Positions 1 to 64,000 of a DNA stretch of 64,000 nucleotides are shown one piece after another (position 1 is the stretch's first letter; every line of letters starts with the position of its first letter). The stretch is from a bacterium (GTDB lineage Bacteria > Patescibacteriota > Gracilibacteria > Absconditabacterales > Absconditicoccaceae), in contig JAHDFY010000002.1 in assembly GCA_020627925.1 (NCBI GenBank), forward strand, positions 1-64,000, given 5' to 3'. The notes below the pieces were generated by a model. The model was given only the letters and a program-made list of their open reading frames with translations, had not been told where the DNA came from and searched no databases. The position numbers and the translations under genes were made by a program.

Positions 1-1251
1 CCACATGGAGATTTAGCGGAAGATATGCTAGAATTTATACCTAAATCAAGAGCAAAAGATGTTGTCTTCTTTGATGCAGGTAATGAAGATAGACCAATGG
101 GTCTTAACCTTTATGAAATTGATAATCCTGATCAAGCGGATAGAACGGTAAACGATGCGACAGAAATATTTTTGAAAATGTTTTGACCTGAAATTTTTGG
201 TCCACGTATCCAAGAGTATTTTAAGTATGGGTCATTAACTATTTTGGAAGATTTTGAAGATAGACCAACTTTATTGGATGTTCCGCGTTTGTATACAGAT
301 GAAACATATAGAGAATTTAAAACAAAAAAAGTAAAAAATCCCGTGGTAAAGAACTTTTGGGAAAAGACATATAATTCGATGGGAGATAGAGAAAAACAAG
401 AAATTATTCCTTATTTTACTTCGAAATTTGTATCATTCAATACCAATAGACTTATTCGTAATATTATTGGTCAAACAAAATCTGCCTTTAGATTTAAAGA
501 GGCAATGGATAACCAAAAAATAGTATTGGTGAGTCTCTCTAAAGGTAAAATTGGTGAAATTAATGCCCAACTTTTGGGAATGATTATGGTATCCCAAATA
601 TACAACGCTGCGATGGGTCGTGCGACTATGGCAAAAGAGGATCGTAAAGATTTCTATCTTTACGTCGATGAATTCCAAAATTTTGTTTCGTGAACTTTTG
701 CTGATATCCTTTCTGAAGCCCGTAAATATCGTTTGTGTCTTGTGATGGCTCACCAATATATTGCACAATTAGAAACTTCCAACAAAGATTCTGGAGGTAA
801 ATGAGATGTAAAAGCTGCGGTTTTTGGTAACTGTTGAACAATTCAATCATTTAAAATTGGTGCTCCTGATGCAGAATTTCTTGAAAAAGAATACTCGCCT
901 GTATTGTGAGCACAGGATATTGTGGGTATTGCAAACTATAAAGCTTACATTAAATTAAACATTAATAATACAACAACTCGTGTATTTTCAATGAATGCGA
1001 TTTATACGAACGATTACAAAAATAAAAAAATTGCAAAAATTTTGAAACAATATTCTGCAAAAAAATATGGAAGAAAGAGGGAGTTTGTTGATGCAGAAAT
1101 TGCTGCAAGACTAGGTCTTGACTGAGATGGTGAAAATGAAAAAACTCCATTGCCCGCAGAGGCAAATGCTCCAGAACCTGGTGCTGTCGGAGCACAACAA
1201 AATACACTACCTGCAAATCCTTGAACTTTGCCAGAATCGCCTTCTACATAA
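1..1251 (+). CDS. VirD4/TraG-like conjugative-type ATPase, 5' end outside window
   Basis: C-terminal part of a HerA/FtsK-superfamily ATPase of the VirD4/TraG (TraM-recognition) type, which in type IV secretion pumps DNA or protein at the inner membrane. The fragment starts inside the Walker B region (PHGDL). Near residues 214-222 it carries LYVDEFQNF, the conserved TraG/TraD acidic motif, followed by the SEARKYR and AHQYIAQL segments. Residues just before the TAA are Pro/Ala/Gly-rich. Several in-frame TGA codons are read as Gly. It is a clear paralogue of the next gene, sharing the MGDREK, EIIPF/YF and RNIIGQ/RNVIGQ blocks. Whether it serves conjugation, secretion or pili is not visible, because no other T4SS gene is present. 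Confidence 0.85.
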
Positions 1252-1273
1252 GAAAAAAAACTTACCTATGATA

Positions 1274-1302
1274 GTTGAGTCCTTAAGGGCTCAACTTTTT
1301 TT
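1274..1302 (+). terminator. Rho-independent terminator after first ATPase gene
   Basis: A nine-pair stem, GTTGAGTCC with GGGCTCAAC (one G-T pair), closes a TTAA loop and is followed by seven T. It separates the two ATPase genes, so they are probably transcribed separately. Confidence 0.8.
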
Positions 1303-1430
1303 ATGCTACCTTGTGATATGATATCACAAAATTTAATAAACATGAATCAAAAGTAACTTTGCGACTTGCAAAAACCTGCTTTTTGACTACTAATTTTTAG
1401 TAATTATGTTTAGGATTAAAGTAAGAATTC

Positions 1431-3908
1431 ATGCAGTTTTTTATCATAATGGTTTTGTTGGGAATAATTCTACTGACTGCTGTTGGGTTTTGATCAGTGG
1501 CAGCGTATAGAGATTATTTTTCACGTATGCAAAAAAAACATAGAGACGAACAATCCGATGATCTAAAATTCATGCAAGTTCTCATACCAAAAAATAGAAT
1601 GGCAAGGTCTGCTGATATGGAAGCAACAGACCACATTAATTCTATGAAACAAAACATTGAGTTAATGAATCAAGTATACAAAAATTTGTATGCTGTTTAT
1701 GAAGAATCAAAGTTGAATGAAAAATATTGAAATAATTTTGTTTCAATGGAAGTTGTTGTTGAAGACCAACTAATAAAATTTTTTCTATGAATTCCTAGTG
1801 GTCATGTAGAGACTGTAGAAAAAAGTATTTCTTCTTTTTATCCTTGAGCAGTTGTTCATCTTGTCGAACAACCTAAAATGCTCGAAGAAGGAAAATTTTT
1901 GTCATGAGGAGAGTTGTTGCTCAAAAAATCAAATGCTAATCCGATCAAAATGTATGATGTTTTTGAAGCAGATCCAATGGATAGTTTGTTTGCATCATTT
2001 GCGAGAGTGCAAAAAAAAGAAAAAGTAGCTTTGCAGGTTTTGCTTTCTCCGTTACATGAAAAACGACAAAAAGAACTAAGAAAATCAGTTGAAGATATAA
2101 AAGAAGACAAAAAAAAATCTGCTTGGAAAGATTATGTTGTGTATTTTTTCAAAAAAATGCTATGAACAGATTCTGACGATGGTGATGATAAGAAAAAATC
2201 TCATAAATTTTCTAATCAACAACTATGAGATTTGGATAAAAAAGTAGAGGATGAATTGTTTGAGGTGTCTATCAAATTACTAGCCATTTCTCCTGAGGAA
2301 AAAAGACCAGATATTATGATTCAAGATATGGTAAGGGCTTTCCAACAATACAATTATGTTGGATTAAATGGTTTTACTTATACAAAAGCAGAGGATAGTA
2401 AAAAATTTGCGATTGAATTTGTAAAGAGAACGTTAGGAAAAAATAGATCTCTTTTGGATAGTTATAAAAACTTTAATACTTTCATGATTCTTAATATTAA
2501 AGAATTATCTTCATTTTTGCATTTTCCTCATTCTCGTTTTAATAGAAGTCCTCGTATTATATGGCAAAAATATAAAATAATACCAGCTCCTGATAATACG
2601 CCAAGCGAAGGGGTGTATCTGGGAGATAATTTGTTTGGTTGAGTAAAGAGAAAAATTTATGTAAAACCTACTGATAGGTTTAGACATTTTTACATCATTT
2701 GACAAACAGGAACAGGAAAGTCGACAATGATGGAAAATATGGCTGTACAAGACATGAGATTGTGAAATGGTTTTTGTTTGATTGATCCGCATGGAGATTT
2801 GTGTGATCATATTCTTCCTTATTTACCCAAGGAAAGGTTAGATGATTTGATTTACTTTGATCTTTCCAATGTTGATTATCCTATTGGATTTAATCCATTT
2901 GATGCTGATACTGATGAAGAAAGGGATATTGTAACCAATGATATGATTGAAATGTTTGTGGGTATGTATGGTCAAGAAATATTTGGTCCTCGTATTCAAG
3001 ATTACTTTATTAATGCTGCATTTTTATTAATGGAGCAACCTGATGGAGGAACATTACCAGAGGTAATGAGATTGTTTACTGATGAGGCCTATTTAGAGGC
3101 AAAACTTAAGAACTTAACTAATCCTGTTATTAACGCATGGTGGAGAAAAACATATAAAGCAATGGGAGACAGAGAAAAGAAAGAAATTATTCCGTTTTTG
3201 CAATCTAAGTTTTCTAGTTTTACCAATGGAGTCTATGTAAGAAACGTTATTGGTCAACCAAAATCTGCCTTCAATTTTACTGATGCCATGCAGGAGTGAA
3301 AAATTATTTTATGTAATTTGTCTAAATGATTGACAGGAGAAATTAATTCGCAACTTATTGGTAGAATGTTTGCTATGCAAATTAAGATTCATGCTTTGAG
3401 AAGAGCAGCGATTGAATCAAAAGATAGACAACCATACTTCTTGTATGTGGATGAGTTCCAAAATTATGTTTCGCAATCATTTGAAAGTATTTTGTCAGAA
3501 GCTCGTAAATATAAATTAGGTTTGTGTATTGCTCACCAATACATAGAACAATTAAAATCTGCTGGTTTGTGAGGAAGTGTTGATATGGCTAAACCGATTT
3601 TTGGTAATGTGGGTAGTCAACTTTATCTAAAAGTAGGTCCAGAAGATGCTGAATTCTTAGAAAAAAATGTAGAACCAGAATTTAGTAAGGGAGATCTAAT
3701 TAGCATGGATAGATTTAAATGAGTAATGACATTATCTATTGATACACAACCTTCTAGACCATTCAGTATTGCTCCTTATTATGTACTTCAAGAAGATCCG
3801 GTTCACTTATCCGAAAAAGTTGAAATTATCAAACAAATCTCTGCCTTAAAATGGGGAACAAAAAGAGAGTTGGCAGAAAAAGAAATTTTCTATAGAGTTG
3901 GTGTCTAG
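1431..3908 (+). CDS. VirD4/TraG-like membrane-anchored ATPase, second paralogue
   Basis: A complete 825-residue protein. One N-terminal membrane helix (about residues 3-25) is followed by a long linker and then a RecA-like ATPase domain. Walker A is GQTGTGKST near residue 424, whose first Gly is a TGA codon. Walker B is LIDPHGDL near residue 450, and YVDEFQNYVS lies near residue 672. The ATG at 1431 was chosen because it opens the membrane helix directly. The family couples ATP hydrolysis to substrate transfer through type IV secretion channels. Such VirD4/VirB4-like genes are common in CPR genomes, often without a full conjugation set. Tandem duplication with the preceding gene is seen directly; the substrate is unknown. 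Confidence 0.88.
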
Positions 3909-3952
3909 TTAGTTATTCGTTGGTTTATTATTGTTTATTGAAATTGTGTAGT

Positions 3953-4393
3953 ATGAAAAAAAAATATATTTTATTTTTGTTGTTGATTGGCTTGTTTCTG
4001 CTTGACCAATTACTGAAGTACTTGTTTTACGATTTGGCTCTTTTGGAGTGATCTATTTTTTTTGAGCCATTGCTAAATAACGGAATTTCTTTTGGGATTT
4101 GACTAAATTATTATTTTATTTTGGTTGTGAGTGTTATCGTCTTTTTTGCATTTGCTCGAGGGTGTTACTCTTGATCAATTTCTTGTTCTATTGCAGTGAT
4201 CTTTTTAGCATGATTGCTAGGTAATCTTTATGATAGAGTAGTTATTGGCGCTGTGAGAGATTTTTTTGTTTTTGGCCATTGGTTTGTTTTTAACTTGGCG
4301 GATGTGTATTTGAGTTTTGCTTGTTTTATGCTGCTCTTGGAAGAATTTCCTCTTGTAAAAAAAATGAGTATAATTTTTTCTTGAAAAAAATAA
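3953..4393 (+). CDS. lspA: signal peptidase II (prolipoprotein peptidase)
   Basis: A 146-residue, four-helix membrane aspartyl protease that cleaves the signal peptide of lipoproteins after diacylglyceryl transfer. The family motifs are present in order: DQLLK near residue 18, NNGISFG, then GNLYDRVVIGAVRDF and FNLADVYL holding the two catalytic aspartates. Length is slightly short of the usual 150-170. Five or more glycines are written TGA, including one directly before the GNLYDR motif. A substrate is in the same window: the lipobox protein at 9.1 kb. The gene lies 44 bases after the ATPase gene with no terminator seen between them, so they may be co-transcribed. Confidence 0.95.
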
Positions 4394-4458
4394 CACAACA
4401 CCTATAACCAGTCTGGTAGAAAAGAATTTGCTACTATTTTACATTATATTGTTTACTT

Positions 4459-4785
4459 ATGATCGTAGACGGAAGAATCGAAGGAAAGATCATCTACATT
4501 GGCGAAGAGCAAGAAGTAGGAAAAAATAACCTACGTAAAAAAACGTTTGTTGTAGAAGAAAACAGTGATAAGGAATATAAAAGTTCTCTATCAATAGACC
4601 TTATTAAAGACAGGGTTGATATGGTAAACGAATTTGCTGTGGGTGATGTTGTATTAGTTTCTGTAAATTTTAGAGCAAATGAATATAACGGTAAATACTA
4701 CAATAGTATTACTGCTTGGAGAATCGATAAGTCAGATGGATCTGTTTCTGGGAATAATGATGCAGACGATGATTTGCCATTCTAA
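4459..4785 (+). CDS. DUF3127 OB-fold protein with SSB-like acidic tail
   Basis: A 108-residue protein that matches the DUF3127 family by eye: an N-terminal beta-rich block with GKIIYIG, then FAVGDVVLVSVNFRANEY and NGKYYNSITAWRI. These are OB-fold type sequences related to single-stranded DNA-binding proteins. The C-terminus is DDDLPF after an acidic stretch, the same tip that SSB uses to recruit partner proteins, so a DNA-binding role is likely by inference. No TGA codons occur; all Gly are GGN. An AT-rich promoter-like stretch (TTACATTATATTG) lies just upstream and a terminator just downstream, so it is probably a single-gene unit. Confidence 0.8.
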   Translation: MIVDGRIEGKIIYIGEEQEVGKNNLRKKTFVVEENSDKEYKSSLSIDLIKDRVDMVNEFAVGDVVLVSVNFRANEYNGKYYNSITAWRIDKSDGSVSGNNDADDDLPF

Positions 4786-4807
4786 ATGATTGTAATTAAT
4801 AAAAAAT

Positions 4808-4839
4808 CTTCTAACTTAATTTAGTTGGAAGTTTTTTTT
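4808..4839 (+). terminator. Rho-independent terminator
   Basis: The stem CTTCTAACT pairs with AGTTGGAAG (one G-T pair) and is followed by eight T. It ends the DUF3127 transcript and lies between this gene and the convergent ruvB. Confidence 0.8.
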
Positions 4840-4873
4840 GTATTATTGATTATTGCTTCGCTTATTATTGTCC

Positions 4874-5824
4874 TTATTCTTCTATGAGTTTTCTTCCTCT
4901 TGATGTTTTCTGTACTTTTCATAATTTAATTAGTAGAGGCTCTATTTCATCTTCGACTGTTTTTTCGTTAAGTCCCATTTGAAGAGAGATAGTTTTGAGT
5001 CATAGTATTGTATCTGATCAGGAAAGTATGTCTAAGTACTTTTGATGAACGGGAGTAATGCCTCAATCTTTCACTTGGAGCCATGACTCACAAGAATCCC
5101 ATAGTGTTTGTGATAGCGTCAGATTTCATTCATTATGGCTTATAAGAAAATCTCTAATCTTTACACAAAAGTTGTGTATTTCTCTTGGAACGCTATCTAC
5201 TTTTTTGCTAATAGTTGGTATGAGATTTACATTTTCTAATATTATATCGTACTCATTGAGATATCTACTCACCACTGCAAATTTTTCATTTTCTGAATAC
5301 TCGATAAGATGGCAGTTGTATACAAATCTATTTTTTAGTGGTTGCGAAAGAGACTCGGGCTTTGTTGTTGCTCCAATAAGTGTAAAAGGAGAAAGAGGAA
5401 CTCTTACATTACCACCATCAGGCATAACCATATCAATAGCAAAATCCTCCATTGCAATATAAAGCATTTCTTCAATGGTCGGTTTGAGTCTATGAATTTC
5501 ATCAATAAATAATATATCATCAGACTCCATTGATGTTAAGATTGAAATGATGTCTGCGGGCTTGCTTATTGCGTATCATGTAATGATGTGTATTTTTCTT
5601 CAAGCTTGGTGAGAAATTATTTGTGCTAATGTTGTTTTACCATACCCGCTTGATCACGCAAGTAAGATATGTCATAAATGCTTTTTTCTGTGAAGCGCAC
5701 TTGTTACAGCAGTTTGCAAAATATTTTTTACGTGCTCTTGACCAATAAATTCATCAAAATTTATTGGTCTGTAAGAATTATTCGTTTCAAGTGATTTATC
5801 CGTTTGAATTTGTTTGATCTGCAT
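4874..5824 (-). CDS. ruvB: Holliday junction branch-migration helicase RuvB
   Basis: A 316-residue AAA+ motor that drives Holliday junction branch migration with RuvA. Seen in order: RPINFDEFIGQ at the N-terminus, Walker A GSSGYGKTT near residue 62 (first Gly is TGA), Walker B ILFIDEIHRL near residue 105, sensor 1 IGATTKPESL, and the C-terminal winged helix ending RGRKLIEE. The usual PPGLGKT loop is altered to SSGYGKT. The start codon lies inside the end of the upstream secreted-protein gene (29-base overlap), which suggests translational coupling. RuvA and RuvC are not in the window. Confidence 0.95.
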
Positions 5825-7901
5825 CCTTTATTTTGGTCATAATATAATAGGCGGTAGTGAATTCTGAAGGATTTATATGAAACACTTCACCATTGCTCAT
5901 TCTTATTGTTCACTCAATAATTAATCTTGAGTCAGTATTCAAGAGAAGATTAACAGTTCATTTTTGTTCGTCAGTTGTTATTGATTTTAGCGATCAAAAC
6001 CAGTTGGTGCTGTTGGTAAAGATGCTAATGCTTTTTTCTTTTTGTAGAGTATATTTTTTGTTGTTAAATAGCTCTATGATACCGATGCGTCATTCTTCAT
6101 CAAAAAGTTTGTTGGTATTAATCGCTATTTTCTTTTCTTTACTGTTGTCTAATGTTTCGTTGATGCTATCATCAAAAACTGTTAGTATATCGTTGGGACT
6201 TATTGTGCTTTTTTCTAAGCTTTGTAGAAATTTGTATTTTACGTTGAATCTATACAGCTGTAGAGCTACTTGATATCTAGTAACAGGTAGTTCAAAGTTG
6301 ACTTTATCTCCTTCTTGTACGATTCATAGTTCTAGCGCTCTGTCAAAATATGGCTCTCGTCGAACTACTTGTTCTCAGGAACCAATAATGTTTTTATCTA
6401 GCATTCTTACTAGACTTGCAACAAATTCTGCTTGGGTGATGTTTTGTGATGGTAAAAACAATGTTCCACTAGCGTTTATTAATTTGTTTTGACACACATA
6501 AAAAATGTAAGACCTGACACTATTGCTGCTGTCTTGGAGATCATCGTAGAAACATTCGTTGGGTATATTATCTGTCTCTCCGTTGAAATATGTTTGGTGG
6601 AAAATACCAATAAATTTTGATGCGTATTGTCTTTGCAGATATACTAATGGTTGAAAATCTATAGTATTTTTTGCAGAAGTCATTCATAGATCTCTCATCC
6701 ATCAAAGAGCTTCTTGAAACTCAGGATCTCATTCAAATGAAAGTGATTGGTTGCTATAATTAGTGCTTTTTACTATTACTTCTGTATCTATTTTTTCTTC
6801 GTTTTCTCCGGGTATTTTTGCCAAATTGTTGGTTTCTTTCATTATGTTTCTTAATCTGTACATCATGATGGCAATGTCTCATCTTGTTGTTGTGTTATAT
6901 ATTGTTTCTTCTGTAATTCTCAGATTATTAAGTAATCCTAATGCCTTTGCTTTTGTATAAAATCATTTCCATCGTGGACTGCTTTTTTCTGTTTCTGTAT
7001 TTCATTGAAATATTTTTATTAATACGGTGAGAGATTGAGCATAAGAAAATTCAGCTTTAGGTAGGAAATTTCCAGAATCTCACTTAAAAATACCATGTTC
7101 ACAAGAGTAGGTAACCCATTCTTTGAGTCACTCATGAGTTTGATTAAAATCATAGAATTCACAATTATAATTTTCGTCAGATTGATAATCTAGTATTTTT
7201 GAAAGTTGGCTAATGAATTTTGCTCATTGTTCTCTAGTGTGTAGGCCTCCTGTTCGATATTCCTCAACAGTAGGAAATTTTGTAAGTCAATTTGTATACA
7301 TCCATGCTATAGCGTTTTCTATTTCTGATTTTTTGTCATCATGTTGATAACTATCAATAATAACTGTTCTTGAGTTATCTAAATTTTCTGAGTCATCTGA
7401 GTTGTTGTTTTCTCATCAGTTATTTGTTCCTGTAGTCGTTACACTGCCTGAAATTGTTTGTTGGTTCCCTGTTGTAGCAGTTCCTGTTTGTATTACATCA
7501 TTTGTTCCTGTACTGGTGACGCTTCCCGTGTTTGTGTTTCCTGTCGTTGTGGCTCCCGTATTTATTTGTCCTGTTGTTATAATACTACCGGTGTTGGTCT
7601 CTATTGATCATGTTCCTGTACTTGTGTTGTTGTCTTCTTGTTTTTTTATGAAGACATGACAGTTCTCCATATTGGTTATCTTTGTTCTATTTTGATTGAA
7701 GAAATAGCCTTTTGCTATTCAAGAATCAAGTTGACATGAACGATCATTATCTACAGAAGAAGGATCCAAAAGAAATATATCTCCTGTTTTGGGGTCTATA
7801 ATCTTATCATCGTCCTTGTTGAGGGTTGCTTGAGCAAATGTAAATGATAAAGTAGACAAAAGTAGACATAGGGCTAAGGTGTTTTTTGCTAATGAAATCA
7901 T
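5796..7901 (-). CDS. secreted protein with SLH-like repeats
   Basis: A 701-residue protein with a clear signal peptide (residues 1-25, ending FAQA). An acidic segment follows, then a low-complexity linker of Thr, Gly, Asn and Ser repeats (units like NTGS and TTG, about residues 95-155). The rest holds repeated blocks similar to S-layer homology domains: a hydrophobic helix, short spacer, TRGDIAIMMYRL- and TQAEFVASLVRML-type segments. SLH domains normally bind cell-wall polymers, so a surface anchor role is inferred. TGA-Gly codons are frequent. The 3' end overlaps ruvB. A Thr-rich linker of this sort in a surface protein could be glycosylated, but nothing in the sequence proves it. Confidence 0.75.
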
Positions 7902-8114
7902 TGTGTGTAATCAAATGATAAACTTAGTTTTTCTTTCGGGATACTACTTAAAATATAATACTTTTCAATGTGTTCTATTTTTTTGAGCTGGAATTTCTTT
8001 TGATATGTTGTATGGATTTTTTTTGAAAATACAGAAGCTCTTTTTACATAGTGTTGTATTTTTGCACAACTACTATATACTTAAACCAGTTTAGATAAGA
8101 AAATAATCATTTTC

Positions 8115-9095
8115 ATGAAAAAAAGAATATTGACAGGAATTCAAACCACTGCAGAACAGTTCCATTTGTGAAATTACTTTGGTGCAGTTCGTCCTATGCT
8201 TGAACTTGCAAAAGATCCCAATAATGAAGTTTTTTTGTTTACGGCAAATATGCACAGCTTTACTGTAGTGCAAGATTGAGATGCTTTAAGAAAAAATACT
8301 CTTAATGCATTGAAACTTTTCCTGGCTGTTTCTCCTACTCCCGAAACATTTTTCATATATAATCCGGCAATGGTACCGGCTCATGCTCAACTTACATGGG
8401 TAACCCTTTGCCTTACAAATATGTGAGTACTTGAAAGAATGCATGCATTCAAAGATAAAGTACAAAAATGAAAGCAAAATGAAGCTAGCGTTGGATTATT
8501 TACTTATCCTTCACTAATGGCTATGGATATTCTGCTTTATGATGCCAATAATGTTCCTGTTTGAAAAGATCAAAAACAGCATGTTGAATATACAAGAGAT
8601 TTAGCTATGAAATTTAATCGTATTTATGGAGAAACTTTTGTCATTCCAGAAGCGGTCATTCAAAAAGATGTTGCTATTGTTCCTGGTATCGATGGTCAAA
8701 AAATGTCTAAGTCTAAGAATAATTATATTTGACTTCTTGATACTGAAAAGCAAATCTTAAAAAGAGTTAAGCAAATAGCTACAGATGCAAAAAGAATAGA
8801 AGACCCCAAAAATCCCGATGAATGTAATGTGTATAATATCCTAAAGCTTTTTCTTTCTCCTGAAGAAAATATTAGTATAAGAAAAAGATATATTGATTGA
8901 GGTTTATCATATAAAGAAGTAAAAGATTATCTTTATGAAAAAATAATTGAATTTGTAATACCTATTCAACAGAAATTTGACGCAATTTCTGACGAAGAAG
9001 TAAAAAAGATGTTGCAAATAAATGCAAAAAAAGCGAACGAGATAGCGACAAAAAAAGTTGATGAAGTGTATAAAAAAATTGGATTTATCCTTTAG
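8115..9095 (+). CDS. trpS: tryptophanyl-tRNA synthetase
   Basis: A 326-residue class I aminoacyl-tRNA synthetase that charges tRNA-Trp. The signatures seen are the HIGH-equivalent HLGNYFGA near residue 17, [20 protein letters not shown] in the tryptophan-binding region, and GQKMSKSKN (KMSKS loop) near residue 196. Length matches the bacterial family. Retention of a normal TrpRS and of TGG Trp codons supports reading TGA as Gly rather than Trp. Several Gly, such as in VPVGKDQ, are TGA. The gene begins a five-gene plus-strand run ending at the RNase P genes. Confidence 0.96.
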
Positions 9096-9116
9096 TTTTT
9101 TATGACAAATTAGACT

Positions 9117-9677
9117 ATGAAAAAAATATTTTCTATTGTATTTATAACCTTGTTGTTGAGTGCTTGTAACCGCTGATCATCTGTCGATCAATTTATACAA
9201 GCAGAACAAAAAGACATGGTTTCAGAAGTTGTTTCTAAAACAGGACAGACTTCTTCGATCAATGAAGTTGTTGCTTCTATTGCTTGAGAAGAAAATCAGA
9301 TAGAGGAAGTTGCTGATGATATTGTGTCTAATTTGCAAGACACTTCAGAAGAAAAAGAAGTTTTGAGATATCAAGAATTTTCTAAAACTTTATTGACCCA
9401 AAGCTTACAAAATAGCAAAACAATTGTCATTCACTTTTATGATGAAAATAGTCTCGTCGATCAATCTTTTAGAAAAAATGCTTTATTTGATAAAGAAAAA
9501 ATACCTGCAAATGTTATTATTTTGGCACGTCCTTATCAAGCAGAAGATGTTCTTGTCAAGAAATATCAAGTGAAAGCAGAAAATACGTTCATTTTTGTAG
9601 ATGAAACACTTAATGAACAATACAGAATGTCGAAATGAATAGTAAAACTTGAAACTATTTTGAAACGTTTACCGTAA
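9117..9677 (+). CDS. lipoprotein with thioredoxin-like C-terminal region
   Basis: A 186-residue protein with a short lipoprotein signal peptide (lipobox LLSAC, Cys at about residue 18), so probably processed by the LspA in this window and anchored in the membrane. An acidic, Glu-rich spacer follows. The second half (residues 95-180) has the pattern IVIHFYDENS, VIILARPY, TFIFVDETLN that resembles a thioredoxin fold. The CXXC motif is absent, so a redox role is not supported. It lies 21 bases after trpS and 7 bases before the next gene. Exact function unknown. Confidence 0.7.
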
Positions 9678-9684
9678 CTGATAC

Positions 9685-10437
9685 ATGAATACAGTCATCT
9701 CTTATTTGCAATATCATCTTTGAATTAGTAGAAGAAAGCTTGTCGTTTTGATCAAAAATGGCAGAGTTTTTTTGAATGGGAAAACTCTTGAAGAATTTAG
9801 TAAGGAACTTTCTCCAAATGATGTTTTGGAGGTTGTAGTTCCTAAAATGAAAAAAATACGTTTAGTTTTTCAGCAACAAGAAACTCACACAAATGTTTCA
9901 CTTTTGCTTTTTAATAAGCCAAAATGATATGTTGTTTCCAAAGAAGATAAACATAACAAAACAATTTATGAGTTACTCCCTCAAGAATACAAAAAATTTT
10001 ATTATATAGGAAGACTGGACAAAAACTCTCATGGTTTACTCTTGTTGACAGATAATCCTCGTATGGTTGATTTGTATGAATCTCCATCGTCTAAAATTGA
10101 TAAAATTTATAGAGTAGTGATTGATAAACAAATAGGAAAAAAGGATATGGAAAGAATGAAAAAATGATTATGGGTTTCTGCTGAATGAAAACTCATTCCA
10201 AGCATTAGGGAATGAGCACATAAATTATCCTTTTCCCTTATTAAATATAGTTTTGAAAAAAGGAAACATGTACTAACTATTTATATACATGAAGGTAAAA
10301 AGAGACACATCAGAAGGTTGCTAAAATCATTACATTATAAAGTATTGGATTTGCAAAGAACTGCTGTAGGAGAATTTACCTTATGAAACTTAAAACTAGG
10401 TCAACGACGTTTGATTAAACGTAAAAAGTTATTTTAA
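9685..10437 (+). CDS. RsuA/RluB-family rRNA pseudouridine synthase
   Basis: A 250-residue protein. An N-terminal S4 RNA-binding domain (residues 1-55, ISRRKLVVLIKNGRVFLNG) is joined to an RsuA/RluB/RluE-type catalytic domain. The catalytic aspartate is in GRLDKNSHGLLLLT near residue 112, and the family motif EGKKRHIRRL is near residue 206. It converts a uridine in rRNA to pseudouridine; which position cannot be told from this reading. Several Gly are TGA, including in FNKPKGYVVS. It is separated from rnpA by 12 bases, so the two probably share a transcript. Confidence 0.88.
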
Positions 10438-10449
10438 TCGTAGACAAAA

Positions 10450-10848
10450 ATGTTTCTAAAAAGAAAGAATAGACTAACTACCAAAGATATTCGTTATATG
10501 CTGAGAAAAAGAAATATTATTTTTTCTCAATATTTCTCCTGTCTACGAGTTCCTCAATATGTAGATAAAAAATATCATCAATATAGCGTTAATATTGGTT
10601 TAGCTTATAGTAAATCAGCAGTAAAAAGAAGAAAACTAAAAAAGATGCTTCTTGCACATTTACGCACCTTGGCCAAAGTGCAACAACCACTATGATGAAA
10701 ATATTATAAATTATTTTTTTCACTGAATAAAAAAAATATTCCTGACTTGCAGTCAAGATTTGCTTGAATGTCACGTCTACAACAAAAAAAGTATGTTTCG
10801 ACATTAGCTATGAAAATGCGAAAAAATATTTCTCATAAATTGAAATAA
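10450..10848 (+). CDS. rnpA: ribonuclease P protein component
   Basis: A 132-residue, very basic protein. It opens with LKRKNRLTTKDI, matching the N-terminal RnpA pattern. The segment NIGLAYSKSAVKRRKLKKML corresponds to the family's conserved SKKVGNAVVRNRIKR block, although RNR has become KRR, so the signature is weak. RnpA helps RNase P RNA bind precursor tRNA and remove its 5' leader. The probable RNase P RNA lies about 350 bases downstream on the same strand, which supports the call. Confidence 0.7.
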
Positions 10849-11199
10849 TTGATTTTTCTTTCCCTTTATTTGCGATGTTCCTTCAGGAATAGTAATTTTG
10901 CCCATGCTCAACAACAAAACGCAACAATCTTTCTTCTTGAGGGAAGCTGCCACTTCTCTTGTAAAATCACAATGTAGAGAATGATCTAGCTAATTGGGCA
11001 AATGGCATATGATGCTATAAAAAATGCAGTTTGGGTTCATCATGTCTTATGATTCTCAATGAAAGATTAATGATTATTGAGTAAAAGAATCCCCAGTAAA
11101 TATGTGATTGCTCATCTACAAGTCTGTTGACTATGAAGTACAGACTTGCCTTATTTTAGAAAAATATCTATGAGAAAAAAAATGATCTTATGTCGATAT
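10849..11199 (+). other. gene-poor spacer between rnpA and probable rnpB
   Basis: No convincing gene. Short open frames exist on both strands (11024-11275 plus, 10808-11008 minus) but they overlap each other or the RNA and match no family I know. A perfect nine-pair hairpin, CAAGTCTGT with ACAGACTTG around a 12-base loop, lies near 11119-11148. A longer-range match, TTTGCCCA near 10898 with TGGGCAAA near 10996, suggests further RNA structure. Confidence 0.4.
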
Positions 11200-11560
11200 T
11201 ACAAAGTTTATTGGTTTGTGGGAGCCTAATAGAGAATATAAGAAATCATTGCAAAAAAGATGAGTGCTCAAATAGCATTTCTTTTTTCAATAAAAAAAAA
11301 GAAGAGATTGCAAAGAAATACAGTCCAATCTCAACCTGGCAGATGGCCGGGTTGAGGTTTAACAGTACCTCGATGTGAAAAGTTGGTGGTAATATCCATT
11401 TTTTCTCATTGAAGTACTATGTTTCCAAAACATAATAATCCGACCATCTGTTTTCTTCGTTATCTATGTTCCTGGGTAGGCAACAGTAGATCGCATTTAG
11501 AGAAATACAATACGCGATAGCGTAAAAAACAGATTTTTAGCTTTTTCTTTTTTTGTTTTT
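11200..11560 (+). ncRNA. rnpB: probable RNase P RNA
   Basis: Recognised by eye from conserved blocks in the bacterial RNase P RNA order. GTGAAAAGTTGGTGGTAATA (about 11375-11394) matches the GGUGAAA..GGUGxGGUAAGAG core. CCTGGGTAGGC at 11471 matches the GGGUAGGCUGCU region, TTTAGAGAAATAC at 11496 matches CUAGAUGAAUGAC, and ACAGATTTTTAGCTT at 11529 matches the universal ACAGAA...GCUUA of the P4 3' strand. A possible P4 5' partner is GGAGCCTAA at 11221 (AG, one bulged C, CTAA). Internal hairpins CTCAACC/GGTTGAG and GAGGT/ACCTC are also seen. Both ends are estimates. The P4 helix is unusually AU-rich. Confidence 0.6.
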
Positions 11561-11681
11561 GATATCTTCTTGTTTAGATATACAATTATAATAAGAAATG
11601 TTGTTTCAGCCACAAAAGAAAATGTTGTACAATCCTCTATCTTTCTGTTAGCTCATTACTGGTAAAAAATAGAAAATATTG

Positions 11682-13979
11682 TTATTCTTTTTTTTGTTTT
11701 TCAGATAAATGCTTGACTCTATATATTTCTGATAAATTATAACATAATTCTGAAAGTAGATAGAGTTGGTGGTGAGAAATTATTTTATAAATAGACATTC
11801 ATTCACGTAAGTTCTTTATGTTTATTTTGATGTCTATTCAATAGTCTTTGCTCCCTCTCCATTCTTTGATATAGGTTGCGTATGAAAATTTTAAGTGAAT
11901 TCTTGTTATATCTTTTTGTAAAAGAAAGGTTTTTTGTTTTGCATAGTCGTCGCTTTTTATCGCTAAGTTACTATTCATATGGTGAGAAAGTATGTTTCTT
12001 GCTAGGTTTATTATCTGCATGAATGGAAAAAACTGTCAATCCAAGGTTTTTCTTACAAATGCATAATAGCCCTCATCATTTTCTATTCCCTCTTTTGTTG
12101 CACTAAAAATACCTCTTCGGGCAGAAAGTTCTGTGAGATAACCAAATAAATTCCTTTGGCTTTCTTTTTCGTGTATTTCTTTCAGGATGGGAGAAATTAA
12201 CTTTGTATTGATGGTAAAGTTAGTAGTTTTTCAGGTCTTTATTTTGATTGGTTTGAGGTTTTGAGACATATCTTGTTGTTGTAGTATGTCTTCCATAAAT
12301 TTCCCTAAAAAGAGATATTTATAGTATCATTGAATAAGTTCAATGTTTTTGATCATGGGGATAGTGATCTAGAGGGTAAAGTTGATGTGAATAGTGTTGG
12401 TCGTGTTGTTTGTATTTTTTATCGTGGAGTGGAAGTGTATTCAGTTGGAGAAGGGGCTTTGAAAGTACTTGACTGTGTGAGCATCTCCTTGAATGTCAAT
12501 AATTGTTGTTTCTAGAGGAAAATGAATTGTTGCTTTTGTTTCTCGTCGTTTTTCTTCGCCAGTTTTGTAGTTCTTTACTGGCTGTATCGCTAATATTCAT
12601 TTTTCTCTTGAACCAATTTCTATATCGTATTTTTCTTGTAAGCTATAGATAAATTCTATGTAATCTTGTGGTATAGCTAATCTATAGGCGATGTTCATTT
12701 GATATGTCACGCCTTTTTGTAGCTGATCAATAGGTATAACATCTTTATCAGTTAGAAAAATCTTGTTTCATTGGGGGTCTATAATTGCAACATTTTTAGT
12801 AACGAAAGTATCTACTTTGTTGTAAGAACTATTATTGTCCCATGCATATATATTGGTTTTTTCATAATTTGTGGTGAGTTTGTTTTTTTTCAAAAACTGT
12901 TTAAACTTTTTGTTTGCGTTTTCTATATAGATATTTATGTAATTGTAACTTATTACTTCTTCAAAATTTTTGATAAATTTCTTGGCTAATTCTCCTTTGT
13001 TCTTATCAAAAAATTCTGTAAGTTCTTTTTTGTAAATTGCTTTTTTGTCAGGTAAATTTTCCCCTCTTATTAGGTCAATACTAGCATTAACAAATTGCCA
13101 TTCGTGGAGTAATGGTTGCAAGTTAGGTAAGAGATACGTAAGAAAATCTGATCTAAGAAAGATAACTCATTTTATTTTTTTGTTGAATGTTTTTTCGAAT
13201 AGTCATGTTTCTATCACATCTTTTTTCTTTGTATACCCTTGGGGATCATTAAATGTTAGATCATAAAGTGTTTTGATATTATGACCATCTGTTGATGAAA
13301 ATCAAAATTTATTGGACGAAATGAATCACACGGTGTCTGTTCATAGTATGCCTTGCGCCCAGTCTGCAACAGGAACTCTGACATCAGGGTTAATTCGTTT
13401 TGGATAATAGGCATCAATAATTTCTAGTTCTTTGATGAATCAGTATTCAATTGAAACAAAGGCAAATGATCAAAAAAATCAACCATTGGGTCTTTTTTCT
13501 GCGCTATTTTGTAGTAATATAAGATAATTTTGTTCTCCGTGTTTTCATAATAACGTGTAGAGTTCATCCTTGTGTTCTAATGACTCGATAATGACTTCTG
13601 CCAATTTTGTATATTTTTTGAATCATACCTGCAATAAGTAGTCTTTGTTTGTTTTGATATATTGTAAGACGTATTCGATTTCATCTTTTTTTTCTTCAAA
13701 AATATTTTGCCCATTGCTGTAAGCTTGTGCTACATCATCAATAGTTAGTAAAAAATCTCTTACGTCTGTGTCAAAGTATTGAAAGTATAAAGCAATATCG
13801 TGAAGGTTTTCTGTTACGATATCTAGCTTATTAGGAGAGAAAATAATTCTTGTTACATTTGCGTATATTGCAAAAATGCTTAAAGAAAAAGTACTCAATA
13901 ATAAGAATGTTATATTGAGATGCTTGAGATAAAATTTCCAATCTCTTGTTTCTTTTTTTGTAATTCAAATTTTGCGCAT
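11682..13979 (-). CDS. DUF4012-type membrane protein
   Basis: A 765-residue protein with a single N-terminal membrane helix (about residues 22-42) and a large outer part. Residues 136-175 contain NYLILLQNSAEKRPNGGFFG, then IKELEIIDAYYP, the hallmark of DUF4012 proteins, which occur widely in CPR and actinobacterial genomes and whose role is unknown. The middle is helical and Lys/Glu-rich, and the C-terminal part looks beta-rich. It follows trmB on the same strand after 81 bases. Many glycines are TGA. Confidence 0.8.
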
Positions 13980-14060
13980 ACTGTTATTGTATTCAATTGA
14001 CTCAAAGAGGCAAATGAAAACTTGTTTGCCCTATTGCCTCTCTTGTTTTTTGATGGATAA

Positions 14061-14726
14061 TTATTTTTTGTTGATTGTTTTTCTCGCTCTTACATATTTG
14101 ATATTTCTTCCTTGTTCACGAAATATTTTTTCATAGTGAGTCACTATGTTATGATGCTCTTGATAGAGTGGTGATTCATATAAGTCAAATGTTATTGCTT
14201 CTATTGTTCGTCATTCTGCAACCAATGTTTCCACAGAATAATGAAACAGACAAGTATCATCGGTTTTTAATCTAAGAATCCCTCCTGGTTTAAGAATTTT
14301 TTCATACATATGCAAAAAACGAGGATGGGTAAGTCTTTTTTTTGCGTCACGATTTTTTGGTCTTGGATCTGGATGAATTACCCATATTTCATCTACTTCG
14401 TCTTGCTCAAAAAAATTATCAATGTGGTGTACTAATGTGCGAAGAAATCAGACATTAGAGTAGTTATTTTCGTTGGCTTTTTGTGATCCAACTCGCATTC
14501 TTTCTCCTTTGATATCGACACCAACGAAGTTTTTTTTGGGGTAGTGAGGTGCTAGCCCTACAGAATATTCTCCTTTACCACAAGCAAGTTCTAGTACAAG
14601 TTTGTTGTCATTATGAAAAAAAGAGCTATTCCATTGTCATTTAGCATTTTCATAAAAATCTTTACCAGGTTGTACAATACGTGGATCATTTTCATTCATA
14701 GAAAATTTTTTTAATTTTTTTCTCAT
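14061..14726 (-). CDS. trmB: tRNA (guanine-N7-)-methyltransferase
   Basis: A 221-residue SAM-dependent enzyme that makes m7G46 in the tRNA variable loop. Seen: LELACGKGEYSVGLA (SAM-binding motif I, near residue 49), NFVGVDIKGERM, IHPDPRPKNRDAKKRL (the family's FPDPWPKxRHxKRR block; Pro-Trp is replaced by Pro-Arg) and LRLKTDD near the C-terminus. The start at 14726 gives MRKKLKKF, the usual basic opening; an internal ATG at 14699 is possible. It is 11 bases downstream of the pilus cluster on the same strand and so probably shares its mRNA. Confidence 0.93.
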
Positions 14727-14737
14727 TGGTTGATTGA

Positions 14738-15676
14738 TTAGTTTTGAATAAATGTGCTGAAAAGAAAATCAGGTAATTGAGTATTTTTGTTTGCTTGAAG
14801 AGACGCACGATGCTTTCCAAATAGTCATTGGCTTTTGATAACTACCACGCCCTTGGGTAATGCTGATTTTTTGTTGCCTATTTCAATACAAAACGTTGCT
14901 GTTTGAGGGTTGCTTATCGGTGTGTTGTTGGTGATAAGTAGATAATTGAAATAATCATCAAATGTTTGAGAAATAGGAAATATTGCAACGAGTTGATTTC
15001 ATAGAGAATACAAAAGCTGTGTTGGGGTCAATGTCTCTCCAGGGTTGACATAGTTGACTTGAAGCGTGTGCAAGAAATCATTGATCGAGAGTGTTACACT
15101 AGAACCTGTTATTGCAAGTTTGTGTCTATCTACTTTGTTTTGCGCTCCGGACCCCAATGAAATACTTATTGCATACTCGTCAGCGTTTCCAATGTTATGC
15201 AATGTGAGATCAAGATCTTCATCTAATAACGAAACAAGATTACTTCATCATGTGAGACTTCCTGCATCATAAAAAAGTGGCATACTTCGCGATTCTCCTC
15301 TTTGTAGGGTGATTGCGTTATTTTCATTACATTGAGCATCGTTGTCATTGCTGGTAATATAAGAATTCGTTCATGAATGATAGCGTCAACGCGCCACTAT
15401 TTCAGATGAGACGTGACACCCGTCACAGAGAAAATTTTTGTTGATGTCATTGGATCATGTCCATGAAAATTCCATCCCTACGTCATATTCTTTGAGTATA
15501 ACGAGTGAACTTTCTATTCATCATTTTGCCAAGTAGTATGCTTTGAAGTACCCGTGCAAATTTCATGAGCTCTCTATAATGGAGCGAACGTAACTTGCAC
15601 TCAAAAGAGCCATCAGCGAAACAAGGGCTAGAATGAACATTACAGTTATGCTAATATTTCCTTTTTGAACGGCCAT
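14738..15676 (-). CDS. PilX-like pilus accessory protein
   Basis: A 312-residue protein with a short basic N-terminus and one membrane helix (about residues 8-30), followed by AYYLAKGGIESSL. This resembles the A-x-YLAExGIE motif of PilX/GspK-type accessory pilins, which ride with pseudopilins. The outer region has Cys residues (FLCDGCH, DAQCN) that could pair. The class III cleavage motif is not obvious. It ends the run of pilus genes, one base after the upstream prepilin gene. Role inferred from position and N-terminal pattern. Confidence 0.65.
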
Positions 15677-15677
15677 G

Positions 15678-16319
15678 TTAGTCACTTATACTAAAAAACG
15701 TTTGGAGGGGGAGGTGTACGTTCATTTCTCGCTTATTTTTTGTGTAATTTTTGATGTATAGATGACCGTATAATTGAAATCAGTCACTTTGAATGTTGCG
15801 TAAATCTACTTGCGTATAAATATTACCTGAGTAAGCTTGGATAGGAAATATTTTGAATCTTGTATTTGCTATATAAATTTTGTCTGGGTTGGTGAGCTTG
15901 ATTGTTTTGTCTTGTGTTATTGCTTCAAGTCGACATTTTTTTTGTGAGAGTGATCAACTAAATTGTGTTGAGATAATATCACAATCTCCATTTGCTTTGA
16001 TGGTTAGACTTCCTGTTCCTTGACTCAAAGAGAGAACATCAGTAAAGCCATTATCATCCAGTTGGTTGTCGGCAAGATATGCTTCGCTATCCAGTTGTGC
16101 CGTATCACTCATCGTATCCAAAAATTGATGAAGAAAAAGTCATTCATTGAGTAACGTGTGTTCGTTTTCTATTCTTAATGCTAGTGATGCTGTTCTAGAA
16201 TATGTTTGAAAAAGAATACTAAAAAGCATTCCTATGATCACAATAACGATCATAGCTTCAGCTAGAGTAAAACCCTTTATTCTCTTTTTCCCATTATACT
16301 TTCAAAGATTATTTCTCAT
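15678..16319 (-). CDS. type IV prepilin-like protein (GFTLAEA)
   Basis: A 213-residue pseudopilin. The leader ends in RIKGFTLAEAM near residue 16, a type III signal peptide cut by prepilin peptidase between Gly and Phe, with the essential Glu at +5. About 20 hydrophobic residues follow to form the pilin stem. The rest is a small beta-rich head with a Cys pair (CDIISTQF, KKCRLE). The gene overlaps the upstream prepilin gene by 43 bases, so translation is probably coupled. Which minor pilin it is cannot be told. Confidence 0.85.
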
Positions 16320-16918
16320 GTGATAGTTCACTTGCTAAACAAAGTAGTACTCGTAACTTTTGTCATGTTTTTTGCTGCTTCTTGATTTATGTCGTCAGCA
16401 ACAATCTTGTCATAAGTGATGAATCTTGCAAAATTTGTTTTTGTTCCATCTGTCTGGTTGTGATCAAATCGCTCGATGGTGTAGTTATCTGTTGTGTCTG
16501 TATGAGAATATAGGCGAGTTTTTTCAAATATTTCTGAGAACGATCATGATAAGTTAATGGGCGCTATCGTATATGTTCATTCTTGATCAGTTTGTATGGT
16601 ATAGGTATTAGTTCCGCTTGTAACAATATCATCACATCACAAATCATTATTGGATGATGCATCTCTTTCTCCACAAGACCAATTATAAGAAAGTAACACA
16701 TTGGTGTTTCTGTGGTGGAAAGCAAGTTCCATTCCTTCTTTGTTGAGTAGGGTGGCAGTTGCTTTTAGTTTGCTGCGGTCTATCAAAGAAATGTTTTGTG
16801 TCATCACATGTAAAACACCCAGAATACCTACTCAGAACACGACAATTGCTATCATAACTTCCAAGAGAGTCAGACCTCTTTTTTTTATTGTTGACATACT
16901 TTTTGTGAGAGTTTGCAT
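16277..16918 (-). CDS. type IV prepilin-like protein (GLTLLEV)
   Basis: A 213-residue pseudopilin with the leader cleavage site KKRGLTLLEVMIAIVVFGVG near residue 14 (Glu at +5) and a hydrophobic stem, like PilV/GspI minor pilins. The head contains SYNWSCGERD and LGCDDIV, which may form a disulfide. The frame passes a TGA near residue 195 that would end it in the standard code; the true stop is TAA at 16277. It overlaps both neighbours (34 and 43 bases). No prepilin peptidase gene is in the window. Confidence 0.85.
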
Positions 16919-17391
16919 GTGTCACTAAAGATGGTAAAACAACGTGGATGGCTCCCTTGTGGTGTGTTTATTTCAATTTCTCATGTTTCTAGTTGTGGGT
17001 CATTGTTGATGAGACAACCTATTTGGTAGGGTTTTCTTGTGAGTGTTAGTCATGTCTCATCAGGAAATGTTTTGTTGAAGAGGGTAGTGTTTAATGAAAA
17101 TATCTCTTCTTTTCATTGTTCCAATGTGCCTGTATACAAAAAAACCATACGATCTGTATTGGGTTGTATTGATGTAATGTGCTCAGTAAAATTATAATCA
17201 CCGTGATAGTTGGTGTTTAATAAGCTTGAAATTTCGCTGTTGTAGGATATAGCAAATTGCGCGAGATCGTTTTTTACTTTTAGGTCAGTCACAGCACTGC
17301 TACTCATACGGAAGCTTACTCATAATATGAGCGCCACAACACTTAACACGACAAGCATTTCTACTAGTGTGAATCACGCAAGAGGTTTCAT
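16885..17391 (-). CDS. type IV prepilin-like protein (GFTLVEM)
   Basis: A 168-residue pseudopilin. Leader MKPLA precedes GFTLVEMLVVLSVVALI, the classic N-methylation and cleavage motif; the Gly at the cut site is itself a TGA codon. Only a code-25 reading preserves the peptidase site. The head domain is small with Cys residues in IGCLIN and PRCFTIF. It lies 7 bases after pilC and overlaps the next prepilin gene. Confidence 0.87.
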
Positions 17392-17398
17392 TGTTTCA

Positions 17399-18490
17399 TT
17401 ATAACTGAATTGAATCCATGATGTTGGTGATAACTCCAAAAACACCTAGTGCAATCACTATAATAATTCATCAAATAAATACAAGCATCACTGGCTCAAT
17501 CACCTTTGACAAATTGGTGATAGTACTTTGTAATTCTTCGTCAAAAATTTCTGAAATATTGTTGAGTGATTCTTCCATATTTGCCGTTTCTTCACCTACC
17601 TTTATGAGCGCTGTAGCACTCATTGGTATTAATTCTGTTTCATATTTCATATCATCGTAGATACTTTTTCATTGTTGAATTCCTGTAAGTATTTTTTCTA
17701 TCATTTCTTCGTAGAGTGGCATGTCCATAATTTCTTTGAGAAGCTTGAAACTTTGTACATAATTCATTCCTGATGTAAGCATCATAGTCAAATATCTACA
17801 CATTTTAATCACATAATAGTATTGAGTAATTTTTCCAATGACAGGTATTTGCAGAATACTTCTATAGAAAAATTTACTTCCTTGTTGAGTGGAAAATCAT
17901 ATTGCACACGCAAAAATAACAAAAATAGTTCATCACACTAACCACTGCCATTGACCAATAATAATTTCTGATATGTTTTTTAAGATACGAGTCATTGTTG
18001 GTAATTCCAATCACTCAAATTGTTCTGTAATAGAAAAAATAGCTGGAAGTACAAATGCAAACAAAGCAATCACCGCCCCTACTGCGATAACGATGAGAAT
18101 AATAGGGTAAATCAATGCTCCCATGTACTGATTATATATTTTGTTGATGAATTGATATTCATGAGCAAGTGATTGTAATGTTTGTACCAAGTGACCACTT
18201 TTTTCTCCAGACTTGATGATCGCAATATCACTTGATGAAAAATATTCTGCTTGTCTTGTGAGCGAATAAGCAAGTGTTTTTCCTTGAGTGATATGTTTTC
18301 TAATATCTCTTGTAATTGCTTTGAGAGCAAAATTAGATGTGTTTTGATTGATCAGTGTAATTGCATCAAGTAAACCTACTCATCCTTGTAGCAAATAACC
18401 AAGTTCCTTGAAAAAAAAGATTTTGTTTTTAATTCAAAAATCTCTTTTATCAATATTTTCAAGTGTGCTGCTTATCGCTTTTTCTAACAT
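17399..18490 (-). CDS. pilC: type IV pilus inner-membrane platform protein, PilC/GspF family
   Basis: A 363-residue protein with the GspF/PilC layout: a cytoplasmic helical domain, a first membrane helix near residues 125-150 (IYPIILIVIAVGAVIALFAF), a second such domain with paired helices, and a C-terminal helix. IIKSGEKSGHLVQTL at about residues 90-104 is the family's conserved (S)GExSGxL motif. PilC holds the pilus assembly platform and contacts the PilB and PilT motors, which are not in this window. The start ATG at 18490 lies 10 bases past the PilO-like stop. Confidence 0.92.
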
Positions 18491-18500
18491 TTTTGATGAG

Positions 18501-19322
18501 TTATTTTGTGTAGTAAAAACCTTCTAACTCGATACTAATTTCTTGCTGTTTATTATAATTGACTATGTCGTAATCCATTCCGTTGATTTTGTATAATAGA
18601 GTGCTTTCAAGAGGCATTTGTGAATTTTGTTGATAAAAGACATGGCTTTCGATGTTTTGAATAAACTTTAGTAGTGCATCTTTATTATCAAAATTCATGG
18701 TAATCGTAATATCGAAACTTTTAAGATGTTCTTTGATATCTCTTGTATCTCCTATGGTAATTCCTATTACTTCACCATTGTATTTTCTTTGCGAATCAAA
18801 TGGATCTTCTTGTGCAAGAAACTCATTAATGTTTTTGAGTATGATTTTTTCATTAACGATCATTTTGTCTTCTGATAAATCATTGAGTTGTAGATAGGAC
18901 CTAATTGTCTCGAGATTGTTTTTTAATTGTTCATTTAAATCTCCACAATTTTTTTCTGTGTTGAGGCAGACAATAAGCTCAGGAATATTACTATTAATTA
19001 TTTTGAGTAATGAAATATCTTTGTCATATTGTTGGCTTTTGGTAATATTCCTTTGTATAGCAAGATTTGCTTGTTCTATTTCATACATTACGGCATTATA
19101 CTCTCTATATGCTTGCATGGCAGGATCATAGAGAACAATTCCTAATAAAAGCATCACAAAAGCATATATCTTATATTTAATAGATATTACCCTGACTTTT
19201 TGTGTCGTGTTGTATTGTTGATCAAGGTTTTGTGAGACATTGTCTGTTTGTCCACTTACCCCTTGAATCAAGCTGTCAGCCGATGGATTAGTAATTGGCA
19301 TTTTGTAACGAAATATCAGCAT
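18501..19322 (-). CDS. PilO-like pilus assembly protein
   Basis: A 273-residue protein with a 50-residue cytoplasmic tail, one membrane helix (about residues 52-70), a coiled coil (YREYNAVMYEIEQANL onward) and a small alpha/beta C-terminal domain (DITITMNFDNKDALLKFIQN), which is the PilO arrangement. PilO pairs with PilN to align the pilus machine in the envelope. No TGA codons are used. Start may be at 19322 or at the inner ATG at 19301. It overlaps the PilN-like gene. Assigned by architecture and position, since PilO sequences diverge strongly. Confidence 0.65.
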   Translation of the reverse strand: MLIFRYKMPITNPSADSLIQGVSGQTDNVSQNLDQQYNTTQKVRVISIKYKIYAFVMLLLGIVLYDPAMQAYREYNAVMYEIEQANLAIQRNITKSQQYDKDISLLKIINSNIPELIVCLNTEKNCGDLNEQLKNNLETIRSYLQLNDLSEDKMIVNEKIILKNINEFLAQEDPFDSQRKYNGEVIGITIGDTRDIKEHLKSFDITITMNFDNKDALLKFIQNIESHVFYQQNSQMPLESTLLYKINGMDYDIVNYNKQQEISIELEGFYYTK

Positions 19323-19842
19323 CTAAAGAAAAATTAATACGATCTCCTATTTTTTTGTATTCTCTAATTTCCAACGTAGTAATAAAATCCAACTCGTTAA
19401 ATCTATCAATAAGACTTTTGTAATTTTTTTCTGGTACTGAGTGATAGAGTAGTATTAGATTGGATACACTTCACTCTAGTGTAAGGTGATTGTCATCGAT
19501 ACTAAGATCTGAAAGTTCTATCACATTACTTCCTACATAGTCTGTGTCCTGTACCTCTTGAATAATATTGATAAGTGATTTGATATGCTCAGCCCATGGT
19601 ATTTTTGTGTTATCTTTGGTAATTTCCCTTGCAAGTGCTAGCTTAATAAAATTTTCTTCACTACCTTTACTTTCTACAATTTTTTGCGTTGCTGCTATTT
19701 GTTCTTGTTTTTTGACTAATGTTTGTGTTCTTCATCGATAGCTAGAAGATTTGTAGTATACAAAAAATCAAAAAGATACGACAAGAGCCATACATAATAA
19801 TTGAAATATGAGTTTTCGACTTCCGCGGTAATGTGATTGCAT
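19288..19842 (-). CDS. PilN-like pilus assembly protein
   Basis: A 184-residue protein with a short basic N-terminus, one membrane helix (about residues 13-30), a coiled-coil stretch (KKQEQIAATQKIV) and a ferredoxin-like C-terminal region (LTLEGSVSNLILLYHSV, DFITTLEIREYKKI). This is the PilN layout, and it sits directly before a PilO-like gene. The frame is open further upstream to a TTG at 19950, but an extended -10 box (TATACT, 19884-19879) lies 37 bases before the ATG at 19842, so the ATG was preferred. Confidence 0.6.
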
Positions 19843-19878
19843 GCTTTTTGATAGGTGTAAATATTCTCTACTAGCTAT

Positions 19879-19884
19879 AGTATA
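19879..19884 (-). promoter_or_regulatory. -10 box for the pilus operon
   Basis: On the minus strand this reads TATACT, 36 bases before the PilN-like ATG. No good -35 was seen at 17-18 bases. It lies downstream of the terminator at 19973-20005 and could therefore start the pilus operon independently of the upstream RNA. Confidence 0.4.
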
Positions 19885-19972
19885 ATGAACTTTGTTGTTT
19901 GCAGCTAAAAACCTATACAAGAAAACCTTTTTTGCTTGTCTTTTTCCCAAAAAATGATTGTATATTTTTTAG

Positions 19973-20005
19973 AAAAAACCCACACTCAGAACGAGTATGG
20001 GTTTT
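19973..20005 (-). terminator. strong Rho-independent terminator upstream of pilus operon
   Basis: On the minus strand, AAAACCCATACTC pairs with GAGTGTGGGTTTT around a GTTCT loop and runs into T6C. It ends whatever is transcribed from about 20135. It may be a plain RNA-gene terminator or an attenuator in the pilus leader. Confidence 0.8.
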
Positions 20006-20135
20006 GTACGCAGCCAGGGAGTGGGGATACCAGGAATAGTAGATATTCATTGTGGGCTGCATTCGTAAAGATAAAAAACACCGTCGCGTTTTTATGTAAT
20101 CTCTACCCGGCACAAAATTGCGCTCCCTCCGTTGT
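20006..20135 (-). ncRNA. unidentified structured RNA upstream of pilus operon
   Basis: A compact 160-base unit (including the terminator) with no conserved ORF. On the minus strand a TATAGT-like -10 (20149-20144) precedes the RNA. Hairpins seen: GCGCA/TGTGC, a long imperfect stem AGAT..ATAAAAAC with GTGTTTTTTATCT around GCGACG, GCAGCC paired with GGCTGC enclosing GAATA/TATTC, and a possible closing pair GGGAG/CTCCC. It does not match the consensus of tRNA, 5S, 6S, SRP, tmRNA, T-box, TPP or c-di-GMP-I RNAs that I know. A riboswitch or attenuator for the pilus operon and a free small RNA are both possible. Confidence 0.45.
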
Positions 20136-20290
20136 AATTAGATACTATATATGAGCTTTTTATTTACAAGACAAAACATCCTATAATTTAATACAATTTT
20201 TATTTTTTTGATGTTGTGATTGTGTTTTACCAGGTCTCATTTTTGACTATTTGGTTTTTTAGTCGTATAATTGCTCTTGTGTCTTCGTGA

Positions 20291-20296
20291 TATAAT
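20291..20296 (+). promoter_or_regulatory. -10 box of the pepF gene
   Basis: A perfect TATAAT lies 37 bases before the pepF ATG, in GTGATATAATATAT. A clear -35 was not seen. Confidence 0.6.
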
Positions 20297-20332
20297 ATAT
20301 AAAAAGATGCTATTTATTCCCACAAAAAAATA

Positions 20333-22144
20333 ATGACATATAAACTACAATGGGATTTGAGTTGAATGTTTTCTTGACCAAAAGATCCTTCTATCAAGCA
20401 AGATGATGATTTAATTGCAAAAAAGATTAATGCATTTGCAAATAAATGGAAAAAAGATCAGTCATATTTACATGACACTGATGCTTTACGTGAAGCATTG
20501 GAGGAGTATGAGGAAATCTGTCAGAATTTTTATTGGTGAACCAAATCTAGTATTTATTTTTGGCTAATGACCGTTACCAATAAAGACAAAGAAATCAAAT
20601 CTGCTTACAATAAGGCGCAGGATTTTTCGACTAAGCTATCTAATATTTTGCAGTTTTTTGAATTATCGCTTGGGAAAGTTGACAAAAAAAATCAAGAAAA
20701 ATTTCTCGCTGATCAAAGCGTCGCTGAGTATCATGAATTTTTGCGTAATATTTTTGTACAATCACGTTATTTTCTCACAGAAAAAGAAGAATCATTATAT
20801 ACCACTATGTCCAAGACTTCTTATCAAAATCGAAGAGACATGATAAGAGATTTTCTTGCTTCGGAAAAAATGCTTGTTCTTAATGAAAAAGGTGAAAAAG
20901 AAGAAAAATGATTTTTTCAACTTCACTCTCTTTTAGCAAGTACTGATGAAAATGTTAGAGATGACGCAGCTGCACACATCAATAATGTTTTGGAAAAATA
21001 TGTCGATGTTGCCGAAATGGAAATCAATTCTATTTTGGAGTATAAAAAACTTACTGATGAAGTACGTGGTTATGAAAGACCAGATCAAGCAAGACATTTG
21101 AGTGATTGAGTGTCATCTAGTGTTGTTGATGCACTTGTTGAAGCAACGGTTGCTTCCAATAATATTTCTCATGATTTTTATGAATTTAAAGCGAAGCTTC
21201 TAAAAAAAGATACTTTGTGATATCATGAAAGAAATATTCCTTTTTCGCCTGTTGGGTCACCTTCATCTACAATGAAATTTTCTTTTGATGAAGCAGTGGA
21301 TATTGTCAAAAAAACATTATCTGATTTGGATCAAGAATTTGCGGATATTTTTGTAAAAATGTTGGAGCAGGGGGCTATTGATGTTTATCCTCAAGAGTGA
21401 AAAGAAGGAGGTGCATTCAATGCTGGAGTTGGAAAGAATATAGGAAATTTTGTTATGGTTAATTTTAATGGATTTGCTAGGGACATTACTACTCTTGCTC
21501 ATGAAATGGGACATGCTATTCATACTGAACTAACATGAAATACCCAAAATGCAGTTAACTATGGTTATGGTATGTTTGCTGCGGAAGTAGCAAGTACTTT
21601 TGTAGAAAAATTTGCACTTGATGAGCTCATAAGTAGAGTTCCAAAAGAAGAGCAATTTGCATTGAGACTTGAATGAATTCAGGAAGCGATTGCAGCAGTA
21701 CATAGACAAATTGCGTGTTATCGTTTTGAACAAGCTATTCATGAAGAATATAGAGAAAAAGGCTTGGTTTCTAAGGAGAAATTATGAAGCTTGTTTCAAG
21801 AAAAAATGGCTTCATATATGTGACCGTTTGTTGAACAGTCTGCGTGATCAGAAAATTGGTGGTTGCATTGGAGTCATATCAGAAGATTTTTTTATGTGTA
21901 TACATATTCATCAGGACTTCTTATTGCAAAAGCATTACAAAAACGTGTGAGAGAAGATAAAAGCCTTGTTGCAGAAATAAAAAAACACTTTCTTTCTGCA
22001 GGTCAATCTCGTTCGCCTGAACAAATGTTTGCAGCTATGGGTATTGATATTACAGATAAAACATTCTGGGAAGATGGTCTTCATTGATTGCGCAAAGATC
22101 TTGAAGAAACTATCGCATTGGCAAAAGAGTTAGGTTATCTTTAG
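20333..22144 (+). CDS. pepF: M3-family oligoendopeptidase F
   Basis: A 603-residue cytoplasmic zinc metallopeptidase that degrades short peptides. The zinc motif HEMGHAIH is near residue 388, preceded by NFNGFARDITTLA; the downstream Glu ligand is in YGYGMFAAEVASTF. The C-terminal block YSSGLLIAKAL and FLSAGQSRSPEQMFAAMGID is typical for PepF. Length is normal. At least a dozen Gly are TGA. Peptide breakdown suits an organism that feeds on host material, though that link is inference. xseB follows after 14 bases. Confidence 0.95.
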
Positions 22145-22158
22145 TTTATGATAATAGA

Positions 22159-22347
22159 ATGGAGTTTGTACAAGCATACAAAAGACTTGAAGAAATTTAT
22201 TTGTTTCTTCAGAGTAGTAAAGTAATTGCAATTGATGAAATTCTTGCTATGCAAGAAGAAGCACAAAAATTACATGCACTGTGTAATGAAAAATTATTGA
22301 AAGCAGAAGCTCACCTAGATACTACACAGCAAGCTAATGAAAAATAA
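22159..22347 (+). CDS. xseB: exodeoxyribonuclease VII small subunit
   Basis: A 62-residue, all-helical protein with the XseB pattern: AYKRLEEIYLFLQSS, then IDEILAMQEEAQKLHALCNEKLLKAEAHL. It binds the XseA catalytic subunit to degrade single-stranded DNA into oligonucleotides. XseA is not in the window. No glycine at all. The next gene begins inside its last codons (ATG at 22337). Confidence 0.85.
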   Translation: MEFVQAYKRLEEIYLFLQSSKVIAIDEILAMQEEAQKLHALCNEKLLKAEAHLDTTQQANEK

Positions 22348-23509
22348 AAAAACTGGTGGTTTTTTTTACACAGGTTTTGGAGTTCTTGCTTTCTTAGCCA
22401 CTGTTTTTTTTGTTTTATCCTACGGAGAATTGGATAAACATAGAAATGAATCAATGATTATCCAGCAATTCTCTCATGTGATGAATGACCAATGATTTGA
22501 CTCCTTTCAGCTAAGTGGTTTACTGCAAAAGTATCCTGTTGATAATTTTTCTGATAGTCTTTTTATGCAGAGCGCTATTCATTTTGCTACTGCATATTAT
22601 TCTTACGGCAAAAATGACATAACAACTGCACACGAAAGCTTGTCACAAGCGAATGATTTGTTAGATATTGCATTGTGAGAGTTAAATACGAAAGAGCAGC
22701 ATGTTAGATTGGCCAAACAAAAAAATACGATTAACCAGTTTCGTTCTCTATTGGAAATTGATATTTGTGTCAAACAAAGTGTTGGGGCAATGGACTCTCT
22801 GCAATTTTTGCTTGATCAATTACCTATTACAAAAAAACTATTAGAACAAAGAGAGCAACTATTAGTAAATTTTTTGTTGGAAAGTGCTGATAAAAATGAT
22901 GAGCAGTGTTTGTCTTCTAACCTGTCAGATACGCGTAGATATTTGTCTCGTTTTGCTATTTTGTATGATGAAATGCAAAAATGACTTGATGAATATTTAT
23001 GAGTAGTTAATGCAATACGTTCCGATGCAATTTATTGTCTTCGTAATGATGTTTTTTCTAATTTTCCTTTTGAAGAAACGAAAAAAATGCTATTGGAATT
23101 AGAAGAAACTATAAAACAAGAGTTTGTTTTTTCTGTGGAACACTATGTTGATCATTATTGTAGCTCCACTGATCAGCAATGAGACTCATTATTGGAAGAA
23201 ATTATAGAAAAAACAACATGATTAATGCAAAAAAATAAGAGTGTAATACAAAAACAAATAGATTCCTTTGATGATTTGTGATCACAAAATTTTGATGAAA
23301 TAATTTCTAAAGAGTATAAAGAACATCTTCAAAATATAGAACTTTGATGAAAACAGTGGGAATCTTGAACAAAGGATTTATTGAAATTTAATCTTACTAA
23401 CTCAGAAAAACTGTTACGCGACCAATATGATGAATTTTATGGAGATATTACTGATTTTGTAGAAAACACTGAAAACTATAAAGAAAAAATACATCAATGA
23501 GAACGATAA
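22337..23509 (+). CDS. single-pass membrane protein with long helical outer region, unknown
   Basis: A 390-residue protein with one N-terminal membrane helix (about residues 8-28). The remaining part is predicted to be mostly helical and coiled-coil, rich in Leu, Glu, Gln and Asp, with scattered Cys (DICVKQS, DEQCLSS, IYCLRND, VDHYCSS). I do not recognise a family. It overlaps xseB by 11 bases and is closed by a strong terminator, so it is the last gene of the pepF unit. Confidence 0.7.
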
Positions 23510-23534
23510 AAAAAGCACTCACGTGCTTTTTTTT
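23508..23534. terminator. bidirectional terminator between convergent genes
   Basis: AAAAAAAGCAC and GTGCTTTTTTTT pair around TCAC. T-runs form on either strand, so it can serve both the plus-strand membrane-protein gene and the minus-strand SH3-like gene. Confidence 0.85.
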
Positions 23535-23562
23535 GATGAGAAGAGAAAGTGAGAAATTATAT

Positions 23563-24249
23563 TTAGAGTGTGTTTTTGAAATCAGTAAGTTTATCAATGA
23601 GGTATTCAAGAATGTCTTTTAGTTCTGACTTCTTTTCTTGTAGGTTTTCTAGTTTTGCTATGACGATACGAACGACTGCTTTTTGTTCTATGTTACTATC
23701 TGATTTGTTTTTTATTGCTGTTTTTACTTTAGTAAGCATTTTGTCTAGTTTTGCTTTGGTTCTAGAAGAAACATTATATTGTTTTGGAGCAACATAGTCA
23801 TTGTCATTATTTGTTGTTGTCGTAGTGGCTACTTTTCAAAAAAGGTGAGGAAATTCTGCATGAGTATCACTCATTCCATAAGGATCTCTTGTTGATTCTA
23901 TATTTTGACCTGCAAATGAATCTTTTGTATGAAATGTTTTGATGAAATCTATCCAAATCCATCCGATTTGTCCATCATCAGTTTTTACTTTGTGCCATCT
24001 ATGATTTGTTGCAATTGCTGTTACCATTTGTCCAGGTTTGAGAACAACACCTCTTTCAGTTTTGTTCGGTCCACTATTTTCTGAGCAAGGCCCGCTCCTC
24101 AAATAAACAGCAGTTTTTATTTCAACTCTTGAATCGTGTAAATAAGTTGGTCCTGTGAAACATTCTCATGCATGAACTTTGTTTGATGAAGAAAGGAAAG
24201 TGCTTGCAGTGATTATTGCTCCGATTGCAAATAGTACTATTTTTTTCAT
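23563..24249 (-). CDS. secreted protein with bacterial SH3-like domain
   Basis: A 228-residue protein with a signal peptide (residues 1-27, ending VHA). Residues 48-100 form an SH3b-like unit: AVYLRSGPCSENSG, VLKPGQMVTAIATN, HRWHKVKTDDGQIGWIWI. SH3b modules typically bind peptidoglycan or peptides. Cys residues in GECFTG and GPCSEN may pair. The C-terminal 90 residues are Lys/Leu-rich helices. Likely exported to the envelope; partner unknown. Confidence 0.75.
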
Positions 24250-24364
24250 TGTTGAACAATGTAATTTAAAAAAGTTGTTTACCTTTGCGTATCATAATAA
24301 AGCAATTGGTTAAGTCAATACACTCTATTTTATTCTATTTACATATTGTTTTTTTAGTATATTG

Positions 24365-24946
24365 CTAATTTTTCATGTCTTGCTCAAAAAAATCAAGAAG
24401 CTCATCTATTCATTTTTTTGTGCTACTTGATGTGATGAAATTAGGAGGAAAAACACTTCGAGTTTTGAGCATTTCTTTTTTGAAATCTTGTATATTTTTT
24501 TCTATTTGTCTTTGTTTATCTTTGTCTGATTTTGTGAAAATTATAACAAAAGGAACTTGATGATCAACCAAGGCTTCCATAAATTCAATATCTACTTTTT
24601 GTGGACTTATGCTGCTATCAATCAGCACACAGACATATTCAATAGTATCTCTCCAGTATAGGTATTTCCAGAATGATTTTTCCCATTGTATAATTTGTTT
24701 TTTTCCTTGTTTTGCATAGCCATAACCAGGAAGATCCACAAGAAACCACGTGTTGTCTATTAGAAAGTGATTAATATTTACAGTTTTTCCTGGCGTTTTA
24801 GATACTTTTGCTATTTCTCTTGAGCAAATAGTGTTGATCAGAGAGGATTTCCCCACATTAGACCTTCATACAAAAAGATATTCGGGGTATTGAGGTGCTG
24901 GAGCATCGGTTGTCGATGTACTACTTTTAATAAATTTTGCTTCCAT
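24365..24946 (-). CDS. engB: ribosome biogenesis GTPase EngB/YsxC
   Basis: A 193-residue GTPase needed for 50S subunit assembly. G1 is GRSNVGKSS near residue 27, G2 is the T of TPGKTVN, G3 is DLPGYGYAK near residue 70, G4 is FTKSDKD near residue 138, and a SSSTKKGI segment stands in the G5 place. Length is standard. Start is the ATG at 24946, placing the usual short leader before the G1 loop. Confidence 0.95.
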
Positions 24947-25000
24947 GTTTTTTTAGAAAATAATAAGTTTCTGTTACTATAATCTTTTTTTTATAAAAAG

Positions 25001-25933
25001 CTATAAACTTTGTCTATATACTACTGGTTCATTGTATTTGCATGCTTCGTAAGCAAATGTTCCAGATAGTTTACCATTGATACAAGCTCTTTTTTCTCGA
25101 ACACATTGGTTTTGCTGGTGATTGGTGCTTGCTACATTGTAAGCATAAACAAACTCTCCATGTGCTACTGTACTTTTCCATGGAGTTGTGCAATTTAATG
25201 GCGTTGACACAATTGTCTCATTATCCTTATTCCAGTCATCTTTGTTTTTAAATGGAGTCTTTTTTCTTTTGTTGTTCCATACAAATTTTGGAGAAGGGTT
25301 ATACGAAGGAGGAGATAATTTTCCTTCATTGGTATATATTTTTTGCCTATCGGTTGTTTCTGTTGGTTGTATATACTCCATAGGTGGTGCGACATAAGGA
25401 GTAATGAATGTCTGAAAACTCTCCTGTGCTCACTGTACTGCTACAATATCTCATTGAAATCAATCAATTTCGTGTTCGCAGTATTTGTATTGATAGCTCC
25501 CATTAAGTCTTCCATTATTACACACTCTTGTTTGAGATTGACACACATTGTCACTTGTTGACAATGGTGCGATATATGCAATAATACTTGTTCCATTCTG
25601 AATTCTTGCTCACCGAGGAGTTGTGCACGATTTTTTTCTATTATTTTGATAAGGTGTTGGCTGTTTTTTAAAATTACTTATTTTTTGTATATAGTTATCT
25701 GCTTCATTATGAAATGATGCTAGATATTCATCTTCTGTTATTGGGTTCCCAATTTTGTCATAGTAAATTGTTTGTGTTATTTGTTTCCCAGTATTATATG
25801 ATATATTTTCATTGTTTACTGATGTATTATTTCACTCTAAAAAATTATCAAATACCGGTGTAAATTTAATCAAAAGAAAAAACAGCAAAAGAGCAACGAC
25901 TAATTCAAAAAGTATTTTGAAAAAATATTTCAT
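25001..25933 (-). CDS. secreted protein with two cysteine-rich repeats, unknown
   Basis: A 310-residue protein with an N-terminal membrane helix or uncleaved signal (residues 5-25). It carries two copies of a domain of about 55 residues with the same cysteine frame: CTTP..., AY, a QxQxxVC-like turn with RxC, NGxLxG, a Tyr run and a final Cys. One copy is near residues 105-160, the other near 250-302. A Pro/Lys/Asn-rich linker (SPPSYNPSPKF) joins them. Four Cys per repeat suggests two disulfides outside the cell. I do not know a named family; a surface adhesin or wall-associated role is inference. Confidence 0.7.
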
Positions 25934-25996
25934 TGTTATTGAGCGAAATGAAAGAAATGTACTAATACTTTATAAAATTTCTTTCTTATGTCAATA

Positions 25997-27070
25997 TTAA
26001 GATGAATACTTGATAACAGCATTTCCAAGTACTTTGTTTTCATCATAGAAAACTATTATTTGCCCTGGAGCAATCGCTCGTATTTCTTCATGAAATTGCA
26101 CAGAAATACTTTCTTCTTCCTTGAGAGGAGTGATTGTTACTTTCTTTGTTTCTTTTTGTCTGTATCTTATTTTTGCTTGCACTTGCAAAGGAAATGAAGG
26201 TCTTGTCTCATTTATTCGATGAACATTGTGGGCTATTAGTGTTGATTTTGTTAGGTAATGATTGTGTTTTTCATAGCTAATTGTTATTTGATTTTTTTCT
26301 ACATCAATTGCTGTTACATATGCTTTTTTGTTTATATCCAATCATCTACTTTGGCCAATGGTAAAAAAATAGGCTCCTTGATGCTCTCCTACTTTATTTC
26401 CGTCAGTATCAACGATATCTCACTTTTTGAGTGGTAGTTTTTTCTTTAAAAATTCTCTAATGGGTGTTTTTCCAATAAAACATAGTCCTTGACTATCTTT
26501 ACGTTCAGCGTTTGGTAAGTTTATTTTTTTTGCAAGCTCTCTTACTTCAGGCTTTGTCATATTTCAAAGAGGTAAAAGTGCCTTTGATAATTGATATTGA
26601 TTGAGTCAGGACAAGAAGAATGACTGATCTTTGTTGCTGTCTATGCCACGGATGAGTTGGTGTTGTTCTTGATCGTTTTTTTTGATGCTAGCGTAGTGTC
26701 CCATTGCAATATAGTCGAAACCTAATTTTTCTGCTTCTTCAAGAAATATATTGAACTTAATCAAATTATTACATAGCACATCAGGGTTGGGTGTTATTCC
26801 TTTTTGATATCATTCATAAATATAATTGATAATTCTTTTGTTGTATTCTTCACGAAAATCAAAAATAAGAAATGTTTTTATTCACAAAAAATGAGCAACT
26901 TTGATTGCCATATTCCTATCTTCTCTTGTATGACAGTGCGGGTTTTCTGGTTCAGCAAAGTTTTTCATGAATCCAGCAGCAACTTCATATCCTTGTTGCT
27001 GGAGTAGATAGGCAGTAATTGCACTATCTACTCAACCAGAAAGTCATACTAACACACGTTTTTTGCTCAT
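25997..27070 (-). CDS. mnmA: tRNA-specific 2-thiouridylase MnmA
   Basis: A 357-residue enzyme that makes 2-thiouridine at wobble position 34. The PP-loop SGGVDSA is at residues 11-17 (the second Gly is TGA). The catalytic cysteine sits in [12 protein letters not shown] near residue 97, and the second in [10 protein letters not shown] near residue 194. The C-terminal beta-barrel domain is present, with [20 protein letters not shown]. Sulfur must come from a cysteine desulfurase not seen here. Confidence 0.95.
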
Positions 27071-27110
27071 AACATCTATTTTATCTAAATTTATTAGATA
27101 CTAGGCTTTT

Positions 27111-28109
27111 TTATATACTTTTCAAGAGTTCCATTTTTTTGAGATCATCAAGATTTTTTGCCCCACACACAAACATAGCGATTTGTATTTCTTTTTGTCG
27201 ACATTGCAGTGCTTTGATACTAGTTTCTGCAGATTCTAATGCTGGTTTGAGTAATGGTTTTGCAATACTTGCTAATTTTGCTCCCATGATCATTGATTTT
27301 ACCACATCTATTCCACTACGAATACCTCCTCAAGCAATGAGGCTCGCTTCTATGGTTTTTCCGTGCTCTAAACATTCTGCAGTGGTATATCCTACCGTAG
27401 AAAATAATTTTCCTAAATGATCTTCTCTTCTGTATCATTCGACTCGAGGCCGTGATGTTCATCATAGGCCATTAACATCAATGCATTTGATTCCTATTTC
27501 TGCCAGATGTTGTAGGGTTTGTTTATCGATACCATTTCCTACTTCTTTTATAAGAATTGGCCTTTCCGTGTTTTTAACTACTTTGTGTAATTTTTCTAGA
27601 AGGTTCTCTCGGTTGTAATCACCTTCAGGTTGTATTGCTTCTTGAAGAGGATTTATGTGTAGAAAGATAGCGTCGGCATGTATACTATCCATAATTTTAT
27701 TGACTTCTTCAACTCAGTAACCATAGTTTAGCTGCACAATTCCCATATTAGCAATGAGAGGAATTGATGGGCATAGTTTTCTTACATTAAAACTATCAAC
27801 TGCTTCAGGTTTACGGAGAATAACTCTCATTGATCAAAGAGCTAGCGGTATCTTTAGCTCTTCAGCTGCTATTGCAAGGTTTTCATTAATAATTTTTCCT
27901 TTGCTTGGTCATCAAGTCATTGAACCAATAAGTAGGGGAGTCGAAATTTTTTTCCCAAGAAACATTTGCTCCATATTGATTTTTTCCATGTCAACTTCTG
28001 GGAGTGCTTTGAATGGAAGGCGATAATTGTTGAATGATGATGGAAGGGGTTCAACTTCTTTGTTTAATACAATATCTATATGTTGTAGTTTACGATCATT
28101 GATAGTCAT
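27111..28109 (-). CDS. fni: type 2 isopentenyl-diphosphate delta-isomerase
   Basis: A 332-residue FMN- and NADPH-dependent enzyme that interconverts IPP and DMAPP. The pattern KxQHIDI, GKKISTPLLIGSMTGG, ALGSMRVILR, ANMGIVQLNYG, FLHINPLQEAIQPEGD and GGIRSGID with a TIM-barrel layout is specific for IDI-2. No other isoprenoid gene is in the window, so IPP or DMAPP may come from outside, but that is inference. Confidence 0.93.
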
Positions 28110-28157
28110 TTATCTGGCTTACTTCATCCAAAATAAAACACGCTTTGTGTACTTTAC

Positions 28158-30440
28158 TTACGCTTTCTTAAGAAGCTTTAACGGTATTTTTCTTAGTCCA
28201 AATTTGGGATCAGCAAATCTTACAAGTCCAACATAATTCCAAATTTCAAGTAATTCTCCTTCACCGAAGAGTTTATGTGATACTCGATCTCATTCGTTCA
28301 AATAACCTCCTGGCTTTGATTTTGAAGGGGACTTTCAATTAGTCAGATCATAGTTTTTTTTGAGATTTGCTGGAAGCTCGTCGATAAATCTCGATGGCTG
28401 ATTCACAGAAATTTTACCCCATTGCATTCTACTGTTGGCATGAGAAAGAAATAGGTGATCTTCTGCTCTGGTGATAGCAACATACATAAGTCTTCTTTCT
28501 TCTTCTAGAAGTTTTGTTTCCAGTCTTGCGTTTGAGAGAGGAAAAATATTTTCTTCCAGACCAACAATAAATACGTGTTTGAACTCCAAGCCTTTTGATG
28601 AGTGAACAGTCATCAGTTTGACAGCATCTACTTTGTCTTCTTCTTGATCTGCGATATCACTCAATAAGGCTATTTCATCCATCAATAGTCTTAATGATTC
28701 TTCTCCTGTTCCCTCATATTTTTCGGCCATATTGATAAGTTGTCCAATATTTTCATATTTTTCAAGCCCTGCCTGTTCATTTCCCTCTTCTTTGACAAGA
28801 TATGCTTTGTATTCAATTTTGTTTACTATCATGGCAATAAGTTCTGAAGGAGTAACGGTGGGTAACTCATTGCGGATCATTTGCATTATTTGCGCAAATG
28901 TTTGTATTGCTTTTATTGCAGCACCTCAAAGTTTGATAGAACTTGATTGAATGTTGCTAATAACATCATGCATGGTAAGGTCATGCAGTAATGCATATTC
29001 TTCAATTTTTCCTATGGTTGTTTTCCCTATTTTTCTTCCTGGAACATTAATGATACGTTTGAGAGAGACATTGTCCCTTGGATTCATCATATACTTGAGA
29101 TAAGCCATCGTATCCTTTATTTCTTTACGTTCAAAAAATTTGAACGCTCCATATATTTTGTAAGGAACTCATTCCTGCACCAATACATTTTCCAAAGGAG
29201 AAGATTGGGCATTAGTTCTATAAAGAATAGCGTAATCGGATCGTCTGTGTCCTTTGTCATTGACAAATTTTTTGATGAGATCTATTGTGTTAATTGCTTC
29301 GTCTGTTTGATCATTATGGGTAAAGACAAGAATGTTGTGTTCTCCTTCTCTATGTGGTTTTATATCTTTTGAGTATTGATTACTGTTGTTTTTGATTATG
29401 TGTGATCATGCTGTAACAATATGGGGTTTTGAACGATAATTGATTTGTAATTTAAACATTTTGATATCATTCCAGTATTTTTTTACATTGAGAAAATTCT
29501 CCATTAGAGCCCCTCTCCATCCATAAATTGATTGAAAATCATCACCAATTAGCGTGATATTCCCATTATCTCCACTCATTAGTCTCATGAGTTCAAATTG
29601 TATCCAGTTGGTGTCTTGTGCTTCATCAACCATGATGTAGTCAAATTTATTTTGCCACTTGTGAAGTACATTTTCGTCTTTTTTGAAAAGAAGATAAGGG
29701 AGTAATAAAAGATCATCAAAATCTAAGGAATTTGCTTTCATTAACTCTTTTTGGTATAGTTCGTATATTTTTGACATAGTCAGTTCATAGTCATCTTTTG
29801 CATTGCTGGTAAATGTTGTATAGGGTATTCATTCATTTTTCATTTTACTTATGAAACCTTTTGCTTCTCTTGGTTCGACGTCATCGGCCATTCATTTATC
29901 TTTGATTATTTTTTTGATGATAGACATAGTTTCGTTGCTATCATAGATTCCAAAATCTCTTGTGTATCCCATCGCAAGATTTTCAATTTCTTCTTTGAGG
30001 AATTTGAGAAAAGTACTATGGAAAGTTCCAATCCATCTAAATGATTGTGGATTAATCAATGTTTCACGGTGAATTGCGTGACTAGGCTCTGCAGAAGCTT
30101 CTTTTGTGAATTCATCGAGAAGAGCGTCAAAATCTAGCTCATCCGCTGACGGGGAGTCTTGTTGAGGCTTTTTTTTCTCGTCGAGTGTGACATTGTCTGC
30201 TATTTCTTCTGCTAGGTTGAGTAATCTTTCTTTCATTTCATTTGCTGCCTTGTTGGTAAATGTTACAGCAAGAATACGGTTAGGACGAACTTTTTTTCAG
30301 AAGATAAGATATGAAATTTTGTAGGTAAGTGTTCTTGTTTTTCCACTTCATGCTCAAGCCAAAATAAGTGATGAGGTATCGGTATGAACCGCTGCAGCAT
30401 ATTGTTCATCATTTAGTTTAGATTGTAAGTAATCGAGCAT
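28158..30440 (-). CDS. UvrD/PcrA-family superfamily 1 DNA helicase
   Basis: A 760-residue 3'-5' helicase for repair and replication restart. Walker A is LAGAGSGKTRT near residue 26 (two Gly are TGA), motif Ia VTFTNKAANEMKERL, Walker B FDYIMVDEAQDTN near residue 262, motif III LIGDDFQSIYGWRG, motif IV NYRSK, motif V VKLMTVHSSKGLEFKHVF near residue 570 and motif VI EERRLMYVAITRAED. An Asp/Glu-rich insertion (residues 80-125) before the FHSTFLKFL motif is longer than usual. The symbol is left open because UvrD and PcrA cannot be told apart here. Confidence 0.95.
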
Positions 30441-30877
30441 AGTGTTATGAGTATAATAAATGTGATTTTTATAATACACTACTTCTAGCTATATAACGTT
30501 TTTTTGCAAAGTAAAAACACCCAAAAAAAACAGACAAATTTCAAAAAATATATAAAAAAAACTAACTCAACAGTAAGTTAGTAGTTAGTTTTCATCTAGT
30601 TTTACTTATTTTTTGAACCTTATGGTACATTGTTCATTTATTCATGATTATTGTACAGAAAATTGTGTGTACTTCATGATAAATGTTGTGAGCATTATTC
30701 ATCATCCTGTATTTATTTTGTGTTGTTTCACGACAATAAATGTACTGATTTTGTGTTAACTTTCAATGCTTTTTTCACTTAATATGTCAATAAAAGAACA
30801 TAAATAGTAGTCCTGAATTTGTATTTGTTGCAATAAAAAGCTATACTTAGTATAGTATTTATGCTTGTTTATTCCCA
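30441..30877. other. gene-free divergent spacer
   Basis: AT-rich stretch between uvrD and the divergent unknown gene. No ORF of note. AAAACTAACT (30558) pairs with AGTTAGTTTT (30583) in a ten-base stem. A TATACTTAGTATA inverted repeat lies near 30843 and could include the promoter of the downstream gene. Confidence 0.5.
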
Positions 30878-32974
30878 ATGTCTGAAATACTCAATAAATT
30901 AGAAAACGTTGATCTAACAGATAATGTCTCAGCAGAGGAGGCCGCTGTTTTGAGTGATGTAAAAAAAATGCTAGAAGATCAAAATTGATCAGCTCTTTTG
31001 GATTTGACTGCTGCGGTGAATGATCAAGCAAACAATCAGCGTATTACAGCTATCATGAAAAATTTGCAAGTTGCAAAATGATCACAATTAGATAATGAAC
31101 AAAAAAAAGCAATTGCCACAGTTCTCTCTTTTTTGGATATGGCGAATCCGTGATCTTCTGATGAAGTTACTACATCAACAGAAAATTTGGCAGGAGTAAA
31201 AGAAGATGTTGATGCTATCAAAACAAATGCCCAAAATAACATTGATGCTTTAGAGCAAAATGTTGTTTCTTCTGCAGAGACAATGAGAAAGTCACAAATA
31301 GAAAAAATGCTTAATCAGCCAAAAAATTTGGACAGTCAACATGCGTTGGTTCATGTGGATGAAAAATTATTTGATTCGTATCTAGATGAAGCGCAGGATG
31401 CTCTTGATGACAGTGATCAACAAAGAGTTGCTGCTATCAATACCTTTATCAAATCCTACTATTCCAATATGGAAAGTGCGGTGCCAGCAAATTTTGAATG
31501 ATTTGAGGTAGGGGTTGATGAGCAAGGTAATAGGGCATTGATTCTCTTACCCCAACAGCCTGCTGATGCAGATAATCCAGAACCGTATTACCTTAATATT
31601 ACTTTTGGTATGCCAAGCTCTGAGCATATGCCTGACTGGGTAAAAAGCCGTGTTTCTCAAGGCGTGGGTACTGAAGTGACTAATGCACAAAACTCAGTCG
31701 CTGGTCTAAAGAAAAAAATGTGATGGTCAAATGCTTTTGACAAGATTTTGGCTCAAGTGGAAAAAGTATGAGCTATGTTTGCCATGGTAAGTCAATCTCT
31801 TTGATATAAACTAACTCCAGAGCAACAAAAGCTTGTTGATAAATATAAACAAGAAGCAAGGATGAAAAATATTGATGAATCTCATCATACGAAGTATGCT
31901 ACTATTCAGGCTTCTCCTGGTATGGCTCAGTATTTTGCGGAAAAAACAAACAATGACACACAAGCAATGAATACTTTGCTTGCTACTACCTCTATTGAGT
32001 GACAAGGTTGAATAAGAGAATCAGCTGCTTTGCGAGTACAAAGTAGAATGTGATCTAAAAAAGATAACTATAAAAAAGCTTCAGAGTCAGCATGATATGA
32101 TAATTTTGATGATTTTTGTCTTAGTCTTGATGAGCAAGAAAGGAAGGATGTCTATAATGATCGAGATATTGAGCAAAGACAAAAAGAGCAAGAAGCTGCT
32201 GCTGCTGCTGCAACACAGGCGCAAGCAACGGAGCAACAAAATGCTACGGTAGAGCAATCTCAAGCACTTCCGGCGGTAGCGTTAAATCAAGCACCAGTTT
32301 TTATTCCGAGTTTGCAATTATCTCCAGGAGATAATGGATCTTTTGAGTGGAAACAATGACTATCTTGAGAAGAGTACTATACCGTTAATGGGAAAGCTGT
32401 TCATTTGGTTACACAACAAGATGGAACCAAGCAAGGAACCTATATAGCAAATATTCCTGGTAACCCGAATAAAATGATAACAATCACCAAAAAGGTTGAT
32501 AATAGTTATCAAATAAGCCAACCACAACAAATGCAAGATACTAATGCGCTTCAACTAACAAATACATCAGATGTTGGTATGTTCAAAAATGAAATGATCA
32601 AAACGATTTTTGCTACGAATAGTTGATTGCTTGATCAATCACAGAAAGCTCAATATGATCAAATTATATTAGATTTACAAAAAAATATTGTTGCATCATT
32701 GAATTCTGAAAATCTTATGCAATTATTGCACAACATATTACCTAATCTTGTTGCAACCTATACTACTCAAATGCAATTGGAGCAAACAAGCCCATTGTTG
32801 CCAGCAATTAATAATTTGCAAACAGCATTGCAGCATAGGCTTTCTTTGACCCCAGAGTCTGCAACACCTACGACTCCTGTTGCGTCAGTAAGTTCTCCTT
32901 CACCTACTCATTCCACTTCATCTTGATGATGATCGACGCCATGACAATGAGGCGGAGACATTCCTGCAATGTAA
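30878..32974 (+). CDS. large Gln/Asn/Ser-rich cytoplasmic protein, unknown
   Basis: A 698-residue protein without signal peptide or membrane helix. The first half is acidic and helical with DQ, NN and EQ runs (coiled-coil like); there is an alanine run near residue 440 (QEAAAAAATQAQA). The middle holds a beta-like block (YYTVNGKAVHLVTQQDGTKQ). The tail is Pro/Ser/Thr-rich and ends in a Gly-rich stretch written with consecutive TGA codons. I recognise no family. It is alone between a long promoter region and a strong terminator. Confidence 0.7.
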
Positions 32975-33003
32975 AAAAGACCATAACGGTCTTTTTTATT
33001 TTT
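32973..33003. terminator. bidirectional terminator
   Basis: AAAAAAGACC pairs with GGTCTTTTTT around ATAAC. It ends the 698-residue gene; its T-run overlaps the end of the convergent PAP2 gene, so it may serve both. Confidence 0.8.
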
Positions 33004-33670
33004 TCGGTGATAAGCGAAGAACTTTTCGTAGCCATTCTTGTATTGTGATGAGGGGTTGTATGATGTGTTTGTCAAGGCTTCATTGTATTGGTTGGTAGAA
33101 AAGAATGAGCGGTGTTACAACTCCCACTACTACTCCTGCTATAATATCTGTTGGCCAGTGAATACCAATCATGATTCTTCCGAATGCCATGATACACGCC
33201 ATAACATATAGTAAGACTCATAGGTAGATAAGGTGTTTTCTTTCTTTTTTGATTCCTCGTATCATAGTTGCGGTAGCGATAGCAAAAGCCATTGCTGCGT
33301 GGTCTGATGGAAATGTATTTTTTGGCAATGTTTCTAGTACGAGTCATTCTCTATTTTCATAGAGTAGGTCTAGAAGAACATCAGGTCTTGTTTTTGTAAA
33401 AATCAATTTTATAACAAAGTTGACAAGCATTGATGCCCACCCTGCACAAAATATAAACAACGCAGCCTCTCTTTCTTTTTTTGTTTGATTGTTGATTCCG
33501 TGTAGATAGAGTCCTACAAGAAAAATTGGATAGAAAAAAACAAAAATATCGGATGCAATAGGCATTATATTGGCAAGGTAGCTATGTTTATCTAACAACC
33601 CGTTGAGAAAAAGAAGTGTGTGTTCTCCCCATGAAGGTTCTGTTAGTTGTATGCGTTGGTGTCAAAACAT
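32996..33670 (-). CDS. PAP2-family membrane phosphatase
   Basis: A 224-residue protein with about five or six membrane helices. The three PAP2 signatures are present: KLIFTKTRP near residue 92, PSDHAAM near residue 120 and GRIMIGIHWPTD near residue 164 with the catalytic His. Enzymes of this family remove phosphate from undecaprenyl diphosphate (BcrC type) or phosphatidic acid; which substrate applies is not decidable here. Confidence 0.9.
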
Positions 33671-33696
33671 GAAAATATAATTGATAATATGTAAAA

Positions 33697-34398
33697 TTAT
33701 TTTGTACTATTGTTGTGGTAGTAGTTACAAAAAGAAGAAAAAGGACATGAATCGCATTGTGGTTTACGTGCCAAGCAATGATATCTCCCAAAAAGTATCA
33801 TGGCGTGATGGGCAGTCTTGATATATTTTTTTCCTATCTTTTTTTCAATGACTTTTGAAGTTTGTAATGGTGTCGATGTGTTCGTAAGGCCGATTCTGTT
33901 GGCTACTCTGTGTACATGAGTATCTACGGCGACCACAGGTAGATCATATAGGTTAGATGCAACTACTTTTGCTGTTTTTTCTCCAACGCCATGTAATGTT
34001 TCCAGTCATGATATGGTATCAGGAATATAATAGCCATATTGTTCAAAGATGTCATGAGCTTTAGGGTGACTTACTTTATTTTTTCGCTGGTTAATAAATC
34101 ATACATTAGTTAGTAAGACTGATGTATTGAAGACGTTTTTTCATTTGCTTTTGTAAAGACCTATGGATTTTATTGCTTCGGTAAATTTTTCTTGTCACAT
34201 ACTCACGACATCCCAAGGTCATATAATAGCTTTGAATAAGTTTGTTGTTACTTTATTGACTTGCTTGTCTGTTGCTTGTGCAGACATTATTACAGCAATA
34301 AGAAGCTGAAATGGAGTCGTGTAATGGAGTTCAATAATTGGTTCAGGAAACATCTTTTTGAGTCACTCAAAAAAGGCGTCTTTGTTGGCTGTCTTCAT
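33697..34398 (-). CDS. nth: endonuclease III (base-excision DNA glycosylase)
   Basis: A 233-residue HhH-GPD glycosylase/AP lyase removing oxidised pyrimidines. Seen: LLIAVIMSAQATDKQVN near residue 31, the helix-hairpin-helix LETLHGVGEKTAKVV with catalytic Lys, VAVDTHVHRVANRIG with the catalytic Asp, and the 4Fe-4S cluster Cys frame CLARKPQCDSCPFSSFC near the C-terminus. It sits 27 bases after recJ, so both are probably one repair transcript. Confidence 0.95.
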
Positions 34399-34425
34399 AT
34401 GCGTTGATATGAGTAAAATGTGTTA

Positions 34426-36093
34426 TTATGATGGGGTGATAATCTGCGAACAATCAATAAAAAATCCTCCGTGATAGTTGTCTGGTTTTATTTTTCCTAT
34501 GATATTGATAGTATCTCCTATATTGTATTCTCCTAATAAATCTCCTTTTGATCGTCGTAACAACGTCATAATGTTATCATGATGTTGTACTGATAGCTTC
34601 AAATGTCCTTTTCCTCTTTGACCTACTTTGTCCACTCACACGATGGTACACTCTTCAAAAAGAAAGTTTGGCTCTTCATTACCAACACCAAATGGTGCTA
34701 ATTTTTGAATTTGCCTGAGCGTGTCATTGTTCCATTCATGAGCATAAAAAATAGTATCAACATTTATGGTCCTTATTAGTGTTTCTTCAGAAATAAGATC
34801 GTCTACATATTCCAAAAAATGATTTTTGAGGCTATCGAGGTTTTCTAGTTTGACTGTGAGTCCTCCTGCCTGTTTGTGTCCTCCGTACCTTTCCAGTAAG
34901 TGGTCTGCTGTCTTGAGCATTTCTACCACATTGAAATAATCAGGTCACCTTAAACTCCCTACAGCAATACCTCTTTCTTTACACATGTGTAATACTACCG
35001 ATGGCTTGTAAAACTTTTCGGTAATTCTTCACGCAACAATACCTACAATACCTTCGTGATACGAGTGATCAGTTGCTATAAGAATTTTTTCATCGGTGTT
35101 GATGAGCTTGAGTGCGTGTCTGTGTGCTTTGTCTTGAAGTTTTTTTCTTTCGGTATTAATTTCATCAATTTTTTCGAGATATTCTTTTTGTTTTTCTCAT
35201 GAAAAGAGGAGTGTACGAAGACTATCGTAAGGAGATGCTAATCTTCCTCCTGCATTAATTCTTGGCCCAATCACAAAACCAATATGAAATGTATCCATTT
35301 GATCTTTGATATTGACGTGTTTGAGAAATCCTTTGAGTGATTCTGGTATTTTCTCTCTTTGTCTGTTTATAATTTCTAATCATTTTTTTACCATTGCTCT
35401 ATTTTCATTGACCAGAGGAACACAGTCAGCAACAGTTCCAATGGCAACAATAGGTAGAAAGTATTGGAATACTTCTTTTTTTTGTGCTGATGAAAAGTTG
35501 GCTTTTTTCATGAGTGCATTGATTAATTTGAATGCAACTCCTACACCAGCGATTCCTTTGAATTCATAGTCCTGTGAGACTTGAGGATTGATGATAGCAT
35601 CTGCATCGGGAACTATATCCAGAGCGTGGTGGTGATCAGTAATGACTAATTTTATTCATAACTCTTTTGCGTAGGCAGCTTCTTGTATTGATGTAATTCC
35701 ATTGTCAACGGTAATGATGAGGTCTATGTTTTTTTCCTTCATCATATCTATGTGTTTGCACTTGAGACCATATCCATCTTTGAGTCTATTGGGATACATG
35801 ATACTTATGTTTTTGTGATGGAGATGTTTTGTAAAAAATGAATACAAGCTAAAACTTGATGTGACTCCATCAACGTCATAGTCCCCAAAAACCATTATTT
35901 TTTTATTTTCTTTGATATGAGAAAAAATGATGCTGGTTGCTTTGTCTATATCATTGAGTTTGCTTGTGGGAATTCGGTACTTTTTGAGCGTAGGATTGAG
36001 AAAATCTTCCGTTGTGCATGCAACGTTTCTTGCTTTGAGTAATCTTTGTAGAATAGAAATATCTTGTTGTGTGTTAAGCAAGTTTATTTTCAT
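34426..36093 (-). CDS. recJ: single-strand DNA exonuclease RecJ
   Basis: A 555-residue DHH-family 5'-3' exonuclease. Motifs seen: MVFGDYDVDGVTSS near residue 69, IITVDNGIT near residue 128, the DHH motif TDHHHALDIVP near residue 151, and the DHHA1 motif GGHKQAGGLTV near residue 395. An OB-like C-terminal domain (GQRGKGHLKLSV) completes the RecJ layout. Several conserved Gly are TGA. Confidence 0.93.
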
Positions 36094-36203
36094 GGGTTGA
36101 TGTATTTTTTAAACTTTTTAGTGATATAGATATTTTTTGCTATATGTAGAGGAGTATAGAGAAATAGCTGGACAAATTTTGTTTTCTTTCAAAAGTATGA
36201 AAA

Positions 36204-36228
36204 TAAAAAAACCTCGATTAATCGAGGT
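36204..36228 (-). terminator. terminator of clpP
   Basis: On the minus strand, ACCTCGATTAATCGAGGT folds into a stem with a small AT loop and is followed by seven T. It lies seven bases after the clpP stop. Confidence 0.85.
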
Positions 36229-36234
36229 AAAATT

Positions 36235-36810
36235 TTACTGAATAATTTTGTCAATAATACCGTATTGTAGTGCTTCTTCGGGAGATAACCATTTGTCTCT
36301 ATCCATATCTACTTCTACTTGGTCGTATGGTTGACCGCTTCTATCTGACATAATTTTTGTGAGCATTTTTTTGAGTCTGAGTCATTCTTCTACGGCGATA
36401 AGAGTATCTGATATTTTTCCTTGTGCGCCATGAGCAGGTTGGTGGATCATAATTCTAGAATGAGGAAGTGCGTATCTCTTTCCCTTGGTTCATCCTACCA
36501 AAAACATTGATCCCATTGAGGCTGCTAGTCCCACACAAACTGTTTTGACGTCACATTTGATGTGTTGCATCGTGTCAAAAATTGCCATACCAGAATATAC
36601 TTCGCCTCCTGGACTATTGATGTACATCGTGATATCTTTGTCAGGATCTTTTTTTTCCAAAAAAAGCATTTGCGCTACGATAGAATTAACCATGTGGGTT
36701 TCTATTGGGCCAGCGACAAAAATAACTCTATCTTCTAGCAGTCTAGAATAAATATCGTAAGCTCTTTCTCCTTTGTGGCTTTTTTCAATAACTGTTGGAA
36801 TTAGTACCAT
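36235..36810 (-). CDS. clpP: ATP-dependent Clp protease proteolytic subunit
   Basis: A 191-residue serine protease that forms the barrel of ClpXP/ClpAP. The catalytic triad is visible: Ser in GLAASMGS near residue 99, His in RIMIHQP near residue 124, and the Asp in the IMSDRSGQP region. IFVAGPIE and [15 protein letters not shown] are standard. No Clp ATPase is in the window. It has its own terminator and is divergent from the prepilin-like gene. Confidence 0.96.
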
Positions 36811-36967
36811 AAGTGTATAATCAAAAATGAATAGATAATTTTGTATGATACAAATTTACCGATCTTGGTGAGTAATGCAATTAAATGGAATTGCATTTGC
36901 TTGGCAAACAAGTAATTTGTGGATTAATATATATAGCTTATGGTTTTTTTTATTGTGTGAGGCGGTT

Positions 36968-38203
36968 ATGACAAAAAGATCATGATTTACATTGCTAGAA
37001 ACATTGATTTCATTGACTATCTTTTTTTTTGTTGTTGCTATAACATTGAGAGCGTACCTACAAACTATTGATATCAAAAATGGTGTCGAAGCAAGACAAA
37101 CCTTGGTGCAAAGTTCTTATTTCATGATGGAAAAACTGCAAACACTTATGAAAAATTACACCATTGATTATGAGGAATATTTTAATAGAAGAATGGTGTG
37201 ATGTGATGGATTGGGGGATGTGAGTGGAATTCCTCGTTTTTCACGATCTGGCTGATCTAATGGACACTGCGACAGGTTTACGGCTTATGGTAATGAAAAT
37301 ACATTGGGTGGGGGAGTGGCAACCTCAGAACACAGATTGTATTATTGTTCGAGCATTATTGATTCGACAGAAACTGCAAATTCTGTTTTGGTGAAAGCTG
37401 TACCATCAATAGATGTTGCTGATTTTTTGAATGGAGCGGGTTGTTTTAGCTATTTATCAGATCCAAGTGGAAAGCAGTCATTCGGTCAATACGAGGCAAA
37501 CTTTCATGATGTCCAGGATGACGTTGATTTGGTTCTATGATCATTTTGAGATGATGACGACTTTGCTATTGGTCAATGACCTGATGCTTTGGTAGACTCT
37601 TCCTCTATTTCTGAAATATATCTTATTTCGCAGAACAAAAACCAAAGAGTATTTTTGAGAAGAAAGCTTGTTGCTTCATGAGATTGGAATGGAACGGGTG
37701 GTGTTGGTGATGTTCCTTCTGACTATTTGTATACTATTCAATTGTTGAAATTGAGAGGTTTTGATGCATGACATAATCATGATTTTGACGCGTCTATTAA
37801 TTCGTGAGTGTATGATGGAGTTATTGATACGTGGGCTTGTGATTTTCAAGAATGATTTGCTTGTGGGGATTCTAATAGAGATTGATCAGTAGATTTGCTT
37901 GATAGCTATTCTTCTATTAGTACATTATACTCAGGCTATGTGATGCCAATGCATGAAGATGATGGTTGGGTTAATTTATTTGGTAATGATGTAACTGTTA
38001 CAAATTTTTTGGTAACGATTTCTCCTACGATTGATCCCGATCTTGCCCGAGACGATGATGTTGTGCAGATTAATCCTTCTATTACTATTTTGCTGGATAC
38101 TGCACTGTATGGTAAAAATTGGCAAACAAAAGTGGGTGAGGCAACGGTTAATAATTTTGATCTCACATTGCAAACAACATTTGACGTAAAGAGTTTTTAT
38201 TAA
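36968..38203 (+). CDS. large prepilin-like protein (GFTLLET)
   Basis: A 411-residue protein with a short leader MTKRS and a prepilin cleavage motif GFTLLETLISLTIFFFVV; the cut-site Gly is TGA. The head is unusually large for a pilin, Gly/Asp/Ser-rich with scattered Cys (CDRFTAYG, YYCSS, GCFSYL, WACDF, ACGDS) that may stabilise it outside the cell. The acidic DDDDF segment and DSNRDGSVD loops could bind calcium, as in some minor pilins (inference). It is not linked to the main pilus cluster; dnaB follows after 14 bases. Confidence 0.78.
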
Positions 38204-38217
38204 ATTGAAAAGAAAGA

Positions 38218-39582
38218 ATGGTTTCTATTGAAGATATTAAATTGCCTCCTCATAGTGTTGATGCGGAAAAGTGAGTTCTAGCATGAATTTTGATGGAGAA
38301 TGATTTGTTTTTTGTGTATGATGGTTTCCAATTGATGCCACAAGATTTTTACAAAAAAGAACATCAGCAAATTTTTGATGGAATGAAACAGCTGAGAATG
38401 CAACGTAGAACCATTGATGTGGTGACACTCAGCGATCAACTAGTAAAAATGGATCAACTTGATTATGTTGGTGGTCAAGATTATCTTTTTGAGTTGAGTA
38501 CCTTTTTGTTGACGACATCTTCGTGTGGTGAATATGCTCAATTGGTAAAAGAAAAATCTGTGTTGAGAGGAATTTTGAAAACATGTCAGCATATTACAGG
38601 TGATGTGTATGAGCAAAAAGATACTGCAGAAATTCTTGATAAAGTAGAAAAAAGAGTGTTTGATCTTACACAAATTAATCTTGCAGACAGTCTTAGACAT
38701 GTAAAAGATGTCTTGTCGCAAAGAATAGATCATTATATGGAAATTATCGATAATCCTGAATTGGGAGATAAACATAAGGTAATGTCTACTTATCATAAGC
38801 TTGACGAAATGCTTTGATGATTCAAACCAGGAGAATTACTTATTTTGGCTGCTCGTCCTGCGATGGGTAAAACTGCATTGGCCCTGAATCTTGTTTTGAA
38901 TGCCGCAATAGAGCAAAAAAAATCTGTTGCCTTCTTCTCACTGGAAATGACTTCAGAATCGTTGGTTGATAGAATTTTATCAACAGTATCGAGGATCCCT
39001 TTGTACAAAATTACAAAAAATAAACTTGAAGCAGATGATTTTACATCGATGGGAGAGGCTATCGAGCAACTTTGAGAAGCCAATATTTATCTGGATGATC
39101 AAGGAATTGCAACGGTCCCTCAAATGAAATCAAAACTAAGGAGACTAAAAATTGAAAAATGATCATTGGATTTGGTGATTATTGATTACTTACAATTGAT
39201 GAGTGGTGCCGGAGGTAAGTATGAATGAAACAGAGTACAAGAAGTTTCACAAATTTCTCGTGGACTTAAAGAACTTTCAAAAGAACTTAATGTGCCAATT
39301 ATGGCGCTTTCACAACTTTCGCGTAATGTAGAGTCGAGAATAGATAAACAACCTCAGCTTGCTGACTTGAGGGAATCGGGATCTATTGAGCAAGATGCTG
39401 ATGCGGTATTGATGTTGTATAGAGAAGATTATTATGATCCTGATACAGACAGAAAAGGAGCAACAGACTTGCTTGTCAGAAAAAACAGAAATGGTCAAGT
39501 ATGATCTATTGAGTTGATGTTTAGAGCTGAAACAATGAAGTTTGAAGAAGTTCTTGATGGTGAATGAGATGGTTCTTGGTAG
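38218..39582 (+). CDS. dnaB: replicative DNA helicase DnaB
   Basis: A 454-residue hexameric helicase that opens the replication fork. N-terminal domain: [16 protein letters not shown] (two TGA Gly). RecA-like domain: [15 protein letters not shown] (Walker A near residue 218), [12 protein letters not shown] (Walker B), then [16 protein letters not shown] and the arginine-finger region [15 protein letters not shown]. The C-terminus [21 protein letters not shown] is typical. Length is normal. No intein is seen. Confidence 0.97.
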
Positions 39583-39670
39583 TGACTCTTTTTGTTTTTT
39601 GTGTTTGATATTTTTATGGGAATATATATCCTTGTATTAATTTCGAGGATTTAATTTTTTGAGTTAATAA

Positions 39671-40267
39671 ATGAAAGAACAATTTCCCTCTTCATCTGAA
39701 GAAAAAAATATGAGTATTCAGCCGGCTCCTTCGCCCTACGATAATTCTTGTGGAAAGAAGCTTTTGGAGACTTTAAATAAAGATATCTCTCGCTTTGAGT
39801 GTATTTTACAAAACTACGAATGAGTGGTGTTTTATCGTGATTCTCCATTGGATATTATTCTCAAAATTTTCAGATTAGCTTTGGATAAATTGGATGAAAA
39901 ATTTGATGTACATACTTGGTCTCTGGAAAATGTAACAAATGAAGAAGAATTTTTGGTGTCATTGAAAGATTCATTAAATGATTCGTATTGTACAAAATCA
40001 TGATCTGGAAAAATTGATTTTGAAGGTTGTAATGATTTTGTCTCAGTAGTTAATAGGTCTCTTAGACAATTTAATACAACTAAGAGACAAGTGTTTTTTG
40101 TTACGTGAGCGTCTCTATTAAATATTAGTTTTTTGGATGAGTATATTCATGATTTGGGAGAAAATAAAATGTATGTGATTACTGATAGTCCCGATGTTGC
40201 TACTGAGCGGTCTAGATTTTTAAGACTAACACACAAAGGCTCTGTTTTCCCAGTTCTTCTTAATTAA
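39671..40267 (+). CDS. hypothetical protein
   Basis: A 198-residue soluble protein without signal peptide or membrane helix. It begins with a Ser/Glu/Pro-rich tail (residues 1-28), followed by mixed helix and strand (DIILKIFRLALDKLDEKF, RQVFFVTGASLLNISFL). The last block, MYVITDSPDVATERSRFLRL, looks like a Rossmann-type strand-turn. I recognise no family. Codon use, including three TGA Gly, is like its neighbours, so it is probably a real native gene. Confidence 0.6.
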
Positions 40268-40340
40268 AAATAACCAAATTTATTAGCTAAATAATTGACT
40301 TTTTTTGATAATAGCGTTATATTTGAGTATAGTGCTTTTT

Positions 40341-41420
40341 ATGTTTTGGAAAAAAATGATCAATCAATCGGATATTATCGCTCACGACGTTGTGTGATTT
40401 GATGGAGATAAATATCTTACAATGCAAAAAAAACTTATTATGGAAAGAATTGCTCGTTTTCCTGGTTCTCTTTATTTGGAAATTGGGGGAAAGTTTTTGA
40501 TTGATCAACATGCAAGTAGGGTACTTCCATGATTTTATCCAGACATGAAAAAACGTATCTTCAATGAACTTCTCGATCAGGCTACTATTGTTTTTTGTAT
40601 TAATGCTGATGATATAGTGGGTAATAGACAGCTTTCTAATGAAGACATTTCTTATGAGTTGTATGTGCAGCAAATGATCGAGGATATTGTGACTGAATTA
40701 GGACAAAAGCCTTTGCTTGTAGTTAATTTGGTTGATGATGCGAATGTTTCAGTGGTTGATGCATTTATTGCATGACGAGAGAAAAAAGAATATATAGTGT
40801 ATAAGAGATATAAGATTATTAATTATTTGAATGAACTAGAAAAGGTTGTTTCTCCGGATGGATTTGGGCGCGATGAATATATAAAAACGGATAAAAAATT
40901 GGTATTGGTCACATGAGCTGCATCCAATAGTGGTAAGATGTCTACATGTTTGGGGCAAGTGTATTTGGATAATGTGCGTGGTATTGATTCAGGTTATGCT
41001 AAGTATGAAACATTTCCAATATGGAATCTTCCATTGCGTCATCCTGTTAATTTGGCTTATGAGGCAGCTACCGCAGATATTGATGATTATAATTGTATTG
41101 ATTCTCATCATTTGCAAGCCTATGGCCAAGAAGTGGTAAATTATAATAGAGATGTGGAGGCATTTCCTATATTGTTGACGCTTATCAAAAAAATAGTTGG
41201 CCCGGATAGTTATATGCACAACTATCAGTCGCCAACGGATATGGGTCTTAGTTCTTGAGGATTTTGTATTAGAGATAGCAAAGTGGTAAGGCAAGCATGT
41301 TACGATGAAATTTTGAGAAGAAGAGAGCGATATAAACAAATGATGGAAAGGGGAGAAGGACAACAAAAACGAATAGATGCCTGTGATGATCTTGCGTGTC
41401 TGTGTCGCACAATAGGGTAG
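40341..41420 (+). CDS. DUF1846 (UPF0371) protein, short form
   Basis: A 359-residue member of the DUF1846 family. Strong blocks are [20 protein letters not shown] (residues 52-71), [18 protein letters not shown] (P-loop-like, near residue 194), [20 protein letters not shown] and [14 protein letters not shown], plus [14 protein letters not shown]. The family is often near 490-500 residues; here TAG at 41420 removes the last 130 or so, and no continuation is seen in other frames. Function is unknown; structures of relatives suggest a nucleotide-related fold (established only weakly). It meets the convergent AbiEi-like gene three bases later. Confidence 0.85.
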
Positions 41421-41423
41421 GTA

Positions 41424-42167
41424 TTAGGTATTGCTTGGCATGAGATAGCTGTATCTTTTTATGAGTTGATTGATTTTGTTTGCAAAATCTTCATCAACAT
41501 ACCTTGCAAGTTGGTATAATCTATTGAGAGAGGAGTGGTGTTTGTTGTGTTTTAGTATGGTTGCATATATTTCTAGGTCTATACTTTTTTTGTGTTTTCT
41601 AATGATTTTTTTGATGAGCTCGTCGGTATAGCCTTTGAGTAATAGAGGAGGGTTATAGAGGCTTTCAAGTATTGCAAGCTCTAATACTGCCACAGGTAAG
41701 GTATATTTTCCTATTTTCATTTTTTTGCTGAACTTGTAGAAAACACGAAAAAGGTTTTTGTGTCTGGAGTTGTAGGTTTTGCATAGTGTTTTCTTGTCTA
41801 GCATAACTGTTTCTGTTGCATTTTTATGTTCATTGATGATAGTAATTTCGTCAGGAATGCTGTAGTTTGAGGTATTGAGTTCTAGTGCTTTTAGTCAACC
41901 GATGTACCATCTTCCATCAATGTAATCTCTGCAGTGTTTTTTGAGTATTTCTCGGTAGTATTTGTCAATTAATTCAGATTCTTTGAATTCTTTATTGGGG
42001 GCTTTTGCAATAAAGACATTTTTTTTTAGTGCAAAAAGTTCTCCTTTGTTTTTTAGCTTATGTATGGTTTTGTACATTTTTGAATCGCTGTATTCATCGT
42101 CAAGTATTCACTGCAATCGCTTTTTGATGATTTGGTTGCTTATTATTTTTCCTCTATAATTTAACAT
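41424..42167 (-). CDS. AbiEi-like regulator/antitoxin candidate
   Basis: A 247-residue protein. Residues 1-55 look like a winged helix (GILDDEYSDSKMYKTIHKLK, then NKGELFALKKNVFIAK), the layout of AbiEi antitoxin and related transcription factors that begin 'KL..KGEL..L.+GVY'. The middle has YIGGLKALELNTSNYSIPDEITIINE, comparable to the AbiEi DNA-binding/interaction region; the C-terminus is a helical Lys-rich domain. The nucleotidyltransferase partner AbiEii is not next door. Similarity is judged by eye only, so an orphan regulator is equally possible. Confidence 0.5.
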
Positions 42168-42480
42168 CTTTTTCACAACGATGTGAAAATATTCATTTCT
42201 CATGTTTGTTTGCTCTAGCCAATAAATCTATAAAAATATTTATTGTTTCTTCTTTGTAAATCAATATGTTTTTTCTAATAAAATTGTAATGAATATTCTT
42301 TATGTTGTTTTTTAATTGGCTTATTGTCTTGTTTTTAATGGTTTTTGTTTTGTTGTTTTTAGTTTGTGTAAATATTGATTTTTTTAGTTTAATTGATGGT
42401 TGGTTTTTTGTCAAATAGAACTTGTGTTGTTGGATTTTGTTATATGTCGCTTGTCACCTTTGCTGTATAAAAAAAAGCAT
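42154..42480 (-). CDS. small basic protein, unknown
   Basis: A 108-residue, strongly basic, Lys/Asn/Thr-rich frame from the ATG at 42480, passing two TGA, to TAG at 42154. It overlaps the start of the AbiEi-like gene by 14 bases, like a coupled operon partner. Low complexity (KTKTIKNKTISQLKNNIKN) makes a chance ORF in AT-rich DNA possible. No family recognised. Confidence 0.4.
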
Positions 42481-42644
42481 GGTGTCTCCATGTCTATATT
42501 TGTTCTTGCATTTTGCGGGAATACGTCTATATATGATGACGTTGTAATGTAAAGAGCCTTTTGTTTAAAGCTTTTTGCAGAATTAAATGCAATATATCCA
42601 CTTAGAGGATATCTACTTTATTTCTACTTAAGAGACATTAAATT

Positions 42645-43559
42645 ATGGCGACAATGAAGCATATCAAGGCACAAATCAAGTCAGTAGCAAATCTTAAAAA
42701 AATGACAAGAGCCTTGGAAGTTGTGTCTACTGTTAAATTACAAAAAATTAAACATAAGACAGAACAATATAGAAACTTTTTTCATGAGTTTCTAAGTATT
42801 GCTAAGATTGTTCATGATAAGGTAGATTTGTTTCCAGAGACAAAAAAAATGGCTAGTGGAAAAACACTTCTCATTGTTCTGTCAACTGATAAAGGCCTTT
42901 GTGGTCCAATTAATAGTAAGTTATTTAAGACTATTTTTGCAGAATATGCAGAGAGTAAAGATGTAAGAAAATCTGTTGATGTATTCTGTGTGGGAAAAAA
43001 ATCACTAGACTTTTTTGTTAGAACAGGGTTCTCAACTGTCGGTACTTTGCAAGTTAAAGATGACTTTGAAGGTACTGATTTGTCTCCTTTGTATACTTTT
43101 TTGTCTGATGTTATGACAAAAAATATGTACTCTAATATAAAGGTTTGCTTTAATTATTTTCAAAATGCTATTAAGCAAACTCCTGTAATGGTAGATTTGT
43201 TTCCGTTTAATAAGGCATCAATTGATCAATTTATCGAACAAATTGATGTTGATGTAAATGTGGACCAATACCTAAGTTCGACAAAAAAACATACAGACCT
43301 TGCTATCGAGCCTAGTGTTGAATGTATGAGAAAGGAAATTATGTCTCAATTTATGCAACACTTGATTTATGGAGCAGTACTGCAAAATAAAGCCGGTGAA
43401 TTTTCTGCTCGTATGATTGCCATGAAAAATGCAAAAGATAATGCGACAGGACTTATGAAAGATCTTAAGCTACAATTCAATAAAGCTCGTCAATCTGCTA
43501 TTACACAAGAAATTTCTGAAATAGTTAGTGCTAAGATGGCGATAGAAAGCTTTAACTAA
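42645..43559 (+). CDS. atpG: ATP synthase F1 gamma subunit
   Basis: A 304-residue protein with the central-stalk gamma layout: the N-terminal helix HIKAQIKSVANLKKMTRALEVVS, the STDKGLCGPIN block near residue 81, and the C-terminal helix SARMIAMKNAKDNATGLMKDL ending in QEISEIVSA. It couples rotation to ATP synthesis or hydrolysis. No TGA codons occur. The other F1 genes are not beside it; only atpC is found, about 13 kb away, so the ATP synthase operon is scattered. Confidence 0.95.
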   Translation: MATMKHIKAQIKSVANLKKMTRALEVVSTVKLQKIKHKTEQYRNFFHEFLSIAKIVHDKVDLFPETKKMASGKTLLIVLSTDKGLCGPINSKLFKTIFAEYAESKDVRKSVDVFCVGKKSLDFFVRTGFSTVGTLQVKDDFEGTDLSPLYTFLSDVMTKNMYSNIKVCFNYFQNAIKQTPVMVDLFPFNKASIDQFIEQIDVDVNVDQYLSSTKKHTDLAIEPSVECMRKEIMSQFMQHLIYGAVLQNKAGEFSARMIAMKNAKDNATGLMKDLKLQFNKARQSAITQEISEIVSAKMAIESFN

Positions 43560-43686
43560 TATTTCTAACTGTATATTCATCAAATATATGTTATCCCTTC
43601 AACTTTGGTTGAAGGTTTTTTTTATATTCGTATTATGAATATTATTGAAATATCTAGTAAAATTTATTTTGACTTATTTTGAGTAT

Positions 43687-44091
43687 ATGGCAGAATCGTC
43701 TTTGGTAGTCCAAGAGTATTATAAAAATCCGGTAAACAATTTTGCTATGGATGGTTATACAGTAAAGCAAGAACAATGAAATGTTGTTTGTGGCGATAAT
43801 GTTGTTGTCTATCTTAAGATTGATTCATCGTGAACTGTTGTTGATTTTTCTTATTCAGGGGAACCCTCACTTATTACTTCTGCTGCGGCAAGTTTGCTTG
43901 CAGATTTGATTGTTGGAGAAAATATTGAAAAAGTACTTTTATGGAATTATCAATTGTTTTTGGATAATCAGTTTTGTGTTTCTTATAGAAGAAGAAGGGC
44001 TGTTGTTGGTGCCTTGCTGGCAGCAAGAAATGCAATACATTTCTATATAAAAGACTGAATTATTGATAATTATGATGATCTTTTTGAATAA
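43687..44091 (+). CDS. NifU/IscU-like protein lacking most cluster ligands
   Basis: A 134-residue protein with the NifU N-terminal/SufU outline: a start segment with YKNPVNN, then NVVCGDNVVVYLKID (equivalent to the CGD motif), SYSGEPSLITSAAASLLADLI, and RRRAVVGALLAARNAIHF at the end. Only the first Cys is kept. The GCAIS Cys position reads EPSLIT and the third Cys region reads RRRAVV. Iron-sulfur scaffolding in the usual way is therefore unlikely. An altered or carrier-type role is inference. Confidence 0.65.
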
Positions 44092-44202
44092 GTTATATCT
44101 GCTTTGGGGTTTTATTGGTTGTAATTTTGCCTTTCTGCTTATTGTCTTGACAGGAAATGACAAAAAAATATACTGTTTTTTGTTTACATAACATAGGATG
44201 GT

Positions 44203-44607
44203 ATGATTCACTTTTTTTCGCAGTTGATAGTTATTGCTGCTGTTAATGGTTTTGTAATGTTTGGAGTAGTGGAATATTTTCCTGAGTTTGGCTTAAATAT
44301 TACTGTTCCATCTGTTCTTTTGGGATATTTTCTCATTTGATTTGTTTTTTGGTTTTTCTTTGTAATTTTGAAGAAAATGATTGATATAGTAGCCTTTCCT
44401 TTTAAGTTTTTTACAATGGGGTTGTCTACTGTTGTTGTCAATATTTGAGTGTTTTATCTTTTTGCTCATGTTGTAAACACCTATTTGCCTTTGTATTATC
44501 CTGGGGTTTTGATTCAACTTGGATCTGTTTGGCAAACTTTTCTGTTATCAATTGTCTTAGGGGTGGTTATGTCTGTATTACATTTTATAGTTAAAAAAAT
44601 CATCTAA
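44203..44607 (+). CDS. phage-holin-family (PF04020/YvlD-like) membrane protein
   Basis: A 134-residue protein with four hydrophobic helices. The segment IDIVAFPFKFFTMGLSTVVVN matches the conserved 'ilkLltlPlniLTlGLf.ivin' core of the YvlD-like holin family, followed by an amphipathic PGV.IQLGS region. Members occur in many bacterial genomes outside phages and have no proven lytic role. It overlaps the next gene as TAATG. Confidence 0.65.
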
Positions 44608-44843
44608 TGAAAAATCTCTATCTAACTGGTGCAATTATTATATTTATCGTATTGATTATTCCTTTTTTCGAAGGATTTGCACTTAATACTTCTGTGCAAT
44701 TTTTGGGAGATACTTGGTCTTTTACTGCCATTTATCCAATATTGGTGTTATTTGGTATTCTTGAATGAGCATGTATCACGCTTTATGTGCAATCTATCGT
44801 ACAAGAAGTAAAGAATAAGACGTCAAACTCATTTGATTTGTAA
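44607..44843 (+). CDS. small two-helix membrane protein, unknown
   Basis: A 78-residue protein with two membrane helices (about residues 5-24 and 38-58). Its ATG overlaps the stop of the holin-like gene (TAATG), so both are probably translated together. I do not recognise a family. Confidence 0.55.
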
Positions 44844-44875
44844 TGTAATTATTTATCTATTGTAAAATATAAGTA

Positions 44876-45466
44876 ATGTGAAAAGAATCTTATACCTTAT
44901 CAAGGTCACAAGCTGCTGATTTTCTTAACGTTTCGACAAGATCTATAGATAGGTATGTCAAAAGTGGAAAACTTTCTTACAAAAAAATTGCCAATAAGGT
45001 GCTTCTTAACAAGGATGAAGTTATGGCACTTAAAAAGGATTACGATATGCTTCATCAAAATCAGTCAGCAGTAGTGACTGACGTAGTGAATCATGGAACA
45101 AGTTCTATTGGATGAATGTCTGATACAGAACGTCTTTCGGAGATAGATCAAATGATTGATCAAAAAATAGAAAGATTTTTTCTTGTTTTTAAGGAAAAAG
45201 AAAAGCTTATTGAGGATAAGAATAAGATCATCTTTATGTTGCAACAAAGAGTCGGAGAATTAGAAAGTAAAATTCAAAGTATGATTGCGCTTCCTGATTA
45301 CAACGAAGAAAAACAAAAGGCTGTTTTGGAAAAAAAGAAGCTTGAGCAAAAAATAAATGAGTTGAATAAAAACTTGTGAATAGAAAAAACAAAAAACCTT
45401 ATTTCTTTAGGTTTTCTTCTGGTTATTATTGGTTTGGTGATTGTATTTTTTTGGATTACTCAATAG
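44876..45466 (+). CDS. membrane-anchored helix-turn-helix protein
   Basis: A 196-residue protein with an unusual order. Residues 1-55 form an excisionase/MerR-type winged helix (SRSQAADFLNVSTRSIDRYV, then KLSYKKIANKVLLNKDEV). A long coiled coil (about residues 85-165) follows, and the C-terminus is one membrane helix (SLGFLLVIIGLVIVFFWITQ). The DNA-binding part would be held at the membrane. The second codon is TGA (Gly), so a standard-code reading would miss the start. DNA tethering or membrane-linked regulation is inferred. Confidence 0.7.
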
Positions 45467-45497
45467 AATTATTGTTTGTAAATATGGTAATGTTAAG

Positions 45498-45521
45498 GAA
45501 CTCGGAAGGGTTCTTTTTTTT
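45498..45521 (+). terminator. Rho-independent terminator
   Basis: GAACTC pairs with GGGTTC (one G-T pair) around a GGAA tetraloop, followed by eight T. It ends the HTH-protein transcript. Confidence 0.8.
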
Positions 45522-45782
45522 GTTATAATTTGGGGTTAAGAGGGGATTTTATCAGGTATGGCTTTTGTGTTGTTGTCATTATTTTTATTTTGGTAATTAA
45601 TTTTTTATAAATTTGTAAATAGCATTTTTGTTAAAAACTCATTTTTTCTTTTTACTTTGCACAACTTACATTGTGTAAGGTAAAAAAACAGGGAAAAATA
45701 GTTTGTTTTGATGATTTGTTTGTTAAGCTTAATTTATATTTGTTTTTGTTTGATAAAATGTTTCAACTTTGAACAATAATCT
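45522..45782. other. AT-rich gene-free spacer
   Basis: No coding frame of note. An inverted repeat CTTACATTGTGTAAG lies near 45668-45682. The stretch TTGTTTGATAAAATG near 45750 could be a promoter for the RNA proposed next. Confidence 0.4.
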
Positions 45783-46050
45783 ATACTCCCCCATAGGAAC
45801 TCTATGTTAAATGAAAAAGCTCCTTATAGCTCAACACAATGCAGGTAACCAAATACATAAACCTACGTTCATATTTTAGGTCGCATTGCATCGAGTCAAG
45901 ATTAGATATTTTTGAGGCACTGGAAGTGTAAATCCACGATAAAACGAACTATCAATGTATGGCAAGTTGCCTGAACTGTTAAAAAGCTCTGATTTATATT
46001 ATGACTTAGGTAAGAAGCCAAAAATAACTATTTTTGGTCATTTCTTTCTT
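45783..46050 (+). ncRNA. possible structured RNA of unknown class
   Basis: About 270 bases with frequent TAA/TAG in every frame and clear pairing. CATAG/CTATG closes a small hairpin. CAATGC pairs with GCATTG across about 50 bases and encloses AGGT/ACCT. CACT/AGTG and the near-palindrome GGCAAGTTGCC follow. The unit ends with CCAAAAATA ACT TATTTTTGG-type hairpin near 46019-46040 and a T-rich tract. Base content is higher in GC than the flanks. It does not show tmRNA, SRP or 6S signatures I know. Assignment as RNA is inference from structure and lack of ORFs. Confidence 0.35.
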
Positions 46051-46477
46051 TGTTTTGTCAAAAATTCAACGTTTTTTTATAGAAAAATGGGGAAAATATA
46101 AAGCTTATTATAAACAGCTTAGTATTTTTATTTTTTTGTATTGGGATGAAAGACATCGTTTTTTTACAATAGAATTAAGAGAATTTTTTTTATTAAAAAA
46201 TTGGAATAATGTGTGATAAACTAAAAAATAATTACTAAAAACTCAGTGTATATATAATATTTATTAATAGACATTCATATAAAATTGTTTATAATATTTT
46301 TTTAATTTGCTGATGATTAATGGTTCTTGTTATCATTAATGTTTTCAAATATAGCTTTTTGTGCTGATAATGGGTGTAAAACTACTTGTTTTTGTTATAT
46401 ATCTAAGTACTATTGAAATTGCTCAGAAGAGCATTCATCCTGTTTTTTGAGCTTTGTTTCATATAAGCAAGACAAGG
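46051..46477. other. AT-rich gene-free stretch before xer terminator
   Basis: Very AT-rich. No convincing gene: the short frames here are rich in Phe, Ile and Lys as expected by chance. The xer reading frame stays open upstream to 46324, through a Cys-rich segment at about 46357-46450, but the terminator at 46478 cuts across it. Confidence 0.45.
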
Positions 46478-46509
46478 TGGAAAGCCACTCCTTCGGGGGT
46501 GGTTTTCCA
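46478..46509 (+). terminator. TTCG-loop terminator upstream of xer gene
   Basis: TGGAAAGCCACTCC pairs with GGGGTGGTTTTCCA around a TTCG tetraloop, followed by TTTTTC. A strong terminator with no clear CDS before it, so it probably ends an RNA or leader transcript. Confidence 0.8.
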
Positions 46510-46566
46510 TTTTTCATTTGATTTTTTTTTCTGGTAGTTTTTTTGCCAATCCTTATAGTGTTTTGT

Positions 46567-47457
46567 ATGACTCATAAGACTCTTACCGATTATATTGATC
46601 TTTTTTTGGACTATTTGCAGGAAGCAAAGAATGCTAGTCCCAAAACTATTGAAAACTACTCTCTTTGGCTAAATAGATTAGTTAAATTTTTTGGTGATGT
46701 TGATATTTCTATCATCACATCTTTGGGCCTTCTTGATTATAGGATGCATCTTTCTAAAAAAAAACTTTCTAAAAGAACAGTCAATTATCATATGGTGGCT
46801 ATTAGGTCATTTTTAAAGTTTCTTCATAAACATGACATTGCATGCCTTAGCCCTCAAAAAGTAGAATTAGCAAAACAGGCCCCTATAAAAGTTTCATTCC
46901 TCACTCAAATACAAGTAGAACAGTTACTTTCTGCTCCACATACATATGAAAAAAAAGATCTAAAAAGAGCGAGAGATATAGCAATTCTTTCTCTGTTGTA
47001 TAGTACATGATTGAGAGTAACAGAGCTTATCTCATTAAAAATTACAGACATTTCGGATGACAGTAAACAGTTTCGTGTTATTGGAAAATGAAATAAGTTA
47101 AGATCTGTTTTTTTGACTCAAAAGGCAAGAATCACTATGCAAAATTATTTAGATTTAAGGACGGATAATTCGCCATTTTTGTTTATTAGTTTATCTAAAA
47201 ATAGTTATGGTAAAAGCCTGAGTAGAAATGCTATAGCCTCTTTGGTTAAACATTACTCTGCCCTTGTGGGAATTAAACAAAAAGTAACTCCTCATACTCT
47301 AAGACATAGTTTTGCTACTGCTCTGCTAAAAAAATGAGCAGACTTGAGAGCTGTACAAACAATGCTGGGACATGCTTCGATTACAACGACGCAAATTTAT
47401 ACTCATGTTGATGATAAACATCTGCAAGAAGTTCATTGATTGCTTGATGATGAATAA
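46567..47457 (+). CDS. tyrosine recombinase XerC/XerD-like
   Basis: A 296-residue site-specific recombinase. The SAM-like N-terminal core-binding domain covers residues 1-95. The catalytic residues are visible: Arg in YSTGLRVTEL near residue 149 (Gly is TGA), Lys in [19 protein letters not shown] (His and Arg) near residue 245, LGHASITTT (His) near residue 268 and the nucleophile Tyr in TQIYTHVD near residue 277. Length and layout fit chromosome-dimer resolution by a Xer protein rather than an integrase. The ATG at 46567 was chosen because the upstream in-frame DNA contains a terminator. Confidence 0.92.
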
Positions 47458-47465
47458 AAATATAT

Positions 47466-47498
47466 AAAAAAACTGGCACGTTGTGTGGCAGTTTTTTT
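47466..47498. terminator. bidirectional terminator between xer and alaS
   Basis: AAAAAAACTG-G-CAC pairs with GTG-G-CAGTTTTTTT with one G-G mismatch around GTTGT. T-runs on both strands serve the convergent xer and alaS genes. Confidence 0.8.
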
Positions 47499-47502
47499 AT
47501 TT

Positions 47503-49194
47503 CTATTCTTCTTCTACGAAATGTAGGAATACTCCATCATATTTTTTTACATCAGTGACATGTCGTTTTTTGTTGTTTTCATCTACAAGAATTCATTTGT
47601 CTCCTGTTTGTCATCCACTTTCTGCATAGAAAGGAGTTTTATCTAGTATAATAACTCTTTGGTCGTGAACGACAAAATTTTTGATAATTTTGCAATCTTC
47701 TTGGTTTGTTGTTGTTCGTCCTATAAATTCTGTCTGATCAATTCATTGTAGGTAATTGGCCCAATCAATATCCTTGTTAAACATTTTTTGACTAGAAGAT
47801 TTTGCTAGTTTTTTTGCATCTTCCATATGTTTTTGAAAGCTTTCCATATCGACAGAAAATCATTTTTCATCAGTGATTTCTTGAGTTAACTCGACAGGGA
47901 ATCCGTACGTATCATACAACTTAAAAGCGTGAGATCAGTCTAATTTCTTATTTGAAGATTTCTCTAAATAGTCCTCTAGAATTTTCCTTCACTTTTTTAT
48001 TGTTTTTTCAAATTGTTCCATCTCCTTTGTAAGTGTTGCAATACTTGATTGTTTTGCAGTTGTTAATCCTGGGTATGCTTGTTGATATTCTTTTTCTATT
48101 GTTTCATAGAGTGTTTCAATGATATTTTTTATTGAGTGATTTGTGTCCAAAGTACCATGTTGTGGAAAAAGCTTTGTTAGGTGATAATATGCTCTTCTAA
48201 TTAATCTTCTTGCAACATACCCTCTTGATTCATTGGAAGGAATAACTCAGTCCATCAATAAAATTGCAACAGATCTCATATGTTCAGCCACAATCCTAAA
48301 CGATCTTGTAACTTGTATTTGTGCTGGAGATTGATCATTAAATTTTGTCACAAATGAAGGATATTGTTGTCCAACTATCTTTTCTATTTGATCAATAATA
48401 GGAGAAAAAAGTGATGTTTCAAAGATAGTCTCTTTATTTTGCAATACCATGTTTAACCTTTCGAATCCCATTCCTGTGTCTATATTCTGTTGACTCAAAG
48501 GAGAAAATTTCCCATCTTCATCTTTATAAAATTCCATAAACACATTGTTCCATATTTCTACATATCTATCATTTTCTCCGATATTTCGGTCACTTGGACC
48601 CCATTCCTCTCCTCTATCATAGTGAAATTCAGCACTCGGTCCACAAGGTCCAATTGGTCATGCTGGTCATCGCCAGTTATCGCATTTGGTTGGCATATGC
48701 ATAGGTATTGCCTTTATTTTTTCTTTGGTGATACCGTTGGCCAATAAAATATCTTCAGCTTCTTGGTCATAAGGAACAAGCTCTTTCCCATTCTCATCAA
48801 AAAGTCATCAAAAAATACTACATCAGAGTTTATTGATGTTAAGATTAAGATGCTTCACGAGAAATTCTATCGATCGCGTTAGACTTTCTTTTTTGAAGTA
48901 ATCTCACAACGACCAGTTTCCCATCATCTCAAAAAATGTACAATGTCTCTCTGTTAGTCATACTTCTTCGATATCACCTGTTCTTATGCACCTTTGTATG
49001 TTGTATAATCTCGTTCCTTTGGGATGTGGCTTTCCTGTTAGATACGGGACCAATGGTTGCATTCATGCAACATTAAAAATCACCGTTTTGTCCTCTCCTG
49101 CTGGAACTAAGCTTGATGGTTTTGCTTCTGCATGTTTTTTTTCTTTCCAAAAAGCATATCGTAATTTTCTTATTTCATGGGGAGTTGTGTTCAT
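47503..49194 (-). CDS. alaS: alanyl-tRNA synthetase, short form without editing domain
   Basis: A 563-residue class II synthetase. The catalytic domain is intact: FLxxKHHAE-type opening ([19 protein letters not shown]), [71 protein letters not shown] and TGMGFERL. The tRNA-recognition helical domain follows. The chain stops at TAG right after [15 protein letters not shown] and a short beta part. The HxxxH...CxxxH zinc/editing domain and the C-Ala domain of the usual 850-900-residue protein are absent, and a terminator follows at once. A separate editing protein elsewhere is possible. Confidence 0.9.
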
Positions 49195-49218
49195 AGGAGT
49201 GATTATATAGTTGTTAAA

Positions 49219-51240
49219 TTACTCTTCTTCAAATTGTTTGATAAATGTTTCGATGTTTGTTTCATATACTCATTTTTCTGTTAGAATATACATGAAATTA
49301 GGTGTTGTTGTTGGTATTGTTATGTCGATGATTGAGTCTTTTGTTTTATCGAATTGCATTCTGAATACATATAATAGATTGTAACTATGTTGTTTTCCAG
49401 AGCTTGTTTTTTTAGGATTAGATCTGTATACGGTGATAGACATTTTATCCTTATCAAAAAGGAATACGTAAGGAGAATCTGTTAGTTGAATAACTTTTAC
49501 GTTTTCTCCCAATCAGTTTTCGATATTGTCTCATCACAAAAGAGGAACTTCACGAGAACTTAGCTCACTTACAGAATCTGGTTCTCTCCATAGTTGGTAT
49601 AATTTTTTTTCTTTTCCTTCCCAGACAAGAAAGGTTCCATCGATAGACATACTTGAAAAATTTTGTGCTTGACCAGTTCCTGTATGAAGGTTTCTATTGA
49701 TGTATCTCACACTACTTCAAAAGTCAGTGTAGCTTCCAATTTTGTTTGAATATCTTGAAATTATTTTTTTACTTTCTTCTTCAAAAGATTGATTGTCATG
49801 AAGAATATATAAGTTTGAACTAGTAAATGTTCCTAGCTCATGTATAGGACTTGGGAAAAAAGAATCGTCGGTTTGTAGCGGTTGTACTCATCATTGAGTC
49901 ACACGGTAAACATTGCTAGAGTCATCAAAACAGTAGAGACCTTGTTGGCTTAAATCAAACGAGCATCCTTTCATGGTGATGCTTTCATCATTATAGCTAA
50001 TTAAATTCCCTATGATGTCGGCACTAATCCCTTGCATAACTACTCATTTTGTTCCTGCAAGGTATAAACTTTGGTTATAGAGAATTGTTTTTAATTCTCC
50101 TAGGGTTGATTTGTGCTCTGCTCCCAATGGGTAAATATTCTCAAAATAGCTAGAATTTTGTTCAATATTATCTATGAGTACTACATTAAATCATTCATAG
50201 TATTTTTCTTGTATGAATTGTTTCCATTTTTTTACTTCTTCTGGTCGTCTATTTTCTGATTCTAATATAGCTAATTGTTCCACTACTTCTTGATATTTTT
50301 CAGCTTTTATAGGATCGTCAATTGAGATTTGTACAAAATCATTGATGTCTTTTTTAATTTTATCAAGAGTAATTGTTACTTCAGTTCCATCTTCTAAGAT
50401 AAATGTTGGTTGATTACTTCCAGACCCAGTGAGTGTTGAAATAACATTAATGGCCAAAAATATAATGAACGATCAAAGTATTCATATAGTTATATTGTAC
50501 TTATGCTTTAGAATTGTTTTTTGGTCAATAATTGGTTTTCTATTTTCCTTATTTTTCTTTTTTGCTATTTTAGTAATGTTTTTTTCTTTGTAATTTTGCA
50601 CCAAAATAATTCCAAGCTCGGTTGGATCAATCTTGGTAGTAAATAGTTTTTCAAAAAAATCGATAACATCTTTAGCATCAAAACTCCATATCTCATCAAG
50701 TTCTTTCATATCTTGCTCATCTAGTAAGTTTTGATAGTTTGTTCCAATAACGACCAATCTATCATCGGGTTGAATTTCTCCTTCGATGAAATCAGAAAAC
50801 GTATCAATAGATCCTCTATTGGAAATATCATTACTCGCAGCAAAGTATGTTTTTTTGTTTCTTACAATAATAATACTTACTTCTCCAATAAGAGATGAGA
50901 AAAGTGTATTTTTGTAAATAAGCTGTATCATTCCTTTTATTGAAAAAGGTTGACTATTATCTTCTACTTTTTCAGCAAAAGCATCAAGTCTTGTATTTAG
51001 TTTTTCTAGCTCATTTTCAAATACGTAAGCAACGTCATCTTCTGAAAGGGATGAGTCATGCCCTGCTCTATCTATGGTGTTTGCAACAAAATCATTGATT
51101 AGTTCTTTTTGATGATCAAGAAGTTTTTGATTGAGAAATAGTAAATTAACAAAAATTTCAAGTCAATTATCGCATAACTTGTTCATTGCTAACTCGTTGG
51201 TTTTTTCTCGATATAACTTTGATTTTTGGCTTTTTGCCAT
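49219..51240 (-). CDS. single-pass membrane protein with repeat-like beta C-terminus, unknown
   Basis: A 673-residue protein. A helical N-terminal region (residues 1-105) is followed by an alpha/beta part with VSIIIVRNKKTYFAASND (residues 120-137) and RLVVIGTNY. One membrane helix (about residues 254-275) separates this from a C-terminal part of about 400 residues. That part has recurring short beta-like units (LYLAGTKGVVM, GLYCFDDSSNVYRV, NLYILHDN, FLVGEGKEKKLYQL) that resemble a beta-propeller. I know no family for the whole. Topology (kinase- or phosphatase-like inside, propeller outside) is inference. Confidence 0.65.
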
Positions 51241-51422
51241 TGTTGAGAATTTTTATGGAAAGTAAAACTTTACACCAGTGTGCGTTCTAGCTAAATAGAT
51301 AGTGAATAGCTACGTTTTTTCAATGAAATTTTGTTATTAGATCATCAATTAGTTATCACTTTTTTCTTTTTTTATTGCTATGATAAAAAATGACTACTGA
51401 TAGTTATCTTTCTCTGATTTAG

Positions 51423-52268
51423 TTATTTTCGAAATAATAGTTTTTTAGCCAAAAATCTACCAACACCAAACATTGCTAGAACTTTATTTTTATTTTTTTT
51501 GGGGTTTTTGGCCAATCTGTATAAGGCTTCAAATATTCTTCATTTTATTGCTCGCTCGGGAGCTCTTTTTTCATATCAAGATATAAAGTCCATTAATCAT
51601 CATGCATTAAAAACAAGTATTCAATTTTTTTCAAAAAAACTTTTGTGTTTTTCTGTTCGTACTTCTTGCTTGGGAGTTCCCAATCCCACAATAAAAAGTT
51701 TATATTGAGCTTTTGTTTCATTAAGCGATTGTTGATATTTTTCAAAAGGAAATGCTTTATTCTCCTCTGAATCTCTGTAGTTATGTGCGAAAGAAAAATC
51801 AATTGCCTTATTGTAGAATTGTTTTTGAAAATTTTCTTTTGCATATTCTACATACTCTTTTCCTTTGTTGATAACTGGGTCATAGGTGTGATATAGAGCG
51901 ATATGAAAATTGTTAGGATCCTTTTTCATTACTTTTTTTAAAAAATAAGGAATGAAATCAGTTCCATTTAAATTGGTAGGTCGCCTTGATGAAAGTATCT
52001 TATTGAAACGACTTGCTATAGCATAAAACACTTCAATAGCAATACCATCAGGCAATATAAAATCAGCCTGTAACATCGCAGCATTGTATTTTTTTTGTTG
52101 TTGGTTTTGTTTTTCAAAAAGTCTTAATTTCATTGCATTGGCAAAATAGAGAAAACTAACGACAGTATAACCCTTCTCTTTGTGATGGTCCATTATTTGT
52201 TTGCTAGCATCATTTCTGCTCGTATTGAGTATTTTTTGTAATATTGGAAGCGAGTTTGTTACGGACAT
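51423..52268 (-). CDS. WecG/TagA/CpsF-family glycosyltransferase
   Basis: A 281-residue enzyme of the family that adds a second sugar to an undecaprenyl-linked amino sugar in wall or surface polymer synthesis. Seen: AMLQADFILPDGIAIEVFY near residue 68 (the usual DG motif), NGTDFIPYFLK near residue 103, LFIVGLGTPKQEVR near residue 196 (the GxPxQE motif) and the C-terminal FISGYEKRAPERAIKGRIFEALYRL with basic end. Start at ATG 52268; a TTG five codons upstream is also in frame. No other wall-polymer genes are adjacent. Confidence 0.9.
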
Positions 52269-52355
52269 CTTTTTGTGATACAATTAAATACTTTTATGTT
52301 ATTTTATAGTTTTTATACTTATTTATCTTTTTTTTTAAATAAAAAAATACTTATG

Positions 52356-52387
52356 TAAAAAAAACAAACTGCTTGTGAGCAATTTGT
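52356..52387 (-). terminator. terminator of corA
   Basis: On the minus strand, ACAAATTGCT pairs with AGCAGTTTGT (one mismatch) around CACA and is followed by eight T. Confidence 0.75.
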
Positions 52388-52393
52388 TTTTGA

Positions 52394-53329
52394 TTACAGC
52401 CATCATTTTTTTTTGAACAAAAGAATGGTTATGAGTAATAAGATGATCATAGATCCTATTATTCAGATGAAAGCATAAGGAGAGTCGGCGAAAGGTAATG
52501 CGACATTCATCCCATAAGCTCAAACAATAACAGCCATTAATCCTGTTACTACGGTACATATTGTCAATGTTGTAATGATGGTGTTAGTTTTGATCGTCAT
52601 CAAGGAATTATAGGTGTCTGTCAGAGATCTGATTGTTTCAAAGGAAACGGAGATAGTATTGATGATTTTATCTAACTTTGCATCCAAATCATCAACATAC
52701 AATTTCAGCTCTTCTACGTCAATGCTGTCTTGTTGATATATTTTTTTTAGATTTCTTTTGATTTCATGGAGAATCTCTCTTTGTGGCCTAAATGTATGTT
52801 GTAAGACAATCATATTAACCTTTTTGGTCATGAGCTCTTCGATTAGTTTCTTGCTCAAAGTATTGGAGTACATTATTGATTCTTGTAATTTGAGAATTTC
52901 TCTGTTGGATTTACTCATTCATCTTAGTGTTTTGTCGTACATGATGTCAAAAATTTCATACATCACGTCAAAAGTATTCTTTATTCCATTTTTTATCCTG
53001 TAATCTTCTTTATTCATGAGCGTGATGCTTTTTTCTAAGTTTTTTGAACTGAATCTACTCACTGATAGTATGACACCATCGATAATAATAATTGCCAATG
53101 CGTTCAGTAGGTGTTTGTGTAGTGCTTGTTTGTACTTGGGAAAATTAACCATAATGGCTAATGTTTCTTCTTCTTCAAAGTACTCTACTTTATTTTCACT
53201 ATTCATTTCGAGAAGATCTTCCAAGATAAGTTCATGAAAACTGTATTTTTGATGCAATGCCAAAACCTCCTCCCTTGTTGGGGCGTTTAGATGTATTCGT
53301 GTAAACTGCTTGTTTTGGCTTTTGAGCAT
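52394..53329 (-). CDS. corA: CorA-family magnesium/cobalt transporter
   Basis: A 311-residue ion channel. A cytoplasmic alpha/beta domain (residues 1-130) leads into a long stalk helix and two C-terminal membrane helices (about residues 250-270 and 283-303). The signature YGMNV lies between them near residue 276. The loop after the first helix reads NVALPFADSPYAF where many relatives have MPE, so the usual MPEL loop is altered. The gene is divergent from the PHP gene. Confidence 0.93.
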
Positions 53330-53507
53330 GATAGTATCTATATATAATTGCTAAATAATTATATATTTTTATTGTCTTATTTGCAAAATATAGAAAGGTT
53401 TTTTGCAGGTATTCATTGTTGCTGGCTACTATATTCAAACTATTTTTTATTGCAATACTTTGAAAAACAAATAAATTCTGACTATATTTACGTTTTGATT
53501 TTTGTCT

Positions 53508-54446
53508 ATGTTTGTCCATCTGCACGGTCACAGTACGTATTCTATGTTAGAGGGTATCTGATCTATAAAAGAAATAATTGCTAGAATACAAGAGTTGGGA
53601 ATGAATACTGTTGCTTTGACTGATTATTTTGGGCTTTATGGCATTGTTGATTTTTTTCGTACCGCTTCTGATAATGAGGTAAAACCTATTTTTGGTTTAG
53701 AAATACATTATGTTGATAAAATCCAATGATATATTCCTGATGAGAGCGATGGAACAATTGTTTTGCTTGCTGAGTCTATGTTGGGTTATAGTAACTTGCT
53801 CAAATTAATGTCTTTTGCTTTTGATAATCTCATTGACGAAAAGCCAACTATTGATAAAGCAAAGCTAGAAGAATTACAAGAAGGTATTTTTTGCTTAATT
53901 GGAGGAACTTTGTCATGATATGGAAAAAAAGTATCACAGTGAATCTCAGAAGCAGAGCTCAATGAATACTTATATAATTTTTTACATATTTTTTGAAAAA
54001 AACATCTCGTAATGGAAGTCGTTGCTCAAGATTACTCTGATGAACCTTCTTATCAAAAAATTAATGAATGAGTTTTGGAATTTGCACAAAAAGAATGATT
54101 AATTGCTGTTGCAACATCAAATTTTCATTATCTTAGAAAGGAAGATAAAGAGGCATATGAGTTAGCGCTAGCAATTAAAGATGGTTACAAAATTTTTGAT
54201 GAGCAAAGAAGACATATTAAATGACACTACCATATTTATTCAGAGCAAGAAGTTCGTCAGACACTTACCAATAATTGAATTGATGCTACAATAGTGGATG
54301 AACTTATCAATAACACATGATTGATTGCAGATCAATGCGAGGTAAAACTAGAACTATATCAATCTCTTTTTCCCAAATATGAAAACCCAGACTATATTAC
54401 CTCTCTCTATCAACAATATGGTGATGAGTTAGTAGATAAAATGTAA
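53508..54446 (+). CDS. stand-alone PHP-domain protein like DnaE N-terminus
   Basis: A 312-residue protein that starts FVHLHGHSTYSMLEG (residues 2-16), the PHP-domain opening of bacterial DNA polymerase III alpha, with the first His pair. NTVALTDYFGLYGIVDFF, VKPIFGLEIHYV, LLAESMLGYSNLLKLMS and ATSNFHYLRKEDKEAYELAL also match DnaE PHP motifs 2-9. The chain ends with TAA where DnaE would continue into the palm domain. Metal ligands are partly kept: the second HxH reads TDYFGLYG, losing a His (DHGxxxG in DnaE). It may be a cut-down DnaE relic or a separate PHP protein; the polymerase part is not in the window. Confidence 0.75.
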
Positions 54447-54534
54447 CAGTATTTTAAATTTTTGTGTATTGCTTTTTTGTTGTTAATATATATAATATAT
54501 TCTATGTAATTATAGAATTGTATATTAATTGATA

Positions 54535-54559
54535 AAAATAAAATAAAATAAAATAAAAT
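54535..54559 (+). repeat. (AAAAT)5 tandem repeat
   Basis: Five exact AAAAT units directly in front of the beta-barrel-like gene, ending three bases before its ATG. Such short repeats change length by slippage. Here they occupy the ribosome-binding-site region. Confidence 0.9.
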
Positions 54560-54562
54560 GAA

Positions 54563-55088
54563 ATGAAAATAATAACAACAACTTTGCTCCTATTCGTTTT
54601 TTCTTTTTTCGTAGTAAAAAATTCTTATTCACAGCATGATATTTGTTTTGCAGGGGGATTAAATTTAGGAGTTAACTCTAATGTTGGAATTGATCTCGGG
54701 CTGTTTGCACAATCTGGTTTCAAATTTTCAAATTCGCCAAATGTTATAATTGGCTTTATTGAATCTGAGATTAATTTGAGTAGTAGTTTTTTCTCGACAA
54801 AACTATTTGCGGTACCCTATGTAAAATTGGGAATTGGGCTGATGGGAAAAGAAAAATTAAATGATGTAAACTTTTTTTTTTTCTGGAGGTTATGTCTCCT
54901 TATTAAAAGGTTTCGTTGATTTAACTTCAAAACCCTTTACTGGAGTTTTGGTTGATACAGGTATTTATGCAAAGCTTGGAATGGCTTTATCACGAAGGTG
55001 TTCTGTTTATGCTTCATATTCATTTGATCTTGCATCAAATTATGGGCTACTTTGTTTTGGAATTACTTGGGGAGTGTCATTTTTTTAA
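54563..55088 (+). pseudogene. outer-membrane beta-barrel-like protein, frameshifted at T11
   Basis: The frame starts with a signal peptide of the type used in Gram-negative bacteria (residues 1-23, ending SYSQ). A barrel-like pattern of alternating residues follows with aromatic ends (INLSSSFFSTKLFAVPYVKL, GLGLMG). A run of 11 T at 54872-54882 throws it out of frame after residue 103. Dropping one T (or adding two) restores SGGYVSLLKGFVDLTSKPF and onward to SFF and TAA at 55086, a 174-residue protein. All its glycines are GGN; no TGA appears in either restored half, unlike neighbouring genes. This suggests recent transfer from a standard-code bacterium. Whether it is dead or phase-variable cannot be told from one sequence. 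Confidence 0.75.
54872..54882 (+). repeat. T11 homopolymer tract in coding sequence
   Basis: Eleven T directly after AAC. Restoring the frame needs 10 or 13. This is the kind of tract that slips during replication and can switch a surface protein on or off; it could also be a sequencing error. Confidence 0.85.
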
Positions 55089-55095
55089 GAAAACT

Positions 55096-55125
55096 AAAAA
55101 GAAAAGCGAATTTGCTTTTCTTTTT
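55096..55125. terminator. terminator after beta-barrel-like gene
   Basis: AAAAAGAAAAGC pairs with GCTTTTCTTTTT around GAATTT. The T-rich arm serves the plus strand; the minus-strand methylase gene ends two bases further on. Confidence 0.75.
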
Positions 55126-55126
55126 C

Positions 55127-56152
55127 TTATAGCATTATTTTGATTATTTGTCTTCCTACTTTTTGTCATTTTCTGCTGTATACTTCAGGGCATGTTTCAT
55201 AAGCTATTCCTTTCTCATCTAAATAATGTTCAATAAAACGAGGAACAATGTCATCATGTTGTAAATGAACTGGCGCAGTTATTACTATAATACTTCCTTT
55301 GGCAAAAAAGTTGATTGAATGTCTCAAAAAATCTTCATAGAGTGCATAAATATCTTTTTGAATATTGTAGCTTTCCCTTGCAGTAGTTCTGTGGTTAATT
55401 ATTGGTCATAGCCATCATTCGGTGACTATACAATTGCTGTTTTTGAGCATTTTTTTGTTGAATGGATTGGTGACGTCATGTTTGATAAATAGAATTTTTT
55501 TATCTGATTTGCTTTGATGTTCATCTCGCCATTTCTTGTTTAGTTTTGCCTGTGTAATGTTTTTATCTGATCCAAAGGTATCATATCCTAGTGCATTAGC
55601 GAGAAAAGAAGTAGTTCCAAATCATACAAATGGATCATAGATTGTAGGCTCTTGTGTGCTTTTTTTGCGATACTCCCCTACTGCAATGTTTAGTAGTGTG
55701 TGTGTTAGCTTTGTTGGCATCATTCCAATTTTCATTCCACGACTAGGTTTGTCAAAGTCGATGGTTTCATAGAGAGGAATATTTTGGTAATGCATTACTA
55801 ATCATAACTGATCTTTACCAAGAGCAAGTATTTCATCTCATTTTTGTTTGAGCTCTTTGTCGCTTTTTCTTGGTTCAATTATTTTGTATCTTTTGTAATA
55901 TCATTCTTTTTTCAGTGTTTGAGCGAGTCGTTTTTGATCTGTTCATAAAATTGATTTTTTGCTCATTTTGTCTATTTCTTCAATCGTAATGATGCGTCAT
56001 ATTTTAATGAGTGAACCAACTTGTAATTGTTTGATGTCGTGGGGATAATCGAAAAAAAATGTCTGTCAAGAAAGATTGATATTTGTTGCGCCTAATGATT
56101 GTAACTCAAATGCTGCAATTTTTTTATGGTTTCCGCTAATTCAAAAATACAT
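55127..56152 (-). CDS. Trm11-like RNA/DNA methyltransferase
   Basis: A 341-residue SAM-dependent methylase. SAM motif I is in IYDPFVGFGTTSFLANALG (near residue 190). ATGFGSDKN-like FGSDKNITQAKLN holds the ribose-binding acid. The catalytic motif IV position reads VTEGWLGPIINHR instead of NPPYG/DPPYG. The N-terminal half resembles a THUMP-like RNA-binding part (KIAAFELQSLGATNINLSGQ). Together this is the Trm11/TRMT10-m2G10 type of tRNA guanine methylase, with the altered motif IV common in CPR relatives as far as I recall. Target assignment is inference. Confidence 0.75.
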
Positions 56153-56153
56153 G

Positions 56154-56200
56154 AAAAGAAAAAGATATAATAATTGTGTATTACTATATCTTTTTCTTTT
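56154..56200. terminator. long-stem terminator downstream of atpC
   Basis: AAAAGAAAAAGATATA pairs perfectly over 16 bases with TATATCTTTTTCTTTT. It lies just past the atpC stop on the minus strand and just before the methylase start, so it isolates the two. Confidence 0.85.
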
Positions 56201-56216
56201 TTCAATGCACGCCGAT

Positions 56217-56663
56217 TTATTGTTTTTCTTTTATTGTTGCTAGTTTTATATCAGCTCTAATTTTTTCTAATTTGATAAGAGATCTTTCTATTTCTTCAAT
56301 GCTCCCTTCTTTTTTGAGCGCAACGATTTTGTTCTCAAGATCTTTTTTCATTGTTTTGAGTGTGTTGGTGTTCTCTTCTGGAGATGCTGTAGCTATAGCA
56401 GTTACCACACTGACATTTTTACCATCAACATATATCATACCTTTTGAAAGGCTGATGTGTATTGTTTCATCGTTAAATACGAATTGATCCGTCTCTTTGT
56501 GTTGTTCTGCTGGCCAGATACTCATGACACCAGGTTTAACAACAGACACAAGAGGCATATGGTTAGGAAGTACAGTGATATCACCACCTTCTGTTGGTAT
56601 AGTTGCTTTCAAAATTTTTCCATCAAAAATTACCTTTTCTGGACTAGAAATTTTCAAATACAT
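56217..56663 (-). CDS. atpC: ATP synthase F1 epsilon subunit
   Basis: A 148-residue protein. The N-terminal beta-sandwich shows LKISSPEKVIFDGKILKATI, GGDITVLPNHMPLVSVVKPG and MIYVDGKNVSVVTAIA, all standard for AtpC; the C-terminal two-helix regulator is present (EIERSLIKLEKIRADI). It contains no TGA codons. It lies alone beside ftsZ, far from atpG. Epsilon controls ATP hydrolysis by the F1 motor. Confidence 0.95.
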   Translation of the reverse strand: MYLKISSPEKVIFDGKILKATIPTEGGDITVLPNHMPLVSVVKPGVMSIWPAEQHKETDQFVFNDETIHISLSKGMIYVDGKNVSVVTAIATASPEENTNTLKTMKKDLENKIVALKKEGSIEEIERSLIKLEKIRADIKLATIKEKQ

Positions 56664-56745
56664 GTTGTGGTACGGAATAGGGTAATAAATTATAACTGAT
56701 TTCGCAAAAGAAGTATAATAAGTTTTTGCGCTTTTGCAAATAGAA

Positions 56746-57891
56746 CTACTTTTTTAATCTTTTTCTTATAAATGCAGGTGTTTCGTAGTCTTCTTGCTGA
56801 GATACCTCATTATTTACAGCTCAACTTGATTGTTCTTCTCTCAATCCTCTTGCTATAAAGTTGTCAGAGTGTCATCAAATTTTTCTTCCTAGTACATCTC
56901 TTGATGGTTTTTTGAGTATGGTATCTTGGCTTTGTTCGTCAAAACCAGTAGCAATAATAGTTACCTTTACTTCATCTTCAAAGTTTTCATCAAACGTCAT
57001 TCCCCAGATAAGATTAACATCTTCATCCATTATTTCTTCAACGATTGCAGCTGCTTCTTGCACTTCTATTGGTGTAAGATCATGACCACCTTGTACGGCG
57101 AAGACAACATTTTTTGCTCCATCAAGATTTGTTTCAAGAAGTGGGTTTTCAATTGCTTGTCTTGCTGCATCAACAGCTCTTTTTTCACCAGCTCCGTATC
57201 CAATTCCAAGAACAGCATTTCCAGAATCTTTCATAATTACTTTGATATCTGCAAAATCGACATTAATGTCTCCTGGTTTGATAATCAGATCAGAAATTCC
57301 TTGCACACCTAGATAGAGAATCTTATCGATCATAGTAAAGGCTTGCTTGAATGTGGTCTTTTTGTCAACAACTTGAAATATCTTGTCGTTAGGAATTACA
57401 ATAAGTGTGTCTACTGAGTCTTTCATTCTTTTCAATCCCTCTGCAGCGTTTGTGTGTCTTTTTCTTCCTTCGAAGCTGAATGGTTTTGTTACGATTGCAA
57501 CAGTAAGAATTCCCATTGCTTTTGCCATTTCCGCAACAACTGGTCATGCTCCATTTCCGGTTCAACCACCCATTCCACATGTAATAAAGACCATGTCTGT
57601 GTCTTGTAGCATCATTTTGATTTCTTCACTACTCTCTTCTGCAGCTTTTCTTCCTATTTCAGGGTCCGCTCCAGCTCACAATCCTTTTGTAATGTTTAAT
57701 CCTATGTTGATTTTTTTGCTTGCAAGATTTGTTGCAAGATCTTGTGCGTCAGTATTAATAGCAACAAAATCAACTCCTTCAAGTTTTTCAGAAATCATTC
57801 TGTTGATTGACTTGTTTCATCCTCCACCAACTCAAATTACTTTTATCTTTGCTCCAGGAATAAATTCTGGATTTACTTCTACTAGCGTCAT
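56746..57891 (-). CDS. ftsZ: cell division GTPase FtsZ
   Basis: A 381-residue tubulin-like protein that forms the division ring. The GTP-binding loop GMGGGTGNGAGP lies near residue 104 with two of its glycines written TGA, a strong proof of code 25. IGVGGGGNKSINRM near residue 19, [29 protein letters not shown] (T7 loop, GxxNxDxxD-type) and TIIATGFD follow. The C-terminal linker is short and ends [10 protein letters not shown], keeping the conserved FtsA-binding peptide. It lies 35 bases after ftsA. Confidence 0.97.
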
Positions 57892-57926
57892 GATTGTTTT
57901 GAAATAATATTAGTAAAATATGAAAT

Positions 57927-59093
57927 TTAGAAAAGATCTTTAAAGAACTGTATTATGTTTTTCATTCGACCTATGCCTATGTTGAATCATGTTTGTGTTT
58001 TGTATTTTTTGCTTCGTGTATATAGTCAGGCAATAGTAACAAATTGCTTGTTGTCAGAAACGTCCTTGATGTGTAGGTGACGATCTTTTGCGTCAAAAAC
58101 AGCTAGTTTGAATATTTCTTTAGCAAGTTGTTTTATGTTTTCCATTTTTGTTCCTCATCCGACTAGTAGTACTCACCCGGCAAGTTTTCCATCTCTTTCT
58201 ATTTGTTTGAGTTCGTCGTTTATTTTTTCAAATATTTCTTCATATCTTGCAGTAATAATATCTGAAAGAAATCCTAGATCAATTTCTGTGTCTAAATCTC
58301 TATCAGATTCTTTGATTATATTTCCTAATTCTTTTTTGAGTCTCTCTGCTTCTTTGATTTCTATTTGTAATCCAATAGAAATATCTTTTGTTACATCTTC
58401 AGATCCGATTGGTAACGAACCATACAATAATGGATATCATTCCTCATAAACAACATATGATGTTTGATTTGTTCCAATATCGATAAGTAATGTTCCTAAG
58501 TCTTTTTGATCCAGATCTAATGTTGCTTCAGCATTGACCAATATATTAGGTACAATATCTACTACGTTGATTCATGCTTTATCGAAAGTATCACTCAATC
58601 CTGAATAAAAATTTTTAGGAATTCTGAATACGTCAGCAACTAGTTGAAGTTTTTTTGCTTGTAAGTCTATAGGATCTTTTTCTTTCTTTGTTTCATCAAC
58701 GATCCAATATACTGGCATTATTTTTAGTGTTTCAAAATTTGTCTTTTGACTAATGTCATGAATTACTTTTGATAAATGAGTTATATCATCCTCTTTTATC
58801 TTTTCTCCCATAATTCTTTTGTGTTCTGTAACTCTTTCTCTTTGTATTTCTGGATGTGATAACCCAACGATAGCTTCATCAATAAAGTCACCTCATAATT
58901 TTTTTATGAATCTCTCATTCATTCATGTAATGATTTTAGTTATATCATCGCTATCAAGAATTTTTCCTTTACGTAATCCTCTTGTTTTTGTTTTTTCTTT
59001 TGCAAGTAAAACTGTGTTGCCATCATCCTCTCCAAACACCGCTCACTTTATGTATCCATTTCCTATATCAAATATTGCTTTAATGTTTTGCAT
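57927..59093 (-). CDS. ftsA: cell division protein FtsA
   Basis: A 388-residue actin-like protein that links FtsZ to the membrane. Phosphate 1: IFDIGNGYIKGAVFGEDD near residue 6. Phosphate 2: GTLLIDIGTNQTSYVVYEEG near residue 205. The adenosine motif is GVLLVGGGTKMENIKQLA near residue 320 (three Gly are TGA). The C-terminal amphipathic helix MKNIIQFFKDLF is the membrane anchor. The IC domain (residues 85-165) is present. ftsA and ftsZ form one unit. Confidence 0.93.
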
Positions 59094-59194
59094 ACAACAC
59101 ATACTGGAATAACTAAAATTTATACTTTATGTCAATGTATATGTATGTTACAATTTGAATCCATCTTAATAAAAAATGATGTGATAATATTTGG

Positions 59195-60040
59195 TTATCT
59201 TTGGCTTTCCAACTGTTTTTTAAAAAGAAAATAGTATTGCCTTCTTTTATCTTTATGGAACTTTAACATTGTGTTATTTGAAATAATATTTTTAATATTT
59301 TGTTTGTTTTTGCTTATTTTCATTTTTATTATAGGTTTTCGTATGGTCTTAATTAGTGTTTCACTTTTTGATATAAATCGGTTAGGTGTTCGTTTTTCTA
59401 TGAATTGTTTTCATGCTCCTTTTTTTGTAAATTTTTTGTGTCATAAAAAAATGTTTTGCTGTAAAGAAATATTAGGAAGGAAGTTCTTTACTCGTATATT
59501 TGCTTGTTGAAACTTGTTTGATATATTTTGGTTTTCAATATATAACTCTGATAAATGCGCTATCCAATAGGGCAAATAAACATCTCATCACTTAAGGCGC
59601 AAATGTTCAATATCTAAGTTGTCTTCGCTGATATAGAAACTTAGACAGAACTTTTGCTTTGGATTTGTCATATTTCTTTTGAGATTACAAAGTGTGAACA
59701 ATAACACACTCCAAAATCTGGCTCGCCATAACTGCCCTTTTTTGGTGATAATAAATAAATCTATGTCTGAGTTTTCATGAAGTGCATTGAATGTTATGCT
59801 GTTGCACAAGTATATTGCTCTTACTCACGGAATGTTTTTGTAAAGTCGTCCATATTTTTCTATTTTTGATAGATAAGCATCCATATGTGAATTTTTTTTG
59901 TCTCGTGAAAATCAATGACTTAACGTTGTTGACGCTCAGGCTTTATTGCTTTTTACTCCTTTGTAATTGGGTTCATAAGAAAAAACATGTGCATTGCTAG
60001 GTATTGGGTATCAAAGTGCTTTATAGAAATCTACGTTCAT
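59195..60040 (-). CDS. nucleotidyltransferase-domain protein
   Basis: A 281-residue protein. GFSRDKKNSH and then YLCNSITFNALHENSDIDLF (near residue 84-103) form the pol-beta-like nucleotidyltransferase motif, GxS-type turn followed by DxD-like DID. The expected GS pair reads NS. The rest is helical and basic, ending in a Lys/Asn-rich segment. This type includes many minimal nucleotidyltransferases and toxin-like proteins; no partner is adjacent, so the role is open. TGA-Gly codons, including two in a row at 59584-59589, are required to read through. Confidence 0.65.
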
Positions 60041-60065
60041 TTTTTGTCTATTTATCTAAAGGTTA

Positions 60066-60707
60066 TTACTCGTTTTTCCATATTTCACATTGTTCAATAA
60101 ATGTCAGACATTTATTTTGTTCTATTTGTTGCGTTCTTTTATCAAAAATAAATTCATGAAATAGATGACACTCGTCTCCCCCACTCTTTTTTCGACAAAA
60201 ATAAATAGGACTAGTGACAGAACTTTTGTTGGATGGATTATTATTCTGCATAATGCTAAATCAAGGTTGAGCAAATTGCGACATTCATTGTTTTGTGATA
60301 TGCACTCATATGTTGGAACCGCTTAGTGCTATGTAGTGTTGGTTGCTTTGACAGTGAGGGTTTTCTCCAAGAAGCTCATCAGAAAAAACACTTCCGCTGT
60401 TGTAGGAAAGTGTTATTTTTTGCTGTGTGGTCTTTATGTTGATTGCAAAGGTGTCAGGAAACACAAGATTTCCTCCTGAATAAACTCCTTTTCATGTTGC
60501 TGCATCGACAAGGTACTTTTGCATACTACCAAACATTTTTTGTACACATGCTTGGCCATCGATGACAGCTTTATTGTTGTTGACGAACAAATTTCTTGCA
60601 ATAGTAAATATGATACCAAGTAACATAATTACTAATACTGTTTCTAATAATGAAAATGCTTTTTTATTTGTGAATTGGCCTGATAACGTATTTGTATTGG
60701 CTTTCAT
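60066..60707 (-). CDS. type IV prepilin-like protein (AFSLLET)
   Basis: A 213-residue pseudopilin whose leader ends FTNKKAFSLLETVLVIMLLG near residue 17; Ala replaces the usual Gly at the -1 position, which some prepilin peptidases accept. A hydrophobic stem and a head with several Cys (GQACVQK, PHCQSN, YFCRKK, DECHLF, NKCLTF, EQCEIW) follow, an unusually high number. The start lies inside the end of dnaN (44-base overlap), so it depends on dnaN translation. Confidence 0.78.
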
Positions 60708-61812
60708 TCGTCTCGGTCAAAATTAAAGGAGATTGATCATTGATCATATTAAACAAAACTTCTTCTCCTTCAATAGTTCTCAAAAAATCTGTCACATGTT
60801 TTCCATTCAGTCATAATGTGATATCTGTTCCATTTGTTTTTCCTTGTAGCTGTGTTGCTCCATCTCCTTTGTCTGTTTCTCCTGAGGTAATGGTGATATC
60901 ATTTCCTTTAATGTCCAAAGAAATGTAATTATTGATATCTTTTGTCAAAATGCCGATTTTTTTGATAGCTTTGTCACATCCAGACTTGCTCATTTCTACG
61001 TTAGTTGTAAATTCTTTGGGCATAATTTTTTCATTATCGTAGTCAGGAAATGCTCCTTGTATGAGAAGTGATGTTCCTTTTATTGTCATTGTTTCTAGCT
61101 CAAAGCTACATCTTACTAGGTTCTTTGCTAGTTCAATAGTTACTTGTCCATCGTTGTTTGATGAATGAGCAAACTGAGCAATAGATCTGAAGTCATTCAC
61201 GCTTGATTTTGGAATGATAAGACTCATTTCTTCTTCGAGGTTTCCTTCGTAGTCTACTTTGTACTCTGCTAATCTAAAAGAATCTGTTCATACAAAAATT
61301 ATTTTGTTTCCTGATTCTTCTTTTTTTGTTCTTATTAGCACACCGGTAAATACTGGAGAAAAATTCTTTTCCGTCACGGCGTATTCTACTTTTTCAATTC
61401 CTTTGGCAAGAATATTGCTTTTGATCGCTATGGTTTGTGTTGTATTCATTTCTGGTAATGCAACGTATTCGCTTGCGCTTATTCCTTTGATTGAAAATGA
61501 ATCATAGACGCTCTTGATCGAAAGAGAGTCTTTTTGTTGATCAATCATGATGTCAACGTATCCATCTTCGATTGTTCTAGCAATATCAACAAATGTTTTT
61601 GCATCAACAGTCAGTGCTCCTTCTCCTTCAATATTGGCTTGAAGAGTTACTTCGATATATTTTTCCATATCAGTAGCTCTCCATGTTAGCGTATTTTCTT
61701 TTCCATGGATATAGAGGTTTTGAAGAATTGGTAGGGTATTATTTTTTGCTACGAATTTGCTGCAAAGATCAACGATGTTTTTTAATTCCTTTGTTTCAAG
61801 TGTAACTTTCAT
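60664..61812 (-). CDS. dnaN: DNA polymerase III sliding clamp (beta subunit)
   Basis: A 382-residue ring protein that holds the polymerase on DNA. Three repeats of the clamp fold are visible: MKVTLETKELKNIVDLCSKF with LPILQNLYI, then SPVFTGVLIRT with GTDSFRLAEYKV, and the third domain ending YKYVIRPIHK, a variant of the usual MPMRL end. Length is standard. It stands apart from dnaA and recF, which are not in the window. Its last 15 codons overlap the prepilin gene. Confidence 0.95.
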
Positions 61813-61822
61813 GATAGCACAA

Positions 61823-61842
61823 AAGGGGTAAAATTACCCCTT
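61823..61842 (-). terminator. weak terminator after ABC transporter
   Basis: AAGGGGTAA pairs with TTACCCCTT around two bases, with TTTTG following on the minus strand. It lies 11 bases upstream of the dnaN start, so it either ends the ABC transcript or acts as a leader hairpin. Confidence 0.5.
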
Positions 61843-61940
61843 GTTTATTGTTTTATACCAATTTGTCAATTTTAATTTATAGTAAAGTTTGCGAAAAAGT
61901 AATACATATATGTATGATTTGCCACTGGTCAAGTAATGTT

Positions 61941-63701
61941 TTAGAATCCTGTTTGAAGTTTTAATAGCTTGGCATATTGTCATTTTTTTTGTACGAGCTC
62001 GTGGTGTTTACCCCTTTCTATTACTTTTCATTTTTTCATTACAATAATTTCGTCTGCTTCTTTGACGGTTTGTAATCTGTGGGCAATGATAATAACAGTA
62101 CGATTTTTGAACAAGCTATGCATCGCTTGAGTAACTAATTCTTCGCTAATGCTGTCTAATGCTGATGTTGGTTCATCAAGTATGATTATTTCTGGATTTT
62201 TTAGGAAAACTTTGGCAATAGCGAGACGTTGGCGTTGTCCTCATGACAGCCTTACTCCCCTTTCGCCTATGTGAGTATCTATTCACTGTGGTAGATCATA
62301 TATGAATTCACAGGCGGACAAAGTAATTATTTCTTCTACTCTATTGTTTGAGGGTTTGCTATCTAATCAGTAGCACAAATTTTCGTAGATTGTTCCGTCA
62401 AAAACACCAGGATCTTGAGTAAGAAATCAAATATGTTTATAATAGGATTGTAACGAAACATGACTGCTGTCTTGTATTTTCTTGTTTTGTGGAAGGTTTT
62501 GATTGTCTATGCTGATGTGTCACTGCTGTGCAGATAAATATCATGCGATAAGTTTTGCAAGTGTTGATTTTCATGAACCAGATGAACCAACTAATGCTGT
62601 TTTTTTTCATCATTGGAGAGTTAAAGAGAACTTATCAAACAATGCTTTATTTCATTTGTAGCCAAACGTGATAGCGTCCAGTGTTATATCTCATTTTTTG
62701 TGTACAAAGGTATTCCCTGTATGATATCAATAAATTGGCTTATTTTTTTCGAAAGTTTTTCGGAGCTTCTCGATGTGAGGTGTCTTTCTTGATATGCTTC
62801 TAAATCGATTGACTAAACCACCTACCATGCGATTGATGAGTCAAAAAATGGTAACAAATACGACGAGATCAGAAAGTGTTAGTGTTCCTTGAAAAACACC
62901 ATATCAGATGTAGCTATATCATATTATTTCTCCTATCGCTATCAAAAAAGGAAGCAAGGCATGAAGACTCCATTTGTATGGTACTTCACGTAGTTTGTTT
63001 TGAATGAATTTTTGTCTTAGTTTTTGCATATTTTGCAGCTCTTGCCTTGTTTTTCCGGCTTGTAATATTTCATATTTGGACATAATTTGTCTTACAAACA
63101 GTCTTGTGATGTCCATGCTTGTTTCTTTTGTTTCTTTTTTTACCTTATTTTCTGCTTTGAGAATAGCGCTTCATAAAAGAATAACGATTAGCACAATTGC
63201 TATTCACACTCAAAATGCTTGCCATGAGTAAATAAAAAGATAGGTGATAGAGACAATTATAGTGCATACTTGTCTTAATCAGACAGAAAAGACTTCATAA
63301 TGCATGTCTGCTCGGTTTTCGTATCCTTTTTGTACTATTGATATCGTTTTTCATGTACCAATACTTTCTGCTTGGCTTGCGTTCAGGCATAGGAACTTTT
63401 GCATATATTTTTCATATATAAGTTGCCTTGTTTTTGCTAATGTTGGTCGATCACTTTGTTTTTTATATCGCTCGAATACTGGTCGAAAGCATTTTATTGC
63501 GATGAGACCTCATAACATATAAATAAATTGTTGTTTGTTTTGTGTTTCAATTGCTTGTGACAGTTGTCTCAAAAATTCTACATTAAGAATGTTTACTAAC
63601 GAAACAGTAATAACTAAAAAAGTAATAATGATGTAATGACGCGGTAATTTTTTGAGCGGAAAAAAAAACTCTTTCCATTTGTTGGAATGAATAATATGCA
63701 T
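61941..63701 (-). CDS. ABC exporter, fused membrane and ATPase domains
   Basis: A 586-residue type I ABC exporter half-transporter. Six membrane helices lie within residues 1-310, and the ATPase domain follows. Walker A is GSSGSGKST near residue 376, the Q-loop is at [10 protein letters not shown], the signature [14 protein letters not shown] is near residue 489, Walker B is [12 protein letters not shown], and the H-loop His is in IIIAHRLQT. Gly codons of Walker A and of the signature are TGA. Substrate unknown; lipid or peptide export would fit the family. Confidence 0.92.
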
Positions 63702-63709
63702 GCTATTGC

Positions 63710-63737
63710 AAAAAAAACTAAAAGGTAACGACCTTTT
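63710..63737 (-). terminator. terminator after small ORF
   Basis: On the minus strand, AAAAGGT and ACCTTTT pair around CGTT and lead into AGTTTTTTTT. It lies between the small ORF and the ABC gene. Confidence 0.65.
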
Positions 63738-63777
63738 TCCTATCTCTCATCTTTTTTTCAAAACAAAAAAAGACAGA

Positions 63778-63954
63778 CTAAGGGGTTTCAATGATCTCAT
63801 TGAGAATGATCGCATTTATAACATAGTAATCTGTTTTTTTTACAGAGGTAATACTCCTTTTTTTTGGTAGCATGACATGATGCACTCGGCGAGTCCGAGG
63901 CTTATTAGAGTAAACGATGATATCGTTGTTTTGTGACATCTTTTTTGCATTCAT
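63778..63954 (-). CDS. small basic protein, unknown
   Basis: A 58-residue frame without TGA from the ATG at 63954 to TAG. It is basic in the middle (NKPRTRRVHHVMLPKKRS) and hydrophobic at the end. It is followed by a terminator, which favours a real transcript. No family recognised; a chance ORF remains possible. Confidence 0.4.
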   Translation of the reverse strand: MNAKKMSQNNDIIVYSNKPRTRRVHHVMLPKKRSITSVKKTDYYVINAIILNEIIETP

Positions 63955-64000
63955 TTTTTGTTTGTATGATATTCACGCTATTTTCAAAAATTTCTATATG

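Follow-up and report, generated by a model that had tools for sequence, protein, structure and literature searches.

A candidate stand-alone small RNA gene beside the pilus-type cluster of a bacterium in which TGA encodes glycine

We describe an intergenic region of an Absconditicoccaceae genome that, in our moderately confident reading, holds on its minus strand the gene of a stand-alone small RNA restricted to this lineage; the product would most likely act in trans. The window is the whole stretch of 64,000 nucleotides (64 kb) that was analysed; the proposed gene occupies its positions 19973..20137, about 165 nt, with a start estimated from a -10 box and an end taken from a U-run. Small RNAs seem hardly described in bacteria that translate TGA as glycine: full-text search listings on Gracilibacteria, Absconditabacteria, Patescibacteria and the candidate phyla radiation showed no work on them other than one paper, on TIGR-Tas guide-RNA systems, in which Patescibacteria are mentioned. 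The transcript, if confirmed, would provide one concrete RNA gene to test in such bacteria.

The candidate lies between divergent genes in a recoded genome

Long frames in the 64-kb window hold many TGA codons, read here as glycine (code 25); the M3 peptidase gene described below has 13 under this code. The candidate sits in a 490-base gap. A pilus-type cluster leaves it on the minus strand and, divergently, an M3-family peptidase gene on the plus strand. The first gene of the cluster (19291..19842, minus) has a likely ATG at 19842-19840 under code 25, and the 3' end of the candidate lies 130 nt ahead of it on the same strand, in agreement with the distance given by the first-pass annotation of this DNA. 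This gene has no Pfam match at gathering, and by its position we take it to be PilN-like; later members of the cluster match the Pfam families T2SSF and N-terminal methylation. Homologues of the first gene occur in 40 of the 49 genomes of the family. The peptidase (20333..22144, plus; oligopeptidase F-like) has a promoter-like TTGACT-17-TATAAT at 20243-20271 on its own strand, found by consensus scan. It is present in 9/49 family genomes (E <= 1e-20, own genome included) and absent from all 29 other pilus-gene loci.

A strong terminator and a GC peak mark the region

At the 3' end of the candidate, an intrinsic terminator hairpin (19975..20005, minus) pairs 13 bp around a 5-nt loop, its arms being 20005-19993 and 19987-19975, and is followed by a U-run to 19973. 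Folded alone it reaches -18.0 kcal/mol, and it ranks first among the 28 terminator-like sites that our own scan found on both strands of the window, which bears out the earlier description of a strong terminator. A simpler consensus scan omitted this site; its stem already ends in U. No predicted minus-strand gene ends here, and the next genes upstream run the opposite way. Lying between two divergent genes, the terminator therefore serves no predicted gene on its strand, and the candidate has what is looked for in a stand-alone small RNA of this kind, an intrinsic terminator of its own with no other gene to serve.

At the other end, a -10-like box, TATAGT, can be read directly from the sequence (20144..20149, minus). 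The -35-like element is weak: TTGTCT (20169-20174, minus) is separated by 19 nt from TATAGT, or by 17 nt from an overlapping TATATA (20146-20151), and the consensus promoter scan did not list the candidate's promoter. The first-pass annotation had credited the element with a -10 box of its own, and a -10-like box is there, with a poor -35. Its boundaries, 19973-20149 on the minus strand, coincide exactly with the span from the -10 box through the U-run, and its length of about 160 bases is close to the approximately 165 nt estimated here. Transcription from a putative promoter near 20150 on the minus strand, ended by the strong intrinsic terminator at 19973, would yield a transcript of that length.

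The candidate also forms a GC island. Of the 17 intergenic regions that are 100 bp or longer, its own has the highest GC content over 100 bp (0.47; next, 0.43), and the value for its 127 bp is reached at only 7 places in the 64 kb, the other six of which lie within predicted genes. In AT-rich genomes, GC-rich segments between genes are a well-known sign of structured RNA (PMC6429828). Elsewhere in the window, an 860-base intergenic region (45467-46326), where no gene was chosen in the gene map, has a GC peak of 0.41. In an 833-base intergenic region (10849-11681) the GC content peaks at 0.43 and there is a hairpin, CTCAACC...GGTTGAG; Rfam finds nothing credible in this region, and the ORF just before it (10450-10848) is one that we take, by resemblance, to be RNase P protein-like.

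The terminator supplies most of the predicted stability

Relative to shuffled sequences, a 185-nt segment covering the candidate has a folding z of -3.90 when read as the minus strand and of -1.65 when read as the plus strand. The whole 165-nt transcript has z -3.23, with 1 of 200 shuffles as good, mostly through the contribution of the terminator; the body without it has z -1.16, with 25 of 200 shuffles as good. Of the several stable hairpins claimed earlier, the terminator is thus exceptional, whereas those in the body do no better than chance.

Within the body, hairpins are predicted on the minus strand at 20110..20123 (P1, GCGCA/UGUGC, pair probabilities 0.80-0.98), at 20065..20106 (P2, with outer helix GUAGAGAU/AUCUUUAC and inner helix AAAAACGC/GUGUUUUU) and at 20008..20062 (P3, AUGCAGCC/GGCUGCGU), the last enclosing a 39-nt, mostly open loop (20016-20054). 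The sequence AGGGAG at 20123..20128 (minus) is a possible, weak pseudoknot partner of CUCCCU in the P3 loop (20016-20021), a 6-bp match of a kind that arises in about 10% of shuffles. Each of the 5 predicted helices has a G-U pair in its minus-strand form where the plus strand would have A-C, an argument for strand that is partly circular because the structure itself was chosen on the minus strand. In a trans-acting RNA, the open P3 loop and the unpaired 5' end would be available for pairing with targets.

Codon use in the region is non-coding

Two open frames overlap the candidate, a 66-codon GTG frame on the minus strand and a 108-codon frame on the plus strand under code 25, with codon scores of -0.26 per codon and -0.14, respectively. 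Wrong frames used as reference have a mean of -0.26 and a 95th percentile of -0.05 (41 segments), and genes a mean of +0.20 and a 5th percentile of +0.01 (167 segments). Both frames therefore fall in the wrong-frame range and under the coding range, as expected of non-coding sequence, and the earlier remark that there is no sensible ORF holds for the 66-codon frame. Pfam gave nothing above cut-off for either frame, and a solved-structure search returned no match for the shorter one.

Relatives of the candidate were not found in the family or the class

No Rfam family matches the candidate at gathering in the 64-kb window, in keeping with the first-pass remark that it matched no familiar RNA class. 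Relaxing the search to E <= 10 over 19900-20330 brought up an miRNA, a snoRNA, NsiR1 (at the terminator) and Lacto-usp, which we rejected as implausible. A DNA search of 59 relatives gave some match at E <= 1 in each genome; among the matches listed, those outside the own genome are short and lie mostly in the A/T-rich tail. Phage and plasmid collections gave no match to the candidate. An 18-mer had 2 matches in genome_contigs and a 16-mer had 9 in viral_contigs, none similar to the candidate beyond the pattern itself, and a protein-based scan of genome_contigs gave no match, which may reflect the altered code. The own genome holds no second copy (best other match 22 bases, E 0.5), so the candidate is not a repeat element.

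We built a covariance model of the candidate body from its one sequence (R1, 29 pairs). At E <= 1, R1 matches 3 of the 49 genomes of the family, and at E <= 0.1 it matches 2 of the 353 in the class; both counts include the own genome. We rejected the two other family matches (E 0.43 and 0.86), which are weak and lie inside or overlap ORFs, and the other class match (E 0.013), which is a strong terminator hairpin at a gene end. As a power control, a one-sequence model of the own genome's 6S RNA was built in the same way (R3). It recovered 22 of 29 relatives' 6S copies at E <= 1, all 22 of them at E <= 0.007 in 90 kb; the control is generous, having 51 pairs against the 29 of R1 and loci preselected with a lineage 6S model (R2, below). 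The lack of relatives for R1 is therefore informative, as an RNA conserved like 6S should have shown. The first-pass annotation had named a lack of conservation or covariation in close relatives as grounds for refutation, and such a lack is what the family and class show; for a lineage-specific RNA this is not decisive, because the genome lists searched included no second member of the genus.

The 6S-like RNA of the family lies at another locus

Because the candidate's size resembles that of 6S RNA, we tested this identity further. The Rfam 6S model (RF00013) gave sub-threshold matches in 4/49 family genomes (E 4e-8 to 5e-5) and one further family match at E 0.35; none of the 49 genomes exceeded the cut-off. 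R2, made from those four sub-threshold sequences, finds a 6S-like RNA in 38 of the 49 (E <= 1), including the own genome. The own copy, on contig C2:13186-13360 (L103 1501-1675, minus; E 2e-7 with R2), has a 6S-like long hairpin (z -3.61) and was missed by Rfam; a search of the own genome with Rfam 6S under stricter filters also gave no match. Across 30 aligned copies (L077-L106), 8 of 10 predicted closing-stem pairs changed on both sides, a count that leans the model's way because the alignment was fitted to it. This result reaches wider than the candidate: the family has an overlooked 6S-like RNA that lies under the Rfam cut-off in all 49 genomes.

The candidate is not this 6S-like RNA. Against R2 and R3 with filters off it gives short fragments only (best 7.8 and 11.5 bits), and the Rfam 6S model finds neither a match at gathering anywhere in the window nor one at E <= 10 within 19900-20330. 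In shape, 6S is a long hairpin with a closing stem and a central bubble; a single long hairpin forced on the candidate body lies only 2.5 kcal/mol above its best fold, though the closing stem is then short.

The search for RNase P RNA (RF00010) succeeded in 45 of the 49 genomes of the family. A profile of 8 of these 45 RNAs gave no match with E below 2 anywhere in the window, and the candidate is without the GAGGAAAGTCC and ACAGAA blocks seen in the RNase P RNAs of the family. In the own genome, RNase P RNA was not found even when the filters were relaxed, nor did a P4-type pattern match exactly; the RNA may be strongly diverged or may fall in a gap of the assembly, which is 96% complete in 10 contigs. 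In another genome of the family (G012:C1:100667-101327) the match spans 661 bases, against about 320-390 in most, which suggests a large insertion. We also rejected the tracrRNA of a Cas9 system: the genome has no TIGR01865 match, an observation of moderate weight since control genomes also fell under the cut-off, and no part of the body has a long second copy that could be an anti-repeat.

The link to the pilus genes is not kept in relatives

The first pilus-cluster gene has a -10-like box, TATACT (19879..19884, minus), which lies 3' of the terminator and has a poor -35; TATACT-like boxes also stand just upstream of homologues of this gene in several relatives. No comparable element was seen upstream of the pilus gene in the 17 relatives' regions read by eye (18 of 30 pilus loci, own included), and R1 matched 0 of 35 neighbourhood loci, made up of 28 of the 29 non-own pilus-gene loci and 7 of the 8 non-own peptidase loci. 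With no credible match to the candidate in the 48 other family genomes, a conserved link to the downstream gene was not found.

Pair probabilities in the terminator are 0.9 to 1, the two outermost pairs excepted. Forbidding the hairpin costs 10 kcal/mol, and no competing antiterminator is evident in energy folding, a model that leaves ligands and pseudoknots outside. Given a stable terminator without an antiterminator, an attenuator or riboswitch is possible only via something that energy folding misses. The candidate body pairs better with the pilus gene start than with any other of the 27 gene starts in the window; as a best-of-27 energy it is equalled by 43% of shuffles and so is not significant, and the P3 loop against the pilus gene start gave p 0.043, uncorrected. 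The candidate might regulate the neighbouring pilus mRNA through pairing, but the statistics do not support this, and the position of the candidate beside the pilus genes is probably incidental.

Discussion

The window's strongest terminator, the GC peak, non-coding codon use, the whole-transcript z of -3.23 and the single copy argue for a small RNA, most likely a trans-acting regulatory one, and this option fits best among the three that the first-pass annotation had offered. Against it stand the missing credible homologue, the body z of -1.16 and a weak promoter outside the consensus-scan list. The body could be non-functional, and we give appreciable though clearly smaller weight to there being no functional RNA here: a chance GC-rich non-coding stretch, or a decayed foreign piece, would end in a terminator hairpin that perhaps stops stray antisense transcription. 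The lack of conservation, a body fold within the range of shuffles and the weak promoter would all suit such an origin. It would leave to coincidence that the best terminator and the intergenic GC peak fall in one divergent gap whose opposite end carries a -10 box, and all five helices favour one strand. Unlikely, and behind that reading, is a 5' leader of the pilus operon that starts near 20150 and has a regulated terminator gating read-through, which takes in the riboswitch and the attenuator proposed at first pass. Same-strand placement 130 nt from the ATG, the strength of the terminator and the poor -35 in the putative promoter proper to the pilus gene are consistent with a leader; neither of its two forms is favoured by homologues that lack the element in relatives, inner terminator pairs with probability near 1 and 10 kcal/mol to forbid, no evident antiterminator, and a -10-like TATACT already downstream of the terminator.

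The other readings carry little weight. A diverged housekeeping RNA, either 6S or RNase P RNA, missed by standard models would fit the 6S-like size and the own genome's lack of both an Rfam 6S match and an RNase P RNA match. We consider it very improbable, given a 6S-like RNA on contig C2, only fragments with the lineage 6S models, and neither a profile match nor the conserved blocks of RNase P RNA. Just as hard to credit is a small protein gene in one of the two frames: open frames exist and GGAGG lies 12 nt ahead of the GTG, but the codon scores are within the range of wrong frames, the Pfam and structure searches were negative, and the minus-strand frame passes through the terminator. Slightly less remote, and still a long shot, is a genus-restricted class of pseudoknotted RNA, AGGGAG with CUCCCU, whose P3 loop pairs with the pilus mRNA leader; if true, a recoded, possibly host-dependent bacterium would control its pili through an RNA of its own.

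Comparison with known RNAs

Like 6S RNA (RF00013) and the family's 6S-like RNA, the candidate has a similar length, GC above background and a U-run after the gene; unlike them, it has no counterpart of the closing stem CTAAG...CTTGG that is conserved in the family's 6S, and it does not score with either lineage 6S model. With attenuation leaders and riboswitches it shares a terminator upstream of a same-strand operon, and it differs in that no antiterminator was found, the operon's -10-like box lies downstream and the arrangement is not kept in relatives. The closest likeness is to the intrinsic-terminator small RNAs of bacteria, which comprise many unrelated families. The candidate shares no sequence or structure with any Rfam family, and its transcript and targets are putative; it resembles them in being a short, lineage-restricted intergenic gene with a promoter-like box, hairpins, and a strong terminal hairpin followed by a U-run.

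Follow-up and report, generated by a model that had tools for sequence, protein, structure and literature searches.

A frame-broken, TGA-free barrel-like gene and a class of exported genes without TGA in a bacterium that reads TGA as glycine

The window studied here, a 64,000-nucleotide stretch from a member of the Absconditicoccaceae (Gracilibacteria) that reads TGA as glycine (code 25), carries a gene for an exported barrel-like protein that has no TGA among its glycine codons and loses its frame by one base within a tract of eleven T. Given its codon content, leader, export signal, single-gene layout and position among native genes, it very probably belongs to a class of TGA-free exported genes of Bacteroidota style, although the T11 frameshift deprives it of the intact frame that defines the other members. 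We tentatively propose that this class is kept readable in the standard code for translation by a host and that the window gene belongs to it with its frame broken.

Results

The layout of the gene and its surroundings is given in Table 1. Codon log-odds trained on the genome itself mark the frame opened by the ATG as coding ahead of the T11 tract (+17.5, against -48 and -84 for the other frames) and the frame shifted by one base as coding after it (+12.6, against -12 and -16); frame 1 past the tract gives a foreign-looking tail. An earlier note on this DNA, made from its letters, had claimed that T11 puts the gene one base out of frame and that an (AAAAT)5 repeat lies in its translation-start region. 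Both claims are borne out, the change of coding frame falling on the tract and the repeat being the sole run of at least four AAAAT units across the 1.27 Mb genome. T11 is itself one of just four sites genome-wide with a run of at least 11 A or T, the other three being one intergenic site and two inside intact genes (a MurB-like gene, with an A11, and a 515-aa gene). Because T11 shifts the frame, the copy in the window as assembled cannot make the full barrel and is either off or decaying. That the tracts, the frame shift, the TGA-free glycines and the barrel pattern are real is practically certain.

Table 1. Positions of the barrel-like gene, its tracts, its signals and its neighbours in the window.
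Feature	Positions	Strand	Remarks
Stand-alone PHP gene (DnaE-type N-terminal part), native	53502-54446	+	10 TGA codons read as Gly
Putative promoter	54469-54496	+	TTGCTT (54469-54474), 16 bp, TATAAT (54491-54496); sequence reading, weak evidence
(AAAAT)5 repeat	54535-54559	+	within A-rich leader, immediately 5' of the start codon
Barrel ORF, part 1	54563-54882	+	frame 1; ATG at 54563, signal peptide MKIITTTLLLFVFSFFVVKNSYSQ, first strands
T11 tract	54872-54882	+	one-base frame shift of the barrel gene; coding frame switches there
Barrel ORF, part 2	54879-55088	+	shifted frame; ends ...GITWGVSFF, then TAA at 55086-55088
Terminator	55096-55125	.	12-bp stem, common to the barrel gene and the convergent gene; called on the minus strand
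Native code-25 gene	55127-56152	-	DPFxGxGTT methyltransferase-like motif; 11 TGA codons read as Gly

The putative promoter has a perfect -10 element and a -35 element that matches at three of six positions, which is under the threshold of the promoter scan. The terminator is near-palindromic and can thus serve both genes.

The two tracts, each the rarest of its kind in the genome, lie within 350 bp of one another, as would be expected of a phase-variable surface gene in which slippage at (AAAAT)5 and T11 switches strength and frame and of which the assembly caught the off state. Most native genes with A9-A11 tracts are intact long ORFs, so that the assembly seems sound at homopolymers, a point that favours phase variation and speaks against an assembly error in which the true tract would hold 10 T (or the insert would be chimeric) and the gene would be intact. 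Even though homopolymers of 11 are error-prone whatever the technology, the in-frame A9-A11 genes elsewhere make such an error very unlikely in our view, and a chimera is hard to square with the many similar single genes embedded among code-25 genes on other contigs. Phase variation of the window gene we also judge unlikely, since such tracts occur in no other member of the class and slippage also follows from lost constraint. Homopolymers of at least 9 are found once in 110 kb of class genes versus 67 times in 987 kb of native genes, which makes T11 peculiar to the window gene; phase variation throughout the class is unsupported, the class being poor in long homopolymers.

Read through the tract, the protein has 174 aa and 19 glycines, none encoded by TGA, just as the earlier description of a glycine-rich gene without TGA-Gly had it. 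At the genome mean of 29.5% TGA the nominal probability of 0/19 is 0.0013; TGA is also absent from about 3% of the sampled native genes with at least 12 glycines. The exported, barrel-like pattern reported before is equally clear: the alternating hydrophobicity of the mature part lies above that of all 376 sampled proteins of the genome, 7-10 alternating segments follow the signal peptide depending on the threshold, a higher number per residue than in any of those proteins, and the 9 strands counted at the middle threshold were reached by none of 2,000 shuffles. A signal peptide, about eight alternating strands and a terminal aromatic residue are the general marks of outer-membrane beta-barrels, and the protein has all of them. 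Single-sequence structure predictions of its two halves were uninformative (pLDDT 36 and 57).

The search for nearest homologues of the repaired 174-residue protein that had been suggested earlier was run, and no homologue was detectable. The OMP_b-brl_2 profile (PF13568) did not match the read-through protein at E<=10, Pfam and NCBIfam gave no match even at loose thresholds, and nothing credible was found in phages, plasmids, viral and genome contigs, PDB, Pfam, NCBIfam or PHROGs. There was likewise no barrel homologue among 99 related genomes of other genera, nor in 396 Bacteroidota genomes, where the sensitivity of the search is low for a short barrel. A weak match in one genome (G086, E 0.005) was rejected, as it runs through TAG/TAA stops. 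The C-terminal sorting domain of the type IX secretion system (T9SS) is absent from the barrel.

As for the neighbours, the upstream PHP gene had been taken for truncated, a view that we drop: in the same-family (code-25) genomes searched the PHP gene as a rule stands alone, with a length of about 310 aa, and most standard-code members of the taxonomic class have the PHP part within ORFs of about 1,150-1,300 aa. The PHP gene of the code-25 family is, by this comparison, part of a putative split DnaE. The methyltransferase-like gene on the other side gave no match in a Pfam search. Its orthologue in a related genome (G007) also lies near the PHP gene, with a different gene, aldo/keto-reductase-like by eye, between the two, which indicates that the site is variable. 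Across the whole genome a Shine-Dalgarno-like sequence is nearly absent upstream of native ATG starts (7/185).

A list of TGA-free genes was drawn up from 815 kb, some two thirds of the genome, sampled as stretches. It includes well-known conserved genes (L11, NDK, SodA and similar) and, apart from the window gene, about 17 intact exported Bacteroidota-like genes without in-frame TGA, mostly single. These have Bacteroidota-style signal peptides or lipoboxes, most of them lie singly between TGA-rich code-25 genes, and they comprise T9SS-tailed adhesins, lipoproteins and barrels. Such genes are found in about 20 code-25 genera. T9SS tails are present on five genes of the genome itself, and a family search gave matches in 36 of the 99 relatives, single-contig genomes included. 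One T9SS-tailed example is a 1,459-aa protein (L096:7869-12248; G000 C5 ~223868-228247) with six SprB repeats, of the gliding adhesin type, and a T9SS tail, in which none of 139 glycines is encoded by TGA; another, a TGA-free protein of 973 aa (L040:10816-13737), is M23-like by similarity and passes the curated cut-off for the sorting tail. A TGA-free M23-type peptidase with a lipobox was also seen (L075:15849-16802), and it is possible that these two peptidases are host-wall enzymes. A further exported protein of 1,850 aa (L073:7770-13322) has an RHS-repeat match and 164 glycines without TGA.

All plasmid matches of the T9SS protein are to Bacteroidota. A relative of the SprB/T9SS protein, 28% identical, is encoded in a 642-kb uncultured phage record (LR756502.1, 515494-518805). 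Carriage of the class by phages is unsupported: viral contigs contain no relative, and one weak match came from a large uncultured phage.

Across 22 genomes, the T9SS-tailed genes and their cassette partners contain 3 TGA among 2,622 Gly codons, versus 2,928 among 8,878 in all other genes of the same loci. None of the three is inside a coding region: one is 5' of the true start, and the other two close the sorting tail precisely, as the stop codon of a standard-code gene would (G006 has a third stop of this sort). In G034, TGA makes up 85% of native Gly codons, against 0/76 in the T9SS gene. Six T9SS-tailed ORFs do have TGA at native rates (three in G036, namely L136, L139 and L141, and one each in G034, L137, G008, L138, and G010, L140), from which it follows that the tail itself does not forbid TGA; one T9SS-tailed ORF in G009 has 3 TGA in 30 Gly. 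The T9SS-tailed genes are of two kinds with little between them, and the second kind is fully recoded.

The age of the class can be gauged from three cassettes, each found at the same chromosomal site across species between conserved native genes: cassette A (three genes in G012, G022 and G045, one in G043), cassette B (G022, G040 and G047) and cassette C (G026, G035 and G018). Their proteins have diverged to 33-67% identity, and identical residues share a codon in just 31-53% of cases (synonymous identity 0.31-0.53), so that synonymous sites are saturated. TGA occurs in none of their aligned Gly pairs, whereas the flanking native orthologues have it in about a fifth to more than half of the pairs in most comparisons, and it is freely used in a native exported gene next to cassette B. 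The best matches of cassette protein A2 in the 396 Bacteroidota genomes are partial, at 28-47% identity and within giant adhesins, while the copies in the carriers match one another full-length at 45-67%; repeated import at the same sites therefore appears unlikely. To judge from these alignments, the class is in part inherited at conserved sites.

These cassettes bear on the reading of the window gene as a recent import, taken up as DNA from a Bacteroidota prey or host, too young to have gained TGA, useless to a cell that lacks an outer membrane and decaying through slippage at T11. Such an import would suit the 0 TGA, the broken frame, the lack of a relative in the 99 genomes and the lack of Omp85, and G006 and G012 still have three T9SS-tailed genes whose natural terminus is a TGA. 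As the relatives compared are of other genera, it fits the window gene itself equally well. Recent import alone cannot, on the other hand, explain a class with saturated, TGA-free orthologous cassettes, which sits at conserved sites with resident-like codon usage. Its members, moreover, are nearly all exported and hence not a random sample of host genes, their leader type is unlike that of three Bacteroidota plasmids, and the barrel has no homologue in the 396 Bacteroidota genomes, albeit by a search of low sensitivity. We regard a recent import as possible, if doubtful.

Apart from glycine, the codon usage of the class matches that of the resident bulk (r 0.955-0.975), and its GC3 tracks the resident genome (r=0.67). 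A further possible cause of TGA avoidance is very high expression of the class in the carrier, combined with a slow TGA-reading tRNA-Gly. Highly expressed native genes have about 1% TGA as well, and canonical promoters and A-rich leaders are features of the class. Its codon usage, however, correlates with the bulk at r=0.975 and with highly expressed genes at 0.879, and the shares of AGA (0.33 in the class vs 0.76 in highly expressed genes) and ATA (0.32 vs 0.09) differ widely, making this explanation distinctly unlikely.

The leader of the window gene is, with 67.5% A, the top one among 208 hydrophobic-start genes and lies at the 99.6th percentile when set against native leaders, and (AAAAT)5 is a local expansion of it. 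When hydrophobic-start genes of the genome were picked regardless of TGA, 14 of the 26 with an A-rich leader proved TGA-free, compared with 5 of 166 others (P=1e-10). In three Bacteroidota plasmids the leaders have less A than in the class, and plain inheritance of A-rich leaders from Bacteroidota is thus unsupported. The Bacteroidota-type promoter (TAnnTTTG) was looked for and is not enriched in the class; the canonical TTGAC/TAnnnT promoter is (27% vs 6-9%), which suggests that the class is transcribed in the carrier.

Omp85/BamA (PF01103) is absent from the genome and all 99 relatives, with 7 of 14 control genomes positive. The remark in the earlier note that CPR bacteria are not expected to have an outer membrane agrees with this result, and an outer-membrane barrel has nowhere to go in such a cell. 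That note had explained the gene as a foreign, switchable or decaying import; what stands is a Bacteroidota-style, TGA-free exported barrel with a broken frame, and what falls is the idea of a single recently gained gene, as the gene shares its traits with a dispersed class.

Discussion

The reassigned codon should accumulate in every old gene of a recoded bacterium, and an old class that stays free of TGA would record its reader. Old genes would most simply be kept free of TGA if they were read by a ribosome that stops at UGA, and a Bacteroidota host is what the products of the class suggest, built as they are for Bam, lipoprotein export and T9SS. In the explanation that we prefer, purifying selection would keep the class readable with UGA as a stop, and the genes or their mRNAs would be translated by the standard-code ribosomes of that host, whose Bam, lipoprotein route and T9SS would place the products, the carrier itself having no Omp85. 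The parts of this explanation differ in strength. Selection for standard-code readability of the class is, on the codon evidence, somewhat probable; expression of the class by a host is rather doubtful, and so is the wider picture of a parasite that would remodel the envelope of its Bacteroidota host through standard-code genes expressed in or on the host and unusable by itself. Against reading by a host, canonical promoters suggest transcription in the carrier, and delivery to the host is left unexplained; against the proposal as a whole stand the six T9SS-tailed ORFs with native TGA rates and the less A-rich leaders of the three Bacteroidota plasmids.

Should the host be the reader, cross-species gene expression by episymbiotic bacteria could for the first time be tested from sequence, and uncultured lineages would have their likely hosts named: Bacteroidota with T9SS. 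Should the explanation differ, a strong constraint on code change would still be exposed, one undescribed in the literature searched. That literature yielded nothing linking Gracilibacteria or the Candidate Phyla Radiation with T9SS, and the papers containing both 'Patescibacteria' and 'type IX secretion' appear, from their titles and word counts, to hold passing mentions only.

Among known systems, the small outer-membrane barrels of Bacteroidota (e.g. PF13568) resemble the window protein in signal peptide, about eight alternating strands and C-terminal Phe; the window barrel differs in having no Pfam or NCBIfam match and a broken frame. The T9SS cargo of Bacteroidota bears the same tail as the class (Por_Secre_tail, PF18962/TIGR04183, above the curated cut-off), and the likeness extends to SprB repeats (PF13573), PKD and Ig-like domains and Bacteroidota-like signal peptides. 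The class carriers, however, lack Omp85 and hence any known way to use the tail, and the barrel itself is tail-less. Agrobacterium T-DNA consists of genes carried in one organism and built for expression by another. The analogy with the class is one of logic only, the proposed host here being bacterial. Closer in kind are the TGA-avoiding 'bilingual' phages of code-25 CPR bacteria, phages that may have hosts of both kinds (Liu et al. 2023, PMC10746230). Like the class, they have no in-frame TGA, use non-TGA stops and are proposed to be readable in recoded and standard-code hosts; they are phage genomes, whereas the class consists of scattered chromosomal genes with Bacteroidota export signals at fixed sites. 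By this comparison, those phages may be taken as the nearest precedent for a class of genes kept readable in the standard code.
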